NCBI GenBank assembly: GCA_013816585.1
Contig: JACDEE010000001.1
Location: forward strand, 263,001-327,000
DNA length: 64,000 bases
Reading direction: 5' to 3'
Origin: Sphingosinicella sp.
GTDB taxonomy: Bacteria > Pseudomonadota > Alphaproteobacteria > Sphingomonadales > Sphingomonadaceae
Shown: piece after piece, positions 1 through 64,000 of the stretch
Layout: every line of letters begins with the position of its first letter
How positions within the stretch are numbered: the stretch's first letter is position 1
Position numbers and translations under genes: made by a program
Notes under the pieces: model-generated
Seen by the model: the letters and a program-made list of their open reading frames with translations, nothing else
What the model was told of the DNA's origin: nothing
Databases searched by the model: none

Positions 1-827
1 GGACGCGCCTCAATGAATGCCCGCTGGGTGCTGCGGCATTGGCCGGGACCAGTTTTCCGATCGATCGCGCGGCGGTGGCACTGGCTTTGGGCTTCGACCG
101 CCCTACCGCCAATTCGCTGGACAGCGTATCTGACCGCGATTTCGCGCTCGATTATCTGATGGCGGCGACCCAATGCGCGCTTCATCTGTCCCGCCTGGCC
201 GAGGAATTCATTCTGTGGGCCAGCCAGCCATTCGGTTTCATCGCGCTCCCGGACGCTTATTCGACCGGGTCATCGATCATGCCACAAAAGAGGAATCCCG
301 ATGCGGCGGAACTGGTGCGTGGCCATTCGGGACGCATAGCGGGCGCCATGACCGCCTTAGTGATGGTCATGAAAGGGCTGCCGCTCGCTTATTCCAAGGA
401 CATGCAGGACGATAAGCAGCCGGTGTTCGAAGCCCATGATCTGCTAGCCCTGTCCATCGCGGCGATCAGCGGAATGGTAGAGACGGTGGAATTCCAAACT
501 GAACGAATGCGCGAGGCCGCCGCATCGGGGCACAGCACCGCCACGGATCTCGCCGACTGGCTGGTCCGCGTCGCCAAGGTGCCATTCCGCGAGGCGCACC
601 ATATTACGGGCCGCGCGGTGCAAATGGCCGACCAGCTCGGCAAGCCTCTATGGGAGCTTCCGGGCGACGCCCTTCGCGAGATCGATCCGCGCCTCGACGA
701 ACAGCTTTTATCTGTCCTGTCGGTCGATGCGTCGGTAAGGAGCAGGACGAGCCATGGCGGCACCGCGCCCGATGCGGTGCGGGGCCGGATCGCCGCGGCC
801 AGAAAAGCATTGGAGTTGGATGCGTGA
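1..827 (+). CDS. argH: Argininosuccinate lyase, C-terminal part (5' end outside window)
   Basis: ArgH cleaves argininosuccinate to arginine and fumarate, the last step of arginine synthesis. The reading frame is open from base 3, so the N-terminus lies outside the window. The family signature [12 protein letters not shown] (about bases 270-305) carries the mobile catalytic serine loop shared by the fumarase/aspartase superfamily. The C-terminal part has the expected helical features and ends in TGA at 825-827. A GTG that could start the downstream lipoprotein overlaps this stop, and lysA follows, an arrangement common in proteobacteria (argH, small lipoprotein, lysA). Identity is secure. Only the missing N-terminal portion cannot be assessed. 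Confidence 0.95.
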
Positions 828-841
828 GCGGGACTGGTAGC

Positions 842-1078
842 ATGAGGATTGCCGCCTTAGGAGCCTTCTCCCTGCTCGCGGCCTGTGGTTCGCGCCAACC
901 GCTGCAGCCCGCGCCCGGCCAGAAATTGCCGCCGCAACCGGCCGTGGCGACCAGCCCGCAAACCACGACCCAATTGTTGGAGATTCCTCCCATCGCCAAG
1001 CCCGAACGGATCGACGAGCCGCTGAAGCGTTCCGAGGAACGCGAAGTAGACCGCTTCGATCTCCCGCCGCCCAACTGA
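842..1078 (+). CDS. lptM: Small LptM-like lipoprotein between argH and lysA
   Basis: This is a 78-residue protein with a short lipoprotein signal (MRIAALGAFSLLAAC) whose lipobox is LAAC, cysteine 15. After the cysteine it reads GSRQPLQPAPGQ, resembling the CGxxGPLxxP opening of LptM (YifL), which in E. coli assists maturation of the LptD/LptE translocon. The rest is proline-rich and low in complexity. The argH-lipoprotein-lysA position is the usual place for this family in proteobacteria. The stop overlaps the lysA start (TGATG). An alternative GTG start at 824 overlaps the argH stop and has GGAG nine bases upstream. Lipoprotein status is well supported. The LptM assignment rests on the short motif and context. 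Confidence 0.7.
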   Translation: MRIAALGAFSLLAACGSRQPLQPAPGQKLPPQPAVATSPQTTTQLLEIPPIAKPERIDEPLKRSEEREVDRFDLPPPN

Positions 1079-2373
1079 TGGAAAATTTCGAATTGCGCGG
1101 CGGCGTGATGCACGCCGAAGATGTGCCGCTTCCGGAAATCGCCCAGGCGGTCGGGACGCCTGCTTATATCTATTCGTCCGCCGCGATGGAGCGACAGGCC
1201 CGGTTGTTTCGCGAGGCGCTCGCGCCTGTCGGCGATCCCCTGATCGCTTATGCGGTGAAGGCGAACCCCAATGCCGCCGTGCTCGCTACCCTGGCCAGGG
1301 CAGGGCTTGGCGCCGACGTGGTTTCGGGTGGGGAATTGCGGCGCGCGATAGCTGCGGGAATTCCTGCCGGAAAGATCGTCTTTTCGGGCGTGGGCAAGAC
1401 GCGCGAGGAAATGCAGTTCGCCTGCGACAGCGACATCTTCCAGTTCAATCTGGAATCCGAACCCGAGGCGGAAATGCTTTCCGAAGTCGCGGTAGCGGCC
1501 GGGTGCCAGGCGCGAGTAGCGTTCCGCATCAACCCCGCGATCGATGCCGGGACACATGCCAAGATTTCGACCGGCAAGTCCGAGAACAAGTTCGGAATCG
1601 CCGAAGCGCGCGCGCCCGCAGCTTATGCCCGCGCCGCTTCGCTTCCGGGCCTGGAGATACAGGGCATCGCGATTCACATCGGCAGCCAGCTTACCGATCT
1701 AAGCCCCCTGGAACTCGCTTATGCCAAGATCGGCAGCCTGATCGCGCGTCTTCGGGAAGCGGGTCACCCGATCAGTGTCGCGGACCTCGGCGGCGGTCTC
1801 GGCATTGCCTACGACCCCGACCAGCCCCCGCCACCGACACCCGCCGATTATGGGGCGATGGTGACGCGCGTGACGCGAGGGTGGAATGTCCGATTGGTGT
1901 TCGAGCCCGGGCGGCTATTGGTCGGCAATGCCGGCATTCTCTTGACCCGCGTTCTTCGGGTCAAGGAAGGCGCCGGAGGCCCCGAAGCCACTCCGTTCGT
2001 GATCGTCGACGCCGGAATGAATGATTTGATGCGGCCGACCTTGTACGACGCCTGGCACGAGCTTCGCGCGGTCGAGCCCAAAGGGGGGCATGCGATCGCC
2101 AATGTGGTGGGGCCCGTTTGCGAGACCGGCGATACGTTTGCGATGGCGCGCAGGATGAGCCAGGTCGATGAAGGCGATCTGCTGGCTTTCATGACCTCCG
2201 GTGCTTACGCCGCCACTATGGCGAGCACCTATAATAGCCGTCCTTTGGCGCCCGAAGTGATGGTCAACGGGAACCGTTTTGCGGTCGTGCGCGATAGGCA
2301 GTCGATCGAGGCGCTGATCGGCGCCGACCTGATGCCGCCCTGGCTTCAGGACAAGTCAACGGAGCAGTCATGA
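1078..2373 (+). CDS. lysA: Diaminopimelate decarboxylase
   Basis: LysA decarboxylates meso-diaminopimelate to L-lysine using pyridoxal phosphate. The 431-residue protein is of normal length. Visible motifs are the PLP lysine in AYAVKANPN (K61), HIGSQ, the glycine-rich phosphate loop GGGLGI, FEPGR, and the CETGD motif that supplies a catalytic cysteine across the dimer interface. The ATG overlaps the stop of the upstream lipoprotein gene by one base, and the stop overlaps the galU start (ATGA), so translation is probably coupled through the run. Identity is secure. Confidence 0.97.
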   Translation: MENFELRGGVMHAEDVPLPEIAQAVGTPAYIYSSAAMERQARLFREALAPVGDPLIAYAVKANPNAAVLATLARAGLGADVVSGGELRRAIAAGIPAGKIVFSGVGKTREEMQFACDSDIFQFNLESEPEAEMLSEVAVAAGCQARVAFRINPAIDAGTHAKISTGKSENKFGIAEARAPAAYARAASLPGLEIQGIAIHIGSQLTDLSPLELAYAKIGSLIARLREAGHPISVADLGGGLGIAYDPDQPPPPTPADYGAMVTRVTRGWNVRLVFEPGRLLVGNAGILLTRVLRVKEGAGGPEATPFVIVDAGMNDLMRPTLYDAWHELRAVEPKGGHAIANVVGPVCETGDTFAMARRMSQVDEGDLLAFMTSGAYAATMASTYNSRPLAPEVMVNGNRFAVVRDRQSIEALIGADLMPPWLQDKSTEQS

Positions 2374-3230
2374 AATCCGTCCGCAAGGCCGTCTTTCCCG
2401 TCGCGGGGCTCGGCACTCGCTTCCTTCCCGCCACCAAGGCGTTCGCCAAGGAGTTGCTGCCGATCGTGGACCGTCCGCTGATCCAATATGCGGTGGACGA
2501 GGCGCGCGAAGCGGGGATCAAACAGATGATCTTCGTCACCGGCCGGGGCAAAGTGGGACTCGAAGATTATTTCGACATCGCGTTCGAACTCGAAACGGTG
2601 ATGCGCGGCCGCGGCAAATCGCTCGAAATGCTCGAACCGACGCGGAGCCAACCCGGATCGATCGCCTCCGTGCGACAGCAGGAGCCGCTCGGCCTCGGTC
2701 ACGCTGTCTGGTGCGCGCGCGACATAATCGGCGACGAGCCGTTCGCCGTCCTGCTTCCCGACGATCTGATGGTGGGAAAGCCCGGCTGTCTCGCGCAGAT
2801 GATGCAGGCCTATGACAAAGTGGGCGGCAACATCATCTGCGTGCAGGAAGTGCCGCGCGAAAAGACTGCGAGCTATGGTGTGATCGCGCCCGGCACTGCC
2901 GATGGAAAACTGACGGAGGTAAAGGGGCTGGTCGAAAAGCCCCGCCCCGAAGACGCCCCTTCGAACCTCGCCGTGGTCGGCCGCTATATTCTCCAGCCCG
3001 AAGTCATGCGCATTCTCGAGGATAAGGAAACGGGAGCGGGCGGCGAAATCCAGCTTACCGACGCCATGGCCAAATTGATCGGCACCCAGCCGTTCCACGG
3101 ACTGACCTTCGATGGCCAGCGGCACGATTGCGGCGACAAGACCGGGTTCGTCATCGCCAATATCGCTTTGGCCCTGGACCGGCATGATGTCGGCCCCGCC
3201 GTCCGCGCATTCATCGCGGATATCGCATGA
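2370..3230 (+). CDS. galU: UTP-glucose-1-phosphate uridylyltransferase
   Basis: GalU makes UDP-glucose from UTP and glucose-1-phosphate, a precursor for lipopolysaccharide, exopolysaccharide and glycolipids. The 286-residue protein starts with the nucleotidyltransferase signature GLGTRFLPATKA and continues with KELLPIVD, PDDLM (nucleotide/Mg site) and VEKP. Length and motifs match bacterial GalU. The start overlaps the lysA stop by four bases and the stop overlaps the corA start by four bases. A product useful to the glycosylation locus at 12.7-18.3 kb is plausible, but the genes are not linked. Confidence 0.96.
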   Translation: MKSVRKAVFPVAGLGTRFLPATKAFAKELLPIVDRPLIQYAVDEAREAGIKQMIFVTGRGKVGLEDYFDIAFELETVMRGRGKSLEMLEPTRSQPGSIASVRQQEPLGLGHAVWCARDIIGDEPFAVLLPDDLMVGKPGCLAQMMQAYDKVGGNIICVQEVPREKTASYGVIAPGTADGKLTEVKGLVEKPRPEDAPSNLAVVGRYILQPEVMRILEDKETGAGGEIQLTDAMAKLIGTQPFHGLTFDGQRHDCGDKTGFVIANIALALDRHDVGPAVRAFIADIA

Positions 3231-4183
3231 TCGCGGAGACGATTCTCGCCGGCGACGGACCCGTCCGTAATGTGAGCGCCGAGGAAGCCGCCGCCTATCG
3301 CGGTCCGGGCTTTGTCTGGATTCATATCGAAAGCTGCGATGATGACGGCCTGGCGGTGCTGGGTGCCCATAATGGGATACCCGAAGTCGCGGCGCACGCC
3401 TTGGTAGCCACCGAAACGCGGCCCCGATGCGACATGATCGAGGATGGCGCGCTGATCAATCTTCGGGGGCCTGCCGAAATCGAGACCGAGGATAGCGACC
3501 GGTTGGTTTCGATCCGCCTGTGGGCGCGCGAAGCGCGGGTTCACTCGGTCACCCGCCGCCCTATGGCCGCGATGAAAGGGGTCACAGCCGCCATCAAGGC
3601 CGGCGAAATAATGGATCCGGGTGATCTGGTCGCCGCTTTCGCCCGCGCGATCAGCAAGGAACTCGACCCGGAAGTAGCTGCGCTCGGCGACGAACTCGAC
3701 GATTGCGAGACCGCGTTGGAGCCCCGCAACGTTTACAGACTTCGCACTCGAATCACCCAGATCCGATCAGAAGCCATTTCCTTTCGCCGCTTTGTCGCTC
3801 CCAATAGAGACGCACTGGTAACGCTCGCCAATCTCGATTTCAAATGGCTGGCCGAGGATGATCGGGTGCATATTCGAGAGGCGGCCGACCGGTTCGCGCG
3901 AATGGCCGAGGAACTCGAGGCCGTACGCGAAAGAGCGGCTCTGCTTCACGAACAGATTACCGATTTGCGCGGAGAGTTGATCGAAAGCCGTTCGCTGCTG
4001 ATTTCGATCGTCGCTTTGATCTTCCTGCCGCTGACCTTCATTACCGGGCTGTTCGGAATGAATGTCGCTGACATCCCGATTGCCGAAACAAAAGGCGCAT
4101 TCTGGTACATCACCGCTTTCTGCATTCTGATTTCTCTGGCGATTGCGGCGTATTTTGCGCGAAAAAGCTGGCTCAGCCGCTAG
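3227..4183 (+). CDS. corA: CorA-family divalent cation transporter
   Basis: This is a 318-residue inner-membrane cation channel/transporter of the CorA/ZntB family. A long cytoplasmic, acidic and helical N-terminal part is followed by two C-terminal membrane helices. The hallmark GMN motif (residues 277-279, in FGMNVADIP) closes the first helix and forms the selectivity site of the pentamer. Magnesium is the usual substrate, but ZntB members move zinc and the sequence alone does not decide between them. The ATG overlaps the galU stop. The stop overlaps that of the convergent HNH gene by two bases (4181-4182). Confidence 0.9.
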   Translation: MIAETILAGDGPVRNVSAEEAAAYRGPGFVWIHIESCDDDGLAVLGAHNGIPEVAAHALVATETRPRCDMIEDGALINLRGPAEIETEDSDRLVSIRLWAREARVHSVTRRPMAAMKGVTAAIKAGEIMDPGDLVAAFARAISKELDPEVAALGDELDDCETALEPRNVYRLRTRITQIRSEAISFRRFVAPNRDALVTLANLDFKWLAEDDRVHIREAADRFARMAEELEAVRERAALLHEQITDLRGELIESRSLLISIVALIFLPLTFITGLFGMNVADIPIAETKGAFWYITAFCILISLAIAAYFARKSWLSR

Positions 4184-4746
4184 GCCTCCAGTTCGATGTC
4201 CCAGTAAAGGAAATCGCGCCAGCTGGAATGCAGGAAGTTGGGCGGAAAGGACCGGCCATGTTCCTGCAACTGCCAGCTGGTCGGCCGGATCGGGCGCCGG
4301 TTCAGATTCATGTGTGCCTCCGCCGGCGTGCGGCCGCCTTTCCGGAGATTGCACGGCGCGCAGGCGGTGGCGACATTCTCCCAGGTGGTTCGCCCCCCCT
4401 GCGCTCGCGGGATGACATGGTCGAAGGTCAGTTCGCGCGGGTCGCCGCAATATTGGCAGGCGAAGCGATCGCGAAGGAACAGGTTGAACCGGGTAAAGGC
4501 AGGATATTCCGATGGCCGCACATATTGGCGGAGCGCGATCACGCTGGGGATATGCATGGTCCGCGTCGGGCTGTGCACCTCGCGCTCATAATGGGCGACG
4601 ATGTCCACCCGCTCCAGAAACACCGCCTTGACCGCGGTCTGCCAGGACCAGAGACTGAGCGGATAATAACTGAGCGGCGTGTAATCGGCGTTCAGCACCA
4701 AAGCGGGGCAGCTGTCAGGATGCCGAATGAGATCAGGATGATACAT
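4180..4746 (-). CDS. HNH endonuclease-domain protein
   Basis: This is a 188-residue HNH nuclease-fold protein. An N-terminal region (ALVLNADYTPLSYYP) precedes a zinc-binding CQYC, the HNH core FDHVIPRAQGG, a WENV segment and a second CAPCN pair followed by K and P residues. This is the layout of the stand-alone HNH family found widely in alphaproteobacteria next to housekeeping genes. Its cellular role is not established. I chose the ATG at 4746 (MYHPDL); a longer frame to 4815 exists but its extra residues look non-coding. The gene is convergent with corA and divergent from gluQ. No restriction or phage partner is nearby, which argues against a restriction-modification system. Confidence 0.85.
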   Translation of the reverse strand: MYHPDLIRHPDSCPALVLNADYTPLSYYPLSLWSWQTAVKAVFLERVDIVAHYEREVHSPTRTMHIPSVIALRQYVRPSEYPAFTRFNLFLRDRFACQYCGDPRELTFDHVIPRAQGGRTTWENVATACAPCNLRKGGRTPAEAHMNLNRRPIRPTSWQLQEHGRSFPPNFLHSSWRDFLYWDIELEA

Positions 4747-4862
4747 GGACCGGCAATAGGCTCCCGCTTCATGGAGATCGCAGCCTCCCGAAACGCCCCT
4801 TCGGCCCTGTCGCACTCAGAACGAGGGGAGTTTGGGCCTCACGAGCCGTCCTCTCCCGTTCA

Positions 4863-4888
4863 GTCACGCTTTGGCAGGGAAGCGTGAC
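4863..4888. repeat. Perfect 9-bp inverted repeat in HNH/gluQ divergent spacer
   Basis: GTCACGCTT at 4863-4871 and AAGCGTGAC at 4880-4888 form a perfect inverted repeat with an 8-bp spacer. It lies in the 189-bp region between the leftward HNH gene and rightward gluQ. There is no T-run on either strand, so it does not look like a terminator. It could be an operator or an mRNA hairpin. Confidence 0.5.
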
Positions 4889-4935
4889 CCCTGCATGACA
4901 CCATATCTAGCGACTCGCGGTCAAGGGCCAGTTTC

Positions 4936-5805
4936 ATGAAAGATGTCGTGACCCGTTTTGCGCCCAGCCCGACGGGGCGGCTGCACCTGGGCCATGCATA
5001 TTCGGCCTTGCTCGCGCACCGCTTCGCCCGCGACCGAAACGGGATATTCCTGCTGCGGATCGAGGACATCGATCCGGGACGAGCGCGGCCGGAATATGTC
5101 GATTTCATTCTGGAGGATCTGGAATGGCTCGGCCTCAGCTTCGACGATGCGATCGTCTACCAGTCCGAACGGCTTCCGCTTTATTCCGCCGCCCTGGGGA
5201 GACTGAAAGAACGGGCACTGGTCTATCCCTGCTTCTGCACGCGCTCTGAAATTGCGGCCGAAGTCGCGGCCAGCGCGGCGGCGCCGCAAGGGCCCGACGG
5301 GCCGATCTATCCCGGCACGTGCAAGCATATGAGTGACGACGAACGGGTGCTTCGCCTGCAAACCGAAGCGCATGCCTGGCGGCTCGACACCGCAAAGGGC
5401 GTCGCCTTGGCCGGGCCGATACATTGGCAGAATGATGAAGGGGAAGTTCGCGCCGAGCCGGGGCAGTTCGGGGATGTGATCGTCGCGCGCAAGGACGCAC
5501 CGGTCAGTTATCACCTGGCCGTTACGATCGACGATGCCGCCCAGGGCGTCACCGATATCGTACGCGGCATGGACCTTTATGCCTCGACCCATGTCCACCG
5601 TCTGTTGCAGGCGTTGCTTGATCTGCCCATCCCGCATTATCATCACCATCCCCTGCTTTCCGGCGCGGACGGGCAAAGGCTGGCCAAGCGGCATGGCGCG
5701 CCGAGCCTCGCGAGCCTGCGCGATGCGGGGGCCGATCCGGGGGAATTGGCCACCGATCTTCTCGGAGGTCGATTGCCTGCTGGATATTCCGCAACGGGGC
5801 CCTAA
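4936..5805 (+). CDS. gluQ: Glutamyl-Q tRNA(Asp) synthetase
   Basis: GluQ-RS is a truncated glutamyl-tRNA synthetase paralog that attaches glutamate to the queuosine base of tRNA(Asp). The 289-residue length fits the family and lacks the anticodon-binding domain. Motifs seen are RFAPSPTGRLHLGHAYSA (HIGH-type ATP site), zinc-type cysteines in YPCFCTRS and YPGTCKH, and RLAKRHGAPSL in place of KMSKS. A queuosine-precursor transporter gene (10246-10887) is also in the window, consistent with queuosine metabolism in this organism. It is followed after 9 bp by the HIG1-type gene. Confidence 0.92.
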   Translation: MKDVVTRFAPSPTGRLHLGHAYSALLAHRFARDRNGIFLLRIEDIDPGRARPEYVDFILEDLEWLGLSFDDAIVYQSERLPLYSAALGRLKERALVYPCFCTRSEIAAEVAASAAAPQGPDGPIYPGTCKHMSDDERVLRLQTEAHAWRLDTAKGVALAGPIHWQNDEGEVRAEPGQFGDVIVARKDAPVSYHLAVTIDDAAQGVTDIVRGMDLYASTHVHRLLQALLDLPIPHYHHHPLLSGADGQRLAKRHGAPSLASLRDAGADPGELATDLLGGRLPAGYSATGP

Positions 5806-5814
5806 ATTGGGGCC

Positions 5815-6018
5815 ATGCAAACCCTCCTCATCATCCTCATCGTCCTTGCCGCGGGCGCCACCTTGTTCGTGCTGGTCAAAGGCGTGATCGGAATGGCGCA
5901 GGGCAAGGATATTACCGGCCAGCGATCACAGGACCTGATGCGCAAGCGCGTCCTGTTCCAAGCGCTCGCGATCATCCTGGTCGTCCTGCTGCTGGTCCTC
6001 GCGGGCGGCGAGACCTAA
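5815..6018 (+). CDS. HIG1-type twin-transmembrane protein
   Basis: This is a 67-residue protein with two membrane helices (about residues 3-21 and 46-63) separated by a short loop. The loop sequence GKDITGQRSQDLMRKRVLFQ resembles the HIG1 (hypoxia-induced gene 1) signature of small alphaproteobacterial inner-membrane proteins. Mitochondrial relatives associate with respiratory supercomplexes; the bacterial role is less clear. It directly precedes the PduO adenosyltransferase gene with only one base between its stop and that gene's apparent CTG start. The assignment is by pattern and is good at family level. Confidence 0.78.
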   Translation: MQTLLIILIVLAAGATLFVLVKGVIGMAQGKDITGQRSQDLMRKRVLFQALAIILVVLLLVLAGGET

Positions 6019-6019
6019 G

Positions 6020-6595
6020 CTGGTCAAGCTCAACAAGATCTACACCCGTACGGGCGATGCCGGCGACACCGGGCTGGTCGATGGTTCGCGCGTTTCCAAG
6101 GCGGACGCCCGGATGGCGGCGATCGGCGACGTCGATGAAGCCAATAGCGCGATCGGCCTGGCCATGCTGCATGTTCGCGCGGAACGGCATCGCGCATTTC
6201 TGTCCGCGATCCAGAACGAGATGTTCGACCTTGGCGCCGATCTCGCCACCCCCGGCGATGATTTCGCGCCAAGCGAAATGACCCTGCGTATCGTCCAGCC
6301 CCAGATCGACCGGCTGGAACGCGAAATCGATGAAATGAATGCCGAGCTTGCACCGCTTACCAGCTTCATCCTTCCGGGCGGAGGCGCCGCCGCGGCCCAT
6401 TTGCATCTGGCCCGCACCATCGTCAGGCGCGCCGAACGGATGGCGGTTTCCGCCTCCCGCGAGATACGCCTCAATCCGTTGGCACTTTCCTATTTGAACC
6501 GATTGTCCGACCATTTGTTCGTATTCGCGCGGCTCGTCGCCAAGGCTGAAGGCGGCGATCTGTTGTGGAAGCCGGGCGCTACCCGCCAAGGTTGA
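6020..6595 (+). CDS. pduO: PduO-type cob(I)alamin adenosyltransferase with apparent CTG start
   Basis: The enzyme transfers adenosine from ATP to cob(I)alamin to form adenosylcobalamin. The N-terminal ATP loop VKLNKIYTRTGDAGDTG, GDVDEANSAIG, and the conserved RTIVRRAER segment identify the PduO family. Total length is 191 residues, as expected. The family normally begins MVKLNKIYT. Here that position is CTG at 6020, one base after the HIG1 stop. There is no ATG, GTG or TTG in frame between this point and ATG 6113, and a start at 6113 would remove the ATP-binding loop. I therefore place the start at CTG 6020, with GGCGAG upstream as a weak ribosome site. Confidence 0.85.
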   Translation: MVKLNKIYTRTGDAGDTGLVDGSRVSKADARMAAIGDVDEANSAIGLAMLHVRAERHRAFLSAIQNEMFDLGADLATPGDDFAPSEMTLRIVQPQIDRLEREIDEMNAELAPLTSFILPGGGAAAAHLHLARTIVRRAERMAVSASREIRLNPLALSYLNRLSDHLFVFARLVAKAEGGDLLWKPGATRQG

Positions 6596-6661
6596 TTTGG
6601 CCGTCTGATTGATTTGGTTGCGAGCGCTGATTTGGCTTATCCTGGGGACGAGGAGATCAAG

Positions 6662-7903
6662 ATGGCGGCCAAGCTTCGCCCCTCGGCCGGAGACAGGCTG
6701 CGATATTCGGAGATAAGGACATTGAGCCGCACGATCGCGGCGCCTTTGTCGGATGCCGACGCGACCCTTCAGCCGATGCCCGACGCATCCCCTGCGAAAT
6801 GGCATCTCGCCCATACGAGCTGGTTCTTCGAAACCTTCGTGCTACGCGACCATGTAAGCGGCTATGCGTCGTTCGACGACCGCTTCGCCTATCTGTTCAA
6901 TTCTTATTATGAAGGCGAAGGCGAGCGGCACGCGCGGCCGCGGCGGGGAATGCTCAGCCGGCCGTCGCTGGAAGATATCCTGGCCTATCGCGCGCATGTC
7001 GACGGCGCGCTGAGTGAAGCGCTGCCGCGGCTTGGCGGGGAGGCCCTTGGACTGGTCGAACTTGGCCTCCATCACGAACAGCAGCATCAGGAATTGATGT
7101 TGATGGATATATTGGCGACCTTCTTCGAAAATCCGCTGCGGCCGGCCTGTTGGGATGGCCAAGCTTCCAGGAAGGCGCCGAAGCCAAAGCCCCTGACCTG
7201 GATAAAGGGTCGGACCGGCATCGTGGAGATCGGCCATGACAGGGCCGGCTTCGCCTTTGACAGCGAAGGGCCGCGACACCCGATATTGCTTCGGCCGCAC
7301 GCGCTGGCGGACCGGTCGGTCACCAACGGCGAATGGCTGAATTTCATCGATGAGAGGGGTTATAGCCGGCCCGAATTGTGGCTTTCGGACGGTTGGGCAT
7401 GGGCGCAGGAGAACCGGAACGAAGCCCCGCTCTACTGGATCAAGAGCGACAAGGAATGGACACGGTTCGGTCTCGACGGTGTGAAGGCTGTGAACTGGGA
7501 CGATCCCGTCTGCCACGTCAGCTATTTCGAAGCCGATGCCTTTGCCCGCTGGTCGGGTGCCCGGCTTCCAACCGAAGGGGAGTGGGAGGCAGCGGCGGCG
7601 CTGGCCGACCCGTCGGACGGAAATCAGCTCGACGCAGCCGGGCCAGTGCGTCCCGGCGGACAAAGCGGCTGGTTCGGCGACGTCTGGCAATGGACGATGA
7701 GCGCCTTTCTTCCCCACCCGGGCTTCGCGCCTGCCGAGGGGACCGTCGGCGAATATAATGGCAAGTTCATGAGCGGGCAGATGGTGCTGAAAGGCGCGAG
7801 TTGCGCGACTCCGCGCGGCCACAGCCGGGCGAGCTATCGCAACTTCTTCTATCCCCATCAGCGCTGGCAGTTTGCTGGCCTTAGACTGGCAAAGGATCTT
7901 TGA
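6662..7903 (+). CDS. egtB: Ergothioneine biosynthesis protein EgtB (hercynine oxygenase)
   Basis: EgtB is a non-heme iron sulfoxide synthase that joins hercynine to a thiol donor in ergothioneine synthesis. The protein has 413 residues from ATG 6662, which is preceded by GAGGAG; the longer frame from 6614 lacks a good site. The N-terminal DinB-like domain supplies iron ligands: HLAHTSWF and the HX3HXE motif in HHEQQHQELM. The C-terminal half is a formylglycine-generating-enzyme-like (FGE-sulfatase) fold ending in RNFFYPHQRWQFAGLRLA. Its stop overlaps the egtD start (TGATG), so the two form a two-gene ergothioneine operon. No egtA, egtC or egtE is nearby. Confidence 0.93.
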   Translation: MAAKLRPSAGDRLRYSEIRTLSRTIAAPLSDADATLQPMPDASPAKWHLAHTSWFFETFVLRDHVSGYASFDDRFAYLFNSYYEGEGERHARPRRGMLSRPSLEDILAYRAHVDGALSEALPRLGGEALGLVELGLHHEQQHQELMLMDILATFFENPLRPACWDGQASRKAPKPKPLTWIKGRTGIVEIGHDRAGFAFDSEGPRHPILLRPHALADRSVTNGEWLNFIDERGYSRPELWLSDGWAWAQENRNEAPLYWIKSDKEWTRFGLDGVKAVNWDDPVCHVSYFEADAFARWSGARLPTEGEWEAAAALADPSDGNQLDAAGPVRPGGQSGWFGDVWQWTMSAFLPHPGFAPAEGTVGEYNGKFMSGQMVLKGASCATPRGHSRASYRNFFYPHQRWQFAGLRLAKDL

Positions 7904-8868
7904 TGGACGTGGGCCGCAGCTTCATTGAGGCTGATCCGAATTTTCGTGAGGACGTTCTGGCAGGGCTGGCGGCGGCGATCCCCGCAATCCCCGCGCGCTG
8001 GCTCTATGACCGCCGCGGTTCGGAACTGTTCGAAGAGATTACCAACCTCCCCGAATATTACCCGACCCGTACCGAAATGGCCTTGCTGCAGCGTTACAGC
8101 CGCAGCGTGGCCGAAATTACAGGGCGCGGCGACGCGGTCATAGAATTCGGATCGGGATCTTCCCACAAGACTCCGATCCTGATCGAGGCGGTGGAACCTT
8201 CCGCCTATGTGCCGATCGACATTTCGGGCGACTTCCTGCGCGAATCGGCGGGCCTCCTGAAGCAGCGTTTCCCCTTGCTTCCCATCTATCCGGTCGAGGC
8301 CGATTTCATGAAGCCGATCGCGCTTCCGGACCCCGTGGCGCCGATGACGAAGCTTGGCTTCTTCCCCGGTTCGACGATCGGCAATCTGGTGCCCTGGACC
8401 GCCGTCGATCTGCTTCGGGCGATGAGGGACACTTTGGGAGTGGGCGCATTCCTTTTGATCGGCGTGGACCGGGTGAAGGATGAAGAGATGCTGGTCCGCG
8501 CCTATGACGATGCCCAGGGGGTCACCGCGGGATTCAACCTCAACCTGCTCCATCGCATCAACGAGGAATTGAACGGTACGATTCCGGTCGACGCCTTCCG
8601 GCACAAGGCCGTGTGGAACGATAAGATGAGCCGCATAGAAATGCACCTGGTAGCCCTCGAGGATGTTGAATTCACCGTCGAAGGCCGGCCTTTCGCGTTT
8701 GCCCGGGATGAAACGATCCACACCGAGAACAGCCACAAATATGGAATCCGCGATTCCCGCCTGCTGTTGCGCGCCGCCGGATGGGGCGTCGCCAAGGAAT
8801 GGAGCGACCCGGACGATCTGTTTGCGATCATTCTCGCCCAGGCCGAGGCGCCGCGTTTCGCGCCCTGA
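7903..8868 (+). CDS. egtD: L-histidine N-alpha-methyltransferase EgtD
   Basis: EgtD trimethylates histidine to hercynine using S-adenosylmethionine, the first step in ergothioneine synthesis. The 321-residue protein matches the family's length. Seen are the N-terminal LYDRRGSELFEEI segment, the SAM loop VIEFGSGSSHKTPIL and YVPIDISGDFL. The ATG at 7903 shares a base with the egtB stop. It is convergent with the nucleoside transporter gene after 11 bp. Together with egtB it should yield hercynine sulfoxide or a related thiol intermediate; the C-S lyase step must be encoded elsewhere. Confidence 0.93.
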   Translation: MDVGRSFIEADPNFREDVLAGLAAAIPAIPARWLYDRRGSELFEEITNLPEYYPTRTEMALLQRYSRSVAEITGRGDAVIEFGSGSSHKTPILIEAVEPSAYVPIDISGDFLRESAGLLKQRFPLLPIYPVEADFMKPIALPDPVAPMTKLGFFPGSTIGNLVPWTAVDLLRAMRDTLGVGAFLLIGVDRVKDEEMLVRAYDDAQGVTAGFNLNLLHRINEELNGTIPVDAFRHKAVWNDKMSRIEMHLVALEDVEFTVEGRPFAFARDETIHTENSHKYGIRDSRLLLRAAGWGVAKEWSDPDDLFAIILAQAEAPRFAP

Positions 8869-8879
8869 GGCGCCAGACC

Positions 8880-10139
8880 TTAGGCCGAAAGCAGCAGACC
8901 CGCCCAGGCGGCGCTCATCAGATTGGCCAGCGAGCCGGCGATCAGTGCCTTGATGCCGAGACGCGCGATCACCGGCCGTTGATTGGGGGCAAGGTTGCCG
9001 GTTACCGCCATCTGGATCGCGATCGAGCTGAAATTGGCGAAGCCGCACAAGGCGAAGGTCACGATCGCGACCGTCGCGGGGGACAAATTGCCCTGGGCGG
9101 CGCCAAGGCTGATGAAGGCGACGAATTCGTTGAGCACCAGCTTTTCGCCGAACAAGCCCCCCGCGGCCAAAGCCTCGTTCCAGGGAACGTTCATCAGATA
9201 CATGATGGGCGCGAAGACATAGCCGAGGATCATCTGGAAGGTGAGGCCGTCGATCCCGAACCAGGATCCGACCCCCGAAAGCAAGCCATTGGCCAAGGCG
9301 ACCAAAGCGACAAAGGCGAGCACCATCGCGCCCACCGCTACCGCCAGCTTGACGCCGGTCTGCGCGCCCTGCGCGGCGGCCATGATGATATTGGCCGGCC
9401 GTTCCTCGTCATGCACGGCATCCACGGGGACGAACTTTTCGTCGGCGGGGTCGTCGCCCAGCGGAAGCTCCGCCTCGCGCAGCGGCTCGTCGGGCATCAT
9501 GATCTTGGCCATCAATATGCCGCCGGGCGCGGCCATGAAGCTAGCGGCGAGCAGATAGTCGATGCGTATGCCCATCGAGGCATAAGCGGCGAGAATGGTG
9601 CCCGCGACGCCGGCCATGCCGACCGTCATCACGGTGAAGAGCTGGGCCGGGGTCAGAGCCGCAAGATAGGGACGGATAACCAGCGGGGATTCGCTTTGGC
9701 CGACGAAGATATTGGCCGCGGCGCAGAGCGATTCCACCTTAGAGATGCCGGTCACTTTTTCGAGTCCGCCGCCGATCCAACGGATGACGAACTGCATGAT
9801 CCCCAAATAATAAAGGATCGAAATCAAAGCGGCGAAGAAGATGATTACCGGCAACGCCTGAATCGCAAAATTCTGGCCAAGCGGGTGGTCGGTGAGCGAG
9901 CCGAACAGGAATCTGGTTCCGGCATTGGCGTAGCCCAGAAGGTTCGACACACCGCCCGACATCCATTCGAGCACTCGCTTGCCCCACGAGACATAGAGCA
10001 CCAGCCAGGCGATCGCCGCTTGCAATGCGAAGGCGGCCCCCACGACCCGGAGTCGGATCGCGCGGCGATTGGAGGAAAGCAAAATCGCGATGGCGAGGAT
10101 CAGTGCCATTCCCGCCAATCCGATCAGCAACCTGTTCAT
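8880..10139 (-). CDS. nupC: Concentrative nucleoside transporter (NupC/CNT family)
   Basis: This is a 419-residue polytopic inner-membrane protein of the CNT family, which imports nucleosides with protons or sodium. Family segments include the Nucleos_tra2 N-terminal helices, a gate-type domain, and the pore segments with GQSESPLVIRPYL and LCGFANFSSIAIQ, which line the substrate site. I chose the ATG at 10139 (MNRLLIGLAG), preceded on the minus strand by GGGGGAG; the longer frame to 10277 overlaps the divergent gene and looks non-coding. Substrate range (pyrimidine or broad) cannot be read with certainty. Confidence 0.9.
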   Translation of the reverse strand: MNRLLIGLAGMALILAIAILLSSNRRAIRLRVVGAAFALQAAIAWLVLYVSWGKRVLEWMSGGVSNLLGYANAGTRFLFGSLTDHPLGQNFAIQALPVIIFFAALISILYYLGIMQFVIRWIGGGLEKVTGISKVESLCAAANIFVGQSESPLVIRPYLAALTPAQLFTVMTVGMAGVAGTILAAYASMGIRIDYLLAASFMAAPGGILMAKIMMPDEPLREAELPLGDDPADEKFVPVDAVHDEERPANIIMAAAQGAQTGVKLAVAVGAMVLAFVALVALANGLLSGVGSWFGIDGLTFQMILGYVFAPIMYLMNVPWNEALAAGGLFGEKLVLNEFVAFISLGAAQGNLSPATVAIVTFALCGFANFSSIAIQMAVTGNLAPNQRPVIARLGIKALIAGSLANLMSAAWAGLLLSA

Positions 10140-10245
10140 CCAAAACTCCCCCGAAACCCGTATCTTATCGGTGCAAGGGATTGCTTGAATGCGGGGCGGC
10201 GGCAAGCACTTTCTATGGCGGCCGAAACCGGATAGGCATTGGCCC

Positions 10246-10887
10246 ATGCCGACTGAAACCGCCGCCGTGCCCGCCATCCCCCGCTCGCTGTTCGTCTTCT
10301 CGATCCTCTATGGCGGGATGACCTGCATCGCCGGGGTGCTGGGCAACAAACTGGTCGCGCTCGGTCCGCTGGCGGTGGAAGCGGGAATCTTCGCTTTCCT
10401 CCTGCTGGTGGTCATTTCCAGCGCGGTCGCCGAAACGCGCGGCCGCGACACGGCCAACAGGTTGGTATTGTTCGGATTTGTCCCGCTGATCGTATCGATG
10501 ATCCTGATCCAGATCGTGCTGGCGCTTCCGCCCGCTTCTTTCTGGGAAGAGGAAAAACGCGCCGCATTCGACCTCATTCTCAATCAGTCGACGCGGATGA
10601 TGTTCGCCGGAATGATCGCTTATGGCACCTCCCAGCTTCTGAACGTCTTCATCTTCACCAGGATGAAGCGCGGCGAGGGGCGGCTTTTGTGGCTGCGCGC
10701 GCTGGTGGCCGGCGTACTCAGCCAGGCGGTCGACACCTTGCTGTTCATCACCATCGCCTTTTACGGCGTCGCCCCGGTCGAACTCATCCTTCCAGGCCAG
10801 CTGCTCGCCAAAGTGGTGCTGTCGGCCGTGCTCGTTCCGCCGCTCATCTACCTGTTCGTCGGCATCGGTCGAAGGCTCGACGCTTAA
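10246..10887 (+). CDS. Queuosine precursor transporter (YhhQ/VUT family)
   Basis: This is a 213-residue inner-membrane protein with about six helices, of the VUT/YhhQ family that imports queuosine precursors such as preQ0 or queuine. Features are the N-terminal ILYGGMTCIAGVLGNK, the RDTANRLVLFGF loop, and the conserved QLLNVFIFTRMK with a later SQAVDTLLFITIAF segment. The start is the ATG at 10246; upstream in-frame codons give a basic, non-membrane extension. It fits with gluQ (4936-5805), which acts on queuosine-containing tRNA(Asp). It is divergent from nupC across a 106-bp spacer. Confidence 0.88.
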   Translation: MPTETAAVPAIPRSLFVFSILYGGMTCIAGVLGNKLVALGPLAVEAGIFAFLLLVVISSAVAETRGRDTANRLVLFGFVPLIVSMILIQIVLALPPASFWEEEKRAAFDLILNQSTRMMFAGMIAYGTSQLLNVFIFTRMKRGEGRLLWLRALVAGVLSQAVDTLLFITIAFYGVAPVELILPGQLLAKVVLSAVLVPPLIYLFVGIGRRLDA

Positions 10888-10952
10888 GGCTGTGGCGGTT
10901 GCCCCGATGAGGGCTCCCGGCTAGAGGCAAAGTCGGTGCCGGGGAGAATTTT

Positions 10953-11246
10953 ATGCTGCTGTCGCTTTTCCAGATACTCGATCTGCTGCTGCGGGTGCTG
11001 ACCTATATCATCATCGCGCAGGCGATCCTCAGCTGGCTGGTCGCCTTCAACGTGATCAACAATCACAATGATTTCGTCCGTTCGTTCCTGAGCGCGCTGG
11101 ACCGGATGACCGAACCGCTTTATCGGCCGATCCGACGGATACTTCCCGATTTCGGTGGAATCGACTTCTCGCCGATGGTGCTGATCCTGCTGATCTACGT
11201 CCTTCGCATCCTGTTGAACGGAGTGGCGACCAGCGTCGCCTATTGA
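10953..11246 (+). CDS. yggT: YggT family membrane protein
   Basis: This is a 97-residue integral membrane protein with two hydrophobic regions (about residues 5-30 and 68-92) around a polar loop containing [16 protein letters not shown], the typical YggT signature. Members are linked to cell shape, division or osmotic response in various bacteria, but no biochemical activity is defined. It precedes folD by 10 bp and is probably cotranscribed with it. Confidence 0.9.
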
Positions 11247-11256
11247 GCGAGTAAAA

Positions 11257-12129
11257 ATGAGCGCCGAGATCATCGACGGGAAGGCATTTGCCGAACAGCT
11301 GCGCGGGCGGATCGCGGAGCGGGTTGCGCAGTTTGTGGCGCAGGCGAAACGCAAGCCCGGACTGGCGGTCGTACTGGTGGGGGAAGATCCGGCGAGCCAG
11401 GTCTATGTCCGGTCCAAGGGTAAGGCGACGGTCGCAGCGGGCATGGAGAGTTTCGAGCACCGGCTGCCCGCCACGACGGGCGAGGACGACATCATTGCTC
11501 TGGTCTCCCGACTGAACGCCGATCCCAAGGTCGATGCTATCCTGGTCCAGTTGCCGCTGCCGTCCGGAATGGACGACAAAAAGGTGATCGCAACGATCGA
11601 TCCGGCCAAGGATGTCGATGGCTTCACCATCGCCAATGCCGGCCGGCTAGCCGTGGGCGAGGACGCCTTGGTCCCCTGCACTCCGCTCGGCTCGCTGATG
11701 CTGCTGAAGGACCGGCTGGGCGACCTTTCGGGGCTCGAGGCCGTGGTGGTCGGCCGATCCAACATCGTCGGCAAGCCGATGGCGCAATTGCTGCTGCAGG
11801 AAAATTGCACAGTCACCATCGCGCATAGCCGCACCAGGAATTTGGCCGAAGTGGTTCGCCGAGGCGACATCGTCGTCGCCGCGGTCGGGCGGGCGGAAAT
11901 GATCAGGGGCGACTGGCTGAAGCCCGGCGCCACCGTGATCGACGTCGGCATCAACCGGGTCGACGGCAAATTGGTCGGCGACGTGGCGTTTGCCGACGCG
12001 GCTCATGTGGCCGGAGCGATCACGCCCGTGCCCGGGGGCGTCGGGCCGATGACGATCGCGCTTCTGCTACGCAATACTTTGGTCGCCGCGCATGCGCGCG
12101 AGGGGCTTCCGGCGCCCGTGGGGCTGTGA
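11257..12129 (+). CDS. folD: Bifunctional methylenetetrahydrofolate dehydrogenase/cyclohydrolase
   Basis: FolD converts 5,10-methylene-THF to 10-formyl-THF with NADP, feeding purine and formyl-methionine synthesis. The 290-residue protein shows the catalytic YVRSKGKA (Tyr/Lys), QLPLP, the cofactor segment [16 protein letters not shown] and the [10 protein letters not shown] signature. Length and order match FolD. The stop overlaps the GTG start of the marC-type gene (GTGA). Confidence 0.96.
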
Positions 12130-12749
12130 TCGAAATCTTCGTCTCTGCTTTTGTTACCTTCTTCGTAGTGATAGATCCGCCCGGTTGCGCGCCGATCTTT
12201 GCCAGCCTCACTCAGGGTGCCGCCGCCGCTCACAGGCGCGCCATGGCGATCCGCGCCACCGCCATCGCTGCGGCCATATTGCTGTTCTTCGCATTGCTAG
12301 GCGAGGATCTGCTGCGAACGCTTGGCATCAGTCTCGCCGCCTTCCGAATTGCGGGCGGGATCATGCTATTCCTGATCGCGCTCGAGATGGTGTTCGAGAA
12401 ACGGCAGGAGCGGCGCGAGAACCGAGCCAACGAGATTAATGCGGGGCCCGAACAGGAAGATATTTCGGTATTTCCAATGGCCATCCCGATGATCGCGGGG
12501 CCCGGATCGATCGCGTCGGTAATGCTGCTGATGGCACGCAGCTCAGGGCTTCAGGGATCGCTGATCGTGCTCGCCGCTTTGGGCGCGGTCCTGCTTCTCA
12601 CCCTGCTCGCCTTGCTCGCCGCCGGGCCGATCATGCGGCTGCTGGGAACCAAGGTCGAAGGAATGATCACCCGCATATTGGGCGTCATCCTCGCCGCGCT
12701 TGCCGCCCAGTTCGTGATCGACGGGATCAGCATCAGCTTCAGCGTTTGA
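12126..12749 (+). CDS. MarC family integral membrane protein
   Basis: This is a 207-residue protein with about six membrane helices, of the MarC/UPF0056 family. The opening [21 protein letters not shown] is the family's first helix with its DPxGxxP turn, and [17 protein letters not shown] is the second signature. The molecular function of MarC proteins is unresolved; early links to antibiotic resistance were not confirmed. The start is GTG 12126, overlapping the folD stop. The last 11 bases overlap the convergent membrane glycosyltransferase-like gene. Confidence 0.88.
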
Positions 12750-14514
12750 CGCGCCACATCCTGTAGGGCGAGTTTTTAGGAAGCTCTACCGGATCGAGCC
12801 ATGTCGGCACCTGTCCCCTCACCAATTGCACGTAGAAGCCATTGGGTGCCTGCGACCGGTAGACGGTCGTTTCCGACAAATTCGGGCAGATCAGGACATA
12901 GTCGATATGGCGCCGCTTTATCGTCTGGCGTGCATTTTCCGCGCTGCCCCGAAAGGCGCGCATCACCGCGATGATATCGTCGCCATTGCGATGATAGGGG
13001 CCGGCAATGGCCTTGTGGTGGGTGACTGTTATCAGCCGGGGACCCAGATCGACATGGGTAAGCACAATGCCCGCAGGCTGAAGCGCCACCGGCCGGAGCG
13101 AAGCCAGGGTCGGGCATTTGCCATTGGCTTCCGCCACCTGGCCGCTGCGCGCGCCTGGTTTCGCATCGGGTATCCTCGACGCGACATATTGCGGTCCGAT
13201 TCCCGAGAAGATCAGTAGGAGGACCGTCGCGCCCAGCACGCGAACCACGGGATTCGTTCGGGAGAGGATCCAGGGGAGCAGTAACCAGATGAGTGCGGCT
13301 GCGCCGGGAACGGCAAGCAGCTGGGCCGCCGGGCCGGCACGGGTCTGCCAAAGCAAAAGGCACGCGGCGAGCAAGGCCAGAGCCGCTGCAGCCACCCAGG
13401 GGATGAGCCGTGTCTCATCGCGGCGGCAGCGCCAAAGCATCGTCGCATAGCCGGCAAGACCCGCCAGAGGCAGCGAGAGGCCAGCGACAATCGTCTTCCA
13501 CCCATGGGCGTAAAGCGGCATCGCCTCGCGCACGCGGCTTAGCCACAATTCCTGCAATTCGGGAGTCGCGCGCTCGAGCCGGCCGACGCAATCAGGCCAG
13601 AAATAGACATAGAAAACAGCCAGCAGGAGGCCGGCGCCGCCGGCGGCGATCAATCGAGTCCAGCCCGACCGAAGCCGCGAAACCGAGAGGAGGAAGGCGA
13701 GCGCGCCCGCGGCCACCATCACCGACAACCAGACGGGAGACAGGGCATCGCAGACGGGCACGCGATTGGCGTAAGAAGCGAACAGCAGAAAACCGATCGC
13801 CGAGCCGCCCGCAAGGCTCGCCCCGTAAACCGCAAGCCGGCGCGCCTGCGCCTCGTTGCGCACCCACATCAATCCCGTCATCGCCCCGGCGAGCGCAAGG
13901 TAGAGCAGCATTTCCAAGCCGATCGTAAGCGAAGCGGCGGTAGCAATGCCGGCAATGGCGCCGCCCCGCGCCGCCTTGCGATCAACGAGACCCAGGAGGA
14001 CTATGCTCAGCAAGGCGAGCTGCCAGCCATGATGGTCGAGCCGCAGGGGGATCCACATGCCCCGGGCCGACTGGGCGCAGAGCAGCAGGACCGCCCCCAG
14101 AATGAAGGCCTTGGGATCGACCAGGCGGCGCACAACGCCGGCCATGGCCAGCATCGCCGCCAGCATCGGCAGCATTGGTGCGACCGCGACCGCGATGGTC
14201 TCCGCCGTCTTCCCACCGAAGATGGGCATGAACAGCAATTTTAGGCCCGCGATCGGGAGGTCCACCAGCCGCGACCAATGAATGTCCGCCCCGAACGGCG
14301 GGTTGAGCTTATATTGCCGAAGGTCGAACCAATCCTGCCCATCGAGCAGGGCGCGGACCTGGGCCATACGCAGATTGTCGTCGGTGTCGCTGAGCGTGAA
14401 CCAGTGGATGGCATTCCAGCGGATCATGACCAGGCCGGCCGCGCTGACGATCCAGAACAGGAAAACCCACCACCGCCAATGGCGGGTGAAATTTTCGATG
14501 CGATTGCCCCACAT
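12739..14514 (-). CDS. Large polytopic membrane protein, GT-C/STT3-like
   Basis: This 591-residue protein has about a dozen hydrophobic segments and a soluble C-terminal domain of about 130 residues. Early in the sequence an extracytoplasmic loop carries LSDTDDNLRMAQVRALLDG (about 41-59) and NPPFGADIHWSRLVDLP (71-87). This resembles the acidic first loop and W/H-rich segment of GT-C glycosyltransferases such as STT3/PglB, which use polyprenyl-linked donors. It sits opposite a GtrA gene, near a polyprenyl-phosphate GT2, so transfer of a lipid-linked sugar at the periplasmic face is likely. The acceptor is unknown. Family-level inference only; it could instead be a flippase or ligase. Confidence 0.65.
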   Translation of the reverse strand: MWGNRIENFTRHWRWWVFLFWIVSAAGLVMIRWNAIHWFTLSDTDDNLRMAQVRALLDGQDWFDLRQYKLNPPFGADIHWSRLVDLPIAGLKLLFMPIFGGKTAETIAVAVAPMLPMLAAMLAMAGVVRRLVDPKAFILGAVLLLCAQSARGMWIPLRLDHHGWQLALLSIVLLGLVDRKAARGGAIAGIATAASLTIGLEMLLYLALAGAMTGLMWVRNEAQARRLAVYGASLAGGSAIGFLLFASYANRVPVCDALSPVWLSVMVAAGALAFLLSVSRLRSGWTRLIAAGGAGLLLAVFYVYFWPDCVGRLERATPELQELWLSRVREAMPLYAHGWKTIVAGLSLPLAGLAGYATMLWRCRRDETRLIPWVAAAALALLAACLLLWQTRAGPAAQLLAVPGAAALIWLLLPWILSRTNPVVRVLGATVLLLIFSGIGPQYVASRIPDAKPGARSGQVAEANGKCPTLASLRPVALQPAGIVLTHVDLGPRLITVTHHKAIAGPYHRNGDDIIAVMRAFRGSAENARQTIKRRHIDYVLICPNLSETTVYRSQAPNGFYVQLVRGQVPTWLDPVELPKNSPYRMWRVKR

Positions 14515-14599
14515 CCGCGCCGTTTTCCTATTCGCTCTTTCAAATGGTCCAGCCGGGCATTAGTCGCAACTCCCCAAAGGGCAAGCGGGACCGTCATAC

Positions 14600-15004
14600 G
14601 TGATTGCAGTCGAGCGACATTCCGAATTGTTCGGCCAGCTGGTCCGCTTCGCGCTGACCGGCGGGCTGCTGACCCTGCTCGTCGCGGGCGGATATTGGTT
14701 CGTCGCTGACATATTCGGGGTCGAGCCCTTATTGTCGATGACCATCAATTATGTGGTGTTCACGGGACTTGGTTATTTCCTTCACAGCCGGTGGAGTTTC
14801 AAGGGCCATGGCAGCCGCGAAAAGGCCGGGGCGCGGGCGATCCGATTCTTCACCGTCAATACCCTGGGATTCGTTACCAACCAATTCTTCGTCTGGTTGC
14901 TGGTGAAGCAGCTTGACGGGCCAAATTGGTGGCCGGTGATCCCGGTGCTGTTCGTCACGCCGCTTCTCACCTTCGCGCTCAACCGCAAATGGGTGTTCGG
15001 CTGA
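14600..15004 (+). CDS. gtrA: GtrA family membrane protein
   Basis: This 134-residue protein has four membrane helices. The segments LVRFALTGGLLTLL, NYVVFTGLGYFLHSRWSFKG, RFFTVNTLGFVTNQFFVWLL and LTFALNRKWVFG are typical of GtrA proteins. These are thought to flip or present undecaprenyl-phosphate-linked sugars made by a partner GtrB-type GT2. Here a GT2 of that kind lies at 15686-16708. The start is GTG at 14600. It is followed by the methyltransferase gene after 19 bp and diverges from the GT-C-like gene. Confidence 0.88.
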   Translation: MIAVERHSELFGQLVRFALTGGLLTLLVAGGYWFVADIFGVEPLLSMTINYVVFTGLGYFLHSRWSFKGHGSREKAGARAIRFFTVNTLGFVTNQFFVWLLVKQLDGPNWWPVIPVLFVTPLLTFALNRKWVFG

Positions 15005-15023
15005 TGGCCGCGGTTGATACCTG

Positions 15024-15752
15024 ATGGAACGCGTCGTTTATGACCGCATGGCCGAACTTGACGGCCTGCATTGGTGGTACCGTGCGCGGCGCGAAATCCT
15101 CGCCAGGCTGATCGAACGCAGGATAGCCCTTCCAAAAGACGCCCGGATTCTCGAAATTGGCTGCGGCACCGGACATAATATGCTGATGCTGCGGCGATTC
15201 GGCGCGGTCGATGCGATCGAGATCGATCCGGCCGCCCGTGCGCTGGCATCTCAGCGACTCGGAAAACCGGTCGGCGACGCACCGCTCCCCAAGCTTCCGG
15301 GCGTCGAGGACGGGGCCTACGATCTGGTCGCGATCCTCGATGTGCTGGAACATGTCGGCCCCGACCGCGAAGCGCTGGAAAGCATCGCCCGCAAGCTGAA
15401 GCCCGGCGGCAGGATCCTGATAACCGTTCCCGCGCATCCGTGGATGTGGAGTGCGCACGACGTGGTCAATCACCATCAACGGCGTTATACGATGAAGACA
15501 CTGAAGAGCGTGATCGGCCGCGCCGGGCTGAAGCTCGACATGGTCAGCTATTTCAACAGCCTGTTATTCCCGCTCGCGGCGGCAGCCCGGCTGGCGGGCC
15601 GGATCACCGGCAACAAGGATAGCGACGACAAGCTTCCGCCCCGCCCCGTCAATCGCCTGTTCGAATATCTGTTCGGCCTGGAGCGTCACGTCATCGGGCG
15701 GGTTTCGCTGACTCCCGGCGTCTCATTGGTGGCGATCGTTTCGGCCACATGA
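15024..15752 (+). CDS. Class I SAM-dependent methyltransferase
   Basis: This is a 242-residue methyltransferase. Near the N-terminus it has LHWWYRARRE (15-24), a segment common in methyltransferases found beside sugar-transfer genes. Motif I is ILEIGCGTGHNML (about 42-54), the acidic post-I residue is in IEID, and DLVAILDVLEHV forms motif IV. The C-terminal part is hydrophobic and basic. The substrate is unknown; a sugar, lipid carrier or glycan end are plausible given the neighbours. Its last 67 bases overlap the convergent GT2 gene. Confidence 0.85.
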   Translation: MERVVYDRMAELDGLHWWYRARREILARLIERRIALPKDARILEIGCGTGHNMLMLRRFGAVDAIEIDPAARALASQRLGKPVGDAPLPKLPGVEDGAYDLVAILDVLEHVGPDREALESIARKLKPGGRILITVPAHPWMWSAHDVVNHHQRRYTMKTLKSVIGRAGLKLDMVSYFNSLLFPLAAAARLAGRITGNKDSDDKLPPRPVNRLFEYLFGLERHVIGRVSLTPGVSLVAIVSAT

Positions 15753-16708
15753 CCCAGATAGCGGCGGCCGCCGGCCTGTCCCGCAATATCCGACACGATG
15801 TAGAGTGGCCGATGCTTGGCCTCCATGAACAGACGGCCGAGATATTCGCCGATCATGCCCAGTACGAACATCTGCGCCGCGCCCAGCACCACCACCACCA
15901 GCATCAAGGAGGTCCAGCCCTGGATCGCCGATCCGGTGAAGAAGCCGAAGGCGATATAGAGCAAAAGGAGCACCGACGCGGCGACCAGCCACAGGCCGAT
16001 ATGGCTGGCGATGCGCAGCGGCGCGGTCGAAAACCCGGTCACCGCGTCGAGCGCGAACGCGAGCATCTTGCGAAGCGGATATTTGGTCACGCCGGCATGG
16101 CGCTGCGCCCGATCATAAAGGAACGGTACCTGTCGGAACCCGACCCAGGCGACCATGCCCCGGATGAAGCGCGCCTGTTCGGGAAGGCTGAGGAACGCGT
16201 CCAGCGCGCGCCGGCTCATCAGCCGGAAGTCGCCCGCATCCACCGGGATCTCGACTTCGGTAATCCGTGAAAGCGCGCGGTAGAAGATTGACGCGGTCGC
16301 TTTCTTGAACGCCGTTTCGCCCGCGCGCTGCCGGCGGACCGCATAGATGACGTCGGCTCCCTGCCGGTCCATTTCCTCCATCATGGCCGGAATCAGTTCC
16401 GGCGGATCCTGCAGGTCGGCGTCTATGATCAGGATTCTCTCGCCCGAACAAAAGTCGAGCCCGGCGGTCAGCGCCAATTGATGACCGTGGTTACGCGAAA
16501 GATTGATGGCGACGACGTGCCGGTCCTCGGCCGCGAGCATCTTCATCATGTCCCAGCTGTGGTCGCGCGACCCATCGTTGACGAGGAGGATTTCGAAATC
16601 GCCGCCCACCGCGACCTTCGCGGCCGTGGAAAGGCGGCGGTGCAGTTCGGCAAGGCAGGCTTCCTCATTATAGCAAGGAACCACTATCGAGAGCGCGACG
16701 CCCTTCAT
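15686..16708 (-). CDS. GT2 polyprenyl-phosphate glycosyltransferase (GtrB/DPM1-like)
   Basis: This 340-residue protein has an N-terminal GT-A catalytic domain and two C-terminal membrane helices (about 233-256 and 266-290). Motifs are SIVVPCYNEEACL, LLVNDGSRD, IIDADLQDPPE (the DXD-type metal site) and VDAGDFRLMSRRA, as in GtrB, ArnC and dolichyl-phosphate mannose synthases. These load a sugar from a nucleotide donor onto a polyprenyl phosphate at the cytoplasmic face. The last residues extend into the antisense of the methyltransferase gene. It shares four bases with the upstream membrane-protein gene, so the two are probably cotranscribed. The sugar transferred is not predictable. Confidence 0.9.
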   Translation of the reverse strand: MKGVALSIVVPCYNEEACLAELHRRLSTAAKVAVGGDFEILLVNDGSRDHSWDMMKMLAAEDRHVVAINLSRNHGHQLALTAGLDFCSGERILIIDADLQDPPELIPAMMEEMDRQGADVIYAVRRQRAGETAFKKATASIFYRALSRITEVEIPVDAGDFRLMSRRALDAFLSLPEQARFIRGMVAWVGFRQVPFLYDRAQRHAGVTKYPLRKMLAFALDAVTGFSTAPLRIASHIGLWLVAASVLLLLYIAFGFFTGSAIQGWTSLMLVVVVLGAAQMFVLGMIGEYLGRLFMEAKHRPLYIVSDIAGQAGGRRYLGHVAETIATNETPGVSETRPMT

Positions 16709-18324
16709 TTTTCTTCTCCAACGGTCGCGGCCGGCGGCCTGCCGGAAACGCGATACAGCACGCTGGAGCCATTGCGCCAGACCGGTTGCAATCCTCCGAG
16801 CAGAGCCGGGTCATGCGCGGGCGGCCGGATCAGCCAGATATAGTCGAACGCCTCGCGCGGAAGCCTGGTCAGGCTATTGTCGAGCGACAACCAATATTCG
16901 CCCCGGCACTGGCGCTGCGTGACCATCTGGGAAGGGTCGCGGACGAAGCGTCCGCCCTGGGGATAGCGGATTGTAAGGAGCTGGGCGCCGACCATCGTCC
17001 ACTGATCGTTGGAAAACGCATCCCGGCGAACGATCGCCATGGCGGGCAGATGCTCCAGCCGGGACATCTCCCAGGGCTGGCTGCAGGCAATTCCGGTGAA
17101 CGAAACGAGACGTGCACCCTTGGGAACATGAGCAAGCGCCGGAAGCTCCTCGTCATAGACCTTGTCGTACATCCAGAAGCTGATGGTCGTGGCGGCGGTC
17201 CGCACGACGAAGAAGGCGAATGACGCGACCGCGATCCAGTGCAGCGTCCGCGTCCCGAAGCTTGGTTTGAATCGGATCGCGAGCAACGCCATCGCAAAGG
17301 CATAGGGTGCGAGACGCATGTCCGCATAAGCCGATCCGAACACGATGCGCGGAAGGAGCAGGAACACCAAAGCCAGGAACACGGCGAACACCGCCAGCAT
17401 TCGCGAGAACCCGATCCGGCGGTGGAGAGCCGCGAACAGGATCACGGCCGACAGCAAGGCGACGCAGGCGATATCGAATATCTCCCAACGGTCGCGGAGC
17501 ATCATGTAGAGCCAGCGGAACTTATAAGCCCAATTGAACCAGTCGATCGTGCGACCGCCGACCTGGCCCGACCGCCAGGCGACCATCAGCAGCAACGGGA
17601 AAACCAAAGGCCAGCAGTCGAACGCCGCCTGATACCAGGCCTTCAGCCAGCTTTTGCCCTCGTCCCGGTGCCTGACCATCTCCGCCGCATAGGCCAATAT
17701 GCCGAGCACGCCCCAGCCGAAGGTGTGGACCACCCAGAGCAGGATCGAAAGGGGCACGAAGAGGGCGGCACGCAACCGGAATCGGCCCTTAATCGCCAGC
17801 CACCGCCAGAGCGCGAACGACAGCAGGGCCAAAGCGATGGCGAGGCAAAAATTGGCAAAGCCGAAGTGAAAGGGGAAGGAATAAGCGAAGGGCAGAGCAA
17901 GCGCCGCCGTCGGCGGGAGCGTACCGTGAACCACGCGGGCGATCAGAAGCAGGCCGGCGGCGGTTAGCGGCGGGATCGACAACACCACCAATTTCACCGC
18001 CAGTTCCAGCCCGAAAAGCTTTTCCAGCGGTATGACCAGCAGATCGATGCCGAGATTGCCGATCAGCCTCCATTCGAACTCGTAGAAGCGTTGCAGCGCT
18101 TCGGATTCGGCAAGGGCCATTTCAACCCGATAGCGTCCCATATGCCCGGGGAGGTCGACCAGCGGCGGAACATCGGGCAGCAACAGGGGAATGGCGGAAA
18201 GCAGTACGAGGATGAGCGCGAAGCGCGGCGTTTCCCACCAGCGCACGCTTCCTGTCCCTGTCATCGGTCCAACCTGCCCCATCAGGGCGGCATCTCTCGC
18301 TTCACCCTCCGGGTCAACCGTCAA
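16705..18324 (-). CDS. Large polytopic membrane protein of unknown function in glycan locus
   Basis: This protein has up to 539 residues and about ten membrane helices, with a soluble C-terminal region of roughly 140 residues. The first periplasmic loop reads PDVPPLVDLPGHMGRYRVEM; the DLPGHMxRY pattern recalls acidic/His loops of GT-C type glycosyltransferases, but no family can be named firmly. Alternative starts are ATG at 18282 and ATG at 18264 (MTGTGSVRWW), the last being the best fit to a membrane protein start. The stop overlaps the GT2 start (ATGA), so the pair is an operon. A periplasmic glycosyl transfer step using the GT2 product is my inference. Confidence 0.65.
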   Translation of the reverse strand: MTVDPEGEARDAALMGQVGPMTGTGSVRWWETPRFALILVLLSAIPLLLPDVPPLVDLPGHMGRYRVEMALAESEALQRFYEFEWRLIGNLGIDLLVIPLEKLFGLELAVKLVVLSIPPLTAAGLLLIARVVHGTLPPTAALALPFAYSFPFHFGFANFCLAIALALLSFALWRWLAIKGRFRLRAALFVPLSILLWVVHTFGWGVLGILAYAAEMVRHRDEGKSWLKAWYQAAFDCWPLVFPLLLMVAWRSGQVGGRTIDWFNWAYKFRWLYMMLRDRWEIFDIACVALLSAVILFAALHRRIGFSRMLAVFAVFLALVFLLLPRIVFGSAYADMRLAPYAFAMALLAIRFKPSFGTRTLHWIAVASFAFFVVRTAATTISFWMYDKVYDEELPALAHVPKGARLVSFTGIACSQPWEMSRLEHLPAMAIVRRDAFSNDQWTMVGAQLLTIRYPQGGRFVRDPSQMVTQRQCRGEYWLSLDNSLTRLPREAFDYIWLIRPPAHDPALLGGLQPVWRNGSSVLYRVSGRPPAATVGEEK

Positions 18325-18768
18325 GAATCGGCGGCATCAGCTGGCGTTGAATCCGGGCTCGGCCGGGCGCTTCGCCTTTAGCAGGGTCCGGGGACCCGGT
18401 CAGGAGCGAATTGGGCGCGGTAGTGCCGATCGAAGAAGGGCAGGATAGGGTCGCCGACGATCAGAATATCGGTATCGGGAAATTCGGAGGCCGTGATTTC
18501 GCTAGCCAGCGCCTGCCCTGTCCGGTCGAAAAATCTGGAGCAATCGGCAGATCACGGGAAATCGCCATCGAACTTCCGGTCGAAGCCTCTGCAATCCTTG
18601 GCACCCAGTCGTTTATTTTCCAGCACCGGAAGGTACGAAATTAACGGTCAGCCAGTGGAGAAACTGCAGAGGTTGCATCTGTTTGAGGGAAGGCGTTCAA
18701 CTTTGATACAGGGCGGCGGGACTAGACAGGCCTTATCAGGCGGAAGGCCGCCCATCAGGAGTTTGCAC
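18325..18768. other. 444-bp non-coding stretch with possible decayed minus-strand coding fragment
   Basis: No intact gene is seen here. On the minus strand one frame reads 57 sensible codons from 18551 to the TAA at 18378-18380 (including the segments FPDTDILIVGDP and FFDRHYRAQF). Above it, an in-frame TGA (18552-18554) interrupts further protein-like codons up to about 18630. No start codon is present, so this looks like the remnant of a gene's 3' end. Toward the right end, TTGAGG (18683-18688) and GATACA (18705-18710) with a 16-bp spacer could be a promoter for the EF-hand gene. That promoter call is weak. Confidence 0.4.
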
Positions 18769-19380
18769 ATGAAAAAGCTTTTAATCGCAGGCGTTGCCGC
18801 CGCTGCGCTCATTTCCGTTCCCGCGCTAGCATTGCAACAGGCCCAGGGCCGCACCGCGGCTCAGCCGCTTAGCCGAGCCGCCGTCCAAGCCAATGTCCAG
18901 GCACGCTTCGCCAAGGCAGATGCCGACCGGGATGGCTTCATCACCAAGGCCGAAGTCGAAGCCCGCGCCGGCGCCACGCGCCAGCAGCGCCAGGCGAAGC
19001 GTGGCGACCGCCGTGCTGAAACCTTCGCGCGTCTTGACGCCAACAAGGATGGTTCGATCAGCCGCGCCGAATTCGACGCCCGTCCCGCCCGGGGCGAAAA
19101 TCGCGCCGAGCGCCGCAACGACCGGCAGGATCGCCGCGGCGCCCGCATGGAACGGCGTGGAGAGCGTCACGCGATGCGCGGCGGCCGCTTCGGCGCCGGC
19201 ATGATCGACCGCGCCGACACCAACAGGGATGGCCGGGTCTCGCTCGCGGAAGCCTCTTCCGTGAGCCTCGCCCGCTTCGACCGCCTCGATGCCAATAAGG
19301 ATGGAATAGTCACTCCAGAAGAGCGTCGCGCCGCGCGGCAGCTCATGCGAGGCCAGCGGCAGGGACAGCCGAACGGCTGA
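18769..19380 (+). CDS. Secreted EF-hand calcium-binding protein
   Basis: This 203-residue protein has a Sec signal peptide (about residues 1-22, ending PALA). Four EF-hand loops are visible with DxDxDG patterns: 51-62 (DADRDGFITKAE), 90-101 (DANKDGSISRAE), 150-161 (DTNRDGRVSLAE) and 174-185 (DANKDGIVTPEE). Between the two EF-hand pairs lies a very arginine-rich linker (about 106-140). The start is ATG 18769 with AGGAG upstream. Such proteins are common in sphingomonads and related bacteria, with no fixed role. A strong terminator follows at 19414-19449. Confidence 0.88.
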   Translation: MKKLLIAGVAAAALISVPALALQQAQGRTAAQPLSRAAVQANVQARFAKADADRDGFITKAEVEARAGATRQQRQAKRGDRRAETFARLDANKDGSISRAEFDARPARGENRAERRNDRQDRRGARMERRGERHAMRGGRFGAGMIDRADTNRDGRVSLAEASSVSLARFDRLDANKDGIVTPEERRAARQLMRGQRQGQPNG

Positions 19381-19413
19381 ATTCCAGGTTCCCAGGCTTC
19401 TTCGTGATTGGGC

Positions 19414-19449
19414 AAGGGCCGGGGCAGCGATGCTCCGGCCCTTTTCTTT
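19414..19449 (+). terminator. Rho-independent terminator between EF-hand gene and pheS
   Basis: A 12-bp stem (19414-19425 paired with 19432-19443, one G-T wobble) with loop AGCGAT is followed by TTTTCTTT. It ends the EF-hand transcript. It lies 61 bp before pheS, so it could also act as a leader attenuator, and CCGGCC of its right arm can alternatively pair with GGCCGG at 19450-19455. Confidence 0.8.
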
Positions 19450-19509
19450 GGCCGGATCGATGGGCTGCGAAGGCTTTGCATTTTGCGGGGAGCCCTGTTT
19501 AAGGGCCTC

Positions 19510-20586
19510 ATGTCCGATCTTGAAATCATGCAAAGCGACTGGCTGGCTCGCATCGACGCCGCCGCCGACCTTCCCGCGCTGGAGACCGAACGCGTCGCCG
19601 CGCTCGGCAAGCAGGGCGCGATCACCCAGCTCCTCAAAACTCTTGGCGGCATGACGCCAGACGAACGGCAGGCACAGGGTCCCCGCATCCACGCCTTGCG
19701 CGAAAAAGTGGCCGAGGCATTGTCCGCGCGTCGGGCCGTGCTGGAGGCCGCGCAACTTGAATCCAAGCTCGCCACGGAAACGCTCGACATGACCCTGCCC
19801 GTATCGACCGGGCCACAGGGCAGCGTTCACCCGGTCTCGCAGGTGATGGACGAACTGGCGGAGATTTTCGCCGACCTTGGCTTTTCGGTCGCGAACGGGC
19901 CAGAGATCGAGGACCAATGGTATAATTTCACCGCGCTGAACATGCCCGAGAGCCATCCCGCCCGGGCGATGCACGACACCTTCTATCTCACCGCGCCCGA
20001 GGGGGAGGAGGCCAAGGTGCTGCGCACCCACACCTCCCCGGTGCAGGTGCGGACCATGACGTCACAAAAGCCGCCGATCCGGATCATCGCGCCTGGCCGG
20101 ACCTATCGATCCGACAGCGACGCGACCCACACGCCGATGTTCCACCAGGTCGAAGGACTAGTGATCGATCGCGGCATCCATATGGGCCATCTCAAATGGA
20201 CGCTGGAAACCTTCCTCAAGGCCTTTTTCGAGCGGGACGACATCGTGCTGCGCCTTCGACCAAGTTACTTCCCCTTCACCGAGCCCTCCGCGGAAGTGGA
20301 TGTCGGCTATACGGTCCAGAATGGCCGGCGCGTGCTCGGCGGAAGCGAAGGCTGGATGGAATTATTGGGATCGGGAATGGTCCATCCGCGCGTGATTGCG
20401 GCCTGCGGCCTCGACCCGGACGAATATCAGGGCTTCGCCTTCGGCTGCGGAATCGACCGTCTGGCGATGCTCAAATATGGGATGGATGATTTGCGCGCCT
20501 TTTTCGACGGCGACCTGCGCTGGCTTCGGCATTATGGATTCGCCAGCCTGGCAATACCCACCCTTTCGGGAGGAGTGGGCGCATGA
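19510..20586 (+). CDS. pheS: Phenylalanyl-tRNA synthetase alpha subunit
   Basis: PheS is the catalytic alpha subunit of the alpha2-beta2 enzyme that charges tRNA(Phe). The 358-residue protein has an N-terminal coiled coil and class II motifs: [10 protein letters not shown], motif 2 with [12 protein letters not shown] and the GRTYR segment, FHQVEG, and motif 3 in [14 protein letters not shown] chose ATG 19510 (MSDLEIMQ); the longer frame from 19408 runs through the terminator and is not coding. The stop overlaps the pheT start (ATGA). Confidence 0.96.
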
Positions 20587-22958
20587 AATTCACCCTGAGC
20601 TGGCTGAAAGAGCATCTGGAGACGGATGCAAGCCTGGAGACGATAGTCGACACGCTCACCCGCATCGGACTGGAAGTCGAAGGCGTCGAGAATGCCGCCG
20701 AAAAGCTTGCCCCCTTCGTCATCGGCGAGGTGCTGACTGCCGATCGCCATCCGCAGGCGGATAAATTGCAGGTGCTGTCCGTCGATGTCGGCCAGAGCGA
20801 GCCCGTTCAGGTCGTCTGCGGTGCGCCCAATGCGCGCGCCGGCCTGAAGGGCGTGTTCGGCCCTCCGGGCGCCTATGTCCCGGGAAGCGATCTGACGCTC
20901 AAGGTCGCGGCGATCCGAGGCGTCGAGAGCCGCGGGATGATGTGTTCGGTCCGCGAACTCGAACTGGGCGAGGATCATGACGGCATCATCGAATTGCCGC
21001 AGGATGCCCCGGTGGGCGCGGCCTATGCGGGTTGGGCCGGATTCGACGACCCGGTGATCGATGTCGCGATTACGCCCAATCGCCAGGACGCGATGGGAGT
21101 CCATGGAATTGCGCGCGATCTCGCCGCGGCGGGCCTTGGCGTGCTCAAGCCGGTGCAGGCCGACCAAATCAAGGGCTTCTTCCCTTGCCCGGTCGAAATT
21201 CGCACCGACGACCCGGAAGGTTGCCCTGCTTTTTATGGCCGCGTGGTTCGTGGCATCAGCAATGGCGCCTCGCCGGCCTGGCTGCAGCGGCGGCTGACCG
21301 CCGTGGGCCAGCGTCCGATCAGCGCGCTGGTCGATATGACCAATTATATCATGCTGGGCTATGGCCGCCCGCTGCACGTTTATGATCTGGCCAGGCTTCA
21401 GGGTGCGCTGGTCGCTCGAAAGGCGCGGACCGGTGAGGAATTGCTGGCGCTAAACGGCAAGACGTACCGCCTCGACCGGTCGATGACGGTGATCGCGGAC
21501 GATGCGCATGTGCACGACATAGGCGGTATCATGGGCGGCGAATTTTCGGGCGTCAGCGAGACGACCACCGACATATTGATCGAATGCGCCTATTTCGAAC
21601 CTGAAAATATCGCGCGGACAGGTCAAAAGCTTGCCCTTGCGTCGGATGCGCGCAGCCGGTTCGAACGCGGCGTCGATCCTGCCTTTCTGGAAACCGGGCT
21701 GCAATTGGCGACCATGATGGCAGTCGAACTTGGCGGCGGCGAGCCGTCGGAGATCGTCAAGGCCGGCACGCCTCCGGAACCCGCGAAAACGATCGAATAT
21801 CGTCCCGGTCGGACGGCTGAACTAGCGGGCGTGGGCGTCGCCGAGGATCGTCAAAAGGAAATCCTCCATCGCCTCGGTTTCGGTGTCACCGGCGAAGCTA
21901 TCTGGTCGGTGAAGGTCCCGTCATGGCGCCGCGATATGGATGGATCGGCCGATATCGTCGAAGAAGTGGTGCGGATAGAAGGACTGGATTGCGTTCCTTC
22001 GACGCCCTTGCCGCGCGAGCCCGGTGTCGCACGGCCGACGGCCACGCCTGAGCAATTGGTCGAACGCCGCGCCCGACGCGCCGCCGCCGCACGCGGGCTC
22101 AACGAAGCCGTCACCTGGAGCTTCATTTCCGAAGCCGAAGCTGCGCCGTTTGGCGGCAGCCCATGGATCCTCGCCAATCCGATCAGCGAGGAAATGAAGG
22201 CAATGCGGACCTCTTTGCTACCCGGCCTGCTTTCAGCCGCAAACCGCAACATCGCGCGTGGCGCGTCCAGCAGCCGCCTGTTCGAGGTCGGCAGACGCTA
22301 TCTTGCCGATACCGAGCGCCCGACCCTCGCGCTCATCCTCGCGGGAAACAGCGAAGGCCGGCATTGGCGCACCGGACGGCCGAGGCCGTTTGAAGCCTAT
22401 GACGCCAAGGCGGAGGCGTTAGCGATCCTCGCCGCGGCCGGCGCTCCGGTGGAGAATCTCCAGATCCTCGACGGCGTTTCCGCGACCTATCATCCGGGCC
22501 GGTCCGCGCGTCTTGGACTTGGCGCCAAGAATGTGCTGGCCGAATTCGGCGAGCTTCACCCGGCAACGCTCAAGGCATTCGATCTCGACGGGCCGGTGGT
22601 TGCGGCGGAAATCTTTCTTGACGCCATCCCGCAAAAGCGCGGGAGCGGACACCGGCGCGCGCTTTACGCGCCGCCGCCCTTGCAGGCGGTCACGCGCGAC
22701 TTCGCCTTCCTGCTGCCGCTGGAAGCGCGGGCCGACGCGCTGCTTCGCGCGGTTCGCGGCGCCGACAGGAATCTGATCGCCGACGTCACTTTGTTCGACA
22801 TCTTCACCGGACCCGGAGTAGCCGAGGGCCATAAATCGGTCGCGCTTGAGGTGATATTGCAGCCGGGCGAAAAGAGCTTCACCGACGAGGATCTGAAACA
22901 GCTTTCCGAAAAGATCGTCACCGCAGCCGCCAAGGCCGGGGCCCGGCTCCGCGATTAA
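20583..22958 (+). CDS. pheT: Phenylalanyl-tRNA synthetase beta subunit
   Basis: PheT is the 791-residue beta subunit, of normal bacterial length. In order: N-terminal tRNA-binding (OB) domain (about 40-150), B3/B4 editing domain that hydrolyses mischarged Tyr-tRNA(Phe), B5 domain, the inactive class II-like core, and a C-terminal FDX-ACB anticodon-binding domain ending in a KSFTDEDL-type segment. It is translationally coupled to pheS. Its last four bases overlap the convergent plsC-type gene. Confidence 0.96.
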
Positions 22959-23638
22959 GGCTCGAGGCTGTTTATCGCATCGTGAACCCGCCGTTCCACT
23001 TCGTCTCGCGGAAGGCCCGGCGGAATGGGCGGGTGGATCCGCATGGTGACGATCCCTGGCCGCTTGACGAAGGTGCGCGGCCAAAGGCGTCCGCTGTCGA
23101 GCGCCAGCGGGACCACGGGTAGCCCAAGCATCTTGTAGAGGCCGGCAAAGCCCGGCTGCAACGGCGGCCGTTCACCGGGCGGTACCCGTGTCCCTTCCGG
23201 AAAGATCATGATCGGACGGCCTTGGGCCTTTGCCGCCTGAGCCGCCCGCAACATGGTGCGCAGGGCGGACGCTCCCCCCTCGCGGTCGACCGGAATGACG
23301 CCATAGCGTCGCGCCACCCAGCCCCAGCCCGGGATGTCGGTCAATTGACGCTTCATCACCACCACCGGGCGGGGGAGAATCCGGAGCATCTCGATGGTTT
23401 CGAACATCGACTGGTGCTTGGCGGCGACTATGACGGGTCCGGCAGGCGCGACGCCGTCAAGCCTTGTCTGGACGCCCAGCAGGATCGCAGCGCACCAGCG
23501 ATGATAATGCGCCCAGCCATGGGTGACCGCGCTCAGCGCCCATTGCCCCAGCAAGGCAGCGGGGAAAGCGAGCAGGACCACCACCAGCGTACCGAAATAG
23601 AAAAAGAGCGCGAACAGGAATGACCGGATGAACTGCAT
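22955..23638 (-). CDS. plsC: 1-acyl-glycerol-3-phosphate acyltransferase (PlsC family)
   Basis: This 227-residue membrane-associated acyltransferase belongs to phospholipid synthesis. One or two N-terminal helices precede the catalytic block AAKHQSMFE, where the usual HX4D reads HX4E, a variant that as I recall is common in this proteobacterial subgroup. The substrate-binding FPEGTR follows. It is the last gene of the leftward run ftsE-ftsX-ydcF-plsC; its ATG shares one base with the ydcF-like stop. Confidence 0.9.
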   Translation of the reverse strand: MQFIRSFLFALFFYFGTLVVVLLAFPAALLGQWALSAVTHGWAHYHRWCAAILLGVQTRLDGVAPAGPVIVAAKHQSMFETIEMLRILPRPVVVMKRQLTDIPGWGWVARRYGVIPVDREGGASALRTMLRAAQAAKAQGRPIMIFPEGTRVPPGERPPLQPGFAGLYKMLGLPVVPLALDSGRLWPRTFVKRPGIVTMRIHPPIPPGLPRDEVERRVHDAINSLEP

Positions 23639-24168
23639 CAGATTCCCACGATCACCGCGGCGCGACGAAGCAGATATTTATTATATTCGGTAAACAGGGA
23701 GCGGAAGCTGGCGTCGCTTTCGACCGCGTCGGTCAGCACCTGCACATCGTCGTCAAGTTGCTGCGAGAGTTCGAACCGCGCGCGCGGCATGTGCCAGTCG
23801 GTGGTGACCAGGCGGATCGTTTTCATTTTGCGCTGTTTCACCCAGCGGGCCGTCTCGGCCCCATTGGACCTGGTGTCGACCGATTCCCGGCCAAGATCGA
23901 CGCAGCATTCGAACAGGGACTCGTCGGCGTCATAACGCTCGGCCAGCTCCCCCGGACGGACGGTCCGGTCCACGCCGGAAATCAGCAGGCGGTCGGCCCG
24001 GCGTCGCTCAATCAGGTCGATACCACGCTCCAGACGCTTGGCCCCGCCCGTCAGAACGACGATCCCGTCGGTCCGCCGGTCGTCGGCAGGCGTAGGCAGC
24101 AACACCACGAACAAGGCATAGCCAAGCGCATAGAGCAGGATGAGGGCAGAAAACGCGCGGCTGATCAT
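23638..24168 (-). CDS. YdcF family (DUF218) membrane-anchored protein
   Basis: This 176-residue protein has one N-terminal membrane helix followed by the DUF218/YdcF fold: IVVLTGGAKRLERGI at the N-terminus of the domain, ESVDTRSNGAETA and VTTDWHMPRARF. The family includes ElyC and SanA, envelope factors linked to peptidoglycan or undecaprenyl-carrier metabolism; the exact activity is not established. I chose ATG 24168, which overlaps the ftsX stop (ATGA). The longer frame to 24231 reads back into ftsX. Confidence 0.85.
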   Translation of the reverse strand: MISRAFSALILLYALGYALFVVLLPTPADDRRTDGIVVLTGGAKRLERGIDLIERRRADRLLISGVDRTVRPGELAERYDADESLFECCVDLGRESVDTRSNGAETARWVKQRKMKTIRLVTTDWHMPRARFELSQQLDDDVQVLTDAVESDASFRSLFTEYNKYLLRRAAVIVGI

Positions 24169-25040
24169 AATAATTGGCTCAATGCCCGCAAAATCGTCAC
24201 TCGGGCAACCAGCATCGCCAACAGCACGCAAAGCAGCGGCAATGTTCCGATCATGATCCAGCTCGACGGAGAGAGGGCCGCCGACCCGATCAGCTCGGAC
24301 CCGAGTTCACTCACCCGCTGGCCGATCAGCGCCAGCGCCCCGACCGCCGCCGCCAGCCCGATCAGCCCCCCGAACAAGGCGTCCAGCGCGATTCTTTGCT
24401 GGAAAAGCCGCGCCACCTGATGATCGGTGGCGCCCATCAGATGCAAGACCTCGATCGTCGCCCGATGCGTATCCAGGGCGGCACGGGCGGCAAGGATCAC
24501 GGTCGCCGCCGTCGCAGCGGCCATCAGCAGCACCAAAGTCATGGCGAGCCATCTCAGCGCCGAGATCAGCCGTTCGAGCGGCGCCAGCCATTGGCCATTG
24601 TCATCCACCTGTGCCGACGGGGCGGCGGAGGCGATGATGGCGCCCATACGCGCGAGATTGGCGCCCTCGCCCAGCTCCGCTTCGATCATCGCCGGGACTT
24701 CTATGTCTTCCAGCCCCCCCGAACCAAGCCAGGGTTCCAGCAAAGCGTGCAATTCATGATCCGGAACGCGGCGGACCGAAGCTATTCCGGCCGCGCCGTC
24801 CAATTCGGCGAGCACGGCTCTCGCTTGCGTCTCGCGGCGGATCGGGTCCGCTTCGACGATCTGGACGGTGATTCGGTTGCCGCCGTCCAGCCGTTGCGCG
24901 GCGCTGCCGAGGCCAAGGCCTGCCGCGGCGGCGAGCACGGTCAGGAACATCATGATCGCGATCACCCAGGGCATGGGACCGGTGACCCGGCCTTCCGGAA
25001 GCAGCCTTGCGTCGGCGGCACCGAAGATCGACCAGTTCAT
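24165..25040 (-). CDS. ftsX: Cell-division ABC transporter permease FtsX
   Basis: FtsX is the membrane subunit of the FtsEX complex, which couples septal-ring status to peptidoglycan hydrolases at division. The 291-residue protein has an N-terminal helix (about 24-47), a periplasmic domain, and three C-terminal helices, with the FtsX-type segment IEVLHLMGATDHQVARLFQ after the second helix. Its start overlaps the ftsE stop by four bases. Identity is supported by both sequence layout and linkage to ftsE. Confidence 0.93.
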   Translation of the reverse strand: MNWSIFGAADARLLPEGRVTGPMPWVIAIMMFLTVLAAAAGLGLGSAAQRLDGGNRITVQIVEADPIRRETQARAVLAELDGAAGIASVRRVPDHELHALLEPWLGSGGLEDIEVPAMIEAELGEGANLARMGAIIASAAPSAQVDDNGQWLAPLERLISALRWLAMTLVLLMAAATAATVILAARAALDTHRATIEVLHLMGATDHQVARLFQQRIALDALFGGLIGLAAAVGALALIGQRVSELGSELIGSAALSPSSWIMIGTLPLLCVLLAMLVARVTILRALSQLL

Positions 25041-25732
25041 ATTTCCCGCCTCCTTGGAGGATGGCGGAGAGCGCCGGTCGGATCGGATATCTGGCCGCGG
25101 TCGAGCCGAAGTATCTCGGCCCGGTTTACGCGCCCGATCAGATGCAGATCGTGGGTCGCGACCACCACCGTGGTTCCCAACTTGTTGAGTGCATCGAATA
25201 GCCCCATCAACCGTGTGGCCATTTCAGGGTCGACATTTCCGGTCGGCTCGTCCGCGATCAGCAATTCGGGACGGCCGATCACTGCGCGCGCGATGGCGAC
25301 GCGTTGTTGCTCACCGCCCGACAGGGTCGCGGGACGGGCGGCGGCGCGGTGGACGAGCCCTGCCCAGTCGAGCATCTCGGTGACCGTGCCCCGAAGATCG
25401 CTCTCCGGCACGCCCGAGACGCGAAGCGGCAGGGCGACATTGTCGAACGCGGACAAGTGCGGAACCAGCCGGAAATCCTGGAAGACGACGCCGATCCTGC
25501 GCCGGAACGGGGGAAGCAGCTTGCGCGGTGTCGCCGCGACGTCATTGCCGAACAGGCGGATGAGACCCCGGCTCGGCCGCTGGGCGAGGTAGAGCAGGCG
25601 AAGCAGCGAGGTCTTGCCGGCGCCGGACGGGCCTGTCAGAAAATAGAAGCCGCCCTCGCGCAGCGAAAAGCTGAGATCCGACAAGGTTTCAGAACCCGTG
25701 CCGTAGCGCAGGCCCACATTTTCGAACTGCAC
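25037..25732 (-). CDS. ftsE: Cell-division ATP-binding protein FtsE
   Basis: FtsE is the ATPase of the FtsEX division complex. Motifs are Walker [10 protein letters not shown], the Q-loop [10 protein letters not shown], the ABC signature [14 protein letters not shown], Walker [13 protein letters not shown] and the H-loop THD. I placed the start at GTG 25732 ([11 protein letters not shown]), which gives 231 residues, close to the usual 220-235. The open frame continues upstream to 25918, but those residues would overlap the divergent zinc-ribbon gene and do not look like FtsE. The exact start is uncertain. Confidence 0.92.
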
Positions 25733-25907
25733 GATGCTGCCCGTCGCGCCCAGAACCGCCTCCGAAAACCTTCCGCCTCCCAAGCAATGCACGGCGCCTG
25801 GGGCGCGCACAAGCGAATCTGCCTGCCAAATCGTGGCATTCGCTTGCATGTCCGCCCTTTGCAGGCTTAGATTCCGGCCCGCACCGAAACAGAGGCTCCA
25901 GTCGCCG

Positions 25908-26588
25908 ATGATCCTCACCTGTCCTGCCTGCGATACGCGCTATGTGGTGCCTGACAGCGCCGTCGGTCCCACCGGCCGGCGAGTCCGCTGCGCGAGTTGC
26001 AAGCATAGCTGGTTTCAGGAAGCGCCTTCGGCGGCGGACAAAGCTGCGCCTTTGGTGCCAAAATCGGCGCCGGTAAGGCAGCCGGCCGGTGTCCCTGCCG
26101 CGCCGCCCGCCGAACCTTCCTTGGAACCGGCCGCCGCGGAAGCGGCCGAATATGATCCTTATGCCGGCGCGGGGTATGAGGAAAAGCCACGGCGCCGGAT
26201 AGGTATCTGGATCCTGCTCGCCGCTTTGGCCTTGATCGCAGCGGCCGCGGCCGCCTGGTATCTCGGCATGCTTAGCTTGGGAGAAACGCGCACGGCCACC
26301 CCGCTCCAGCTCGAATATCCGCGCCGGCCGGAACGGGCGAAGCTGGAAAGCGGGAACGAGCTGCTTCGGGTATATGGCCGGATCGTCAACACCAGCACCG
26401 AGACGCAACGCATACCGCAAATCCAGGCGAAACTCAGCGATGCGACCGGCAAGACCGTGTACAGCTTCTCGATCTCCGCGCCTGTGGCCGAGCTCAGGCC
26501 AAAGGAAAGCGTTACGTTCGATGCCGCCGAAACCAATGTTCCCGCGGCCGCCAGCGACCTCAACCTGAGCTTCGGCCAAGCCTCCTAG
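25908..26588 (+). CDS. MJ0042-type zinc-ribbon membrane protein
   Basis: This 226-residue protein starts with a zinc ribbon ([12 protein letters not shown]...[10 protein letters not shown], two CxxC pairs). An alanine/proline-rich linker follows, then a single membrane helix (about 98-122) and a C-terminal extracytoplasmic domain. In that domain, [20 protein letters not shown] resembles the FxLYD/DUF3426 beta fold. Such proteins are widespread in alphaproteobacteria with unknown function. It diverges from ftsE across a 175-bp spacer that presumably holds both promoters. ATG at 25908. Confidence 0.85.
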
Positions 26589-26591
26589 CCT

Positions 26592-27713
26592 ATGCGTATC
26601 GGTGTCCTCACCGGCGGCGGCGACGTTCCCGGACTCAATCCCTGCATAAGATCGATCACGCTTTCCGCCGACGATCTCGGCTGGGAAGTCGTCGGGTTCA
26701 GGCGCGGCTGGGAGGGAGTGCTGGCGATCGACCCGGCCGATCCCGCCAGCATCGCCGCCAATTCCGTGCCGCTGACCCGCGAAGGGGTGCGCGGGATCGA
26801 CCGGATGGGCGGAACCATTCTCCATACCTCCCGCGCCGATCCGCGCACGTTGAAAGAGGGGGACAGGACTTCCCACGTGCTGCAGGTGCTGGATCGCCTG
26901 GGCGTGGATGCCATTGTGACGCTCGGCGGCGACGGGACCCTGCGCTTTTCGGCGCATCTCGCGAGCCTCGGCGTGCCCGTGATTTCGGTCCCCAAGACGA
27001 TGGACAACGATGTTTTCGGGACCGATTATTGCATCGGTTTTTCCACCGCGGTCAGTCGCTCGGTCGAGGCGATCAATGCGCTGCGCACCACAGTCGAAAG
27101 CCATGAGCGGATCGGTGTCGTCGAGCTGTTCGGCCGCCGCAGCGGCGAAACCGCGTTGCTGGCGGGGTTCCTCGCCCAGGTGGACCGGACGGTGATCGCC
27201 GAGGAGCCGGCCGATCTCGATATATTGCTGCCCTTGCTGGCCGAGGACAAGGCCAGCAATCCTGCCCATTATGCGATGTGCGTGATTTCCGAAGGCGCGA
27301 CGATCGTCGGCGCCGAAGGCGGCCAGGAACAAGGCGCTGACGGGGGCGGCGATCTGTCCAGGCCAGCGAGCCAACGCGTCGAGGCCGGGATCGGCCAGCG
27401 GCTCGGCCAGGCGATCGGCGCCAGGCTCGGCTGCGGAACGGTGATCCAGGAGCTCGCTTATCTTATGCGCGCGGGCGAACCCGATGCGATGGACCGAATG
27501 GCCGGGCTCGCCTTCGGCGCGCTCGCGGTGCAATTGCTCCAGCGCGGGGAAAAGGCGCTGATGGTGGCGATTACCGACGGCAATTACTGCCACGTGCCAA
27601 TCGACACCTTGCTGAAGGGCACCAAGCGCGTGGACATCAAGGGACTCTACGACAAGCATTCCTACCGCGCCCGGTTGCTCCGGGTCGAAGGTATGCCGAT
27701 GTTCCTTTATTGA
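26592..27713 (+). CDS. pfkA: 6-phosphofructokinase family protein
   Basis: The protein phosphorylates fructose-6-phosphate to the 1,6-bisphosphate, or runs the reversible PPi-linked form of this reaction. Over its 373 residues, GGGDVPGLNPCIR forms the phosphate loop, GGDGT (112-116) the donor site, PKTMDND (134-140) the catalytic Asp region, and FGRRSG the allosteric/substrate segment. The donor signature is mixed: glycine after GGD is the ATP-type residue, but lysine in PKTMDND is the PPi-type residue. The donor cannot be read from sequence. It follows the zinc-ribbon gene by three bases. Confidence 0.88.
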   Translation: MRIGVLTGGGDVPGLNPCIRSITLSADDLGWEVVGFRRGWEGVLAIDPADPASIAANSVPLTREGVRGIDRMGGTILHTSRADPRTLKEGDRTSHVLQVLDRLGVDAIVTLGGDGTLRFSAHLASLGVPVISVPKTMDNDVFGTDYCIGFSTAVSRSVEAINALRTTVESHERIGVVELFGRRSGETALLAGFLAQVDRTVIAEEPADLDILLPLLAEDKASNPAHYAMCVISEGATIVGAEGGQEQGADGGGDLSRPASQRVEAGIGQRLGQAIGARLGCGTVIQELAYLMRAGEPDAMDRMAGLAFGALAVQLLQRGEKALMVAITDGNYCHVPIDTLLKGTKRVDIKGLYDKHSYRARLLRVEGMPMFLY

Positions 27714-27790
27714 CGCATTGCTTCGGTTCGGAGGCTTTGCTAGAGGCCGCCTGCCAGTCGCCGGGGCCCTTCCGGCGGATAATCAAATGT

Positions 27791-27877
27791 GCGGTCGTGG
27801 CGGAACTGGTAGACGCGCAACGTTGAGGTCGTTGTGGGCGAAAGCCCGTGGAAGTTCGAGTCTTCTCGACCGCACCA
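27791..27877 (+). tRNA. tRNA-Leu (anticodon GAG)
   Basis: This is an 87-nt tRNA with the CCA end encoded. The acceptor stem GCGGTCG (27791-27797) pairs with CGACCGC (27867-27873), followed by A and CCA. The anticodon arm is CAACG/CGTTG with loop TTGAGGT, giving anticodon GAG, which reads CUC/CUU leucine codons. The long variable arm (TGGGCGAAAGCCCG region) is typical of leucine tRNA. The T-arm is GGAAG/CTTCT with loop TTCGAGT. Confidence 0.96.
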
Positions 27878-27926
27878 TTTGATCCTGGCGCAAGAAGCGC
27901 GCTAGTCAGCCCCGATGGGGGCCAGA

Positions 27927-29279
27927 ATGACAGAAAAGCGCGAACTTGTCGGGGGCAGGACTCTCGGTTTCTGGACCTGCCTTGCGCTCGTCATCGGCAA
28001 CATGATCGGATCGGGCATTTTCCTGCTGCCCGCCTCGCTTGCTCCCTTCGGCTGGAATTCGATCTTCGGCTGGACCCTGACTATCGCGGGGTCGCTCTGC
28101 CTCGCTTTCGTATTCGCCCGGCTCGCCCGCACTTTCCCCAAGGAAGGCGGGCCCTATGCCTATAGCCGGCTGGCTTTCGGTGACGCCGCGGCCTTTGCGC
28201 TGGCCTGGAGCTACTGGATTTCGATCTGGGTCACGAATGCGACGCTGGCGATCGCGGCGGTCTCCTATCTCAGCATCTTTGTTCCCGATCTTGCCTCCAT
28301 CCCCGCCTTGCCCGCTTTCTGCTCGGTCGGCTTCCTGTGGCTGTTCACCCTCGTCAGCGCCACCAGCATCCGAGCCGCTGGGCGCTTCCAGCTCGTCACC
28401 ACCCTGTTGAAACTGGCACCGTTGCTGGTCGCCATCCTGATCGCCGCCTTCGTGGTGGCGAGCGACGGCGGCGCGAGCGTTGCGCCGTTCCAGCCGCAGG
28501 ACATCAGCCTTTCCGCGATCACCGCCTGCGCGTCGCTGACCTTATGGGCAATGCTGGGTTTCGAATCGGCGACGGTTCCGGCGGGGCGGGTGAAGGATCC
28601 GGAGCGGACCATTCCGCGCGCCACGCTTTACGGAACCTTGATCGCCGGGGCCTTCTACCTTCTGGCAAGCTCCAGCGTTTCGTTGCTCCTCCCGGCAGCT
28701 GAAGCCGCGCAGTCAAACGCGCCATTCGCCGATTTCGTAGGCCGCTATCTTGGTCATAAAGCCGCGCTTCTGGTGGCCTTATTCGCGGCCATCAGCTGCA
28801 TCGGCGCCTTGAACGGTTGGATCTTGCTGCAGGGCGAGATGCCGCTGGCGATGGCGCGGGACGGCGTGTTCCCCCGCTGGTTCGGCAAGGTATCGAAGGC
28901 GGGATCGCCGGTGATCGCGCAGATCGTCTCCAGCGGGCTGGCGACTATCCTGGTAATTTCCAATTACAGCAAATCGCTCGGCCAGCTGTTCACCTTCATG
29001 GCCTTGCTGGCGACGGTCGCGACCCTGGTCATGTATGTGATGTGCGCGCTCGCCGCGCTCCGACTGATGCGGCGAGGCGCCATGCAGCGCGCGGCGACGG
29101 TCGCCGCCGCCGCCATAGCCGGCGCGCTTTATGGCTTATGGACCTTTTACGGTGCGGGGGCGGAGGCGACGAGCTGGGGCATGGCATTGCTCGCCAGCGG
29201 GATCCCGGTCTATTTCCTTATGAGCCGCGCACGCTCCAGCCGGGTGGTGGAGGCCGATCGAGCCGCGCCTCAGGAATGA
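27927..29279 (+). CDS. AdiC-like amino acid permease/antiporter (APC family)
   Basis: This 450-residue protein has twelve membrane helices of the APC superfamily. The substrate loop in helix 1 reads IGNMIGSGIFLLP, and the family segments LAWSYWISIWVTNATLA, GFESATVPAGRVKDPERTIP and IGALNGWILLQGEMPLAMA match basic amino acid antiporters (AdiC/ArcD type). The substrate is not certain. I chose ATG 27927; an in-frame ATG at 27915 is an alternative. The last 62 bases overlap the convergent Rieske oxygenase gene. Confidence 0.85.
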   Translation: MTEKRELVGGRTLGFWTCLALVIGNMIGSGIFLLPASLAPFGWNSIFGWTLTIAGSLCLAFVFARLARTFPKEGGPYAYSRLAFGDAAAFALAWSYWISIWVTNATLAIAAVSYLSIFVPDLASIPALPAFCSVGFLWLFTLVSATSIRAAGRFQLVTTLLKLAPLLVAILIAAFVVASDGGASVAPFQPQDISLSAITACASLTLWAMLGFESATVPAGRVKDPERTIPRATLYGTLIAGAFYLLASSSVSLLLPAAEAAQSNAPFADFVGRYLGHKAALLVALFAAISCIGALNGWILLQGEMPLAMARDGVFPRWFGKVSKAGSPVIAQIVSSGLATILVISNYSKSLGQLFTFMALLATVATLVMYVMCALAALRLMRRGAMQRAATVAAAAIAGALYGLWTFYGAGAEATSWGMALLASGIPVYFLMSRARSSRVVEADRAAPQE

Positions 29280-30393
29280 GGTTTCGAAGCCTGGAGGCAA
29301 AGCTTCGGAGGCAGACTTCGCTTTCGCCCAAGGGGCCGGCTTCGTAGCTTTTCGACCCCATGCCCAGCTGGACGCGCTTGACCAGGATCGTGTCCTCTTG
29401 ATTGACGCGGCGGTTGATGCGCCAATTGAGATAGCGCACCGCCCTCATCTCGCGCCGGCCGTCCGGCACCGCATAAGCAATTTCGCGGATCAGGGTTTCG
29501 GTCGGCGAGACCGGCAGGAATTGCATGAAATCCACCTGGTCGGGATAGATGTCGAAGGCGACGTTCGGCCATATTTTATAATAGAGCCAGCGCCGCTGGC
29601 CCTCCGCCGCCAAATGCGGAACCTCCGGCAACAGGGCCTGATAGGCGCGCTCCGACGGATTGGACGAGGGCCGGTCGAGCAGGTCGCCCTGCATCCGGTC
29701 GACATGCGCCTCCGCTTCGATCGCATATCCATTGCCGAACAGCCTCGTGAGGCCGGGATGGGCGACGTTGATGTGCAGACCGTCCGAATAATTGTCGGCG
29801 ATATTCTTCCAATTGACGTCGCGCGGGCGCAACGTGACCCGGCCGATCGCGCGGAGATCCTCGAACCGGTAAGGCGCGATCTCGGCCTGATAGGGGCGCA
29901 TCATCCCCGCCACGGAGGGACCACCGCCCTCCAGTCGTACGAACAGGAAACCGTTCCAGCGCTCCAATTCGACCGGCTTGAGGCCCAATCTGTCCTTTTG
30001 CAGCCCGGGATAGCCGGCCTTGAAGGGCACGCCGACCAGGCTGCCGTCCGGATCATAGACCCAGGCGTGATAGGGACAGACCAGCCGCTTAGCGCAGCCC
30101 TCATTGCCATCGACCAGTCGGGACCCTCGATGGCGGCAGACATTGGCGAAGGCGCGGATTTCCCGGTCGCCGCCACGGATGACGATGATGCTTTCGCCCA
30201 GATATTCGATCGTCCGCCAGTCGCCGGCATTGGCCAGGTCGCTCTCGTGGCAGACGATCTGCCAGGAGGGGCGGATCACCCGGTCCATCTCCACGCCGAA
30301 ATATTCCGGGTCATGATAAAGCCAGCCGGGAAGGCTCCTGTCAGCGTCCGGATCTACATTCTGGCGGAGCAGCGGGATGACTTTGCTGGACAT
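29218..30393 (-). CDS. Rieske non-heme iron oxygenase, alpha subunit type
   Basis: This 391-residue protein has an N-terminal Rieske [2Fe-2S] domain (CRHRG at 86-90 and CPYH at 106-109; ligands C86, H88, C106, H109). The C-terminal catalytic domain carries the mononuclear iron site NYSDGLHINVAHP (H207, H212) and an aspartate in NQEDTILV. The layout is that of choline/carnitine/glycine-betaine monooxygenases (GbcA/CntA group) and similar ring-hydroxylating oxygenases. The substrate is unknown and no reductase gene is adjacent. The 3' end overlaps the permease gene on the opposite strand. Confidence 0.85.
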   Translation of the reverse strand: MSSKVIPLLRQNVDPDADRSLPGWLYHDPEYFGVEMDRVIRPSWQIVCHESDLANAGDWRTIEYLGESIIVIRGGDREIRAFANVCRHRGSRLVDGNEGCAKRLVCPYHAWVYDPDGSLVGVPFKAGYPGLQKDRLGLKPVELERWNGFLFVRLEGGGPSVAGMMRPYQAEIAPYRFEDLRAIGRVTLRPRDVNWKNIADNYSDGLHINVAHPGLTRLFGNGYAIEAEAHVDRMQGDLLDRPSSNPSERAYQALLPEVPHLAAEGQRRWLYYKIWPNVAFDIYPDQVDFMQFLPVSPTETLIREIAYAVPDGRREMRAVRYLNWRINRRVNQEDTILVKRVQLGMGSKSYEAGPLGESEVCLRSFASRLRNLIPEARLDRPPPPGWSVRGS

Positions 30394-30456
30394 GCCCTAT
30401 CCTGCCTCAAACCGGGATGGGATTGAACCCCAGACGCAAATCACCAGATTAGGGTC

Positions 30457-30852
30457 ATGGAAAAGATCGATCTTCCCGAAGAGGAATGGCGCAAGCGCCT
30501 TTCGCCCGAACAATATCACGTGCTTCGCGAAGCGGGTACCGAGCGCGCCTTTGCCGGCCGCTATTGGAACAGCAAGGATGAAGGGGAATATCGCTGCGCG
30601 GGCTGCGGCGAGCCCCTGTTCGAAAGCGAAAGCAAATATGATAGCGGCTGCGGCTGGCCGAGCTTTACCGCGCCCGCGGACGGCGAAAAGATCGTCGAAC
30701 ATGAGGACCGGAGCCTCGGCATGCGGCGCATGGAGGTGAGGTGCGCCAAATGCGATGGCCATCTCGGTCATGTTTTCCCCGACGGCCCGGGACCCGATGG
30801 TCTTCGTTACTGCATCAACAGCGCCTCGCTGGATTTCGACGCCGGTAAATAG
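30457..30852 (+). CDS. msrB: Peptide-methionine (R)-S-oxide reductase
   Basis: MsrB reduces the R-epimer of methionine sulfoxide in proteins. The 131-residue protein has the zinc cysteines C47/C50 (CAGC) and C96/C99 (CAKC), the catalytic C119 in RYCINSASL, and a possible resolving C65 in GCGWPSF. Length and motifs match a cytoplasmic MsrB without a signal peptide. It is divergent from the Rieske gene (63 bp) and 57 bp before the penicillin-binding protein gene. Confidence 0.96.
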
Positions 30853-30909
30853 GGGTCGCTGCGGCTTGTTCTTGTGGGGTGCAGGCTCAGCCTCTATCGC
30901 TAGCGGTCG

Positions 30910-33048
30910 ATGGCCACTCAGATCTCGCCGAAGCGGCGCACGCTCTCCACGATTTTCAAGATCGGCGTATATGGCCTGATACTTGGCCTGATCGCGCTGG
31001 GCGTCGCCGTCGGCGTGGCGATGAGCCAGCTTCCCAGTTACTCCGAACTCGTCCGCCGTGACGATCTGGGCCAGATGATCCGGGTCCGTTCGGCCGACGG
31101 CACGGTAATCATGGCGCTGGGCCCCAGCTTCGGCGAGTGGGTCCGCTATGACGAGATCCCCCCCATCATGCGCGACGCCATGGTCGCGGTCGAGGACAGG
31201 CGGTTTCGCTATCATCCCGGAGTCGACCCGATCGGCATCGCCCGCGGCATCCAGGTCAGTCTGACGCAAGGAGACCGGGTACGCGGGGTTTCGACCATCA
31301 CCCAGCAGCTCGCCCGCAACATCTTCCTCACCAACAAGCGCGATTATGGCCGCAAGGTACGCGAAGGCATATTGGCGCTCGCACTGGAAGGCCGTTTCAC
31401 CAAGGACCAGATCCTCGAACTCTATCTGAACCGCGTCTATTTCGGCGGCGGAGCTTATGGAATCGACGCCGCGTCCCGCCGCTTTTTCGGCCACTCGGCG
31501 CAGGAATTGAACCTGTCCGAGGCGGCAATCATCGCCGGCCTGGTCAAGGCGCCGTCCAATTACTCGCCGACCGCCGACGCCGAAGCCGCCCGTCAGCGGG
31601 CCAACGTCGTCATCGACCTGATGCTTCGGAACGGCGACATCAGCTTTGGCGAGGCCGCCTCTGCCGAGCCGGCGGAGGTCAAATTCGTACCGACGCCGCG
31701 GCAGAATAGCGTTCGCTATTTTACCGACTGGGTGCTGCCCCAGCTCGATACGTTGATCGACGAGACCGTGGCGCCGATCGACGTCTGGACCACGCTCGAT
31801 CTCGACATGCAGCGGGCCGCCGACGAAGCGATCGGGGCCAATACCCCCGCAGGGGCGCAGGGCGCTCTGGTCTCGCTCGATCGTGACGGCTCGGTGCGGG
31901 CAATGGTGGGCGGCCGCGACTATGTAGATTCGATCTATAATCGCGCGACCCAGGCGCAAAGGCAACCGGGATCTTCGTTCAAATTGTTCGTTTATCTCTC
32001 GGCGCTCGAGGCCGGCTACAAGGCGGATAGCGTGGTGCAGGACAAGCCTGTCACGATCAATGGCTGGAGCCCGCGCAACAATAATCGGACGTTTTCCGGC
32101 CCAGTGACCCTGCGCGAGGCCTTTTCCCGGTCGATCAACACCATATCGGCGCAGATCGGGCAGGAGGTCGGGTTCCGGACGGTTGCCGACATGGCGCAGC
32201 GCTTCGGAATCACCAGTCCGGTCAACACCCACCCTTCGATGGTGCTCGGCACGTCGGATGTACGGTTGATCGACATGACCCGCGCCTTCGCGTCGGTTTC
32301 GCAAAAAGGCGTCGCCGTGGTGCCTTATGGCATAAGGCGCGTAGCCACGGCGGAAGGCCAGCTTCTTTACACCCATGAAACCAATGAATCGCGAGTCCTG
32401 GTCGCTCCCTGGGTCGCCGCCCAGATGACTGATCTGCTGCAATCGGCGGTCCTGACCGGCACCGGCCGCGCCGCCAATATCGGCCGGCCGGTGGCCGGCA
32501 AGACCGGCACCACCACCTCCAACAAGGACGGCTGGTTCATCGGCTTTTCTAGTGGGATCACCACGGGAGTCTGGATGGGGCGCGACGATGCGCGCACCCT
32601 GCCCGGGCTGCAGGGCGGAACTTCGCCGGCGCGGGCGTTCCAGGCATTCATGATAAAGGCGGTGGCGAACCGGCCGGTTGAGAATTTCGAAACCGAAGTG
32701 AAATTACCGGACTGGCAAGTCGAACCCGACGATGAGGCCTGGTTCGGCGACCCGGATGATTTCCTGCAGAATCCGGACGGATCTTCGGTGCTGGGACCCG
32801 ATGGCAAGCCGCTCCCCAAGCGGCATGAGCTAAGCCCCGAGGAACGTCAGGCGATCGAAGGCGGCGGCGCGGACGACACGCTCGACCAGGATTGGCTGGA
32901 CAAGGCGATCGGGCGCGAGCGGCCGGCCCCGCCACCGCGCGATCCGCCGCCGCCGGCGCGTCGTGAGCCGCGGGTGCTGCAGCCGCTTCCCGGCCAGAGG
33001 ACGCCCGCCACGCAGCCCGTGCGCGATCCCGACGAGCGCGCAATCTAG
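30910..33048 (+). CDS. mrcA: Penicillin-binding protein 1A (class A)
   Basis: This 712-residue bifunctional peptidoglycan synthase has one N-terminal membrane helix (about 16-38) and a GT51 transglycosylase domain (VEDRRFRYHPGVDP, STITQQLARN, KVREGILAL, LYLNRVYFGGGAYGI). The transpeptidase domain follows, with SSFK (catalytic Ser), SIN and KTGTT. The C-terminal tail after about residue 600 is proline/arginine-rich and disordered. It lacks the large OB-like insertion of E. coli PBP1a, as judged from the shorter length. The stop lies one base from the convergent YgjP gene. Confidence 0.95.
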   Translation: MATQISPKRRTLSTIFKIGVYGLILGLIALGVAVGVAMSQLPSYSELVRRDDLGQMIRVRSADGTVIMALGPSFGEWVRYDEIPPIMRDAMVAVEDRRFRYHPGVDPIGIARGIQVSLTQGDRVRGVSTITQQLARNIFLTNKRDYGRKVREGILALALEGRFTKDQILELYLNRVYFGGGAYGIDAASRRFFGHSAQELNLSEAAIIAGLVKAPSNYSPTADAEAARQRANVVIDLMLRNGDISFGEAASAEPAEVKFVPTPRQNSVRYFTDWVLPQLDTLIDETVAPIDVWTTLDLDMQRAADEAIGANTPAGAQGALVSLDRDGSVRAMVGGRDYVDSIYNRATQAQRQPGSSFKLFVYLSALEAGYKADSVVQDKPVTINGWSPRNNNRTFSGPVTLREAFSRSINTISAQIGQEVGFRTVADMAQRFGITSPVNTHPSMVLGTSDVRLIDMTRAFASVSQKGVAVVPYGIRRVATAEGQLLYTHETNESRVLVAPWVAAQMTDLLQSAVLTGTGRAANIGRPVAGKTGTTTSNKDGWFIGFSSGITTGVWMGRDDARTLPGLQGGTSPARAFQAFMIKAVANRPVENFETEVKLPDWQVEPDDEAWFGDPDDFLQNPDGSSVLGPDGKPLPKRHELSPEERQAIEGGGADDTLDQDWLDKAIGRERPAPPPRDPPPPARREPRVLQPLPGQRTPATQPVRDPDERAI

Positions 33049-33049
33049 A

Positions 33050-33754
33050 TCAGCCGTGGCCCAATTGATGAAGCGAGGCCCCTTCGCGCCGAAGCCAAAG
33101 CCGCGCGGGATTGGGGTCCTCACCAAATAATATTTTCACCAGCGCGTGGAATTCGGGCCCGTGATTCATGTGGATCCGGTGCGCGACTTCATGCGCGACA
33201 GTCGCGCGCCTTACCCAATCGGGGGCGAGGATCAGCCGCCAGCTATATCGGATCGTTCCCGAGGTGGAGCAGCTGCCCCAGCGGGACACGGGATCGCCGA
33301 CGCCGACCTTGTTCACTGTGACGTCGGCCTTTGCGGCATATTCGCGTGTCTCGGCCTCAAGCAGGCGCCGCGCCTCCGCCTTCAGCCACTGGATCAGCCG
33401 CGCTTCCACCGTCTCCCGCGGGCCGCCCACGATCAGCCGATCTCCCTCGATCCGCACGATTCGCGACCGATCCTCTCGCCAGTCGACGATATGGGACTGG
33501 CCGTGTAACATGATCGTCGCGCCGTTCTCGATCGCCGCCCTTGCCGGGATCTTGGCGAGCGCGGCCTCCACCCAGGAACGGTGGCCGTCGGCCCAGCGCA
33601 ACGCCTTCCTCCGCGATACATATTTGGGAATCGTGAGAAGTACCGTGGCTTTCCGGGGATCGACGCGAAGGCGCATAGTCTTGGCGCGCGGCGAAACCCG
33701 GATCGTCAAAGGCGCTTTGGTGACCCCGCCTTCGAAAAGGAGTTCAGAGATCAT
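33050..33754 (-). CDS. YgjP-like (DUF45) metallopeptidase-domain protein
   Basis: This 234-residue protein of the YgjP/M48-like DUF45 family has the zinc motif HEVAH (H188, E189, H192), followed by MNHGPEFH carrying the third ligand, and the upstream RWGSCS signature. The fold is that of a cytoplasmic zinc metalloprotease; the bacterial function is not known. It is the last gene of the leftward run SCO-YcgN-YgjP and overlaps the ycgN-type gene by 11 bases. Confidence 0.9.
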   Translation of the reverse strand: MISELLFEGGVTKAPLTIRVSPRAKTMRLRVDPRKATVLLTIPKYVSRRKALRWADGHRSWVEAALAKIPARAAIENGATIMLHGQSHIVDWREDRSRIVRIEGDRLIVGGPRETVEARLIQWLKAEARRLLEAETREYAAKADVTVNKVGVGDPVSRWGSCSTSGTIRYSWRLILAPDWVRRATVAHEVAHRIHMNHGPEFHALVKILFGEDPNPARLWLRREGASLHQLGHG

Positions 33755-34175
33755 AGTCGATCAGATGATGTTCGTAATCGCCGGCCTGGTCCTCGGCCAC
33801 CGTCCACCCGCGTACCGACATCCCGGCCTCGTGCACAGTCTCCCGGTCGCCGCTGATCAGATAATGCCAGTCGGGCAGTTTCTCACCCGCCGCGCGAAGC
33901 CGGTAGGCGCAGGTGGAGGGGAGCCAGGACAGGCTTTCCACATTGGAGAGGGTCAGGCGAACGCAATCGGGAACGAACGCCTTGCGTCCCTTGTAATTGG
34001 AACATTGGCAGCTGACCCGGTCGAGCAGACGGCAGGCTATGTTGGTGGGAAAGATCATTCCGCTGTCGGCATCCTCTGCCTTGTGCAGGCAACATTTGCC
34101 GCAGCCGTCGCACAAGGATTCCCATTCGCTGCGATTGAGCTGATCCAGCGGTTTTTCCCAAAAGGCTTCGGTCAT
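33744..34175 (-). CDS. YcgN-type CxxCxxCC protein (UPF0260)
   Basis: This 143-residue protein carries a cysteine cluster: CDGCGKCCLHK near the N-terminus, CQCSNYKGR, and further single cysteines. This is typical of the UPF0260/YkgJ-like family, which probably binds zinc or an iron-sulfur cluster. The function is unknown. It also shows the conserved LPSTCAYRL and DWHYLISGD segments. The ATG overlaps the SCO gene stop (ATGA), so all three genes of this run are likely cotranscribed. Confidence 0.9.
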   Translation of the reverse strand: MTEAFWEKPLDQLNRSEWESLCDGCGKCCLHKAEDADSGMIFPTNIACRLLDRVSCQCSNYKGRKAFVPDCVRLTLSNVESLSWLPSTCAYRLRAAGEKLPDWHYLISGDRETVHEAGMSVRGWTVAEDQAGDYEHHLIDYDL

Positions 34176-34786
34176 TTCACCCAGCGTTGGAGCTCGGCCG
34201 CAATCGCCTCGGCGCCCTTGTCGTGCGGTATGATCGCGATCGGTTCGCCCTTGGGCCCGAACAATAAGGCAATCCGGCTGTGATCGACCAGATAATCCCT
34301 GGACCCTTCCTTACCCTGTTTCGAATAATAGACGCCATGCTTACGCGCGACATCCGCAATCTGGTCGGGCGTTCCGGTGAGGCCGATCAGGCGGGGATGA
34401 AAGGCCGTGACAAAGGGTTTGAGCACCTCGGGCGTATCGCGTTCCGGATCGACACTGATGAAAATGGGCTGCACCTTGGCAGCGACATCCGGATCGTCTT
34501 TCTCCAGTTTACGAAGCGCCTGGCCAATCATCTGTAGGTCCACCGGACAGACATCCGGACAGTAAGTGAAGCCGAAATAGAGCAATCGATATTTGCCTTC
34601 GAAATTCTTGTCGCTCACCTGCCGCCCGTCCTGATCGGTCAGCGTGAACGGGCCCCCGATCGCTGCGCCGGCCAAAGGCGGCGCCTCGGCGGCCGGCGGC
34701 GAACAGCCGGCGAGCAGCAAAGCCATCAACAAAGCCATCAGCATAAGGGCGGGCGGGAAAAGGTGGTCTTTGACGGTTTCATTCAT
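34172..34786 (-). CDS. SCO1/SenC family copper-binding lipoprotein
   Basis: This 204-residue thioredoxin-fold protein takes part in copper delivery to cytochrome c oxidase. It has a lipoprotein signal with lipobox LAGC (C28), then the copper motif CPDVCP (C76, C80) and the distal histidine H169 in VDHSR, the full ligand set of active SCO proteins. It is presumably anchored on the periplasmic face. No oxidase genes are adjacent. It is the first gene of the leftward run. Confidence 0.93.
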   Translation of the reverse strand: MNETVKDHLFPPALMLMALLMALLLAGCSPPAAEAPPLAGAAIGGPFTLTDQDGRQVSDKNFEGKYRLLYFGFTYCPDVCPVDLQMIGQALRKLEKDDPDVAAKVQPIFISVDPERDTPEVLKPFVTAFHPRLIGLTGTPDQIADVARKHGVYYSKQGKEGSRDYLVDHSRIALLFGPKGEPIAIIPHDKGAEAIAAELQRWVK

Positions 34787-34850
34787 GGCACCGCCAGCCT
34801 TGCTTTGCTAAGCACCGCCAATCAAGTCGAGACTGACGGGGGATTATCGG

Positions 34851-35444
34851 GTGGTTCAGAAATTTATCCGCGTGGCCGCTGCCGCCGCCCTGGCCGTGCT
34901 GGCCGTCCCGGCCCTCGGCCAGCCTTCGGACGGCTACACTTTCCTCAAGGCTATTAAAGAAGGCGACGGAAACAAGGTCGCCGAAATGGTCGATTCGTCG
35001 GGTCCCACTGTCGTCAATGCAAAGGAACGCGGGACTGGCGACGGCGCGCTGCACATCGTGGTGCGCAATCGGAACCTTAACTGGCTCACCTTCCTGATCG
35101 GCAAGGGCTCCAGGCCCGACATGCAAAACGGGGCCGGTGAAACGCCGCTCGGCCTCGCGGCGCAGATCGGCTGGGTAGAGGGGGCGCAGATGTTGCTCGA
35201 CCGCCGCGCCAGCATCGATATTGCCAACAATCGCGGCGAAACGCCCCTTATCATGGCCGTGCAAAGACGCGATCTGGCGATGACCAGCCTGTTGGTGCGC
35301 AAGGGCGCGAATCCCAAGCGGGCCGACCGAGTAGCGGGCTATTCCGCGCTCGATTACGCCAAAAGGGACGCCCGGTCGGCGGCGATCGTCAAAATCCTGG
35401 AAACGCCGGTCAAAGCGGCCCCGGTCCAGGGTCCCAAGCGCTAA
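34851..35444 (+). CDS. Secreted ankyrin-repeat protein
   Basis: This 197-residue protein has a Sec signal peptide (about 1-23, ending ALG|QPS) and four to five ankyrin repeats. Clear helices/turns are GDGALHIVVRNRNLNWLTFLI, then GETPLGLAAQIGWVEGAQMLL, GETPLIMAVQRRDLAMTSLLV and GYSALDYAKRDAR. The start is GTG 34851 with a GGGGG-type ribosome site upstream. A periplasmic protein-binding role is likely; no specific function is known. Confidence 0.85.
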   Translation: MVQKFIRVAAAAALAVLAVPALGQPSDGYTFLKAIKEGDGNKVAEMVDSSGPTVVNAKERGTGDGALHIVVRNRNLNWLTFLIGKGSRPDMQNGAGETPLGLAAQIGWVEGAQMLLDRRASIDIANNRGETPLIMAVQRRDLAMTSLLVRKGANPKRADRVAGYSALDYAKRDARSAAIVKILETPVKAAPVQGPKR

Positions 35445-35457
35445 TTCTCCCCATGCT

Positions 35458-35952
35458 CTAATCGAGGCCCGAAAGGCCTGGATCGAGATGACCCACCAGC
35501 CGCAGGGCAGCGCGGCGCGCGAAGCGCAGCGTTTCCGCCTTGCGCCTTGCCGGGGCCAGTGACCGGGTGCAGGCGTCGCGAAGAATGGCAGCGTAATAAC
35601 GGTCCGCCACGATCAGTCCGCAATGGTCGGGCTGGAATCCCTCGGTCTCGAAGGGATCGAGGACGAATCCGGCCGGCACCGCCCAATAGAATCGGTCGCA
35701 ATAATCCAGATATTCGGTCCATTTATGGTCGCCGAGCAGGTCCGCGCGCGAGACCTTGATCTCGACGATCGTCAATATTCCCTTGGCGTCGATCGCCATC
35801 ATGTCGGCGCGGCGCCCGTTGGGCAGTGGGACTTCGCACAAAGGGAAAAGGTTTTGCTGGAAAAATAGCCTCGTCACTCCACGCGCGACATTCTGAGCGG
35901 CCGGGGGAGCGTCGGCAAAGCAGTCAGCGGGGAGATTGGGGACGGACGCCAT
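35458..35952 (-). CDS. mmcB: MmcB family DNA repair protein
   Basis: This 164-residue protein matches the MmcB family (mitomycin C resistance, first described in Caulobacter). The core resembles a PD-(D/E)XK nuclease: NGRRADMMAIDAKGILTIVEIKVS (read in parts) gives the D...ExK pattern, followed by DHKWTEYLDYCDRFYWAVP. In Caulobacter this gene is under LexA control, and a near-consensus LexA box sits just upstream here (35965-35979). The nuclease activity itself is inferred from the fold. Confidence 0.9.
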   Translation of the reverse strand: MASVPNLPADCFADAPPAAQNVARGVTRLFFQQNLFPLCEVPLPNGRRADMMAIDAKGILTIVEIKVSRADLLGDHKWTEYLDYCDRFYWAVPAGFVLDPFETEGFQPDHCGLIVADRYYAAILRDACTRSLAPARRKAETLRFARRAALRLVGHLDPGLSGLD

Positions 35953-35964
35953 CCGCGCAAATTA

Positions 35965-35979
35965 GAATGAATCAGGAAC
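35965..35979 (-). promoter_or_regulatory. LexA (SOS) box-like site upstream of mmcB
   Basis: On the minus strand the site reads GTTC-N7-ATTC, one mismatch from the alphaproteobacterial LexA consensus GTTC-N7-GTTC. It lies 12-27 bp before the mmcB start. The known SOS control of mmcB in Caulobacter supports it. A single short site could occur by chance. Confidence 0.55.
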
Positions 35980-36000
35980 AGATGGAAGGGTGGAGCCGTT

Positions 36001-36032
36001 AAAAAGCCCGCCCTCCCCTTGGGAGGACGGGC
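36001..36032 (-). terminator. Rho-independent terminator of the SleB-type gene
   Basis: A 12-bp stem (36021-36032 with 36006-36017, one G-U wobble in the minus-strand RNA), a 3-base loop and a run of five T on the minus strand. It lies 37 bp beyond the stop of the leftward cell wall hydrolase gene and before mmcB. Confidence 0.88.
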
Positions 36033-36069
36033 CTCTTACGCAGGGCGCCGAATACTGGGCGCCAAACAT

Positions 36070-36774
36070 TTAGCGATAGAAGATATGATTGCCGATGCTC
36101 GCCACGCGCGTCAGGCGGCGCCAGCCAGGGGAGACGTATCGGGCGTGGAAGAACAGGGCCTCTCCGACACTGCCCTTGGCGAGATCGTTGGTTGCGATAT
36201 GGGCGATGGCAACCGCCTTGCGCCACGCTTCAGAGCGCCGCGGGATCGACGGGATGCGGCCCCCGCGGACGAAAGAGAATTGGCTTTTCTGCGTGACTAC
36301 GCCGCAGATGGACTTGGGAAATCTTCCCGAACCCGCGCGGTTCAGAATGACTTCGGCGACGGCAAGCTGGCCCTTGAGCGGCTCGCCCTTCGATTCGAAA
36401 TAGACCGCGCCGGCAAGGCATTCGAGCTCGCGGTCGGATACGTCGATCCGGGCATGAGCGGCAACCAGATCGGCCAGCGAGCGGCCCTGATCCTCGGATA
36501 CGGTTTCGCGCTCGGTGCCGCCTTCGACACGGGCGACCGCATGTTCGGCAACGGCCGAAGTCAGATTGGGATCAAAAGGGGGGCTGGCGAAGGAGGAAGC
36601 GGCCCCGGTATCGGTCTGGTCGATGGGAGCGGCTGCCGAATGATCGAAATAGGTCGGCGCAATGGCCGAGGCCGTATCGACTTCCCACGCAAGGGAAGGC
36701 CCGGCCAGCGTCGCGCTGGCGACGACAATCAGGGATGCCACGGCGTAGCCCGTGGCACGTGCGATGCTGAACAT
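36070..36774 (-). CDS. SleB-family cell wall hydrolase
   Basis: This 234-residue exported protein has a signal peptide (about 1-29) and a low-complexity linker. The C-terminal Hydrolase_2 (SleB) domain shows LECLAGAVYFESKGEPLKGQLAVAEVILNR (read in parts; includes the catalytic Glu in the YFESKGE turn) and ALFFHARYVSPGW. The family hydrolyses peptidoglycan, as in spore cortex lytic enzymes; in non-sporulating alphaproteobacteria a role in wall turnover is likely. It has its own terminator. Confidence 0.9.
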   Translation of the reverse strand: MFSIARATGYAVASLIVVASATLAGPSLAWEVDTASAIAPTYFDHSAAAPIDQTDTGAASSFASPPFDPNLTSAVAEHAVARVEGGTERETVSEDQGRSLADLVAAHARIDVSDRELECLAGAVYFESKGEPLKGQLAVAEVILNRAGSGRFPKSICGVVTQKSQFSFVRGGRIPSIPRRSEAWRKAVAIAHIATNDLAKGSVGEALFFHARYVSPGWRRLTRVASIGNHIFYR

Positions 36775-36926
36775 TTAAACTCTAGACTATGCGGTGGGTC
36801 GATCGAAACGTCGGACGCCTAACTCGCATCCCAGATCGCCCCCCCGTCTGCGTGGCCGCCAAAAGCTGCGGCCCCCCGCTCTTCGGAAAGTTGATGGACC
36901 CGGAATGATTGTGCGGTGCAACAGAG

Positions 36927-37265
36927 TCAATCGTCAAAGTTCATTTCAGCGGCGAACCGTTCGGCTGATGCGACGTCCAGTTCGATTAACCATATATCGG
37001 GGTCGAAACGTTTTCGACGGCTTAAAAGAGCCTCAAATTCTGCTGGTTCTTCAGCGACTTGGCCTCCAACACTCTGCCATTTGTAGCCTCCGTCGGACTG
37101 CAGGATGCGTTCGAGAATCCCCTGATTTCTGCCCTTTTCGTTAAGAATCACCAGGATCGAACCGGCCTGGGCATCGCCCTTCGCAAGCACCATTCCGAAC
37201 CCGCCTTCCGACTCGGCCCGCTTTACCAGCCCGGCTGCGATCAGGGAGGATGGGAGCCGCGTCAT
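36927..37265 (-). CDS. DUF1491 family protein
   Basis: This 112-residue protein is conserved in alphaproteobacteria, with the pattern LPSSLIAAGLVKRAESEGGF and FDPDIWLIELD. No catalytic motif is evident. I chose ATG 37265, which overlaps the thioesterase stop (ATGA); the longer frame up to 37505 reads through that gene. It is the last gene of the leftward origin-proximal run. Function unknown. Confidence 0.82.
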   Translation of the reverse strand: MTRLPSSLIAAGLVKRAESEGGFGMVLAKGDAQAGSILVILNEKGRNQGILERILQSDGGYKWQSVGGQVAEEPAEFEALLSRRKRFDPDIWLIELDVASAERFAAEMNFDD

Positions 37266-37726
37266 AGCCGTCCCGCATAGCCCTCCAGGCCGGAAAGCGG
37301 GATATGCGAGCGCATGAATGTGCCTGTCCCACGCGCGACTTCCTTGCCGTCCGCATCGATCAGCCTCGCATCGGCGACGAACACCCGGCGCCGGCCGCTG
37401 GCCCATCGGCCCTCGGCGATCACCGGTCCTTCCCGAAGCGGCTTGGTGAACAATAGGTTGAATGCGGTGGTGAGCAGGAAGCGATCGGTAACGAGACTGT
37501 TGCACGCATAAAAGGCGGCATCGTCCAGCATCTTGAAATAGAGCGTGCCGTGAGCGGCATTGGCGGCGTGGAAATGGGTCTGCGTGACCTCGAAGCGGAT
37601 TCGCGCAAAACCGTCCTCGACAATTTCAAGAGAAGAATCGAAAAGTCGATTGATTGGCGCATGGACGTATAAAGATTCCAGCGCCCGATAATGGGCGCTT
37701 GCTCCGGCGGCGCCCTCAGGCGGCAT
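37262..37726 (-). CDS. PaaI-type hotdog thioesterase
   Basis: This 154-residue hotdog-fold protein has HFHAANAAHGTLYFKMLDDAAFYA, read in parts, as the central helix with the AHGT and acidic residue pattern of PaaI/YiiD-like thioesterases. FTKPLREGPVIAEGRWASG forms the substrate strand. The acyl-CoA substrate is unknown. I chose ATG 37726 (MPPEGAAG), overlapping the end of ptsN by 11 bases; an in-frame start at 37756 would extend further into ptsN. Confidence 0.85.
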   Translation of the reverse strand: MPPEGAAGASAHYRALESLYVHAPINRLFDSSLEIVEDGFARIRFEVTQTHFHAANAAHGTLYFKMLDDAAFYACNSLVTDRFLLTTAFNLLFTKPLREGPVIAEGRWASGRRRVFVADARLIDADGKEVARGTGTFMRSHIPLSGLEGYAGRL

Positions 37727-38183
37727 CGAGCGCCTCCAGTCCCGCCAGCAACGCATAGATCGCGTCCTTGGAGCGCGCGCCGCGGAGCTTTGCCAGCATC
37801 TGCCGGTCGCGCAACAAACGGCTGACGCCCGCCAGTGCCTTCAAATGGTCGGCGCCGGCATCGGCAGGCGATAGCAGCATGAACACCAGATCGACCGGGA
37901 GCCCGTCGACCGATTGAAAATCGATCGGGCTGGTCAGTCGGGCGAAATAGCCGACCACGGACGGCAGATTCTCGATCTTTCCGTGCGGTATCGCGGCGCC
38001 GGAACCGAATCCGGTCGAACCGAGCTTTTCGCGTTCGCTAAGCGCCGCGACTATGTCCTTGGCGGCGATGCCGGTCTTTCGCGCCATGGCCATGCCAAGC
38101 TGCTGGAACAGGCTCTTCTTGTTGGCCGCAACCAACCGGGCATCGACGCGATCATTGGCAAGGATATCGGAGATCTCGTTCAT
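37716..38183 (-). CDS. ptsN: PTS IIA-like nitrogen regulatory protein PtsN
   Basis: PtsN (EIIA-Ntr) is the phosphate acceptor of the nitrogen-related phosphotransferase system and regulates partners such as potassium transport and stress pathways. The 155-residue protein carries the phosphorylated histidine in GAAIPHGKI (H67) and the family's STGFGSG segment. I chose ATG 38183 (MNEISDIL); the longer frame reads into hpf. It follows hpf by 61 bp, the hpf-ptsN order seen in many proteobacteria. Confidence 0.95.
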   Translation of the reverse strand: MNEISDILANDRVDARLVAANKKSLFQQLGMAMARKTGIAAKDIVAALSEREKLGSTGFGSGAAIPHGKIENLPSVVGYFARLTSPIDFQSVDGLPVDLVFMLLSPADAGADHLKALAGVSRLLRDRQMLAKLRGARSKDAIYALLAGLEALDAA

Positions 38184-38244
38184 GCTGCACCGATAGGGCG
38201 GCTGGGCCGCCTGAAATGGATGAAATAAGCGGACACCCGGTGGG

Positions 38245-38820
38245 TCAGCGGCGCTGCGGTTCGACCCAGCCGATGGTTCCGTCGCCCCGGCGGTAGACCA
38301 TGTTGAAGGCGCCGGTGCCGCTGTTGCGGAAGAGCAAGGCATTGGTGTTCCTGAGGTCCAGCAACATGACCGCGTCCGACACACTGGCGTCCGGTATGTC
38401 CACCCGGGTTTCCGCGACGATCGGGGGATTGTCGCTGACTTCCGTTTCCTCGTCACCGCCGTCGAACACGGTGTAGCGGGCATCCGCTTCGACTTCCTCC
38501 AGCCGCGCCGCCGGCACGGCATGCCGATCCTTCAGCCTTCGGGTATAACGGCGTAGCTGCTTTTCAACCCGCTCCGCCGCCTGGTCAAACGATCGATGCG
38601 CGTCCGCCGCATGCCCCGATCCCTTCAGGATCACGCCCTGCATCACATGCGCCACGATGTCGCAGACGAAACTGTGGTCATGCGGCCCTTTCCCGAAAGT
38701 CACATGCGCCGAAATCGCCCGCGAAAAATATTTGTCGGCGATCGCGTTTATGCGATCCTGGACGTGCTTGCGGAGAGCGTCGCCGGTATCGACCTGGTGA
38801 CCGGAGACCCGGATTTCCAT
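38245..38820 (-). CDS. hpf: Ribosome hibernation promoting factor (long form)
   Basis: The protein has 191 residues (192 if the preceding ATG at 38823 is used). It has an N-terminal S30AE domain (MEIRVSGHQVDTG...) and a C-terminal dimerisation domain (RFDIPDAS-like and ALLFRNSGTGAFNMVYRRGDG), the long-HPF layout that mediates 100S ribosome dimers. GGGAG lies six bases before the second ATG (38820), which I prefer. It sits between dnaQ and ptsN. Confidence 0.93.
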   Translation of the reverse strand: MEIRVSGHQVDTGDALRKHVQDRINAIADKYFSRAISAHVTFGKGPHDHSFVCDIVAHVMQGVILKGSGHAADAHRSFDQAAERVEKQLRRYTRRLKDRHAVPAARLEEVEADARYTVFDGGDEETEVSDNPPIVAETRVDIPDASVSDAVMLLDLRNTNALLFRNSGTGAFNMVYRRGDGTIGWVEPQRR

Positions 38821-38848
38821 CATATTCTCCCGCAAATGTTGCGGCGGA

Positions 38849-39574
38849 TTAGGCGCCGTCCCGGCTTTCCGTCAACCGCCTGGCGTCCAGCCTAGTCCAT
38901 ATAGGATCGGTCAGCTTAGCGATAAAGGATGCATGCCGCTCCAGTTCATCGGGCGAGGCCTGGTGAGGCCGGGGGGGGCGGATCCTGATCACGGCCGAGG
39001 CGACCGCCGGATGGGCGACCGAACCGTTGGAAAGGCTGGTCGTCGCGAGCGACAGGCCGATCTGCCGTCCGCCGGTCAGTTCGACATAGACCTGGGCGAG
39101 CAATTGAGCGTCGATCAGCGCGCCATGCTTGACGCGCAGACTTCGGTCAACGCCGAAGCGCGTGCAAAGGGCATCAAGGCTGTGCTTCGCGCCGGGATGC
39201 CGTTGCCGCGCGAGGACCAGGGTATCGACCATCCGGGTCATACAGACCAGCGGCCGGCCGCAATGATTGAGCTCGTGGTTCAGGAACCCGAAGTCGAAGC
39301 TCGCATTGTGCGCGACCAAAGGCGATTCGCCGAAAAATTCGATCAGATCCTCGCAAAGATCACCGAAGGCCGGCTTGTCCGACAGGAACGCGTCCGAAAG
39401 TCCATGCACCATCTGCGCTTCACTGGGCATCGGACGGCCGGGATTGAAATAAGCGTGGTAGGTGCGTCCGGTCTCGACCCGGTTGAACATTTCGACACAG
39501 CCTATTTCGACCATCCGGTCACCGTTCAACGGGCTGAGGCCGGTGGTCTCGGTATCGAAGATGATCTCGCGCAT
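38849..39574 (-). CDS. dnaQ: DNA polymerase III epsilon subunit (3'-5' exonuclease)
   Basis: The proofreading exonuclease of the replicative polymerase, 241 residues. Motif ExoI is DTETTG (D7, E9), ExoII is in LVAHNASFDFGFLN, and ExoIII has HGALIDAQLLA (H and D). The C-terminal part after about 180 is the flexible segment that binds the alpha subunit. I chose ATG 39574 (MREIIFDTETTG); the longer frame reads into coaE. It is seven bases downstream of coaE. Confidence 0.95.
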   Translation of the reverse strand: MREIIFDTETTGLSPLNGDRMVEIGCVEMFNRVETGRTYHAYFNPGRPMPSEAQMVHGLSDAFLSDKPAFGDLCEDLIEFFGESPLVAHNASFDFGFLNHELNHCGRPLVCMTRMVDTLVLARQRHPGAKHSLDALCTRFGVDRSLRVKHGALIDAQLLAQVYVELTGGRQIGLSLATTSLSNGSVAHPAVASAVIRIRPPRPHQASPDELERHASFIAKLTDPIWTRLDARRLTESRDGA

Positions 39575-39581
39575 CCGATCC

Positions 39582-40175
39582 TTATGAATCCACGCCGCCT
39601 GTGAGACAAGCGATGATGCGGCGAACGGAATCCCTCGTTTCCTGCAGCGCCCCACCGGTGGGGATGATAAAATCGGCACGCGCCTGCTTTTCCTCGTCGG
39701 GCATCTGAAGGGCCAGGATTTGCTCGAACCTTTCTTGCGTCATGCCCGGCCGCGCCAGGACTCGCGCCCTCTGGATTGAAGCGGGGGCGGAAACCACCGC
39801 AATCTTGTCGATCACAGCGAACCCTCCTTTTTCGAACAGCAAGGGTATGTCGAGCACGACCAGTTTCGCCTCGCAATGCCGTTCCAGAAAGGCCTTCCGC
39901 TCGGCCGCCACTGCCGGATGTACCAGATGTTCGAGCTGGAGAAGCGCCTCCGGATTCCCAAGCACCCGCTCGGACAGGCTCGTCCGGTCCACGCCCTTTT
40001 CGCCGGTCGTGCCGGGGAACAGGGTCTCGATTGTTTCGACCAGTGCCCCCGCCGGTCCCTGCAGGCGATGCACGGCCGCGTCGGCATCGAACACTTCGAT
40101 GCCTTCGTCGGCGAACATTGCCGCCACGGTCGATTTGCCCATGCCGATCGATCCGGTGAGGCCTAGGACGATCAT
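39582..40175 (-). CDS. coaE: Dephospho-CoA kinase
   Basis: CoaE catalyses the last step of coenzyme A synthesis, phosphorylation of dephospho-CoA. The 197-residue P-loop kinase has LTGSIGMGKST (Walker A, residues 6-16), DADAAVHRL and LDIPLLFE. Its ATG overlaps the aroE stop (ATGA). Gene order ppsR-maf-aroE-coaE-dnaQ is the standard alphaproteobacterial origin-flanking set. Confidence 0.96.
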   Translation of the reverse strand: MIVLGLTGSIGMGKSTVAAMFADEGIEVFDADAAVHRLQGPAGALVETIETLFPGTTGEKGVDRTSLSERVLGNPEALLQLEHLVHPAVAAERKAFLERHCEAKLVVLDIPLLFEKGGFAVIDKIAVVSAPASIQRARVLARPGMTQERFEQILALQMPDEEKQARADFIIPTGGALQETRDSVRRIIACLTGGVDS

Positions 40176-41020
40176 CGGGTGACCAACGCGCGAAGCTCGA
40201 CATCATGCTCGCGCGGGGCCGCGGCCCCGAAGAACAGCTCGAAGGCCGGCGCTGCCTGTCCGATCAGCATGTGGAGTCCGTCTTTGATCCTGGCTCCCCC
40301 CGCAAGAGCTGCGGCGAGGAATTCGGTTTCGATCGGATCATAGACCATGTCGAAGGCGCAAGTCTCTTCGCGGCCGCCCGTCGCCAGCCAATCGATCAAG
40401 GCGGGGTGCATGGATGGTCCGCCGCGCATCCCCATCGGCGTGGCGTTGATAAGGAGATCGACACCTTGCCTCGCTCCTGGAAAACGGTCGAAGGTCGCTG
40501 CTTCCATTTTGGTCCCGGCCGATGGCGGGATCAGGGAAGCCAACGCGGAAGCCCTGGCCTCATTCCGGGCAAGGATCGTAACCTGCCGGACCTGGTTCGA
40601 AACCAGATGGCATAAGGCGGCGCGGGCCGCGCCGCCGGCGCCGATCAGGACAGCGTGCGCGCCCTTCAGCTCGACGTCCGAAAGCGCCTCCTTCAACCCC
40701 GCCAGGTCGCTATTGGCGCCGACCAAACAGGAAAGCGGGGTCCGGGTAATGCAATTGACCGCTCCCAGGAATTGGCAAAGGCCCGATGGAGCGCCGACCT
40801 GTTCGGCCGCTTTCTCCTTTAGCGGAGCCGTGACATTGCAGCCGCGCCACCAGATATCGTTCCGCTTCGTCTCCAGATAGGATCGAAGCGACGCGCCCTC
40901 GACCCGGGTCGCGCGATATTCGCCCTCGAGGCCCAGCTTTTCGAGCCAGAAGCCGTGGATCAGCGGCGATTTGCTGTGCGAGATCGGATCGCCGATCACT
41001 TCGGCATAAGGGTGTCCCAT
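40172..41020 (-). CDS. aroE: Shikimate dehydrogenase
   Basis: AroE reduces 3-dehydroshikimate to shikimate with NADPH. The 282-residue protein shows the substrate loop GDPISHSKSPLIH with the catalytic-region lysine, NVTAPLKE, the cofactor segment VLIGAGGAARAALCHL and NATPMGM. I chose ATG 41020, which shares one base with the maf stop (TGATG); the longer frame reads antisense-free but non-conserved sequence inside maf. Confidence 0.96.
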   Translation of the reverse strand: MGHPYAEVIGDPISHSKSPLIHGFWLEKLGLEGEYRATRVEGASLRSYLETKRNDIWWRGCNVTAPLKEKAAEQVGAPSGLCQFLGAVNCITRTPLSCLVGANSDLAGLKEALSDVELKGAHAVLIGAGGAARAALCHLVSNQVRQVTILARNEARASALASLIPPSAGTKMEAATFDRFPGARQGVDLLINATPMGMRGGPSMHPALIDWLATGGREETCAFDMVYDPIETEFLAAALAGGARIKDGLHMLIGQAAPAFELFFGAAAPREHDVELRALVTR

Positions 41021-41613
41021 CAGTTGGCCATCACCCCGCGCTCGCGCAGGAAGGCGAGCAGGGGAAGCAGCGGCAGCCCCAGGATCGCGAAATGACTGCC
41101 TTCGATCCTTTCGAACAATTGCACGCCCGGTCCTTCGATCCGATAGCCGCCGACGCCCCATCTTATCGCTTCATATTCCTCGTCCAAATAGAGGTTGAGG
41201 AATTCCGTGCCGAGCGGCCGCATGGTGAGCGCGACGCTTTCGCTGCCCCGCCACACGGCCTGGCCCCGCTCCGCCACGATCGCGGCCGAATGCAGGAAAT
41301 GGGTCTTGCCGCCGAGCGACAATAATTGCGCCAAGGCATCGTCGCGCGAACGCGGCTTGTCGAGCATGGTCCCGTCGCTCCGCTCCAGCATCTGATCAGC
41401 GCCGATGACCAGATCGTCTCCCGCCGGTACCGCCAGCGCCTTGGCCTCGGCCAGCGCGGCGGCCAGCGCCATTGCGCCCAGGCCCTGTTCACGCAAATCA
41501 GCCTTGATCCGTTCCTCATCCAGAACGGAATCCACCACCCCAAACGGAACGCCGGCCGCTTCGAGCATCGCCCGGCGCGCTTTGCTTTTAGACGCGAGCA
41601 GCAGCTTCATCAT
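41020..41613 (-). CDS. maf: Maf family nucleotide pyrophosphatase
   Basis: This 197-residue protein has the Maf signature LLASKSKARRAMLEAAGVPF, GADQML and the conserved KPRSRDDALAQL. Maf proteins hydrolyse non-canonical or canonical nucleoside triphosphates (dTTP/UTP or m7GTP types); the subtype is not decided here. Two adjacent ATG codons (41613, 41610) are possible starts. It overlaps the 3' end of ppsR by 26 bases, suggesting tight coupling. Confidence 0.93.
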   Translation of the reverse strand: MMKLLLASKSKARRAMLEAAGVPFGVVDSVLDEERIKADLREQGLGAMALAAALAEAKALAVPAGDDLVIGADQMLERSDGTMLDKPRSRDDALAQLLSLGGKTHFLHSAAIVAERGQAVWRGSESVALTMRPLGTEFLNLYLDEEYEAIRWGVGGYRIEGPGVQLFERIEGSHFAILGLPLLPLLAFLRERGVMAN

Positions 41614-42418
41614 CTTCCCGTTCGTCGCACAATTTGACGATGGCGAAAGCGGTTTCCTCGATCGACCGGCGGGAGACGTCGATCACCGGCCAGCCATTGT
41701 CGGAGAAAATGCGCCGCGCGAAGGCCAGTTCGGCGGCGACCGCCTCGGCGTCCACATAATCGGTCTCCGGCGCCTGGTTGAGCGACAGCAAACGGTTGCG
41801 GCGGATCTGAATCAGGCGGTCCGATCCGGTAGTAAGCCCCACCACCAATGGATTCTTCAATCCGAACAAGGATCGCGGCGGCGGCGATTCGGGCACCAAA
41901 GGAATATTGGCGACCTTGTAGCCGCGATTGGCGAGATAGATGGCGGTGGGCGTTTTCGAAGTCCGCGACACGCCAGCCAGCACGATATCCGCTTCCTCCC
42001 AATTGTCCGCGCCGATCCCGTCATCATGCGCGATCGTGAACTGGATCGCATCGACCCGCGCGAAATAGGCCGCGTCCATCGCATGCTGCCGGCCCGGACG
42101 CGCTTTGGCTTCCTGGCCCAGCACCGCAGACAGCGCGTCGACCACAGGATCGAGCGCCGACACGGCATGGATTCCGCGCCGGCGGCATTTCTGCTCCAGC
42201 TCTCGCCGGATATTATTGTTGGCGAGCGTATAGAGGACCAGACCGGGTCGCCGTTCGATATCGTCGAGTACCCGGTCCAGATGGCCTTCCGAACGAACCA
42301 TCGGCCAGAAATGTTTGAGCATTTCCACCCCGTCAAATTGCGCGAGCCCAGCCTTTGCAATGACTTCCAGCGTCTCCCCGGTGGAATCCGACAGGAGGTG
42401 GAGATGGCGCTCGCCCAT
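41588..42418 (-). CDS. ppsR: Pyruvate,phosphate/water dikinase regulatory protein (DUF299)
   Basis: This 276-residue bifunctional kinase/pyrophosphorylase family protein regulates PEP synthase or pyruvate phosphate dikinase by reversible phosphorylation. Signatures are HLLSDSTGETLEVIAKAGL and the P-loop-like GVSRTSKTPTAIYLANRGYKVAN. In alphaproteobacteria this gene lies directly beside the chromosome origin, facing hemE, as here. Its target enzyme is not in the window. No clear ribosome site is seen before ATG 42418. Confidence 0.94.
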   Translation of the reverse strand: MGERHLHLLSDSTGETLEVIAKAGLAQFDGVEMLKHFWPMVRSEGHLDRVLDDIERRPGLVLYTLANNNIRRELEQKCRRRGIHAVSALDPVVDALSAVLGQEAKARPGRQHAMDAAYFARVDAIQFTIAHDDGIGADNWEEADIVLAGVSRTSKTPTAIYLANRGYKVANIPLVPESPPPRSLFGLKNPLVVGLTTGSDRLIQIRRNRLLSLNQAPETDYVDAEAVAAELAFARRIFSDNGWPVIDVSRRSIEETAFAIVKLCDEREDDEAAARV

Positions 42419-42731
42419 ATTTGATTTTACCTGTGGAAAAACATGTTGAAATCGCTAGCTGAAGGCTTGGGGCGCTTTCAAGAAATTCATTCCTCCCCGT
42501 TGTTCGAAATCGATCCACAGGCAAGCCAACATGGGAAAAGTTCCATCCCCAGTCTGTGGATTTCGGGGATAAACTACGCGAATCCGCAGGGCGCCGCGGC
42601 CCATCTAAAGTCAAGCTGTTGGCAAGCCGGCGGCAAGACAATAAACCCCACCATCCGCCTCCCTACTACCTACAACTGACTCTCTATTAATAAGACTCTT
42701 TAGATAGAAGAGACGAGCCCGAACGGATCCC
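42419..42731. other. oriC: Predicted chromosome replication origin (oriC) between ppsR and hemE
   Basis: This is a 313-bp gap between the leftward ppsR-maf-aroE-coaE-dnaQ set and rightward hemE, the position of the Caulobacter-type origin. DnaA-box-like 9-mers are TGTGGAAAA (42432-42440, one mismatch to TGTGGATAA), CGATCCACA (42511-42519; one mismatch to the Caulobacter G-box TGATCCACA), TGTGGATTT (42555-42563) and CGGGGATAA (42564-42572). The right end (42660-42712) is AT-richer, with TATTAATAAG, a candidate unwinding region. TTAA at 42687 is a possible CtrA half-site only. parS sites and parAB follow to the right. Confidence 0.75.
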
Positions 42732-43757
42732 ATGCCGATCAAGCCCAAGCCATTGCTCACCGTGCTGAACGGCGGAAAAGCTGACATATTGCCGGTCTGG
42801 CTGATGCGTCAGGCCGGACGCTATCTGCCCGAATATCGGGAACTCAGGGCCAGGAAGGGTGGCTTTCTGGACCTGGTCTACGATGCGGACGCCGCGGCTG
42901 AAGTCACTCTACAGCCCATTCGCCGATTTGGCTTCGACGGCGCCATATTATTCTCCGATATCCTGATCGTGCCTCATGCCCTGGGGCAGGATCTGCGTTT
43001 CGAGGTGGCCGAGGGGCCTCGCCTCAGCCCTCCTTTGATCGACGCGTCGCTCAAGGCCCTGGAAGCCGTGCCACAGCGCCTCGAGGCCGTTTACCGGACT
43101 GTGGAGAAGGTCGCGAGGGCCCTGGCCCCTGAGACCGCTTTTCTGGGCTTTGCCGGCAGTCCGTGGACGGTCGCGACCTATATGGTGGCGGGCCAGGGTA
43201 GCCGGGAGCAGGCGGAAGCCCGAAGGATGGCCTATCGCGACCCTCCGGCTTTCGCGGCCATCATCGACGCGCTATCCGCGATGACCGTCGATTACCTGTC
43301 GGGCCAGGTGAATGCGGGCGTCGAAGCCGTGCAATTGTTCGACAGCTGGTCGGGCAGCCTGTCGCCCGATCAATTCGAAAAATGGGTGATCGCGCCGACC
43401 GCTCGGATCGTCGCCGATTTCAAATCCCGACATCCCGAAATCCCAGTCATCGGTTTTCCCAAAGGCGCGGGCGGCAAGCTCCCCGCTTATGCGCGGGAGA
43501 CAGGAGTGGATGCAATCGGTCTCGACGAAACCGTCGATCCGCGCTGGGCCGCGGCGATGCTGCCACCGGGGCTTCCGGTCCAGGGCAATCTCGATCCGCT
43601 CGCTCTGATCGCCGGCGGCGAGACGCTTGAAAAAGCCATCGACACTATCATATCTGCCTTTGAAGGGCGGCCGCACATCTTCAATCTTGGGCATGGCATC
43701 CTGCAGGACACGCCGATCGAGCATGTCGAGCAGCTCGTCAAACGGGTGCGCCGATGA
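42732..43757 (+). CDS. hemE: Uroporphyrinogen decarboxylase
   Basis: HemE decarboxylates uroporphyrinogen III to coproporphyrinogen III in heme synthesis. The 341-residue protein shows PVWLMRQAGRYLPEYRELR (the signature with the arginine clamp), ILFSDILIVPHALGQ with catalytic Asp, and GFAGSPWTVATYM. It is the first rightward gene from the predicted origin and is followed by hemJ after 16 bp. Confidence 0.97.
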   Translation: MPIKPKPLLTVLNGGKADILPVWLMRQAGRYLPEYRELRARKGGFLDLVYDADAAAEVTLQPIRRFGFDGAILFSDILIVPHALGQDLRFEVAEGPRLSPPLIDASLKALEAVPQRLEAVYRTVEKVARALAPETAFLGFAGSPWTVATYMVAGQGSREQAEARRMAYRDPPAFAAIIDALSAMTVDYLSGQVNAGVEAVQLFDSWSGSLSPDQFEKWVIAPTARIVADFKSRHPEIPVIGFPKGAGGKLPAYARETGVDAIGLDETVDPRWAAAMLPPGLPVQGNLDPLALIAGGETLEKAIDTIISAFEGRPHIFNLGHGILQDTPIEHVEQLVKRVRR

Positions 43758-43773
43758 TTTGCGGAGCCTCCGC

Positions 43774-44232
43774 ATGATGGACCTGGACTGGGGAACGGCG
43801 CTTCAATTGAGCTATGTGTGGATCAAGGCGGCGCACGTCATTTTCGTGATCTTCTGGATTGCGGGCCTGTTCATGCTGCCGCGTTTCTACGTCTATCACC
43901 AGGAAGCTCCGGCCGGGTCGCCTGAAGAGAAGAAATGGATCGAGCGCGAGGCCAAGCTTCGCAACATAATCATCACCCCCGCCATGATCCTGGTCTGGAT
44001 CTTCGGCCTCAGCCTTGCCTACATAATCGATCCCTGGGGTGAAGGCTGGTTCCTGGCCAAGCTTTCAATCGTCGTCGCCCTTTCCGCTTATCATGGCTGG
44101 ATGGTCGCCTATGGCAAGAAGCTCGCGCGGGGCGATCGGCCGCTCAGCGGCAAAGTGCTGAGGATGATGAACGAGATACCCGGAATAGCCGTAGCCCTCA
44201 TCGTCATCCTCGTGATCGTCCGGCCCTTTTAG
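43774..44232 (+). CDS. hemJ: Protoporphyrinogen oxidase HemJ
   Basis: This 152-residue membrane protein of the HemJ family oxidises protoporphyrinogen IX in many alphaproteobacteria and cyanobacteria. The N-terminal helix pattern WIKAAHVIFVIFWIAGLFML followed by PRFYVYH has conserved histidines H21 and H42, and about four membrane helices are visible. Placement directly after hemE supports the heme role. I chose ATG 43774 (a second ATG follows at 43777); upstream in-frame codons overlap hemE. Confidence 0.9.
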   Translation: MMDLDWGTALQLSYVWIKAAHVIFVIFWIAGLFMLPRFYVYHQEAPAGSPEEKKWIEREAKLRNIIITPAMILVWIFGLSLAYIIDPWGEGWFLAKLSIVVALSAYHGWMVAYGKKLARGDRPLSGKVLRMMNEIPGIAVALIVILVIVRPF

Positions 44233-44236
44233 TCCA

Positions 44237-44265
44237 TTGACTTGAATTTTTCCGGAGCCTAACGC
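44237..44265 (+). promoter_or_regulatory. Possible promoter for rho
   Basis: TTGACT (44237-44242) and TAACGC (44260-44265) are separated by 17 bp in the 135-bp hemJ-rho gap, leaving a leader of about 95 bases before rho. The -35 match is good, the -10 match poor. Confidence 0.35.
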
Positions 44266-44367
44266 CGCTCCAAGTCGTTAGCCCGTCCTGGGCAAATCCC
44301 ATCCGCCGCCAGATCTCCATTTCGCGCCGGACGACCGTTTTCCAAAAACACCTCCTCGAGTAATCTC

Positions 44368-45624
44368 ATGCATCTTAAAGACCTGAAACTGAAAACCCCC
44401 GCCGAACTGGTCGCCATGGCCGAAGAGCTCGGCATCGAGGGCGCCTCCACGCTTCGCAAGCAGGAGCTGATGTTTTCGATCCTCAAGGTCCAGGCCGAAA
44501 ACGGCCAGGAGATCATGGGCATGGGAACGATCGAGGTCCTGCCCGACGGCTTCGGCTTTTTGCGCAGCCCGGAGGCCAATTATCTGGCCGGTCCGGACGA
44601 CATTTATGTGTCGCCAAGCCAAGTCCGAAAATTCGGCTTGCGCACCGGCGATACGATCGAAGGCGAGATCAGGGGCCCCAAGGATGGCGAACGCTATTTC
44701 GCCCTGGTCCGCCTGATCCAGGTCAATTTCGACAATCCGGAAGCCGTCCGCCATCGCGTCAATTTCGACAATCTGACACCGCTCTACCCGGACGAAAAGC
44801 TGACGCTCGACAGCTCGGATCCGACGGTCAAGGACAAGTCGGCGCGGGTGATCGACATCATCTCTCCGCAGGGTAAGGGCCAGCGCGCGCTGATCGTCGC
44901 TCCGCCGCGTACCGGCAAGACCGTCCTGCTCCAGAATATCGCCAAAGCGATCACCGACAACCACCCCGAAGTATTCCTGATCGTGCTGCTGATCGACGAG
45001 CGGCCGGAGGAAGTCACCGACATGCAGCGTTCGGTCAATGGCGAGGTCATCTCCTCGACCTTCGACGAACCCGCCCAGCGCCATGTCCAGGTTGCGGAAA
45101 TGGTAATCGAAAAGGCCAAGCGCCTGGTCGAGCACAAGAAGGATGTCGTAATCCTGCTCGATTCCATCACCCGCCTGGGACGTGCCTACAACACGGTCGT
45201 TCCCTCGTCCGGCAAGGTGCTGACCGGCGGCGTCGACGCCAATGCGCTGCAGCGTCCCAAGCGCTTCTTCGGCGCCGCGCGTAACATTGAGGAAGGCGGA
45301 TCGCTTTCGATCATCGCCACCGCCTTGATCGACACGGGGTCGAAGATGGACGAAGTGATCTTCGAAGAGTTCAAGGGCACCGGCAATTCTGAAATCGTGC
45401 TCGACCGCAAGGTTTCCGACAAGCGCATCTTCCCGTCGCTCGATGTTGGCAAGTCCGGCACGCGTAAGGAAGAATTGCTGGTCGACCAGGCGATCCTTTC
45501 CAAGATGTGGGTCCTTCGCCGCATCCTCATGCAAATGGGAACGGTCGATGCGATGCAGTTCCTGCTCGACAAGATGAAGGACGCCAAGTCCAACGAGGAC
45601 TTCTTCGCGTCGATGAACCAGTAG
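44368..45624 (+). CDS. rho: Transcription termination factor Rho
   Basis: Rho is the hexameric RNA helicase that terminates transcription. The 418-residue protein has the N-terminal helical domain, the cold-shock-like primary RNA-binding fold ([13 protein letters not shown]...), the Walker [13 protein letters not shown], Walker [12 protein letters not shown] and the Q/R loop regions ([14 protein letters not shown]). The length matches alphaproteobacterial Rho without insertions. Confidence 0.97.
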
Positions 45625-45645
45625 GGCTAGGGTCTTTCGGCAGCC

Positions 45646-46290
45646 ATGTTGGATTTTGCAGATGTACTAACCGCGGCTGGCCTCGCGACGCTGCTACAGG
45701 TGATCCTGATCGATCTCACTATGGCGGGCGATAACGTCGTTATCATGGGGACCCTCACCTCCGGGCTTCCTGAGCGCGAACGTAAGAAAGTCATAATGTT
45801 GGGCGTCGGCATGGCGCTGATATTCCTGATCGGCTTCGCCCTGGTTGCCACTCAGCTTCTGAAGATTACGGGCCTGCTGTTTGCAGGTGGCCTGCTGCTG
45901 TTGTGGGTTTCCTACAATATGTATCGGGAATTAAGACCTGCGAAAGTGACGACCGCCGACGATCCTTTGACCGAAGCGGTGGAGGGTCCGCCCCGGAACA
46001 AGACCTTCCTCAAGGCGGCCATTCAGGTCACCCTGGCCGACCTGTCGATGAGCCTGGACAATGTCCTTGCCGTTGCTGCGGCCGCGCGCGAGCATCCTAC
46101 CGTATTACTGTTCGGCCTGATTTTCTCGGTAACCTTGATGGGTCTTGCCGCCAATCTCGTGGCCAAGTTGGTCCAGCGTTATCATTGGATCGCGTGGATC
46201 GGCCTTGTCGTCATACTCTATGTCGCCGTGAAAATGGTCTACGAAGGTTGGGTTGATCCCGCGGTGGGCATCGGGACTCTCTTTCTCTGA
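45646..46290 (+). CDS. TerC/YjbE family membrane protein, copy 1
   Basis: This 214-residue protein has about seven membrane helices of the TerC superfamily. The acidic intramembrane motifs ILIDLTMAGDNVVIMGTL and TLADLSMSLDNVLAVAAAA are duplicated halves of the fold, with the conserved GDN and LDN metal-site residues. TerC-type proteins (for example MeeY/MeeF) act in metal export, often manganese. It is paired with a paralog 12 bp downstream. Confidence 0.9.
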   Translation: MLDFADVLTAAGLATLLQVILIDLTMAGDNVVIMGTLTSGLPERERKKVIMLGVGMALIFLIGFALVATQLLKITGLLFAGGLLLLWVSYNMYRELRPAKVTTADDPLTEAVEGPPRNKTFLKAAIQVTLADLSMSLDNVLAVAAAAREHPTVLLFGLIFSVTLMGLAANLVAKLVQRYHWIAWIGLVVILYVAVKMVYEGWVDPAVGIGTLFL

Positions 46291-46302
46291 CGAGGTCTGA
46301 TC

Positions 46303-46944
46303 TTGGATATTAGCACCCTTCTATCGTTTGAATCGCTTGCCGCCTTTGGCCAAGTCGTACTGATCGACCTTGTTCTGGCGGGGGATAATGCGATTGTCGT
46401 TGGGGCGCTTGCGGCCGGGCTGCCAGCGGATCAGCGCAAAAAGGTCATTTTGATCGGTATCATAGCCGCCCTGGTCCTTCGTATCGGCTTCGCACTCATC
46501 GTCACTCAGCTCCTTCAAATTGTCGGCCTTATTCTCGCCGGCGGGCTCCTACTTCTATGGGTAGCGTGGAAGATGTACCGTGAACTGCGCCACCCTCATG
46601 CCTCCGCCGGCTCGCCAGAGGTTCAGGGGGACGAGCGTTCAGGCATGCTTCCGGCGAAAAGCTTTGCGGGTGCCGCCTGGGCGGTTGCTCTGGCCGATGT
46701 GAGCATGAGTCTCGACAACGTGCTCGCGGTGGCGGGCGCTGCCCGCGACCATCCCTGGATCTTGATTTTCGGCCTCGTGCTGGCCGTTGGTCTTATGGGC
46801 CTCGCCGCGAATTTGATCGCGAAATATATCGAGCGTTACCGGTGGATTGGCTGGATCGGTCTTTTGGTAATACTCTTCGTGGCAGCTAAGATGATCTTCG
46901 ACGGTTTCACCCACCATGAGGTCGGAATTCTTCGCTTTATCTAA
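46303..46944 (+). CDS. TerC/YjbE family membrane protein, copy 2 (tandem paralog)
   Basis: This 213-residue protein is clearly paralogous to the upstream gene over its whole length: LIDLVLAGDNAIVVGALAAGL and ALADVSMSLDNVLAVAGAAR hold the acidic residues, and the last helix ILFVAAKMIFDGF aligns with ILYVAVKMVYEGW. The start is TTG at 46303, preceded by GAGG. Its third codon positions look less GC-rich than the neighbours by eye, as if the two copies diverged long ago or have different histories. Confidence 0.88.
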   Translation: MDISTLLSFESLAAFGQVVLIDLVLAGDNAIVVGALAAGLPADQRKKVILIGIIAALVLRIGFALIVTQLLQIVGLILAGGLLLLWVAWKMYRELRHPHASAGSPEVQGDERSGMLPAKSFAGAAWAVALADVSMSLDNVLAVAGAARDHPWILIFGLVLAVGLMGLAANLIAKYIERYRWIGWIGLLVILFVAAKMIFDGFTHHEVGILRFI

Positions 46945-46965
46945 GTGGATGAGTGCCGAATTTGC

Positions 46966-47664
46966 CTAGGCGAGATGTTGCTTGAAGAAGTCATAAGTGC
47001 GGCTGTCGGCAATCTGAGCAGTTGCGTCACTTCGGCGCTTTCCCATCTCGGTCGCGAAGCCATGATCCTCGCCGGGATAGTCGTGCAAAGTCACCTGCGG
47101 GTGATCGTCCAGCGCCGAATGAACCCTGGCCTGGCCGGCCTTGGACACGAAATGGTCGTCGCCGGCAATGTGGAGCATCAGCGGGCGAGCGATCTTGTCC
47201 TTCGCCTCCAGCAACGGGTCCAGCTCGACCGGATAATAGCCGACGCTGGCGTCTATGCCGGTCCGTGTTGACGTCATGAAGGCAAGGCGTCCACCCAGGC
47301 AGTAGCCGACACACCCGACTTTGCCCTCGCCGCCCAACCTCGATCGGGCCTCTCTGATCACGGCTTCGATGTCGCGCACGCCCTGATCCTGGTTGAACTT
47401 GCCCATCAGCTTCAGCGCCTGCTGGAATTCCGGCTCGACGTCCGGGTCCAGCTCCACCCCCGGCTCGATCCGCCAGAAAAGGTCGGGGGCGAAGCACAGA
47501 TAGCCGTCCTCAGCCCATCGCTCGCATCTTTGCCGGATACCCAGATTGACTCCGAAAATCTCCTGAATGACGATTACCGCGCCGCGGGGATTGCCTTCCG
47601 GCTCGGCGAGGAAGGTCTTGAACTGCCCTTCGCCGTCCAGCGTGGCGACATCGATCATTCCCAT
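46966..47664 (-). CDS. Dienelactone hydrolase family protein
   Basis: This 232-residue alpha/beta hydrolase has the dienelactone hydrolase pattern: IQEIFGVNLGIR near the N-terminus, the nucleophile elbow GYCLGG with catalytic cysteine, the acid in AGDDHFVS and the histidine in GEDHGFA. It is not linked to an aromatic catabolic cluster, so a general esterase role is likely. It is the only leftward gene in the origin-right region before holA. Starts at 47664 or 47658 are possible. Confidence 0.88.
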   Translation of the reverse strand: MGMIDVATLDGEGQFKTFLAEPEGNPRGAVIVIQEIFGVNLGIRQRCERWAEDGYLCFAPDLFWRIEPGVELDPDVEPEFQQALKLMGKFNQDQGVRDIEAVIREARSRLGGEGKVGCVGYCLGGRLAFMTSTRTGIDASVGYYPVELDPLLEAKDKIARPLMLHIAGDDHFVSKAGQARVHSALDDHPQVTLHDYPGEDHGFATEMGKRRSDATAQIADSRTYDFFKQHLA

Positions 47665-47741
47665 GCCCGTCTCCTTCGGCTTGCGGCCTTGGCCTTATCT
47701 ATACACATAAGGCAGCCGCCATTCGCAAGGGAGCTTTGTCC

Positions 47742-47966
47742 ATGAAAGTCACGATCGATATCGACTGCACGCCTGAAGAGGCGCGCCGGTTCATGGGGCT
47801 TCCGGACCTCGGTCCGATCCATGATGCCTATCTGGATAAGATGAGCAAGGCGATGACTGAGGGGCTGTCCCCTGACGTCATGACCGAAATGATGAAATCC
47901 TGGGGTCCGATGGGCGAGACTGGCCTCGCCATGATGACCCAGATATTCAAACAGGGCGGGAAGTGA
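47742..47966 (+). CDS. DUF6489 family small protein
   Basis: This is a 74-residue protein (MKVTIDIDCTPEEARRFMG...). Its beta-alpha pattern and the PEEARRFMGLPDLGP segment match a small family found upstream of mnmE in sphingomonads. Its function is unknown. I chose ATG 47742 with GGGAG upstream over TTG 47736. The stop overlaps the mnmE GTG start, so the two are likely coupled. Confidence 0.82.
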   Translation: MKVTIDIDCTPEEARRFMGLPDLGPIHDAYLDKMSKAMTEGLSPDVMTEMMKSWGPMGETGLAMMTQIFKQGGK

Positions 47967-49249
47967 CGGGAGACACGATCTACGCTTTGTCTTCGGGCAA
48001 TCCTCCCGCGGCGATCGCCATCGTCCGGATCAGCGGGCCACAAGCGGGCCTCGCGCTCGAACGGCTGGCAGGGAAAATTCCGGAGCCGCGCCACGCCGGC
48101 CTTTCCGCCTTGCGCGACCCCGAAAGCGGACAGACGCTCGATAATGCGCTGACCTTGTGGTTCCCCGGGCCCGGCAGTTCGACCGGAGAAAATCTGGCCG
48201 AGTTGCATCTGCACGGCGGAAGGGCGGTCGTGGCCGCGGTTTCGGCGGTGCTCGGCCGATTTGACGGCTTTCGCGCCGCCGAACCGGGGGAATTTACCCG
48301 CCGTGCCTTCGAAAATGGCCGGATCGACCTGGCCGAAGCCGAAGGGCTGGCGGATCTTCTGACCGCCGAGACGGAGAGTCAGCGCCGTGCCGCGTTGTTG
48401 CTCGCGGGCGGTGGTCTCAGCCGCCAGGTCGAGGGATGGCAGCAGAGGATATTGGGCCTGAGCGCTGCGGTGGAGGCCGCGCTCGATTTTTCCGATGAGG
48501 TCGATGTCGGTGACGAGCTTCCCCGAGGCTGGCTCGATCGACTGCGGAATCTGGCCGGCGAAATGTCGGCGGTGTTGGCCGGCCCCCCGGCCGAACGCCT
48601 CAAGGAAGGCATAAAGGTTGTGATCGCCGGCCCGCCCAATGCGGGTAAGTCAACTCTTCTCAATAGGTTAGCCGGGCGGCAGGCGGCGATTACGTCGGCG
48701 ATCGCCGGCACCACCCGGGACCTGGTGGAAGCGCCGACGGCGCTTGGCGGCATTCCGTTCCTGCTGGTCGACACGGCCGGCCTCCGTGAAAGTACCGATG
48801 AGATAGAGACGATTGGCGTAGGCCTGGCCCAAGCCAGCCTGGAGGACGCCGATATCATCCTGTGGCTCGGTTCTCCTGAAGACTGTCCGGATCGCGAGCG
48901 CGCGATCCTCGTCGAAACCAGGTCGGATCTCGCCAAACCCCTCCATCCGGAGGCGGAAGTTCATTTGTCAGGGGCAACAGGGGAAGGCGTGGATCGGCTG
49001 GTCGCCTTGCTGCTGGACCGCAGCAAGATGCTGATCCCGCAGGAGGGGGAGGTGGCAATCAATCGCCGGCACCGGTCCATCCTCCTTTCGAGCCTTACGA
49101 GCCTCGCCGATGCCGGCGCGGCTCATGACCTGCTGATCCGGTCCGAATATCTTCGGCAGGCGAGAGGCCAGTTGGACCGCATAACCGGCCGTGCGGGCGT
49201 GGAAGATATGCTGGATTCGCTCTTTGGTGCCTTCTGCATTGGAAAGTGA
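47963..49249 (+). CDS. mnmE: tRNA modification GTPase MnmE
   Basis: MnmE, with MnmG, installs the cmnm5 group on U34 of certain tRNAs. The 428-residue protein has an N-terminal folate-binding domain (IYALSSGNPPAAIAIVRISG), a helical domain, an inserted G domain with GPPNAGKS (223-230) and DTAGL, and the C-terminal CIGK with catalytic C426. The start is GTG 47963 overlapping the DUF6489 stop. A parS palindrome begins one base after its TGA. Confidence 0.97.
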   Translation: MTGDTIYALSSGNPPAAIAIVRISGPQAGLALERLAGKIPEPRHAGLSALRDPESGQTLDNALTLWFPGPGSSTGENLAELHLHGGRAVVAAVSAVLGRFDGFRAAEPGEFTRRAFENGRIDLAEAEGLADLLTAETESQRRAALLLAGGGLSRQVEGWQQRILGLSAAVEAALDFSDEVDVGDELPRGWLDRLRNLAGEMSAVLAGPPAERLKEGIKVVIAGPPNAGKSTLLNRLAGRQAAITSAIAGTTRDLVEAPTALGGIPFLLVDTAGLRESTDEIETIGVGLAQASLEDADIILWLGSPEDCPDRERAILVETRSDLAKPLHPEAEVHLSGATGEGVDRLVALLLDRSKMLIPQEGEVAINRRHRSILLSSLTSLADAGAAHDLLIRSEYLRQARGQLDRITGRAGVEDMLDSLFGAFCIGK

Positions 49250-49265
49250 TGTTCCACGTGGAACA
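49250..49265. other. parS: parS site 1 (ParB-binding palindrome)
   Basis: TGTTCCACGTGGAACA is a perfect 16-bp palindrome matching the bacterial parS consensus. It occupies the short mnmE-mnmG spacer, immediately after the mnmE stop. ParB is encoded at 52585-53460. Confidence 0.92.
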
Positions 49266-49302
49266 TTTTGACAGAAACAGCCGGCGCGCCTAGCCACCCG
49301 GT

Positions 49303-51150
49303 ATGAGCGACCGGTTCGATATCATCGTCGTTGGCGGCGGCCACGCGGGCTGCGAGGCCGCAGCCGCGGCTACGCGCATGGGCGCGTCGGTGGCGCTGGT
49401 GAGCTTCAACCGCGATTCAATCGGCGCCATGTCCTGCAATCCCGCTATTGGCGGTTTGGGGAAGGGTCATTTGGTTCGTGAAGTGGACGCCTTTGACGGC
49501 CTGATTGGCCAGGCGGCGGACCATGCGGCGATCCATTATCGCATGCTCAATTCGAGCAAAGGCGCGGCGGTTCGCGGTCCCCGCGTGCAAGCCGATCGCA
49601 GACGCTACAAGGCGGCCATTCACAATCTTCTCGCGGCCGAGACCAATTTGACCATCATCGAAGGCGAAGCGACCGCGCTGAGCCTCGAGGGGCGCAGTGT
49701 GCGGGGATTGGTTCTGAACGATGGCCGGCAAATCGCGGCGTTGGCGGTTATTCTGGCGACCGGCACCTTCCTGGGCGGCAAGCTCCATTTTGGAATGAAC
49801 AGCAGCTTTGGGGGGCGGGTGGGGGAACGGGCCGCTACCGCGATGGCGCACCAGTTGCGGGATCTTGAGCTCCCTTTGGCACGGCTCAAGACTGGAACCC
49901 CGCCGCGCCTTGACGGGCGGACGATCGACTGGGCGGCACTTGAGCGGCAGCCCTCGGATAATGGCGAATGGACTATGTCCTCGATGGGTGAGCGTGAGGC
50001 TCCGCAGCTTTTCTGCGCGATTACGCGGACCAACGAGCGGACGCATGAGATCATCCGGGCCTCGCTCGATCGATCGCCGCTTTTCGCGGGCGAAATTAGC
50101 GGCGTTGGCCCGCGTTATTGCCCGTCGATCGAGGACAAGGTCCATCGCTTCGCGGACCGTGATAGCCATCAGGTCTTCCTCGAACCGGAGGGTCTCGACG
50201 ACCCGCTTATCTACCCCAATGGAATTTCGACGTCGCTTCCCGAAGATGTGCAACTGGCTATGGTCCGCACGATGGCCGGGTTGGAGCGGGCGGAAATCGC
50301 GCAGCCAGGCTATGCGGTGGAATATGACTACGTCGACCCGCGCATCCTGGAGCCGACATTGGCGGTTCGCGAGGTGGACGGCCTGTATCTTGCCGGCCAG
50401 ATCAATGGGACGACCGGCTATGAGGAAGCGGCGGCCCAGGGGCTCGTCGCCGGGCTGAATGCCGCGGCCGCCGCCTCGGGCCGGCCCTCGATCCTGCTCG
50501 ACCGCAGCGATTCCTATATGGGGGTGATGATCGACGATCTGACGCTACAGGGTGTCACCGAACCCTACCGGATGCTGACCGCCCGCGCCGAATATCGCCT
50601 CCGGCTTCGCGCCGACAATGCCGAAGCGCGCTTAACCCCGCAGGCCATTCAGTCCGGTTGCGTATCGGCCCGGCGGACGCGCCTCTTCGAGAAGGGCGAA
50701 GCGGAACGAGCGGGGATAAATGCTCTTTTACAGGCTTCGTATAGCGCCGCAGATTTGAACGACCGGGGGGTCGGCGTGCGCGATGACGGAGCCAAGCGGA
50801 CCCTGGCCGACTGGCTCCGTTTTCCTGAACTGGATAGCACGGTCCTCGGTCAACTGGAGCCGGGACTGAAATCCTATCGGCCAGCGTGGGTGGATGAGGT
50901 CATACAGGATCACCGCTATGCGCCCTATGTTGCACGCCAGCAGGCTGAGGTCATCAGGCTCAAGGCCGACGAAGCGATTCGGATACCTGGCGATATAGAC
51001 TATGGCTCAATCGCCGGGCTCTCCACAGAAATGGTCGAACGCCTTTCGACCTCGCGTCCCGCCACTTTGGGCGCTGCGGGTAGGGTCAGGGGAATAACGC
51101 CCGCCGCGCTTGCTGCTATCCTTGTTCATGCCCGGCGACGTGCAGCCTGA
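49303..51150 (+). CDS. mnmG: tRNA uridine-5-carboxymethylaminomethyl modification enzyme MnmG
   Basis: MnmG (GidA) is the FAD/NADH partner of MnmE. The 615-residue protein opens with the FAD loop [14 protein letters not shown], followed by [21 protein letters not shown] (read in parts) and RGPRVQADR. It then has the catalytic-region [21 protein letters not shown], and the C-terminal helical MnmE-binding domain. Length and motifs are typical. The stop shares a base with the rsmG start (TGATG). Confidence 0.97.
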
Positions 51151-51809
51151 TGGACGAGGAAGCGGCCCGGTCGTGGGTGGAGCAGAATTTCAATGTTTCA
51201 CGTGAAACAATGGGGCTGCTAGATGCCTTCATTGTGTTTCTGGAAGCCCAAAATGAGCTCCAGAATCTTGTTTCACGTGGAACATTGGCGAACGTTTGGA
51301 CCCGCCATATTGTCGATTCAGCTCAATTATTGACATTCGCACCGACCAAAAGCGGGAGCTGGCTCGACCTGGGAACGGGTGCGGGATTCCCGGGATTGAT
51401 CGTCGGACTGTTACACGAAGGTCCAGTGACTCTCGTGGAGGAGCGCCGAAAAAGGGCGGAATTCCTTCAGCAGGCCGCGGGATTGCTCGGCATCGCCGAC
51501 AAGATTTTCATTAAGGCCGTAAAAGCCGAACGCATCGAATCAATCGCCTATAACGTGATAAGCGCGCGTGCTTTCGCCCCGCTGGACCGTCTTTTGGAGA
51601 TTAGCCACAGGTTTTCCACAGATAAAACGCGCTTCATCCTGCCAAAAGGGCGAAACGCATCTTCCGAACTGGAAGCGGCCAAAGCTTCATGGCAGGGTGA
51701 CTTCCGGCTCGAACAGAGCCTTACCGACGCCGATGCGCGGATCATCGTCGCGGAACGGGTAAGCCCGAAGGCCCAAGGCCTGGCGGCAAAGGGGAGGCGC
51801 GTTCGATGA
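51150..51809 (+). CDS. rsmG: 16S rRNA (guanine527-N7)-methyltransferase RsmG
   Basis: RsmG (GidB) methylates G527 of 16S rRNA. The 219-residue protein shows the SAM loop DLGTGAGFPGLIVGL and the usual KFNLVSR-like segment, here QNLVSRGTL. Two parS sites lie inside its 5' part and encode NVSRET and LVSRGT. Its TGA overlaps the parA ATG (ATGA). Confidence 0.95.
   Translation: MDEEAARSWVEQNFNVSRETMGLLDAFIVFLEAQNELQNLVSRGTLANVWTRHIVDSAQLLTFAPTKSGSWLDLGTGAGFPGLIVGLLHEGPVTLVEERRKRAEFLQQAAGLLGIADKIFIKAVKAERIESIAYNVISARAFAPLDRLLEISHRFSTDKTRFILPKGRNASSELEAAKASWQGDFRLEQSLTDADARIIVAERVSPKAQGLAAKGRRVR
51194..51209. other. parS: parS site 2, inside rsmG
   Basis: TGTTTCACGTGAAACA is a perfect 16-bp palindrome matching the parS consensus, within the codons for NVSRET of RsmG. 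Confidence 0.93.
51269..51284. other. parS: parS site 3, inside rsmG
   Basis: TGTTTCACGTGGAACA fits the degenerate parS consensus with one break in palindromy. It lies 59 bp after site 2, within the codons for LVSRGT of RsmG. Confidence 0.9.
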
Positions 51810-52588
51810 TAAGAATAGCCGTAGCCAATCAAAAAGGCGGCGTGGGCAAGACCACCACCGCGATCAACCTAGCGACGGCTCTCGCCGCCACCGGTTGGAA
51901 GGTCCTCCTGGTCGATCTGGATCCCCAGGGGAATGCCTCCACGGGTCTCGGCGTCGGCCACGATCAGCGGCTTCGTTCAAGCTATGAATTGCTTACTGGC
52001 GAATGCACGCTGGATGAAGCCGTGATCGCGACGCGTGTGCCCCGCCTCGACCTGATCGCCTCCACGGTCGATCTTTCCGGCGCGGAGATTGAGCTCGTCG
52101 AATATGAGGAGCGTACCCACCGGCTCGATAAATCGCTGAACGGCGCCACTCCCGGACGTTGGGATGTGTGCCTGATCGACTGCCCGCCGTCGCTTGGCCT
52201 GCTGACGATCAATGCGCTCGCGGCGGCACAATCGATCCTGGTGCCGCTGCAGGCCGAATTCTTTGCTCTCGAGGGCCTTAGCCAGCTCCTTCAGACGGTC
52301 GAGAGAGTCAGGGCGCGCTTCAATCCGGAGCTTACCATTCTTGGCGTGGCCCTCACCATGTACGACAAGCGCAACAACCTATCGAGCCAAGTGGCCGACG
52401 ATGTGAAGGCCTGCCTCGGCAAGACCGTGTTCGACACCGTCATTCCCCGCAACGTACGCTTGTCCGAAGCGCCCAGCCACGGAATCCCCGCCTTGATCTA
52501 CGACATTCGCTGCCCCGGATCCGAAGCCTATATGGCGCTTGCCCGCGAATTGATCGCGCGGCTGCCCAAGCCGGCGGTGGCGGCGTGA
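51806..52588 (+). CDS. parA: Chromosome partitioning ATPase ParA
   Basis: ParA is the Walker-type ATPase that moves ParB-parS complexes during chromosome segregation. The 260-residue protein has the deviant Walker A KGGVGKTTTAIN (from residue 10), DLDPQGNASTGLG, and the Walker B VCLIDCPPSLGLL. It starts in the rsmG stop and overlaps parB by four bases. Confidence 0.97.
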   Translation: MIRIAVANQKGGVGKTTTAINLATALAATGWKVLLVDLDPQGNASTGLGVGHDQRLRSSYELLTGECTLDEAVIATRVPRLDLIASTVDLSGAEIELVEYEERTHRLDKSLNGATPGRWDVCLIDCPPSLGLLTINALAAAQSILVPLQAEFFALEGLSQLLQTVERVRARFNPELTILGVALTMYDKRNNLSSQVADDVKACLGKTVFDTVIPRNVRLSEAPSHGIPALIYDIRCPGSEAYMALARELIARLPKPAVAA

Positions 52589-53460
52589 GCGACGAAATCC
52601 CGCTGAAGAAACGTCCCTCGGGCCTCGGCCGCGGATTGTCCTCCCTGCTGGGGGAGGTGGCGCAGGAAGCACCGCTTTCCGGCGGACGCGGCCTGCAGAT
52701 GCTGTCGGTTTCCAACATCGAACCCAATCCCGCCCAGCCGCGCCGCCATTTCGATGATGCGGCCCTGGCCGAACTGGCCTCGTCAATCCAGGCGCGGGGG
52801 CTGATCCAGCCGATCGTCGTACGGCCGCACGGCGCGCGATACCAGATCGTCGCCGGCGAACGACGCTGGCGCGCGGCGCAGGCGGCGCGATTGCACGAAG
52901 TTCCGGTCATCGTCCGCGAATTCGACGATATCGAGACCCTCGAAGTCGCGATCGTCGAGAATATCCAGCGCCAGGACCTCAATGCGATCGAGGAAGCGGA
53001 GGCCTATAAACGGCTGATCGACGAGTTCGGCCACACCCAGGAAGCGCTTGGTCGGCTGGTCCACAAATCGCGCAGCCATGTGGCTAACCTTCTGAGATTG
53101 CTTGACCTTCCTGACAAAGTGAAGAATTTGCTGGCGTCAGGCGAGATCAGCATGGGCCATGCTCGCGCGCTGATTTCCGCCGACGATCCCGAAGCGATGG
53201 CAGTCGAGGTTGCCAAACGCGGACTTTCGGTACGGGATACCGAAAGACTGGTCCGCTCGGGCAGGCCGCGAAAGCCCGGGGAGCGTCCGGGCGGAGCCGT
53301 CAATGCCGATATCGAAGCGCTGGAGCGGCAATTGGGCGACATGGTGGGGCTCAAGGTCAAGATCACCCACGCCCCTTTGGGCGGTACCGTGACGCTCGTT
53401 TATTCGACATTGGATCAGCTCGACATGATCTGCCAACGCCTCAGCGGCGAGAAGATCTAG
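52585..53460 (+). CDS. parB: Chromosome partitioning protein ParB
   Basis: ParB is the CTP-dependent DNA clamp that loads at parS. The 291-residue protein has the N-terminal CTPase/ParB domain (NPAQPRRHFDD, GERRWRAAQAA, ENIQRQDLNAIEEA), a helix-turn-helix DNA-binding domain (LVHKSRSHVANLLRLL) and a C-terminal dimerisation segment. The start is GTG 52585, overlapping the parA stop. Its target sites are the three parS sequences upstream. Confidence 0.97.
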   Translation: MSDEIPLKKRPSGLGRGLSSLLGEVAQEAPLSGGRGLQMLSVSNIEPNPAQPRRHFDDAALAELASSIQARGLIQPIVVRPHGARYQIVAGERRWRAAQAARLHEVPVIVREFDDIETLEVAIVENIQRQDLNAIEEAEAYKRLIDEFGHTQEALGRLVHKSRSHVANLLRLLDLPDKVKNLLASGEISMGHARALISADDPEAMAVEVAKRGLSVRDTERLVRSGRPRKPGERPGGAVNADIEALERQLGDMVGLKVKITHAPLGGTVTLVYSTLDQLDMICQRLSGEKI

Positions 53461-53535
53461 GAATCTCGCCGCAACGGCGCCAGCCACGCGGTCATGACGT
53501 CAGCCGTGGCGGTGCGACAGGCAGGACAGCCAGTA

Positions 53536-54558
53536 TTATCGGAGGCGCGCGGCCTGCCGGCATATCGCAAATAATTCCTCGTCGATCGCTACCGCGCCGA
53601 TGCCGCCCGACGTCATAGCCTGACGCTCCGCCTCGATCAGGCGGGAAATCCCCTTGGCGATAAGATCCGAACGCCAACGCGAAAGCTGCGCCGAGACGCC
53701 GTCTTTCTCCTTGAAAAAGATCGCCTTGCCCTGTGACGCCATGACGGCGGCGACGCTATTGCCCCGCTCCACTTCGGCGCGGAGCCTGGCGAGCAACGCC
53801 ATGCGGCGGAGCAGGGCGCGGGTCAGCCTGATCCCTTCCACGCCCTCGCTTCGAAGACGGACCAGCTCATTCTGCAGAGTAAGGAGATCGCCGCCCGCGA
53901 CGCTTTCGACCAACCGGCTAAGATCGCCTTCCTCGCTGGCCGCGCCTACCGCGTCGATGACGTCATGGTCGATTGGCTGCGGCCGTTCGGGCGAAGCATC
54001 AGCATAGAGGGCGAATTTGGTGAGCTCCTGGCTGATGGTTGCCCGGTTACCCGCGGCCGCGCCGGCGATCCGCCGGGCAATATCCGGACGCACCTGCAGG
54101 CCGAGCGCCCGGCCCATGTCGAGCACCAGCGTGTCGGCCTCGCGCCCATCGGGGACATAGCTTGCGAATGCGAGCGCGCGCGGCTCGGCCAGTGCGAGCT
54201 TCAGCAACTTCGAAGCGGGCTTGAGCGCGTTGGCGACGATCGCCACGGGATTGCTCGCGCCCGAGGCTTCCAGCAACGCCTCCACCGCGAGCAATATCTC
54301 GTCGCCCGCGGGTTCGACCACGATCGCGCGCCCGCCGCCGAACAACGAGATGGAGGCGGCCTCGTCGGCAAGGCGCGCGGGGTCCGACTTGAGGTCCGGC
54401 CCGCTGAGATCTACCCGCTCCACATCGGCGCCGGCGCCGTCGACCAGCGCCTTGGCCAGCGCGCGCGATCCGGCCTCGTCAGGCCCGTGGAATAAAAAGA
54501 AAGCCACCTCTCCGGGTGTCTTCAGCGCGCGCTCGATCTGGGCGCGGTTCGCCTTCAC
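53536..54558 (-). CDS. holA: DNA polymerase III delta subunit
   Basis: HolA is the clamp-loader delta subunit that opens the sliding clamp. The 340-residue protein has a degenerate AAA+ N-terminal fold (FFLFHGPDEAGSRALAKAL) and the C-terminal collar domain. Sequence identity in this family is low, but length and linkage to lptE (lptE-holA with four-base overlap) are typical. It is convergent with parB across 75 bp. Confidence 0.92.
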   Translation of the reverse strand: MKANRAQIERALKTPGEVAFFLFHGPDEAGSRALAKALVDGAGADVERVDLSGPDLKSDPARLADEAASISLFGGGRAIVVEPAGDEILLAVEALLEASGASNPVAIVANALKPASKLLKLALAEPRALAFASYVPDGREADTLVLDMGRALGLQVRPDIARRIAGAAAGNRATISQELTKFALYADASPERPQPIDHDVIDAVGAASEEGDLSRLVESVAGGDLLTLQNELVRLRSEGVEGIRLTRALLRRMALLARLRAEVERGNSVAAVMASQGKAIFFKEKDGVSAQLSRWRSDLIAKGISRLIEAERQAMTSGGIGAVAIDEELFAICRQAARLR

Positions 54559-55064
54559 CGCGACTGAGTTTCCCTAGCGCCGTCGCGCGAGGCGTAAAGG
54601 GCAACGCGCGAAATTATCTGGTCCGCAACCTCCTTGGAGAGTCGCTCCAGCGCCGTCTGCTCGGCGGCAACGGTCGCATATTCAGATCCGACCACGTCGA
54701 TCCCGGCATCCGACCCGGCGGTGGCGTCGAGCAGCACCGTGCCGACGGCAGCATCCACCAGACGGTAGCGAGCCCGAAGGGTGCGCCGCTCGCGCGTGAC
54801 GGAATCGTCAGAGCGAATGCCGAAGCCGGAAATGTCGTCGTCCAGCTCGACCTCCAGCTTATAGCGGGGAGAGCCTCCCATTTCCTGGCCCAGCCGGTCC
54901 TGTAACGCCGTCCGCACCAGCCATCCGGCCCGGCCGGCTATTGGGCCAACCTCGACCGAACGCAGGGCCTGCGCCACCGGGCCGGCTGCCCCACCCCCAT
55001 AAAGAGGCCTTAGGCCGCAGCCCGTCAGCAGCAATATCAAGGCGAGGGCGAATGTCCTCATCAT
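54555..55064 (-). CDS. lptE: LPS assembly lipoprotein LptE
   Basis: LptE plugs the LptD outer-membrane translocon that inserts lipopolysaccharide. The 169-residue lipoprotein has lipobox LTGC (C16) and [10 protein letters not shown] right after it, characteristic of alphaproteobacterial LptE. It sits between leuS and holA, the usual order leuS-lptE-holA in proteobacteria. Its start overlaps the leuS stop. Confidence 0.93.
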
Positions 55065-57580
55065 ATCACGACATTCACCAGGCGATCGGGAATGGCGATC
55101 ACTTTCTTGGGTTCGGCCCCGGCCAACAAGGCCTGCACCTTGGGGTTGGCGAGAGCGAACTGGGCCAACTCGTCGCGCGAGGCGCCGCGCGCGAAGGTCT
55201 CGGTGGCGCGAAGCTTGCCGTTTACCTGGATCGCGATCGTCACTTCATCCTCGACTAGCAAGGCCGGATCCGCTTCGGGCCAGGACGCATCGGCGATCAG
55301 GCCGCGCATGCCACGCGCCGCCCAGGTCTGCTCGGCGAGATGCGGGACCATCGGCGCGACCAACAGCAGCAATTTTTCCACCGCTTCGGCCTTCGCCGCC
55401 GATGGAGGAGCCTTTTCGATCGCATTGGCCATTTCATAGACGTTCGCCACCGCCTTGTTGAAGGCGAGCGATTCGATATTTGCTGCAACGGCAGCGATGG
55501 TCTGGTGAAGCTTGCGCGTGAGGGCCCTATCTTCTCCTTCGCCCGGGACCGGCGCGTCCGCCATCCGCCAGAGTCGCTGGACGAAACGCCAGGCGCCTTC
55601 GATGCCCGCTTCGCTCCAGGGCAGGTCACGTTCGGGCGGACTGTCCGAAAGCATGAACCAGCGAACGGCATCCGCGCCATATTGATCGACGATCGGCTCC
55701 GGATCGATCGTGTTCTTCTTTGACTTGGACATTTTCTCGACCCGGCCCGGCTCGGCCTGCTCGCCGGTGGCCGAGATGATCCAGACGCTGCCCTTTTGTT
55801 CGACCTCGTCCGGGCTCAGCCATCGGCCATCGGGCGCCTGATAGGTTTCGTGCGTCACCATTCCTTGCGTGAACAGGCCCTTGAACGGCTCCTCGACGTC
55901 CAGGCGCCCGATCCGCTTCAACGCGCGGGTCCAGAAGCGCGCGTAGAGGAGGTGCAGGATCGCATGCTCGACGCCGCCAATATATTGGTCGACCGGCAGC
56001 CATTGTTCGGCGGTGAGCTTGTCGAACGGCCGGTCGCCGGGCTGACTGGCGAAGCGGATGAAATACCAGCTCGAATCCACGAACGTGTCGAGCGTATCGG
56101 TTTCGCGCCGGGCCGCGCTTCCGCAGCGGGGGCAATCGACCCTGCCCCAGGTCGGATGGCGTTCAAGCGGATTGCCCGGGATATCGAAGCTCACATCCTC
56201 GGGGAGGATGACGGGCAATTGATCCTTGGGGACTCCGACCGGTCCGCATTTTTCGCAATGGATGATCGGGATGGGCGTTCCCCAATAACGCTGCCGCGAT
56301 ACGCCCCAGTCGCGCAAGCGCCACAAGGTAGCGCCCTGACCCCAACCATCCGCCTCGGCGCGGCGGACGACCTCCGCCTTGGCCGATTCGACGTCCATCC
56401 CATCGAGGAAGGATGAATTGACGATCAGGCCGTGGCCATTTTCGGCGGCATCGCCGACCGCCTCGTCTGCCTCATCGGCCGAGGCCGCCACGACGCGCTT
56501 GATCGGCAGGCCATATTTGGTCGCGAATTCAAAATCGCGCTGGTCGTGCGCGGGAACGCCGAAAATGGCCCCCGTGCCATAGTCCATCAGCACGAAATTG
56601 GCGATGTAGAGCGGCAGTTTCCAATCCGGGTCGAGCGGGTGGATGACTTTCACGCCGGTATCGAGGCCGAGCTTCTCCGCGGTCTCGATCTCGGCCGCCG
56701 TGGTTCCGCCAAGCTTGCACTGGGCGATGAAGGTGGCGACCTTCTCGTCGCCGGCGGCAAGCTCCAGCGCGATCGGGTGATCGGGGGATATCGCCGCAAA
56801 GCTGGCGCCGAAAATGGTGTCGGGACGGGTGGTGAATACTTCCAGCTCGCGAAGCTTGGCGACTTCACATTCCAGGGTGAATCGGAACCGCATTCCGACG
56901 CTCTTGCCGATCCAGTTTTCCTGCATCAGCCGGACCTTGTCGGGCCATTGATCGAGCGTGCCGAGGCCGTCCAGCAGCTCTTCGGCAAAATCGGTAATCT
57001 TGAGGAACCATTGGCTGAGCTTGCGCCGTTCAACGGGCGCTCCGGAGCGCCAGCCCTTGCCATCGATCACCTGTTCGTTGGCGAGCACGGTCATGTCGAC
57101 CGGATCCCAATTCACCTCGCTTTGCTTGCGATAGACCAGGCCCGCTTCGAACAAATCCAGGAAAAGCGCCTGTTCGTGGCCATAATAATCGGGCTCGCAG
57201 GTCGCGACCTCGCGGCTCCAGTCGAGCGCGAAGCCGAGCCGCTTCAATTGACCGCGCATGGTAGCGATATTGGCCCTGGTCCATTCGCCGGGATGGACGT
57301 TTTTCTCCATCGCCGCATTTTCCGCGGGCATCCCAAAGGCATCCCATCCCATCGGATGGAGCACTTCGAAACCCTTCATCCGCCGGTAGCGGGCGAGCAC
57401 ATCACCCATCGTATAATTGCGGACATGGCCCATGTGGATGCGCCCCGATGGATAGGGGAACATCTCCAATATGTAGGATTTGGGCTTGGACGATGTGTCG
57501 GAGGTGTGGAAGGAGCCACGCTCCTCCCAGACTTTCTGCCAGTGCGCGTCGGCCTCCAGCGGGTTGAAGCGCGCAGCCAT
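55061..57580 (-). CDS. leuS: Leucyl-tRNA synthetase
   Basis: LeuS charges tRNA(Leu), including the tRNA-Leu(GAG) encoded at 27791-27877. The 839-residue class I enzyme has the HIGH-type motif [17 protein letters not shown], the CP1 editing domain ([23 protein letters not shown]), a zinc-type CEKCG and CPRCG pair, and [10 protein letters not shown] chose ATG 57580 ([11 protein letters not shown]); the longer frame upstream overlaps the DUF3576 gene and is not conserved. Confidence 0.97.
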
Positions 57581-57596
57581 CAGGGATTTCGCTCCC

Positions 57597-58070
57597 TTAG
57601 CCGGCGACGGCGTTTCGACGAAGATCGCGGGCGCGGGTGAGGATGATCTCCTCCAGCTTCTGGACCGTGGCGGCCGCAACCGGCGCCTCGACCCATTGGC
57701 CGCCCTGCATCACCTGGCGCGAAGCGGCGACACGGAGCGCGTCGGCCCGCAAATCCTGGTCGAGGATCGTTGCGGTGACCTTCACCCGCTCGTTGGGCGA
57801 TGAGGGATTGGCGTACCAGTCGGTCACGATCACGCCGCCGGCCGAATCGGTCTGCGCTAGCGGGGCGAACGACAAGGTGTCGAGCGCGGCCTGCCACAAA
57901 TAGGCATTGACCCCAATCGTGGTTACCCGGCTGGCGGCAAGATCGGCGCGCGTCGTGGCATCGACCGGTCCCTTGCCGAAGGTCTTGTTGATGTCGTTCT
58001 GGATGAACTCGCAGCCCGAAAGGGAGGCGGCGCAGACAATCGCCAGACCAAAAGAAGCGAACCGGGCCAT
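57597..58070 (-). CDS. DUF3576 lipoprotein
   Basis: This 157-residue protein has a lipoprotein signal (lipobox LSGC, C20) and a DUF3576 domain with [19 protein letters not shown] and [11 protein letters not shown]. It is conserved in alphaproteobacteria upstream of leuS, with unknown function; an envelope role is likely from the lipoprotein signal. A tandem 20-bp direct repeat lies 13 bp before its start codon. Confidence 0.85.
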
Positions 58071-58082
58071 GGGGTAATCCTT

Positions 58083-58122
58083 AAAAACTTGAGTTGCGCC
58101 TGAAAAACTTGAGTTGCGCGTG
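58083..58122. repeat. Two tandem 20-bp direct repeats upstream of DUF3576 gene
   Basis: AAAAACTTGAGTTGCGCCTG (58083-58102) is repeated directly at 58103-58122 with one difference (C to G at unit position 18). The unit lies in the 5' region of the leftward DUF3576 gene and could be a pair of regulator sites or a recent slippage duplication. Confidence 0.8.
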
Positions 58123-58323
58123 CCGTTATAGATAAGCGTGCGCTCTCGGCAAGCTGTCTTGGGCGCTGGAAAGGGCCGAACGCCGCCGATTTCCCCCTCG
58201 CTCTAACCGCGTCTGTGGAAAAGATGCAACATGTTCAGGCGATTCGATGTTTTATACGGAGGCCGTTCTGGTTTGCGCGGCGTTCACGGCCTACATAGCA
58301 TTCGTTACGGAGTCGCATAAGTG

Positions 58324-59037
58324 ATGAAGCTTGGGGCATTTGGGATTTTAGGAGGCACTTCGCTGATTGCGTTGGCGCTCGTCCTGACTCCTGCCTTGGC
58401 CGCGTCGTCCAAGGACAAGGCGCGGCGGGACCGTCCCGCCACCGCGATCAGCAGCGGCTTCGTCAGCTCTTTCACTCCCGCGGTCTCCGATCCGCGCCTT
58501 GCCGCGGCCTTTGCCCGGCGCGGTATGAACACCGGAAGCTTTCGTTTCACTCCGTCGGCAGGAACCACGGACAAGAGCAAGGCGGTTCTGGTGACCGTGC
58601 GCGCCCGCGGTTCGGGCCCGGAGACGGTCCGCACCTCCGGAGCCTCGGGCACGGCGATCACCGCGATCACGCCCAGCGCCTATAATTTGGGCGTGGCGGT
58701 TGGCTGGAAGCGTTTTGCCCTGTCCGGCGACATGGCGCGCGTCCAGAACGGGCCGCTGCCGGGCGAACGGGAAGCGGCCGAGCTAGGGGTCAGCTACGGC
58801 GGCAAGAAGTTCGCCGGCCGGGTCCAGGTCGGGGCCGAGCGGGCCGAAGGCGCTCAGCGCCTTGTCGCCGCGGACAGCGCTTATTCGCTGGATGTCGGCG
58901 GATCCTATTCGATCGCGCGCAACGTCGCCCTGACCGGCGGTGTCCGCTACAAGATCCAGCGCGATCGCCTGCAGCCGCTGACCGACGAGCGCCGCGACAG
59001 CCAGGCTGTCTATATCGGGACGGCTTTCCGCTTTTAA
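58324..59037 (+). CDS. Outer membrane beta-barrel-like protein of unknown function
   Basis: This 237-residue exported protein has a signal peptide (about 1-26, ending ALA). The C-terminal half shows alternating strands (YNLGVAVGWKRFALSGDMA, REAAELGVSYGGKKFAGRVQ, YSLDVGGSYSIARNVALTGG) and the last residues GTAFRF end in phenylalanine, the sorting signal of outer membrane barrels. I recognise no named family. An in-frame GTG at 58321 has a better-spaced GGAG and is an alternative start. It overlaps the convergent TenI-like gene by four bases. Confidence 0.75.
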   Translation: MKLGAFGILGGTSLIALALVLTPALAASSKDKARRDRPATAISSGFVSSFTPAVSDPRLAAAFARRGMNTGSFRFTPSAGTTDKSKAVLVTVRARGSGPETVRTSGASGTAITAITPSAYNLGVAVGWKRFALSGDMARVQNGPLPGEREAAELGVSYGGKKFAGRVQVGAERAEGAQRLVAADSAYSLDVGGSYSIARNVALTGGVRYKIQRDRLQPLTDERRDSQAVYIGTAFRF

Positions 59038-59600
59038 ACAGGCCTGCGTCTAAGCCGTGCCACCGAATTCCAGGCGTCGATCGCGCCCCAGCCCCAGATT
59101 TGAAAGCCCGCGAGACGCCGCGCTCGTACCGCATTCATGCCGCCGAGCGCGATGACGGGGGACCGGGCACGGCCCGCCAGCAATCCGAAGCGAACCGGCC
59201 CAAGAGCGTCGGCTCCCGGATGCGACCGGGTCTGGAAGACGGGGGATACAAAGATGAAATCCGCGCCCCCACGCTCCGCAGCCCGAAGTTCGGCACGATT
59301 GTGCACGCTGGCGCTTCTTGGAAGCCGGCGCGACCCGGCTTGTGCCGGTCCATGACTCCCGTCGGCGCCCCAGGCCTCGGCCATTTGCGGCGATCCGGCC
59401 AGCATCAGCTGCAATCCCCGAGCGCGAGCATGCTTTCGAACGCGCAGGAACAGCTTCCGCCGGGCTTTCGGGTCGAGGCTGTAGTGACGAAACACGATCC
59501 CGGCCCCGCGCGGCAGCCGCTGCAGCGCCGGGAAAAGTTCGTCGCCGAGGCGTTCGTCGGTCATCATCCAGAGGCGCGGCAAAGACTGGCGGTGATACAT
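59034..59600 (-). CDS. ThiE/TenI-like protein (thiamine phosphate synthase fold)
   Basis: This 188-residue TIM-barrel protein resembles thiamine phosphate synthase/TenI: GADFIFVSPVFQTRSHPGA corresponds to the phosphate-binding strand and VIALGGMNA to the last phosphate loop. The N-terminal QLREK-like motif of true ThiE is replaced by IVFRHYSLD, so thiamine synthesis is doubtful and a TenI-like or other role is possible. I chose ATG 59600. It diverges from yggS with only 22 bp between the start codons. Confidence 0.75.
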   Translation of the reverse strand: MYHRQSLPRLWMMTDERLGDELFPALQRLPRGAGIVFRHYSLDPKARRKLFLRVRKHARARGLQLMLAGSPQMAEAWGADGSHGPAQAGSRRLPRSASVHNRAELRAAERGGADFIFVSPVFQTRSHPGADALGPVRFGLLAGRARSPVIALGGMNAVRARRLAGFQIWGWGAIDAWNSVARLRRRPV

Positions 59601-59622
59601 CGGCCTTCCTATAGCAGGCGCC

Positions 59623-60300
59623 ATGTCCCAATCATCTCCCTCGTCACCCGCCACTCGATTGGCTGCCATTCATGACAGCATGAGCAAGGCCGCAACACTT
59701 GCGCGGCGTAAACCAGCCGATGCCATGCTGATCGCCGTTTCGAAAACTCACCCGGCGGAGGCCATTCAACCGCTGATCCACGCCGGCCAGCGCCATTTCG
59801 GCGAAAATCGGGTTCAGGAAGCGCAAGGAAAATGGCCCGCGCTTAAGGACGCGCAGGAGGGGATAATCCTCCATTTGATCGGCCAGCTTCAGTCGAACAA
59901 GGCAGAGGAAGCGGTCGCGTTATTCGATTTCATTCATTCGGTCGATCGGCCCTCGCTCGTCGCCGCGCTCGGCAACGCGCAGGCGAAGCTGGGCAAGATT
60001 CCGGGATGTTTCATCCAGGTCAATATTGGCGACGAACCGCAAAAGGGCGGCTGCCCTACCGCCGATCTTCCTTCACTGATCGATCAGGCGCGCGCCGCCG
60101 GGCTCCGGATCGAGGGCCTGATGTGCATCCCGCCGGCGGACGTCGAGCCGGCGCCTTACTTCGCCCTTCTGGCCAAGCTGGCCCGCGGCCATGGCCTGGC
60201 CGGTCTCAGCATGGGGATGTCGGCCGATTTCGAGACCGCGATCATGACCGGCGCTACCCATGTTCGGGTTGGAACAGCTTTGTTTGGAGAGCGCGGCTGA
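59623..60300 (+). CDS. yggS: YggS family PLP-homeostasis protein
   Basis: This 225-residue PLP-binding protein (PLPBP/YggS) buffers pyridoxal phosphate levels. The PLP lysine is K41 in LIAVSKTHP; HFGENRVQEA, HLIGQLQSNK and LSMGMSADFE are the family signatures. Its TGA overlaps the CTG of the following broken HAD gene (CTGA). Confidence 0.94.
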   Translation: MSQSSPSSPATRLAAIHDSMSKAATLARRKPADAMLIAVSKTHPAEAIQPLIHAGQRHFGENRVQEAQGKWPALKDAQEGIILHLIGQLQSNKAEEAVALFDFIHSVDRPSLVAALGNAQAKLGKIPGCFIQVNIGDEPQKGGCPTADLPSLIDQARAAGLRIEGLMCIPPADVEPAPYFALLAKLARGHGLAGLSMGMSADFETAIMTGATHVRVGTALFGERG

Positions 60301-60967
60301 AATTTTCAGCGATCATCTGCGACTTCGACGGAGTGATCGTCGACAGCGAACTGGCCGCCAACAGCGCGATGTCCGAAGTCATGAGCGGGCTCGGTTATCC
60401 CCTCTCGGGCGAGCAGGCGGTCGAGCTCTATTCGGGCCTCCGTTGGCGCGATTGCCACCGCAAGGTCGAGGAGGATAGCGGCCTTCGGTTCGACGCGGAG
60501 AAATTGGGCAGGCAGGTCGATCAGGCAATTGCCGCCAAGGCCGGGGCGATGACGGCAATCGAGGGCGTGGAAACATTCCTCCGCGGTCAGTCGCACCGCT
60601 AGCTTGGCATAGCCTCGTCCAGTGAGAGAATCTGGCTCGATGCCTTGCTGGCCCAATTGGGTCTTGCTGCTTATTTCGATGAAAATATCTTCAGTGCTGC
60701 CGGCATTGACCGCGGCAAGCCGCATCCGGACATCTATCTTCACGCTGCCTCGTGCCTCGGCGTGCCGCCTTCCCAATGTCTGGTGATCGAAGATCATCCG
60801 GTGGGGGTCGCGGCGGGCGCGGCGGCGGGAATGACGGTGTTCGCGCTGCTTGCGGCGAGCCACATAAGAAGAGGCATGAGGCCCGGGTCCGCGCGGCGGG
60901 AGCGCATCACGTCGCCCACAATTATATCGAGGTCGCGCAGATTCTAGGGCGGCTGGAACAGCTCTGA
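60297..60967 (+). pseudogene. HAD-family phosphatase, disrupted (in-frame stop plus frameshift)
   Basis: The reading frame from CTG 60297 (LKFSAIICDFDGVIVDSE) has the HAD motif I DFDGVIVDSE and a cap domain. An in-frame TAG (60600-60602) then interrupts it just before LGIASSSERIWLDALL (motif II region). The same frame continues with GKPHPDIYL (motif III) and CLVIEDHPVGVAAG (motif IV). At about 60860-60880 the frame shifts by one base (deletion) and finishes as HEARVRAAGAHHVAHNYIEV to TGA 60965-60967. The normal ATG appears as CTG overlapping the yggS stop. With three lesions the gene is most likely inactive, unless these are sequence errors. Confidence 0.85.
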
Positions 60968-60986
60968 CGCCGCGCCGTCAGAGCTG
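60959..60986. repeat. 11-bp perfect inverted repeat spanning two convergent stop codons
   Basis: CAGCTCTGACG (60959-60969) and CGTCAGAGCTG (60976-60986) flank a 6-base loop. The TGA of the HAD pseudogene and the TGA of ribA lie in the two arms. A strong hairpin on both strands without T-runs, it may be a bidirectional termination or mRNA-end element. Confidence 0.7.
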
Positions 60987-62027
60987 ATGCCCGCTCCGGC
61001 GCCGCTTGGTGTCGAGATAATCCTTATTATGCGTGTTGAGGCCGCTCTTCAGCGGGACCTGTTCGGTCACTTCGATGCCGCAGGCCTCGAGCCCTTCCAC
61101 CTTCCGCGGGTTGTTGGTGAGCAGGCGCACCTTTTTCTGGGACAGCTTTTCGAGCATCGCGGCGGCAATCCCGAAATGGCGTTCGTCATCGCCGAAACCC
61201 AGGCGGATATTGGCATCGACCGTGTCGAACCCCTGATCCTGCAGTGCATAGGCACGCAATTTGTTGATCAGGCCAATGCCGCGACCCTCCTGGCGCATAT
61301 AGAGCAATATGCCCCAGCCCGCCGCCGTCATGGCTAACAGCGCGTCGGCAAGCTGCGGCCCGCAATCGCATTTGAGCGAACCCAAAGCGTCGCCCGTCAG
61401 ACACTCGCTATGTACACGCACCAGCGGCGCCTGGCCGTTCGGAGAACCGATCACCAAAGCGACATGCTCGGCGGAATCGCCTTCGGAGCGGAAGGCGACG
61501 ACCTCGGTCTTTTCCGAAAAACGGGTCGGAAGCCTGGCGCGCGACGCGATGCGAATCGACGAAGGTCCGCTGGAGGATGTTATCGCCTGCGACGACACCG
61601 AGGCTCCCACATCCGCGCTTTGCCCATCGATGAAGAAAGCGGGCATCAATCCGGCGAAGCGAGCCAGCCGCAGGGCGGCCTCGGCAGCTTCCAAAGACTC
61701 AATCGGCGCGGTCTGGAACGGGCCCTTGAGCGGCGTTGATAGATCGAGCGAGGGATCGGCAATCGCGGTAGCAACGGCAAGATCGATCCAGGGCGCGCGC
61801 ACGATCCGCACCGGCCCGGTCGGTGTCCCATCCAGCTGATTGGCGAGCTTCAGAGTCACCGCCCGATTGCCGGAGATCAGGATATCCGAAGGCGAAGCTC
61901 TATCGAAATCGGTAAGCGTCGCATCGTCGGCCGTCTCGATGATCAGGAAGCAAATTCCGTCTATGACGACCGGCCAGCCGCGTTTCAGCGCATCGATCGC
62001 GCGGGCGACGTCGCGCCCGCCGGTCAA
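60978..62027 (-). CDS. ribA: GTP cyclohydrolase II with degenerate RibB-like N-terminal domain
   Basis: RibA opens GTP for riboflavin synthesis. Of 349 residues, the C-terminal half is the catalytic domain: VRVHSECLTGD, SLKCDCGPQL (zinc cysteines), MRQEGRGIGL and LLTNNPRKVEGL. The N-terminal half (DVARAIDALKRGWPVVIDG...) resembles the dihydroxybutanone-phosphate synthase domain but looks degenerate, so its activity is doubtful. I place the start at TTG 62027, which overlaps the xth stop (TTGA); the longer frame to 62138 lies inside xth. Confidence 0.9.
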   Translation of the reverse strand: MTGGRDVARAIDALKRGWPVVIDGICFLIIETADDATLTDFDRASPSDILISGNRAVTLKLANQLDGTPTGPVRIVRAPWIDLAVATAIADPSLDLSTPLKGPFQTAPIESLEAAEAALRLARFAGLMPAFFIDGQSADVGASVSSQAITSSSGPSSIRIASRARLPTRFSEKTEVVAFRSEGDSAEHVALVIGSPNGQAPLVRVHSECLTGDALGSLKCDCGPQLADALLAMTAAGWGILLYMRQEGRGIGLINKLRAYALQDQGFDTVDANIRLGFGDDERHFGIAAAMLEKLSQKKVRLLTNNPRKVEGLEACGIEVTEQVPLKSGLNTHNKDYLDTKRRRSGHQL

Positions 62028-62818
62028 ATGGAAAACTCGGTGACCAGGGGCACATGGTCCGACGGTCGGGTCCAGTTGCGGCACAATTCGTGGACATGAT
62101 GGCCGGTGGCGAGCTTCGCGACATCGGGGGTCGCCCACATATGATCCAGCCTTCGGCCGCGGTCATTCCTGGTCCAGTCGGGCGACCGATAGCTCCACCA
62201 GGTATGCAGCCGTCCCGGGGCCGGATGGAAATGCCGCCCCAGATCGACCCATTCGCCGCTATCCTGAAGCCGGGTGAGCGCTTCGACCTCGATCGGGGTG
62301 TGGCTGACGACATTGATCAGCTGCTTGTGGCTCCACACGTCGCATTCGAGCGGGGCGACGTTGAAGTCGCCGACCAGGATGGTCGGGCGCCGGCACGTCT
62401 CAGACCAGATTGTCATTCGTTCGATGAAATCGAGCTTCTGTCCGAATTTGGGGTTGACCGTCCGGTCCGGAATGTCGCCGCCGGCGGGTACATAGACGTT
62501 TTCAAGCCGGATTCCGCATTCGAGCTGCACGCCCAGATGTCTCGCTTCGCCATTGGCCTGCCAGTCGAACCGGTCATCCTCGCGCATGGGCATCCGGCTG
62601 ATGATCGCCACGCCATGATGCATGCGCTGCCCGCACAGCAGGATATGTTTGTAGCCCAGCCGGCGGAACATCGCGTCGGGGAAGTCGCCATCGATGACCT
62701 TGGTTTCCTGCAGGCACAATATGTCGGGGCTTTCCTGCGTCAGGAATTGTTCGACGATATCGATCCGTGCGCGGACCGAATTGATATTCCAGGATGCTAT
62801 CTTGAGCGTGGAGGACAT
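62024..62818 (-). CDS. xth: Exodeoxyribonuclease III
   Basis: Xth is an AP endonuclease/3' exonuclease for base-excision repair. The 264-residue protein has SWNINSVRAR, CLQETKV (metal-binding Glu), VGDFNVAP, RLDHMWAT and SDHVPLVTEF (catalytic Asp/His). Length and motifs match ExoIII. Its stop overlaps the ribA TTG start; GAGG lies before ATG 62818. Confidence 0.96.
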   Translation of the reverse strand: MSSTLKIASWNINSVRARIDIVEQFLTQESPDILCLQETKVIDGDFPDAMFRRLGYKHILLCGQRMHHGVAIISRMPMREDDRFDWQANGEARHLGVQLECGIRLENVYVPAGGDIPDRTVNPKFGQKLDFIERMTIWSETCRRPTILVGDFNVAPLECDVWSHKQLINVVSHTPIEVEALTRLQDSGEWVDLGRHFHPAPGRLHTWWSYRSPDWTRNDRGRRLDHMWATPDVAKLATGHHVHELCRNWTRPSDHVPLVTEFSI

Positions 62819-63119
62819 GAGCTAGCCTCTAATGGGCGCATTCCTGACTGTCGACATTGACCTTGCTGGGGCATGGTCGAGAGAAGTGAATTGGAGCCAT
62901 TCATGATTAGGCCCCCGCTCCGGGGGCGTGGAGCGAGGGCCAACCAAGCGTTTGTTACGCGAGGCCAATCACGAAACCGATCCGGGCAACAGGGGGAAAC
63001 CCGACAGGAGGATTCGCGATTGTAGCCTTTCTATTATTCCTATCATCCTGTCCGAAGGATGAATGGGGCGGGTGTTTTTTCGGCGGTTTTCCGCCACAAA
63101 CCCGCCTTAATTGAACTGC
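62819..63119. other. 301-bp intergenic region between xth and lolA with hairpins
   Basis: No gene is evident. A hairpin GCCCCCG-CTC-CGGGGGC lies at 62911-62927. Nearer lolA, an outer arm (63067-63073 with 63100-63106) encloses an inner stem GGCGG/CCGCC (63082-63086 with 63091-63095). The nested structure is 14 bp beyond the lolA stop and may end its transcript, though there is no T-run. The left side should hold the xth promoter; I cannot place it with confidence. Confidence 0.45.
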
Positions 63120-63740
63120 CTATTTTTTGCGGGGGTCGACATAGCGGAACTGGCTGTCGGCGATCGCTACGTTGAACCTCTGGCCGGACAGCCTCACCGT
63201 GGTGCGGTTATTCTGGCTGTCTAGCATGGTCCAGCCCTGCAGCATCAAGCCTGCCGGAGCGCTGGCGACCTTGGCGAAGGCCATCGTGATGCGCCCGAAT
63301 TCGGGGCGGCGCGGATCGCGCGCCTCGACCAGCACCACCCGGGGGTCGGTATTGGGTACGACCTTGGCGAAGCGGGCGAGATCCTGGTTGGGGTTGAGCA
63401 ATACCGAAAGCGGCGAATTGCCGATCGGCCAGCTTTGCACCTGCTTCACCTGATAATCGACCATGGTCAGCGACTTGCCGTTTGCGACCACCAGCATCGG
63501 CACGTTCTTGCCGTACTGGAACCGGATCTTGCCCGGGCGCTTCAGGAAAAGCTGACCGTTCAGCGTCTGGCCGCGCCGGTCGGTCTGGGTGAAACTCGCG
63601 GTCATCGTGCCGACCGCGCGCAGATGCTGCTGCACCTGGGCAAGCTGCGGCGACTGGGCCTGCGCCGTCACCGGCGCCGGCACGAGGCCGGTCAGCATGA
63701 CGGGGGCTGCAACAAGGGCGAGCGCTGCGAAACGCTTCAT
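63120..63740 (-). CDS. lolA: Outer-membrane lipoprotein carrier protein LolA
   Basis: LolA carries lipoproteins from the inner membrane LolCDE complex to the outer membrane through the periplasm. The 206-residue protein has a signal peptide (about 1-26) and the LolA/LolB beta fold with QVQQHLRAVGTMTASFTQTD at the start of the mature part and FLKRPGKIRFQY. I chose ATG 63740 with GGAGAT upstream; the longer frame to 63824 is upstream leader. It is downstream of ftsK, a common order (ftsK-lolA-xth). Confidence 0.92.
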   Translation of the reverse strand: MKRFAALALVAAPVMLTGLVPAPVTAQAQSPQLAQVQQHLRAVGTMTASFTQTDRRGQTLNGQLFLKRPGKIRFQYGKNVPMLVVANGKSLTMVDYQVKQVQSWPIGNSPLSVLLNPNQDLARFAKVVPNTDPRVVLVEARDPRRPEFGRITMAFAKVASAPAGLMLQGWTMLDSQNNRTTVRLSGQRFNVAIADSQFRYVDPRKK

Positions 63741-63829
63741 ATTTATCTCCGCTGATTGTTTGGACCGGGATATGAGGTTGCCGCTTTTAATGTCCACTGA
63801 ACCTGTCTGTTCCCTTAGGTTCATTTGCG

Positions 63830-64000
63830 TCAGATTGGGCGGCCTTCGGTATCGACCAGCACTTCGCGCCTTCCGACATGGTCGGGCGAGCTGACAATCC
63901 CGTCCTTTTCCATCCGCTCGATCAGCCGCGCGGCATTGTTATAGCCGATGCGCAACTGGCGCTGAATATAGCTGGTCGAGGCCTTCTGGCTTTCCGCGAC
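63830..64000 (-). CDS. ftsK: DNA translocase FtsK, C-terminal gamma domain (5' end outside window)
   Basis: The last 56 codons of a leftward gene. The segment [20 protein letters not shown] is the winged-helix gamma domain that recognises KOPS sequences in FtsK, followed by HVGRREVLV and the stop TGA (63830-63832). FtsK pumps chromosome DNA and activates XerCD recombination at the septum. Only the C-terminus is in the window. Confidence 0.9.

Follow-up and report, generated by a model that had tools for sequence, protein, structure and literature searches.

The 313-base gap (42419-42731) that separates the divergent genes ppsR and hemE is very probably, at a probability that we put near 0.92, the oriC from which a sphingomonad close to Sphingosinicella and Allosphingosinicella replicates its chromosome, as the initial annotation of this DNA had proposed. 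This reading holds because in relatives a dif-like site lies opposite the gap and exact parS sites lie beside it, because the DnaA boxes keep their places and orientations across 22 aligned gaps, and because the gap contains the weakest duplex of the window, i.e. of the whole 64,000-base stretch analysed (263001-327000 of contig C32 of the genome G000, a draft assembly of 2.82 Mb in 62 contigs). For a sphingomonad lineage that has been little studied, the origin is thereby located on grounds that do not depend on the weak GC skew. The less ordinary part of this predicted origin is a single, strongly conserved bipartite element next to the DNA unwinding element (DUE).

Gene order and chromosomal position of the gap

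The left border gene is ppsR (DUF299, COG1806 type; 41588-42418, minus strand; PF03618, E 1.1e-92; NF003742) and the right border gene is hemE (42732-43757, plus strand; TIGR01464, E 9.9e-119), so that the borders initially annotated at 42419 and 42732 are confirmed. Leftward from the gap the order is ppsR, maf, aroE, coaE and a gene for a dnaQ-like exonuclease, which on this side agrees with the earlier comparison to Caulobacter-type origins, where hemE faces a DUF299/maf/aroE/coaE/dnaQ set; a position between hemE and a DUF299 (COG1806) gene is that of the alphaproteobacterial hemE-type oriC. Rightward past hemE come a hemJ-like ORF (its TIGR00701 match falls below the family cut-off), rho, a TerC-family gene, mnmE, mnmG, rsmG, parA (51806-52588, plus strand; PF13614) and parB (52585-53460, plus strand; PF02195, PF17762 and PF23552). 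Three parS sites accompany them: TGTTCCACGTGGAACA, an exact palindrome at 49250-49265, and two exact fits to the degenerate consensus inside rsmG, TGTTTCACGTGAAACA (51194-51209) and TGTTTCACGTGGAACA (51269-51284). The parS sites and parAB thus lie to the right of the gap as annotated, 6.5-10.7 kb away.

ppsR was found in 59 of the 60 relatives searched, and hemE is its divergent neighbour at all 50 loci compared (our own and those of 49 relatives, L002-L051), a set that leaves aside 10 further ppsR-bearing relatives. Among the best 80 of 312 loci from named genomes the ppsR-hemE pair is present in 79, L199 having no usable pair; the nearest named relatives in this selection include Sphingomonas parva, Sphingosinicella terrae and Allosphingosinicella vermicomposti, and the lineage is placed near Sphingosinicella/Allosphingosinicella by protein similarity only. 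For comparisons across the family we used 36 gaps plus the 79 from named genomes, i.e. 115 gaps, or 103 distinct ones once 12 repeats are removed.

Dif-like sites were sought with two words, the first of which, modelled on XerCD sites, matched in 5 of 9 genomes and the second, taken from the match in G007, in 12 of 13 (G028 had none); a reversed control pattern gave zero matches in both searches. Eight of the 60 relatives (G007, G009, G019, G033, G039, G048, G052 and G056) are single-contig records with one dif-like site each. The gap and dif are separated by 46.3-49.4% of the chromosome in all seven of these with known length (G019 49.4%, G009 48.1%, G007 47.3%, G033 49.3%, G039 48.8%, G052 49.3% and G056 46.3%). 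The record of the eighth, G048, opens with the gap and runs to at least 3,136,683 bases, and its dif-like site, at 1,592,404, is about half way along. The dif-like site of G022, a genome in three contigs, is 38% of a contig from the gap, that contig not being the whole genome. An opposite terminus, a feature of the hemE-type oriC, is accordingly seen in relatives only, the gap and dif of our own draft being on different contigs. Likewise, the exact parS sites all lie within 11 kb of the gap in each of the eight genomes with a readable distance, our own included, those of G048 being at the far end of its record; one-mismatch parS words are also found beside the gap, the exceptions being a word in G039 some 231 kb away and another some 16 kb away.

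These distances bear directly on the alternative that the origin lies at dnaA, as in many bacteria, to which we give next to no credence. It is favoured by the fact that the G019 record begins about 1.1 kb from a dnaA match; chromosome records are commonly numbered in this way. Against it, the distance between dnaA and dif is 7.7% (G019), 20.7% (G009), 10.5% (G007) and 36.2% (G033) of the chromosome, so that dnaA is not the antipode of dif, six dnaA loci contain 0 or 1 DnaA box (at most one mismatch) per ~3 kb, and the accessible part of one study describes dnaA as not conserved near the origin in Sphingomonadales (PMC8116508). In G019 the record start near dnaA (contig 1, base 1093) and the hemE gap lie 43% of the chromosome apart, and numbering from dnaA could mislead about the origin in this group.

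GC skew was also considered as the main proof of the origin and was rejected as weak and unable to locate it. Sampling 20 stretches of 20 kb from each of three single-contig relatives, we obtained for raw GC skew between the two sides P values of 0.02 (G019), 0.65 (G009) and 0.18 (G007). In all three the predicted leading strand had the higher fourfold-site skew when sites were sorted by gene strand (differences 0.041, 0.036 and 0.061; label-permutation P 0.0075, 0.105 and 0.027), the five best splits per genome falling 164-424 kb from the gap. Our own contig has no skew step at the gap, with 15 stretches to the left or up to it at about -0.001 and four to the right at about 0.000; within the window the cumulative skew has its minimum at 44-46 kb, near the gap, at a scale where single genes dominate. 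Skew is reported to be insufficient in several Alphaproteobacteria in the portion of the earlier study available (PMC1914354). Elsewhere in the window there is a strong local AT skew of 0.21-0.24 at 16001-19000 (two overlapping 2 kb windows), and a 20-base unit occurs twice in tandem at 58079-58119, no other tandem repeat being reported for the window.

Conserved DnaA boxes and the DNA unwinding element

To define the constrained positions we aligned 22 gaps, 21 from the genus of the window, our own included, and one (L023) from another genus. Sixty-three of the 280 ungapped columns are invariant; of the 134 fourfold sites in the two border genes only 2 are (1/66 in ppsR and 1/68 in hemE). Invariant runs of at least three bases comprise GTGGA in box 1, GCTA, CAAG, CCA in box 2, TGTG in box 3, GGG in box 4, CGA within a GANTC site, three runs (GTC, CTGTT and GCAA) that belong to the left half of the bipartite element, and finally ATAAACCCC, the longest of all. 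GCTA is part of a conserved palindrome, GCTAGC, at 42454-42459, and it lies with CAAG (42479-42482) between boxes 1 and 2; we know of no origin element that matches either.

The four DnaA-box-like 9-mers of the initial annotation are present at the places where it put them. Box 1, TGTGGAAAA (42432-42440, plus strand), has one mismatch and becomes a perfect TGTGGATAA in 6 of the 22 aligned gaps; box 2, TGTGGATCG (42511-42519, minus strand), has two mismatches and reads on the plus strand as CGATCCACA, which differs at one position from TGATCCACA, the G-box of Caulobacter; an exact G-box occurs in 2 of the 22 gaps. Box 3, TGTGGATTT (42555-42563, plus strand), and the abutting weak box 4, CGGGGATAA (42564-42572, plus strand; a GGGGAT box), have two mismatches each. 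The word TCCCCA, identical to the Caulobacter W-box consensus, is found at 42546-42551 on the plus strand, and exact copies are present somewhere in 18 of the 22 gaps, at varying positions. We accordingly recognise in the gap three conserved putative DnaA boxes, two rightward and one leftward, together with the weak box 4, all of which hold their place and orientation across the aligned gaps.

Single box-like words carry no weight, since their counts in the whole window are near chance: 82 against 71.7 expected with up to two mismatches and 9 against 4.4 with up to one, a single one of the latter nine being in the gap. The evidence resides in the cluster, which amounts to four words in our gap against 0.69 expected (P 0.005, 5000 first-order shuffles) and to 257 against 42.85 in the 50 gaps of our own genome and 49 relatives, with an excess in every one of the 50. 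Such a conserved, above-chance cluster of DnaA boxes is a further feature of the hemE-type oriC. The order of the three boxes was tried as a diagnostic pattern and discarded: it recovered the gap in 6 of 9 genomes, missing G001, G005 and G017, and matched a second place in our own genome, on contig C25. The word GTCAAGCTGTTKGCAA, with at most one mismatch, occurs in 6 of 9 genomes, always in the gap, and has 0 matches in the remaining three, which belong to other genera.

The right flank, described earlier as AT-richer, proves to hold the weakest duplex of the 64 kb, set against hemE: the 51 bases at 42663-42713 are the least stable of the window in a scan by nearest-neighbour energies, ranking first at 30, 40 and 50 steps, and we take them to be the DUE. 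In 101 of the 103 distinct family gaps, and in 113 of the 115 that include repeats, the least stable 40-step stretch has its centre no more than 80 bases from the start of hemE; an AT-rich, easily melted region is again a feature of the hemE-type oriC.

The place of the DUE-proximal DnaA box is occupied in our gap by ATCCGCC (42653-42659, minus strand), which was assigned by alignment only and falls under any usual box threshold, while other genera have a TCCACA box there. In ten gaps from other genera (L027-L036) the TCCACA box is present in 10/10 and is followed by GGGC in 8/10, then by a CAAC-type tract and then by the DUE. Eight of these ten aligned rows share a different conserved word, AAATCGGGCA, approximately where our own lineage has its bipartite element. 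On the right strand of the last 170 bases no box was found in our own gap, and one in only 1 of the 21 gaps of the genus (L019, where it overlaps the ATAAACCCC block). DnaA-trios are not clear in this genus, as judged by eye only, and the basal unwinding arrangement, in which a recognisable DnaA box sits next to DnaA-trios at the DUE, was not found. The earlier suggestion that this lineage may use weaker DnaA sites holds in part: the DUE-proximal box is degenerate in the genus, but box 1 has its perfect form in the six gaps mentioned above.

Taken at face value, several of these observations would also fit the view that the gap holds no more than conserved, divergent promoters for ppsR and hemE, on which DnaA perhaps acts as a transcriptional regulator, with the origin elsewhere: divergent genes need promoters, box-like 9-mers are common across the window, the bipartite element could be the hemE promoter, and our own contig lacks a skew step. 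This is very unlikely, however, in light of the location of dif opposite the gap in 7/7 measured chromosomes, the clustering of exact parS sites at the gap in 8/8 measurable genomes and the presence in the gap of the weakest duplex of the window.

GANTC motifs, CtrA sites and origin-linked proteins

Three GANTC (CcrM-type) sites are present in the gap: GAATC beside boxes 3 and 4 (42580-42584), at which place GANTC is found in all 22 aligned gaps, and GACTC twice inside the DUE (42678-42682 and 42694-42698); 21 of the 22 gaps have GANTC within their last 60 bases. The count in our own gap, 3 against 1.3 expected, is not significant. Across the family there are 486 against 149.7 expected in the 103 distinct gaps, or 548 against 166.8 in the 115 that include repeats, and in the latter GANTC is the most enriched of 16 words of the same shape, AGNCT (2.2-fold) and TANTA (2.0-fold) being also raised.

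The CtrA word TTAA-N7-TTAA, a feature of the Caulobacter Cori, is not found in our lineage: it is exact in 0 of the 22 gaps and within one mismatch in 2, and the best match in our own gap has two mismatches. Among the 103 distinct family gaps 25 contain it with at most one mismatch and 8 exactly. A group comprising L158, L165, L166, L169, L183, L189 and similar gaps, and including some Sphingorhabdus and Parasphingorhabdus, carries a CtrA-like TTAA-N7-TTAA at one conserved place (around base 164). As this conserved word is absent from the lineage of the window, CtrA control of the origin may differ within the family.

Our genome encodes several proteins linked to such origins, namely a DnaA with an intact GRDHTTV motif (seen in five of the six dnaA loci fetched, and by pattern not in L213), GcrA, a RAMA-domain protein of the CcrM kind, whose domain was found among 14 control genomes only in Caulobacter, and IHF alpha, with 120.9 bits against a family cut-off of 120.25.

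A conserved bipartite element beside the unwinding element

The bipartite element consists of a left half, GTCAAGCTGTTGGCAA (42610-42625, plus strand), and a right half, ATAAACCCC (42641-42649, plus strand), the latter being invariant as a whole word in all 22 aligned gaps and present in 21/21 gaps of the genus when scored by TAAACCCC. The pattern of the lineage is GTCAAnnTGTTkGCAA plus ATAAACCCC at a fixed spacing, without a recognisable DnaA box beside the DUE. An IHF-like site (42609-42621), within or at the left half, has one mismatch to WATCAANNNNTTR, the general IHF consensus, as distinct from the published Cori IHF sequence; the best IHF match has two or three mismatches in 15 of the 22 gaps.

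Over the wider family the left half, as TCAAnnTGT[TC], occurs in the right part of 87 of the 103 distinct gaps. A right-half word like TAA/TTA..CC follows it at 21 bases in 70 of these 87 and at 20 bases in 5, none being found by pattern in 12; several Sphingomonas among the 31 of the 79 named gaps viewed have ATAAGCCCC as the right half. Near the DUE, 12 of the 16 distinct gaps that lack the left half carry a canonical box, versus 6 of the 87 that have it, a count over related species that is no independent test. As the patterns were composed after viewing the alignments, all these counts describe rather than test. The combined pattern TGTTKGCA-N16..19-ATAAACCCC matches once per genome, always in the gap, in all nine genomes of the genus searched; a single match per genome is the chance expectation for ~17 fixed letters, so that only the presence in 9/9 is informative. 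It nevertheless supplies a practical origin marker for the genus.

In our reading the bipartite element probably joins an IHF site and an altered initiator site that share one helical face. Going further, the Sphingomonadaceae might possess two interchangeable and largely mutually exclusive DUE-side platforms, the bipartite element, as TCAAnnTGTT followed 20-21 bases on by a TAA(A/G)CC-like word, and the canonical DnaA box, with unwinding in our lineage nucleated by another protein or by DnaA in an altered binding mode. We regard this as speculative and rather unlikely; it is prompted by the longest invariant run being a non-DnaA word placed 21 bases, or two helical turns, from the IHF-like site.

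A competing possibility, which we take seriously while leaning against it, is that the element TGTTGGCA ... ATAAACCCC is the hemE promoter, with TTGGCA as its -35 and a -10 like CATAAR, and that transcription through the DUE helps to open the origin. The fixed spacing (21 bases in 70 and 20 in 5 of the 87 distinct gaps) would fit a promoter, as would the location of ATAAACCCC ~80-90 bases upstream of hemE and pointing at it; furthermore, the available portion of a study in Caulobacter presents hemE transcription as important for replication (PMC8959179). On the other hand, a sigma-70 scan of 42300-42850, with a consensus that may not be that of the host, gave no promoter, the motif occurs at just 1 of 188 upstream regions of our own contig, namely the gap itself, and a dyad search over 721 upstream regions (our own and three relatives' stretches) gave nothing similar among its 30 highest-ranked dyads. 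The distance from TTGGCA to ATAA is also short for sigma-70. Sequence-only tests do not separate an altered initiator site from a hemE promoter. The same segment, 42300-42850, contains no intrinsic terminators and has no Rfam match up to E 0.1, with the proviso that Rfam may not hold CcnA.

The anatomy of the predicted origin allows a sequence of events to be proposed. DnaA would load on boxes 1-4 and IHF would bend the DNA at 42609-42621, bringing a DnaA oligomer onto the DUE (42663-42713), which would then melt and take up two helicases leaving in opposite directions, in keeping with the bidirectional firing that we infer. The ATAAACCCC block probably replaces the DUE-proximal box, no recognisable DnaA box being present there in the genus. 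Methylation by CcrM at the GANTC sites next to box 3 and within the DUE may label an origin that has just fired, after which ParB at the parS sites would segregate the new origins. Which factor binds the ATAAACCCC block is the experimental question that this raises.

Comparison with known origins

The layout of the E. coli oriC for recruitment of the single-stranded DUE is DUE - R1 - IHF - R5M. Our gap presents these element types in the same order as a mirror image, with the DUE, the place of a degenerate box, the IHF-like site and the abutting boxes 3 and 4; it differs in that its DUE-proximal box is not recognisable and in having GANTC in place of GATC. The basal unwinding system of a DnaA box plus DnaA-trios, as presented in the accessible part of its description (PMC8287927), is roughly matched by the gaps L027-L036, with their TCCACA box, GGGC in 8/10 and CAAC-type tract, whereas the genus of the window has no such box and its trios, by eye, are not clear.

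Among the characterized origins, the Caulobacter crescentus Cori shares with the gap the hemE and DUF299/COG1806 borders, an AT-rich region and GANTC within the origin, as far as the available portions of the published accounts go (PMC1914354, PMC4285127, PMC4468827, PMC8959179, PMC3973325). On the same accounts both have few DnaA boxes of moderate or weak quality, represented here by a box 2 one mismatch from the G-box and by one exact W-box word. The gap differs from Cori, so described, in lacking a TTAA-N7-TTAA CtrA site, in an IHF-like site that fits the general consensus and not the published Cori sequence, and in yielding no RNA family, a search in which CcnA may not have been represented.

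Closer to our lineage, we found no experimentally mapped sphingomonad origin in the open-licence literature on Sphingomonadaceae oriC and DnaA, which does not prove that there is none. The accessible part of a genome study predicts oriC near hemE for most Sphingomonadaceae and, for Sphingopyxis, reports a DUE together with putative DnaA boxes that are conserved; Sphingopyxis granuli TFA and its relatives share with our gap the hemE border, putative DnaA boxes and a putative DUE (PMC4741004). The window is nearest to a genus other than Sphingopyxis, and the alignment in that study may or may not mark the bipartite element and its spacing. In both place and parts the gap matches the published Sphingomonadaceae and Caulobacter-type origins (PMC4741004, PMC1914354, in the portions accessible), and it is well supported as an ordinary origin of a known kind.
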